Below the pieces are notes generated by a model that was given only the letters and a program-made list of their open reading frames with translations, was not told the origin of the DNA and made no database searches. The position numbers were made by a program, and so were the translations under genes. Below, piece after piece: positions 1 through 5,096 of a stretch of DNA of 5,096 nucleotides. Source of the DNA: Planctomycetota bacterium (GTDB taxonomy: Bacteria > Planctomycetota > Phycisphaerae > WQYP01); NCBI GenBank assembly GCA_021838985.1, contig JAKCCC010000194.1:1-5096 (forward strand), written 5' to 3'. Each line of letters opens with the position of its first letter. The stretch's first letter is position 1.

Positions 1-12
1 CGAGGTCGCCGG

Positions 13-1335
13 TTATCGGCGCGCCACCTTGCGATAAGCCGCGGCGTAACGTTCAATCGCCTCCGGCCAATCGTGTTTGAACCACGGTATGCCGAAGGTA
101 TGGTTCCCTACCGCCTCGGCATGGGGCAGTGCGCCACGCGGCTGGCGCACGTCGCGGTTGGCGAAGGCGATACGCGTTGGCTTGCCATCGCCGTAGATGT
201 CCGCCTCATTAAATACGGGATGCAGGTGCAGCGGGTAGTTCACGCTGCGGCCCGTCCGCCCGCCCTCCGCATTGACCGCTTCAATAAAGTTTTCGACCGG
301 CAGCCCGCCCAACTCTTCCGGCACATAGTGGCCAACCGGGTTGTACCAGCCCCCCATCGTGCTGCCGGAGCCGATCGCAGTACGGTGGGGTCGAATGCCG
401 GGTGTGCCCGCAAGCAAATCCCAAAATCGGTTCATGGCCCGCTGAATTTCGGCCATCCGCTGCGGATAATGCTTCAGCTGCACCCGGCCCATCGCGGCGC
501 ACGTCTGGTTCATCCGTCCTTTGACGCCGCCCAAGGCCAAACCCAGTGGACTATCGTCCGGGGCGCACAGGTCTTTCAGCTCCCCTATGGTCAGTTCCCG
601 TTTGGTGCGTTCATAATGGGAAAAGGCCAGGGAGCGCTCGTAGATGGACCGGTTATCGGTTACCAGCATGCCGCCTTCCCCGATGGGAAAGCTCTTGCCG
701 GCCATCATCGACATGGCCGCCACGTCGCCGAACGTACCTACTGGCCGACCCCGGTACCGTGCGCCGTGGGCGTGTGAGACATCCTCGATGACTTTAAGTT
801 TGTGTTGGCGGGCGATGGCAAGAATCGCGTCCATATCCGCCGGATGGCCGCAATAGTGCACCACCATAATTGCCTTGGTTCGGCGGCTGATGCGCCTTTC
901 AATGTCCGCCGGGTCCAGGCACAACGTCTGTGGATCGTTATCGGCGAACACCACCGTGGCGCCCAGCGCGAATGCCGGCAGAGCACTGGCCCAGTAGGTC
1001 AGGCTGGGGCAGATCAGCTCATCGCCCCGCTGCAGACCGATAGCCCACATCGCCGCCTGCAGCGCCATCGTTCCGTTCGGGTAGCCCAGCGCGTGGCGAA
1101 CGCCCAGGTAGGCGGCGAATTCGGCTTCGAATTGTTTTGTGATGTCGTTGTTGGACATCGTGCCCGCGCGGAGCACGGCCAGCACGGCCTGTTCATCCTC
1201 CGCCGTCACGATCGGCCAGTGAAACAAGCTCGCATCGCGGTCCGCATCCGGATTGGCGGGTGGCCCGCCGTCAATCGCCAGCGACTGGCTGATGATTTCA
1301 TCGATCGCGGATATGTCTTGTAGAGTCGGCGCCAT
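13..1335 (-). CDS. DegT/DnrJ/EryC1/StrS-family PLP-dependent aminotransferase
   Basis: 440 residues, complete. It is a fold-type I PLP enzyme of the family that transfers an amino group, usually from glutamate or glutamine, to keto-sugars or keto-cyclitols in the cytoplasm. Visible family marks: YPNGTMALQ around 85-93 (cofactor phosphate loop), EDVSHAHGA at 184-192 with D185 placed to pair with the PLP pyridine nitrogen, and AGKSFPIGEGG at 212-222, where K214 should form the Schiff base. The family body starts near residue 39 (HWPIVTAEDE), so about 38 residues are an N-terminal extension; 440 aa is longer than the usual 360-400. No strong Shine-Dalgarno precedes the ATG (only CGGAAA), so translation may depend on the gene upstream. 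It follows the Gfo/Idh gene by 51 nt on the same strand, probably one transcript. The fold is secure. The substrate is unknown: sugar-nucleotide and cyclitol (StsC-like) roles are both possible. Confidence 0.93.
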   Translation of the reverse strand: MAPTLQDISAIDEIISQSLAIDGGPPANPDADRDASLFHWPIVTAEDEQAVLAVLRAGTMSNNDITKQFEAEFAAYLGVRHALGYPNGTMALQAAMWAIGLQRGDELICPSLTYWASALPAFALGATVVFADNDPQTLCLDPADIERRISRRTKAIMVVHYCGHPADMDAILAIARQHKLKVIEDVSHAHGARYRGRPVGTFGDVAAMSMMAGKSFPIGEGGMLVTDNRSIYERSLAFSHYERTKRELTIGELKDLCAPDDSPLGLALGGVKGRMNQTCAAMGRVQLKHYPQRMAEIQRAMNRFWDLLAGTPGIRPHRTAIGSGSTMGGWYNPVGHYVPEELGGLPVENFIEAVNAEGGRTGRSVNYPLHLHPVFNEADIYGDGKPTRIAFANRDVRQPRGALPHAEAVGNHTFGIPWFKHDWPEAIERYAAAYRKVARR

Positions 1336-1353
1336 AGTTTCCGCATTCGTGAA

Positions 1354-1381
1354 GGTAGGGCAAGCGGGAGCTTACCCTACC
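1354..1381 (-). other. 12-bp hairpin between the two leftward genes
   Basis: An inverted repeat with arms 1354-1365 and 1370-1381 and a 4-nt loop starts 5 nt after the oxidoreductase stop codon. In the leftward transcript all 12 positions pair, one as G.U. In a rightward transcript the same position would be a C-A mismatch, so the structure belongs to the leftward mRNA. No run of U follows it, so it is not a standard intrinsic terminator. It is better read as a stabilising or processing hairpin, or a weak attenuator that lowers expression of the aminotransferase relative to the oxidoreductase. Confidence 0.6.
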
Positions 1382-1386
1382 ACCTT

Positions 1387-2286
1387 TTAAACCGTTACCG
1401 CCGCCCCCGGCGTCAGGCGCGCCTTGTTGCCGGCTTCCATGATCCGTACGGTTTCGAGCATCTCCGCCGGTGGCACATCCGAACGGCCCGCCGGCAGGGT
1501 TTTTAAGATCGCTTCCAACAGGCTCGCGTAGTAAGGCTTGGTTCCCGAAGCCACGTCCACAAATTGAAATCCTTTTTCACGATGGATCACCGCGCCAAAA
1601 TCACTGTGCGCCTTGCGCAGGCCGCGGTAAGTGGCCAGATGCCCATCCTTCCATTGCATTGTGTAGACCTCGCCGTCCTCGCGGTTGGTCGCCTGAATGG
1701 CGCCGCAGCCCGCGCCCATCGCTCGCACCACCATTTCAATGCCATGCACGCCATACCAGAACAACCCCGGCGCCGCGGCCTCCAGCGACATCGGCCCAAA
1801 GACGTCCACCCCGACGATCGCCCCCTTGGCGTCATCGGCCAGCGCTTTGGCAAAAGCTTCGGCGTAACGCAGGGAGGAGCAACTCATCAGGGGAATCCCG
1901 GCCTGCCCAGCGAGCGCCAGCATCCGTTCGGCGTCCTGACTGGAAGTCGCAAAAGGTTTATCGATGAAAACGGGCTTGCGCCGGCGCGCGACCTTCTCGA
2001 AGAAATCCCGGTGCATGCGCCCGTCGACTTCAGTGATGAAGATCAGATCGCTCTTTTTCGCGACCGCATCGAGGTCCGCCAGAACCTCCACCCCGAATTC
2101 CTTGATCTTGGCCGTGAAACCTTCGATTCGCGACCAGCTTATGGGCCAGTCTTTGGCCCCGCCGGGAAAGGCGCACGTTACGCGTGCTCCGTTGGCCAAG
2201 GCGGCCCGGCCATTCAATATCTCCGTGAAAGCCACGGCGTGGGACGTATCCAGGCCAATCAGGCCAATGCGCAGTGCGGCGCTCAT
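1387..2286 (-). CDS. Gfo/Idh/MocA-family NAD(P)-dependent oxidoreductase
   Basis: 299 residues. This family oxidises or reduces a hydroxyl/keto group of sugars, sugar nucleotides or inositols with NAD(P). The Rossmann start is RIGLIGLDTSHAVAF (6-20): the usual GxGxxG/A is replaced by GLIGLDTSH, a variant subfamily signature. FIDKPF (107-112) is the family's EKP motif with D for E; K110 is the expected catalytic lysine. GVHGIEMV (179-186) supplies H181 where the catalytic histidine normally sits. The protein is short for the family (often 330-400 aa), with a reduced C-terminal sheet domain. The frame stays open upstream to 2631, but I chose the ATG at 2284-2286 because GAGGAG lies 7 nt before it and the Rossmann fold begins directly after it; the upstream translation looks non-protein-like. 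A consensus sigma54 promoter lies about 150 nt upstream. It is first in a likely two-gene unit with the aminotransferase, which suggests making or degrading an amino sugar or aminocyclitol. Confidence 0.9.
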   Translation of the reverse strand: MSAALRIGLIGLDTSHAVAFTEILNGRAALANGARVTCAFPGGAKDWPISWSRIEGFTAKIKEFGVEVLADLDAVAKKSDLIFITEVDGRMHRDFFEKVARRRKPVFIDKPFATSSQDAERMLALAGQAGIPLMSCSSLRYAEAFAKALADDAKGAIVGVDVFGPMSLEAAAPGLFWYGVHGIEMVVRAMGAGCGAIQATNREDGEVYTMQWKDGHLATYRGLRKAHSDFGAVIHREKGFQFVDVASGTKPYYASLLEAILKTLPAGRSDVPPAEMLETVRIMEAGNKARLTPGAAVTV

Positions 2287-2293
2287 GTTGTTA

Positions 2294-2299
2294 CTCCTC
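2294..2299 (-). promoter_or_regulatory. Shine-Dalgarno GAGGAG of the oxidoreductase gene
   Basis: On the minus strand GAGGAG is followed by 7 nt (TAACAAC) and then ATG at 2286. This decides the start against the much longer open frame, which would begin as far upstream as 2631. Confidence 0.85.
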
Positions 2300-2303
2300 A
2301 ACC

Positions 2304-2313
2304 GGGTTAACCC
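2304..2313. repeat. Perfect 10-bp palindrome GGGTTAACCC next to the ribosome binding site
   Basis: GGGTTAACCC is a perfect palindrome set within repeated GGTT steps (CGGTTGGGGTTAACCCGGTT on the minus strand), 4 nt upstream of the oxidoreductase Shine-Dalgarno. It could be an operator half-turn or a local RNA element. It is short enough to be chance. Confidence 0.3.
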
Positions 2314-2434
2314 CAACCGTTCGCCGCGGGCGCCCACTCGCAGCCGCGTGGATCGCAATCCCGCGGCCGTCGCACATGGTGTTCCGTTCTCTGCGGCGCA
2401 GAGTCCAAGTTCGTTCCCTGTCGGATTACGCTGT

Positions 2435-2449
2435 GCAATCGCCGTGCCA
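2435..2449 (-). promoter_or_regulatory. Sigma54 (-24/-12) promoter of the leftward oxidoreductase-aminotransferase unit
   Basis: The minus strand reads C-TGGCACG-GCGA-TTGC-A. Every position of the sigma54 consensus YTGGCACGN4TTGCW is matched, with exactly 10 nt between the invariant GG (2448-2447) and GC (2436-2435). Transcription would start near 2423, leaving about 137 nt of leader before the ATG at 2286. Sigma54 promoters require an AAA+ activator, and an intact one is encoded by the adjacent divergent gene. Confidence 0.82.
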
Positions 2450-2743
2450 GAGACAGGGTACCTCCATGCGTCGAATTCCCATCGCGACGAAGTCATCGCT
2501 ACAACACGCCGTCGCGAAGACACGGAAAATTTTATAAAAGTAACTGTGGAACCTCGTGCTGCTGTTTTGGGAAAGTAGTGCTTTCTTAAGTGATAAATTT
2601 CTGGTTGGCGAAAGCGCCTGAGAGTCGCCACCGAACCCGCAGCACCGGTCTTCGAGCCGTCCGCTGAACGGCTTCCGGACGCGATACCCGAAAGCTAAGG
2701 TGACGAAGCACTCGACGGTTTTCGCGCTCACGGTGGGTCAAGA

Positions 2744-2772
2744 TTGACGAATATGCGGCATCTGCCGATAAT
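2744..2772 (+). promoter_or_regulatory. Sigma70-type promoter of the sigma54-activator gene
   Basis: TTGACG (2744-2749) and GATAAT (2767-2772) are each one base from the TTGACA and TATAAT consensus and are separated by the ideal 17 nt. Transcription would begin around 2778-2781, at or just before the ATG at 2781, so the mRNA would have almost no leader. The -10 box lies entirely inside the inverted repeat at 2763-2778. Confidence 0.65.
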
Positions 2773-2778
2773 TAGGCA
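2763..2778. promoter_or_regulatory. Inverted repeat TGCCGA-TAAT-TAGGCA, candidate activator binding site (copy 1)
   Basis: Arms TGCCGA and TAGGCA match at 5 of 6 positions across a 4-nt spacer. A flanked version of this site, ATCTGCCGAT-N5-GGCAA (2760-2779), recurs at 4249-4268 with 17 of 20 positions identical. Its position over the -10 box and start region of the activator gene would let a bound protein block RNA polymerase. It is also about 350 bp upstream of the leftward sigma54 start, a workable enhancer distance. I infer that the adjacent Fis-type HTH protein binds it. Confidence 0.6.
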
Positions 2779-2780
2779 AA

Positions 2781-4211
2781 ATGGGTGATATGCACGTGGA
2801 AACCATTCTCATTAGCAGCGGGTTTTTTCAGGATACGCTCGCGGAGCTTCAGCGGCATTGGAATGTCGTGGATATTTGTGATCCGCAGGAAGCCCTGGCC
2901 TTTCTGCGAACCGCTTCCCCGGCGCCGGTCGCGGTCACCATTGGATTTGTCCAATCGCCGAAAGTGGATGGCACTGTAGATGATGCTCCAGTTGAGGGCT
3001 ACATGCCCGCCCATGTGACCTTGCGGAAAATCCTGGAACTGGATGCCGATCTGCCTGTCATCATCTCCACGCACCAGAACCATCCAGCCGCCATTGTGCG
3101 ACTGATTAAAGACGGCGCCTTTGACTATGTCGTCGAACCCCCTGGGCCGGAGGCTGGGGCGGAAATACAGCGGTACAATCAAGAATTGCTGGCCGCCCTG
3201 CGCCAGGCCGTGCGCTGGCGCTCGACGGTTCTGGAAAATCGCGAACTTCGCCGAAAACTGGCCCAGGTCAACCATCCCTTGGAACTGCAGAGCCGCTCGC
3301 CGGCGATGGTGCGTATCCTCCAATTGGTAGCCAAAGTTGCACTCACCTCCGTGCCGGTATTAATCACCGGTGAATCCGGCACCGGCAAAGAGGTCATCGC
3401 CCAAAGCATTCACCGTCTTTCGCCGCAACGGCGACATCCGTTCTTGGCCATCAACTGCGGGGCCTTGAGCGATTCGCTGTTGGCCAGCGAATTATTCGGG
3501 CACGTCAAAGGCGCGTTCACCGGCGCGGATCGGGACAATGAAGGCCTGATCCGCCACGCCGGCGAGGGGACATTGTTTCTGGATGAACTTGCTTCGGTAT
3601 CACCAGCCTTCCAAGTCATCCTGCTGCGGGTGTTGGAGCAGCGCGCAGCCCGGCCTGTCGGCGGCCAGCGCGAATATCCGGTGCGCTGTCGCTTTATTGC
3701 CGCTTCCAATCGCGATTTGGGCGAGTTGGTGAAAAAAGGCCAATTTCGGGAAGACCTGTTCTTTCGCCTGCAGGTCGTGCGGCTGGCATTGCCGCCCTTG
3801 CGGGAGAGACGGGAAGATATCCCGGCGCTAAGCCACTACTTTCTGACACAGTTTAATCAAACCTATGGCCGGTCCGTCACGGGTTTTACCCCGGAAGCGA
3901 TGCGTGTTTTGGAACAGCGGGACTGGTCCGGCAATATCCGCGAGTTACGCAATGCGGTGGAGAGGGCGGTGATTCTTTGCGAAGCGACGCGAATTCACCC
4001 CCGCGATCTGGTGGAAAACCCCGGCACGATGGACGAAGTTGGGCCCAGCGACGTAGCCTTCGACGATTACATCCATCTCTGCGGCAGTCGCCTGATCCGT
4101 CAAACGCTGCAGCGATGCCGCGGTAATGTTTCCGAGACCGCCCGGATTTTGCGTATGAAGCGAACCACGCTCCAATCCCGAATGAAGCGCCTGCGGTTGG
4201 TCGCCAGGTGA
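2781..4211 (+). CDS. Sigma54-dependent enhancer-binding regulator (NtrC family) with degenerate receiver
   Basis: 476 residues. NtrC-family activators bind upstream DNA and use ATP to open sigma54-RNA polymerase complexes. Residues 6-140 resemble a CheY-like receiver but lack its chemistry: SS replaces the acidic pair at the first strand (12-13), VAVTIGFVQ (50-58) has no phospho-acceptor Asp, and FDYVVEPP (114-121) has Glu119 for the conserved Lys. A charged helical linker (about 140-165) follows. The AAA+ domain is complete: Walker A GESGTGKE (197-204), GAFTGA (244-249, the sigma54 contact loop), Walker B GTLFLDE (263-269), sensor I N310, arginine-finger region FREDLFFRL (322-330) and sensor II GNIRELRNAVERA (384-396). 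The Fis-type HTH is at 448-471. The start at 2781 sits immediately after the promoter and may be leaderless; Met4 (2790) is an alternative, with GGTGAT directly before it. Activity is probably not set by classical phosphotransfer. Its targets are likely the two flanking sigma54 promoters. Confidence 0.95.
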   Translation: MGDMHVETILISSGFFQDTLAELQRHWNVVDICDPQEALAFLRTASPAPVAVTIGFVQSPKVDGTVDDAPVEGYMPAHVTLRKILELDADLPVIISTHQNHPAAIVRLIKDGAFDYVVEPPGPEAGAEIQRYNQELLAALRQAVRWRSTVLENRELRRKLAQVNHPLELQSRSPAMVRILQLVAKVALTSVPVLITGESGTGKEVIAQSIHRLSPQRRHPFLAINCGALSDSLLASELFGHVKGAFTGADRDNEGLIRHAGEGTLFLDELASVSPAFQVILLRVLEQRAARPVGGQREYPVRCRFIAASNRDLGELVKKGQFREDLFFRLQVVRLALPPLRERREDIPALSHYFLTQFNQTYGRSVTGFTPEAMRVLEQRDWSGNIRELRNAVERAVILCEATRIHPRDLVENPGTMDEVGPSDVAFDDYIHLCGSRLIRQTLQRCRGNVSETARILRMKRTTLQSRMKRLRLVAR

Positions 4212-4251
4212 AGCCGAAAGTCTGAAAAGACGCCCTCGCCATGCCCCAATC

Positions 4252-4267
4252 TGCCGATTTTTCGGCA
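4252..4267. promoter_or_regulatory. Perfect inverted repeat TGCCGA-TTTT-TCGGCA, candidate upstream activating sequence (copy 2)
   Basis: The 6-bp arms are perfectly complementary across a 4-nt spacer, the same geometry as at 2763-2778. It begins 40 nt after the activator stop codon and lies about 320 bp upstream of the predicted start of the sigma54 promoter at 4553-4567, so it is in position for an enhancer. In RNA it could also fold, but without a U tract it is not a convincing terminator. Confidence 0.62.
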
Positions 4268-4384
4268 ACTCAGCTCCCACTAAATGTGGAATGTGGAGCC
4301 GATGTCCTCGTCGCCTGTTGTCCCCATATATAGCCCCCGGTCCGCACGGAGGCGGATCGAGGAGTCGCCTTCGGAGACCTTGCC

Positions 4385-4393
4385 GGGGGGGGG
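4385..4393 (+). repeat. Homopolymer of nine G
   Basis: Nine consecutive G residues lie between the candidate enhancer site and the sigma54 promoter of the prepilin gene. G tracts of this length can slip in replication and can also be miscounted in sequencing. It is outside any gene I support. Confidence 0.9.
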
Positions 4394-4420
4394 AGTTGCC
4401 AAGGGCATATTAACGCACCA

Positions 4421-4467
4421 TTTTCTTGTCGTTTTGACAAGAAATTCTTGCATTTTTTCGCATTTTT
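4421..4467. other. Phased A/T tracts, probable curved DNA between enhancer and promoter
   Basis: T4 (4421-4424), T4 (4432-4435), A3 (4442-4444), T6 (4453-4458) and T5 (4463-4467) recur at about 9.5-12.5 bp spacing, close to one helical turn, and the last two sit in a direct repeat GCATTTTT offset by 10 bp. Such phasing commonly gives static bending. The block lies about midway between the 4252-4267 repeat and the sigma54 promoter, where IHF-induced or intrinsic bends help enhancer-bound activators reach the polymerase. I found no good IHF consensus match. Confidence 0.45.
4422..4444. repeat. Perfect 9-bp inverted repeat TTTCTTGTC-N5-GACAAGAAA
   Basis: The two 9-nt arms (4422-4430, 4436-4444) are exactly complementary around GTTTT. 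It could be a regulator binding site, possibly for a second factor, or a weak AT-rich hairpin followed by T-rich sequence that ends activator transcription. Only three of its nine pairs are G-C, which argues against a strong terminator. Confidence 0.5.
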
Positions 4468-4552
4468 GGCATCTTTCGCGGTTCAACTTCTTCGTGCCCC
4501 CTGGTTTATGCGCAGTTGTATATTGAAATATCCACTAACCGCAAGGCGCTTT

Positions 4553-4567
4553 TGGCATGGCTTTTGC
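4553..4567 (+). promoter_or_regulatory. Sigma54 (-24/-12) promoter of the prepilin gene
   Basis: T-TGGCATG-GCTT-TTGC matches YTGGCACGN4TTGC with one substitution (T for C), and the invariant GG (4554-4555) and GC (4566-4567) have the required 10 nt between them. The base after GC is G rather than the preferred A/T. Transcription would start near 4579, about 103 nt before the prepilin ATG. The next gene upstream encodes a GAFTGA-bearing activator. Confidence 0.72.
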
Positions 4568-4578
4568 GTATTCCGTCC

Positions 4579-4681
4579 TCGTAAGCGGAGCCAGGCCCGA
4601 AATCGGATCGTGTGATCCAGGCTTCGGCGTTCGCGGATGGAACAGTCGCTAAGGCGACGCCCACTTTAGCAGGAGCTGCCG
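4579..4681 (+). promoter_or_regulatory. Predicted structured 5' leader of the prepilin mRNA
   Basis: Between the sigma54 start and the ATG the RNA can form GGATC-GTGT-GATCC (4605-4618), GTCGC-TAAG-GCGAC (4645-4658) and a small GCAG-GAG-CTGC hairpin (4669-4679) that encloses the Shine-Dalgarno. CCAGGC also occurs twice (around 4591-4596 and 4617-4622). I do not recognise a known riboswitch core; the c-di-GMP class I signature is absent. The stems are short and pairing alone is modest evidence. Confidence 0.35.
4671..4675 (+). promoter_or_regulatory. Shine-Dalgarno AGGAG of the prepilin gene
   Basis: AGGAG is followed by 6 nt and the ATG at 4682. It matters because it fixes a start that gives an unusually long 62-residue pre-cleavage leader. 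No other ATG lies in frame between it and the GFTLIE motif. Confidence 0.82.
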
Positions 4682-5096
4682 ATGAACGCTTCCCCAGTTT
4701 CCCCTGTGGTCGGCGTGGTCCCCGTGTCCTCTCGGTCCGGCGCCGCCGCTGTGGCCCTGGCTGTCGATCCGGCCCTCCAAGCCGAATTCGGCCCGCCGGA
4801 GCCAGTGAATTACACCGAGATCAGTTCCGATTTACTGAAAACCGGACACCGAAAAGGGAAATCCGGTTTTACCCTGATTGAGCTGCTGGTAGTGATATCG
4901 ATAATAGCCATTCTTATATCTATATTACTGCCGGCCTTGGCCAAGGCCCGGGAACTGGCCAACCGGGCCGTCTGCATGGCCAATATCCGCGGGATCATCC
5001 AGTCGATGGTCACGTACAGTCAGTCCAACAACGGCGACTTCCCGGTGACCGCGTTCGAGGGGCAGACCTACGGGCTGCGCAATGTCAGAAACCAAC
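4682..5096 (+). CDS. Prepilin/pseudopilin-like secreted protein with long leader (partial)
   Basis: 138 codons are present before the window ends, with no stop. The type IV prepilin cleavage/methylation motif is [11 protein letters not shown] (61-71): a prepilin peptidase would cut after G62 and methylate F63, and E67 is the conserved +5 glutamate. A hydrophobic helix follows to [10 protein letters not shown] (82-91), after which CMANIRG and a [10 protein letters not shown] segment match the pseudopilin-like exported proteins abundant in Planctomycetota and Verrucomicrobiota. The mature protein is expected to be anchored in, or assembled on, the inner membrane and reach the envelope or outside. 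Residues 1-61 are a long Ala/Val/Pro/Ser-rich leader with basic residues only near the end (HRKGK, 56-60); usual leaders are 5-25 residues. A strong AGGAG supports the ATG, so the leader looks genuine. The C-terminal domain is outside the window, so the exact class is unknown. Confidence 0.88.

Follow-up and report, generated by a model that had tools for sequence, protein, structure and literature searches.

A predicted local sigma54 module around an NtrC-family activator with a degenerate receiver domain in an uncultured planctomycete

Which genes does an activator of the NtrC family control when its own gene lies between two outward-facing sigma54 elements, and what might switch such an activator on? 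These questions are raised by contig JAKCCC010000194.1 of assembly GCA_021838985.1, from an uncultured planctomycete (Planctomycetota; Phycisphaerae; WQYP01), whose 5,096 nt are referred to here as the window. We compared the window with its own genome (G000, 2.92 Mb), with a second genome of the same genus (G001), and with related loci, for which five loci with at least 41% identity were taken up out of 72 found, the remaining 67 being weaker. The module's parts, their order, and their conservation are matters of observation (Table 1 gives the features of the window). We consider it probable that they form a local sigma54 module, in which an activator with a receiver blind to phosphorylation is predicted to bind dyads and activate outward on both sides, likely limiting its own expression. 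The left arm of this module is well supported and the right arm moderately so.

Table 1. Genes and predicted control elements in the window
Feature	Position	Strand	Remarks
DegT/DnrJ/EryC1/StrS-type PLP enzyme, second gene of left arm	13..1335	-	PF01041, 270.6 bits
Gfo/Idh/MocA-type oxidoreductase, first gene of left arm	1387..2286	-	PF01408, 41 bits
Left sigma54 (-24/-12) element TGGCACGGCGATTGCA	2434..2449	-	Exact TGGCACGN4TTGCA; 148 bp before oxidoreductase start
Predicted sigma70-like promoter of activator gene, TTGACG-17-GATAAT	2744..2772	+	10/12 matches; overlapped by both dyads
Upstream dyad of tandem pair TGACGAATATGCGGCA	2745..2760	.	Kept in L084; altered in sequence in L077 and L082
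Downstream dyad of tandem pair TGCCGATAATTAGGCA	2763..2778	.	18 bp from first dyad; adjoins activator start codon
NtrC-family sigma54 activator: degenerate receiver domain (1-165), AAA+, Fis-type HTH	2781..4211	+	Profile search, structure model, alignments
Right dyad TGCCGATTTTTCGGCA	4252..4267	.	41 bp past activator stop, 285 bp before right -24
Right sigma54 element TGGCATGGCTTTTGC	4553..4567	+	One mismatch to TGGCACGN4TTGC; two to longer pattern ending in W
Prepilin-motif protein, first gene of right arm, cut by window end	4682..5096	+	PF07963, 35.6 bits

The activator ORF encodes 476 aa, and a Pfam profile search located in it the AAA+ domain that marks the NtrC family (Sigma54_activat, residues 171-335; PF00158, 210.7 bits), followed by an AAA lid (341-413) and a C-terminal Fis-type HTH (437-471; PF02954). 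The motifs GESGTGKE, GAFTGA, and GTLFLDE are all in the sequence, with GAFTGA aligning with those of ZraR and NtrC1. No receiver was called in the protein by the Pfam search. Residues 1-165 model as a receiver fold (pLDDT 87.5), and the best PDB match of the modelled domain is the DctD receiver (E 6.7e-8). The phosphorylation pocket is absent from all 10 rows of the alignment: D/E is missing after strand 1, Gly is found at strand 3, and Glu takes the place of Lys, an E of the activator standing opposite the conserved K of NtrC1. In short, the N-terminal domain is modelled as a response-regulator receiver whose phosphorylation pocket is missing, as it has neither the acidic pair nor the phospho-Asp and the Lys. 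In addition, profile search of the 5,096 nt found no kinase gene in the window. We infer that the activator may work independently of a histidine kinase, being controlled through a ligand, through a partner protein, or through the amount of activator present.

An rpoN gene was looked for in the same genome and is present (C145; Sigma54_DBD, 186.7 bits; N-terminal part lost at a contig end), so that a sigma54 gene in the genome is accompanied by -24/-12 elements near the activator. The initial annotation had described a GAFTGA-positive activator, a full-consensus element facing left, and an element with one mismatch facing right, all of which were borne out. The left element is one of only four exact TGGCACGN4TTGC occurrences in the genome; it is exact in three other loci of the genus and carries one mismatch in five of the six other loci tested. 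Its right counterpart is exact, as TGGCACGGCTTTTGC, in both G001 loci (L083 and L082), and each of the three right arms observed has retained it. In four of 10 loci, the best sigma54 element pointing away from the activator matches exactly, in five it has one mismatch, and in one it is at chance level, whereas the best element pointing toward the activator has 3-5 mismatches. At L168, no recognisable sigma54 element was found (101 of 500 shuffles were as good). Loose matches (≤3 mismatches) in the window show no excess, numbering five against a shuffle mean of 9.4.

In all 10 testable loci, the activator gene and a neighboring Gfo/Idh, DegT, or amidohydrolase gene are divergently oriented, with a sigma54 element between them in nine of the 10; the 11th locus, L099, ends too close. 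More specifically, the left operon is composed of Gfo/Idh, DegT, a second DegT, and an amidohydrolase. Identity of the Gfo/Idh oxidoreductase reaches 93% in L084 and 50-52% in G132 and G388, where its gene again diverges from that of this activator, and identity of the DegT-type enzyme 91% in L084 of G001, 70.5% in G132, and 61% in G388 and L100. Conservation runs deep in the left arm, and the prepilin arm is seen only in this genus, where relatives of the prepilin-motif protein occur in L083 (69% over 142 aa) and L082. From comparisons with solved structures, one of which returned 0 matches, no substrates could be assigned to the DegT, Gfo/Idh, and amidohydrolase enzymes; the left operon would most likely serve sugar or amino-sugar metabolism. 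NCBIfam yielded nothing for two of the secreted proteins of the right arms, and single-sequence folding of the prepilin leader revealed no shared structure.

The same 16-bp inverted repeat had been reported to occur twice in the window. Both copies are present, but the one at the activator start is imperfect (13 of 16 letters alike between the two), and the upstream member of a tandem pair had been missed. Counted on both strands, dyad matches (≤3 mismatches) in the window number six, against a shuffle mean of 1.04, with none of 200 shuffles reaching six. Tandem dyads at a spacing of 17-19 were found in 10 of 11 loci, with 0-1 of 300 shuffles as good; when the spacing is fixed at 18, only seven of the 11 stand out at 0/300, since L099, L100, and L170 need 19. 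The dyad motif was generalised after the loci had been inspected, and the sole held-out test is a matrix built from this genus alone and then run on related activator loci from distant bacteria with 1000 shuffles each: the shuffles as good numbered 0 for L085, L168, L099, and L100, 4 for L174, 23 for L170, and 139 for L169. Collectively, the genome count of exact elements, the shuffles, and the held-out matrix led us to reject the view that the left element and the dyads arose by chance. Among individual loci, L169 is a decaying copy, and L170 is weak in the held-out test.

Beyond the module, we analyzed the 12 exact sigma54 elements of G000 and G001 and found a dyad (≤1 mismatch) within 500 bp upstream of all six at the module versus none of the six elsewhere. 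Similarly, among 89 sigma54 elements at ≤1 mismatch in G000, a check by hand left only the window's two with a zero-mismatch dyad within 500 bp upstream. By the same hand check, the sigma54 elements of C162 and C205 have a zero-mismatch dyad at 518 and 524 bp. Genome-wide, the dyad pattern exceeds its reversed control about twofold (16 versus 7 places in G000; 23 versus 12 in G001), with the module accounting for only two places in each genome. The exact palindrome was rejected as a genome-wide regulon marker: at ≤1 mismatch, it gave 14 and 13 matches versus 13 and 13 for the reversed control, and exact matches of the repeat number only two, both in the window. The module withstood those refutation tests of the initial annotation that could be run computationally: rpoN is present, at the orthologous and paralogous loci tested the dyads are kept together with the promoters, and no dyad lies within 500 bp upstream of the six exact sigma54 elements outside the module in the two genomes. 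The proposal that the sigma54 module is self-contained, with dyads resembling operators near its two arms, is supported.

According to our model, the activator would bind the tandem dyads and the right dyad and then likely loop to sigma54 polymerase, turning on both arms, i.e., the left operon and, within the genus, also the prepilin arm. It is also conceivable, albeit unlikely, that the activator serves the left arm only, with the prepilin promoter under another sigma54 activator and the right dyad being a leftover or a hairpin terminator of the activator gene. Other sigma54 activators do occur in the genome (e.g., C135 and C560), the prepilin arm was seen only in the genus, and the right dyad is a lone copy; it lies close behind the activator stop, as does TGCCGGGTTTTCGGCA at the same place in the ortholog L083 (40 bp past the stop and 265 bp before the -24). 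The right dyad also folds as a hairpin (-9.7 kcal/mol; 0 of 200 shuffles as good), and a further one-mismatch dyad match 81 bp before the right -24 of the window is not retained in L083. Against this, the hairpin lacks a downstream T run and is absent from the output of the terminator scan; at the paralogous G001 locus, an exact-pattern dyad lies 1296 bp past the activator stop and 74 bp before the right -24, and it folds poorly. Moreover, similarity between the paralogous loci starts at the right sigma54 element (113/137 columns after it versus 130/320 before), the element shared by the three right arms observed.

Activation of both arms may be accompanied by negative autoregulation, as the activator, when bound to the tandem dyads, would cover its own sigma70-type promoter. 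The hexamers and spacing of that promoter recur, by eye, in L077, L082, and L084, i.e., in all four genus loci counting the window; the sigma70 scan alone proves nothing, because the window has four such sites against a shuffle mean of 2.2. One may ask whether the dyads at the activator start serve autorepression only, or simply belong to the sigma70 promoter, with the left arm being activated via other sites. This we regard as improbable. The overlap and a distance of 246-483 bp between dyads and left -24 in the genus loci, which is far for an enhancer, would fit it, but the dyads of the outgroup loci L085, L174, and L170 lie 43-70 bp before the -24, the same motif also precedes the right promoters, at a distance from the activator start, and none of the six other exact sigma54 elements in the two genomes has the dyad within 500 bp upstream.

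Finally, the PrsR/RpoN likeness drawn in the initial annotation was not supported, and a PrsR-type role of the activator in controlling PEP-CTERM and matrix genes is highly improbable: the activator's best NCBIfam match is to TIGR02915, and a PEP-CTERM gene of the genome has an exact sigma54 element, but 325.2 bits fall below the 502.6-bit cut-off, which no protein in G000 or G001 passes, and the promoter of that PEP-CTERM gene carries a different dyad, GGTACATTWTGTACC (three in G000, two similar in G001), on which grounds the identity was rejected.

The module predicted here resembles PrpR/prpBCDE, NorR/norVW, and RtcR/rtcBA, in which NtrC-family activators are divergent from one local sigma54 operon. 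Common to all are an AAA+ activator with GAFTGA, a Fis-type HTH, a divergent sigma54 promoter, and operator dyads; the module differs in its sensor, a receiver fold without phosphorylation residues, in its operator, two 16-bp dyads in tandem that lie up against the activator start, and in its second outward arm. Phosphorylation residues have also been lost in FleQ, and the activator resembles FleQ/FlrA in combining receiver fold, AAA+, and HTH and in being thought to act without a cognate kinase, although it is not flagellar by context and its closest solved receiver is that of DctD. The FleQ layout of receiver, AAA+, and HTH is described in passages of PMC9303241. Passages on PrsK/PrsR describe control of PEP-CTERM genes and a PrsR with a cognate kinase (PMC1569441, PMC9850573), with a PrsR motif reported there in Proteobacteria only (PMC1569441). 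A sigma54 element with an upstream activator motif is found in both PrsR and the module, whereas PEP-CTERM targets and a cognate kinase are features of PrsR. As regards the prepilin arm, we take COG2165 to represent prepilin-like genes. This group is enriched among sigma54-linked genes in the passages of a Planctomycetia survey, which gives enriched gene groups for Planctomycetota (PMC12316311). A prepilin-like gene behind a sigma54 element is common to survey and module, but the survey is statistical, and its passages name no such operator or activator; its main text nowhere uses the terms pilin, PEP-CTERM, Gfo, or DegT (PMC12316311). It was the one broad survey to turn up in our literature searches, which found no description of such an arrangement.

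On a more speculative note, we postulate that a rare, phosphorylation-blind activator family may travel as a closed cassette of activator, tandem operator, and amino-sugar-type operon among planctomycete, verrucomicrobial, and lentisphaeral lineages. In this genus, the cassette may have been duplicated, the two operators drifting in letters together with the DNA-binding domains, and may have captured a second sigma54 arm (prepilin and a secreted glycosidase-like protein). Horizontal transfer is a guess, because the activator tree has long branches and only four of its 10 inner branches are well supported; in that tree, rows P0002, P0004, P0005, and P0006 were taken with gap signs, the G471 row starts two codons too soon, and the rows meant as an outgroup are absent.

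Sigma54 control outside Proteobacteria is thinly charted, and the module offers a concrete predicted activator-operator pair with a testable code, together with a natural duplication with drifting operators and, in L169, a natural decaying copy. It links Gfo/Idh-DegT-amidohydrolase operons, so far uncharacterised, with a predicted regulator of their own, whose receiver fold must be switched by something besides ordinary phosphorylation. If the cassette reading is true, surface display and sugar metabolism would answer to one kinase-free switch.

Pattern scans of the window found both the sigma54 elements and the inverted repeat where the initial annotation had placed them, on contig C76 of genome G000 (2.92 Mb, 579 contigs, 69.5% complete). 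In addition, a second dyad lies 18 bp from the one at the activator start, so the repeat there is a tandem dyad.

Features of the sigma54 module in the window
Feature	Location	Strand
DegT-type enzyme, then Gfo/Idh-type oxidoreductase	left part of window	minus
Left sigma54 element	2434-2449	minus
Upstream dyad of the tandem pair	2745-2760	
Downstream dyad of the tandem pair	2763-2778	
Activator	2781-4211	plus
Start of prepilin-motif protein	right part of window	plus
Right dyad	4252-4267	
Right sigma54 element	4553-4567	plus
Leader, right element to prepilin gene	4568-4684	

Each of the genus' four loci has the tandem pair at -36 and -18 relative to the activator start: the window, its ortholog L084 in genome G001, and the paralogous loci L077 (G000) and L082 (G001). 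In shuffle tests over 11 loci (300 shuffles per locus), a pair with a spacing of 17-19 was matched by 0-1 shuffles in 10 loci, and a pair with the spacing fixed at 18 by none in 7. Since the motif had been generalised after the loci were seen, the test was repeated with a held-out matrix built from eleven sites, all within the genus, and scored against 1000 shuffles. No shuffle equalled L085, L168, L099 or L100 (the last two are close relatives, to be counted once), while 4 equalled L174, 23 L170, and 139 L169. L169 is a fitting exception, as its activator is spread across several reading frames and its DegT gene is a remnant. The L168 pair lies at -154/-136 and, judged by eye, has apparently been displaced by an inverted repeat: one of ~100 bp, resembling a small mobile element by eye, occupies ~8290-8400 of this locus (G132), separating the tandem dyads from the activator start.

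The divergent region of 10 loci was analyzed for sigma54 elements. Among elements pointing away from the activator, the best match was exact in 4 loci and off by one position in 5 (0-8 of 500 shuffles did as well); that of L168 was at chance level (3 mismatches, 101/500 shuffles as good). Facing the activator, the best element had 3-5 mismatches in the 10 loci. The dyads lie 246-483 bp from the left -24 in the genus, 465 bp in L100, and 43-70 bp before the -24 in L085, L174, and L170, the last with a further one-mismatch match at 20 bp.

Genome-wide, exact TGGCACGN4TTGC occurs 4 times in G000 and 8 times in G001, and 6 of these 12 elements belong to module copies (C76 and C216 in G000; two on C7 and one each on C79 and C101 in G001). 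Each of the six module elements has a dyad with at most one mismatch within 500 bp upstream; none of the six non-module elements of the two genomes has one there, even at two mismatches. After shuffling the letters of one such 500-bp stretch, a dyad appeared in 66 of 2000 cases at up to one mismatch and in 724 at up to two. The association is not a fully independent test, because the pattern was drawn partly from the same loci. With its one mismatch, the right element of the window falls outside the 12; its dyad is exact and lies 285 bp upstream. G000 has 16 matches to the dyad pattern itself and G001 has 23 (reversed control, 7 and 12); 2 of the matches in each genome are at the module.

In G000, a PEP-CTERM gene and a gene for type III glutamine synthetase lie behind two of the six non-module elements; counterparts in G001 were recognized by eye. 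The PEP-CTERM gene (L078, G000:C240) has its element at 2134-2148 and three upstream dyads, GGTACATTWTGTACC, at 1953-2022; the PEP-CTERM gene L190 (G001:C4) has two similar ones (GGTACARAATGTACC). These dyads probably serve a different activator as its enhancer. The available text of PMC1569441 reports the PEP-CTERM motif in Proteobacteria only. The glutamine synthetase element occupies 3544-3558 of L079 (G000:C386), and L193 (G001:C9) holds a gene whose start is the same by eye. At L196 (G001:C127), the product of one gene is small and resembles a small heat-shock protein by eye; this gene has an exact element preceded by a TGTCATTTTGACA dyad, with a spacer of 3 bp against the 6 bp of the module dyad.

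A Pfam search found no receiver in the activator. However, residues 1-165 model as a receiver with five strands (pLDDT 87.5), and the best PDB match of the modelled domain is the DctD receiver (E 6.7e-8). Each of the 10 aligned rows lacks an acidic residue after strand 1, carries Gly at the strand-3 position, and has Glu in place of Lys after strand 5; the NtrC1 alignment likewise places E opposite K. A receiver of this kind is not expected to undergo conventional phosphorylation.

The activator family is rare. Outside the genus, relatives of its N-terminal part were found in 4 of 395 other sampled genomes of the class (G033, G132, G299, G388), and a phylum draw gave 2 of 392 (G471 and G000 itself). 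Further relatives came from one Lentisphaerae and one Verrucomicrobia record (L099 and L100), and a search of ~5.8 billion proteins, which reaches only relatives that have exact words in common, returned 6 clusters at E <= 1e-15, including the window's own.

The gene divergent from the activator is Gfo/Idh, DegT, or amidohydrolase in all 10 loci with flanking sequence, a count that omits L099 (292 bp only ahead of the activator). The full order of Gfo/Idh, DegT, second DegT, and amidohydrolase is present in L084 and L170, and its first three genes in L168; L169 has a DegT remnant, then amidohydrolase. In this last genome (G299, L169 801-2282), the activator and DegT genes are decaying, while the amidohydrolase gene and a sigma54 element with one mismatch persist.

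The prepilin arm was found only in the genus among the loci and genomes searched (window, L083, and L082; L077 stops short of the region). Tblastn over 13 loci plus L174 added no other case, and the other hits of a DNA search of 29 genomes were 20-53 bp long (E 0.003-0.01). In L083, the right arm of the G001 ortholog, the next genes encode an 888-aa protein that matches GH123_N, a weak Gfo/Idh match (22.6 bits against a cut-off of 24), and an amidohydrolase that is truncated where the contig ends. An alignment of the window with L082 has 113 matching columns out of 137 between the -24 and the ATG, but 130 out of 320 in the 300 bp ahead of the -24. The leader is 82-87% identical across paralogous and orthologous loci, with no common fold seen, unlike the DNA ahead of the right element, which the paralogs do not share.

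G000 carries two activators with 72% identity to each other. Their DNA, compared in 60-base blocks, matches at 49-68% over the first four blocks (receiver-like), 51-68% over the last five (DNA-binding), and 66-91% between. The G001 copies are 98 and 100% identical in two blocks ahead of a contig break, whereas those of G000 are 86 and 66% there, a difference that points to gene conversion or to an effect of assembly. By eye, protein P0003 looks chimeric between the two activator types. The Gfo/Idh gene at the paralogous locus appears disrupted in both genomes. Dyads read mostly TGCCG/CGGCA at the window's locus and TGACG/CGTCA or TGTCA at the paralogous one; the letters may, tentatively, follow the HTH.

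Neither local activator-operon pairs nor activators with degenerate receivers are new in kind. The module's combination of features had no match in the literature covered, including the available text of PMC12316311, PMC9850573, PMC9303241, and PMC1569441; subscription papers were mostly uncovered, which makes this absence weak evidence.

A predicted activator promoter, TTGACG-17-GATAAT (10/12 matches), is overlapped by the dyads, and its hexamers and spacing recur by eye in the genus' other three loci. With the parts, their positions, and their conservation in place, we infer that the activator would be transcribed from this promoter and, independently of a kinase, would bind the start-site dyads. 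Such binding is predicted to hold down transcription of the activator gene, and the same dyads to act through looping as the enhancer that activates the left operon; the dyad behind the activator gene would serve the right promoter. The module may function in the metabolism of sugars or amino sugars, with a surface arm alongside.
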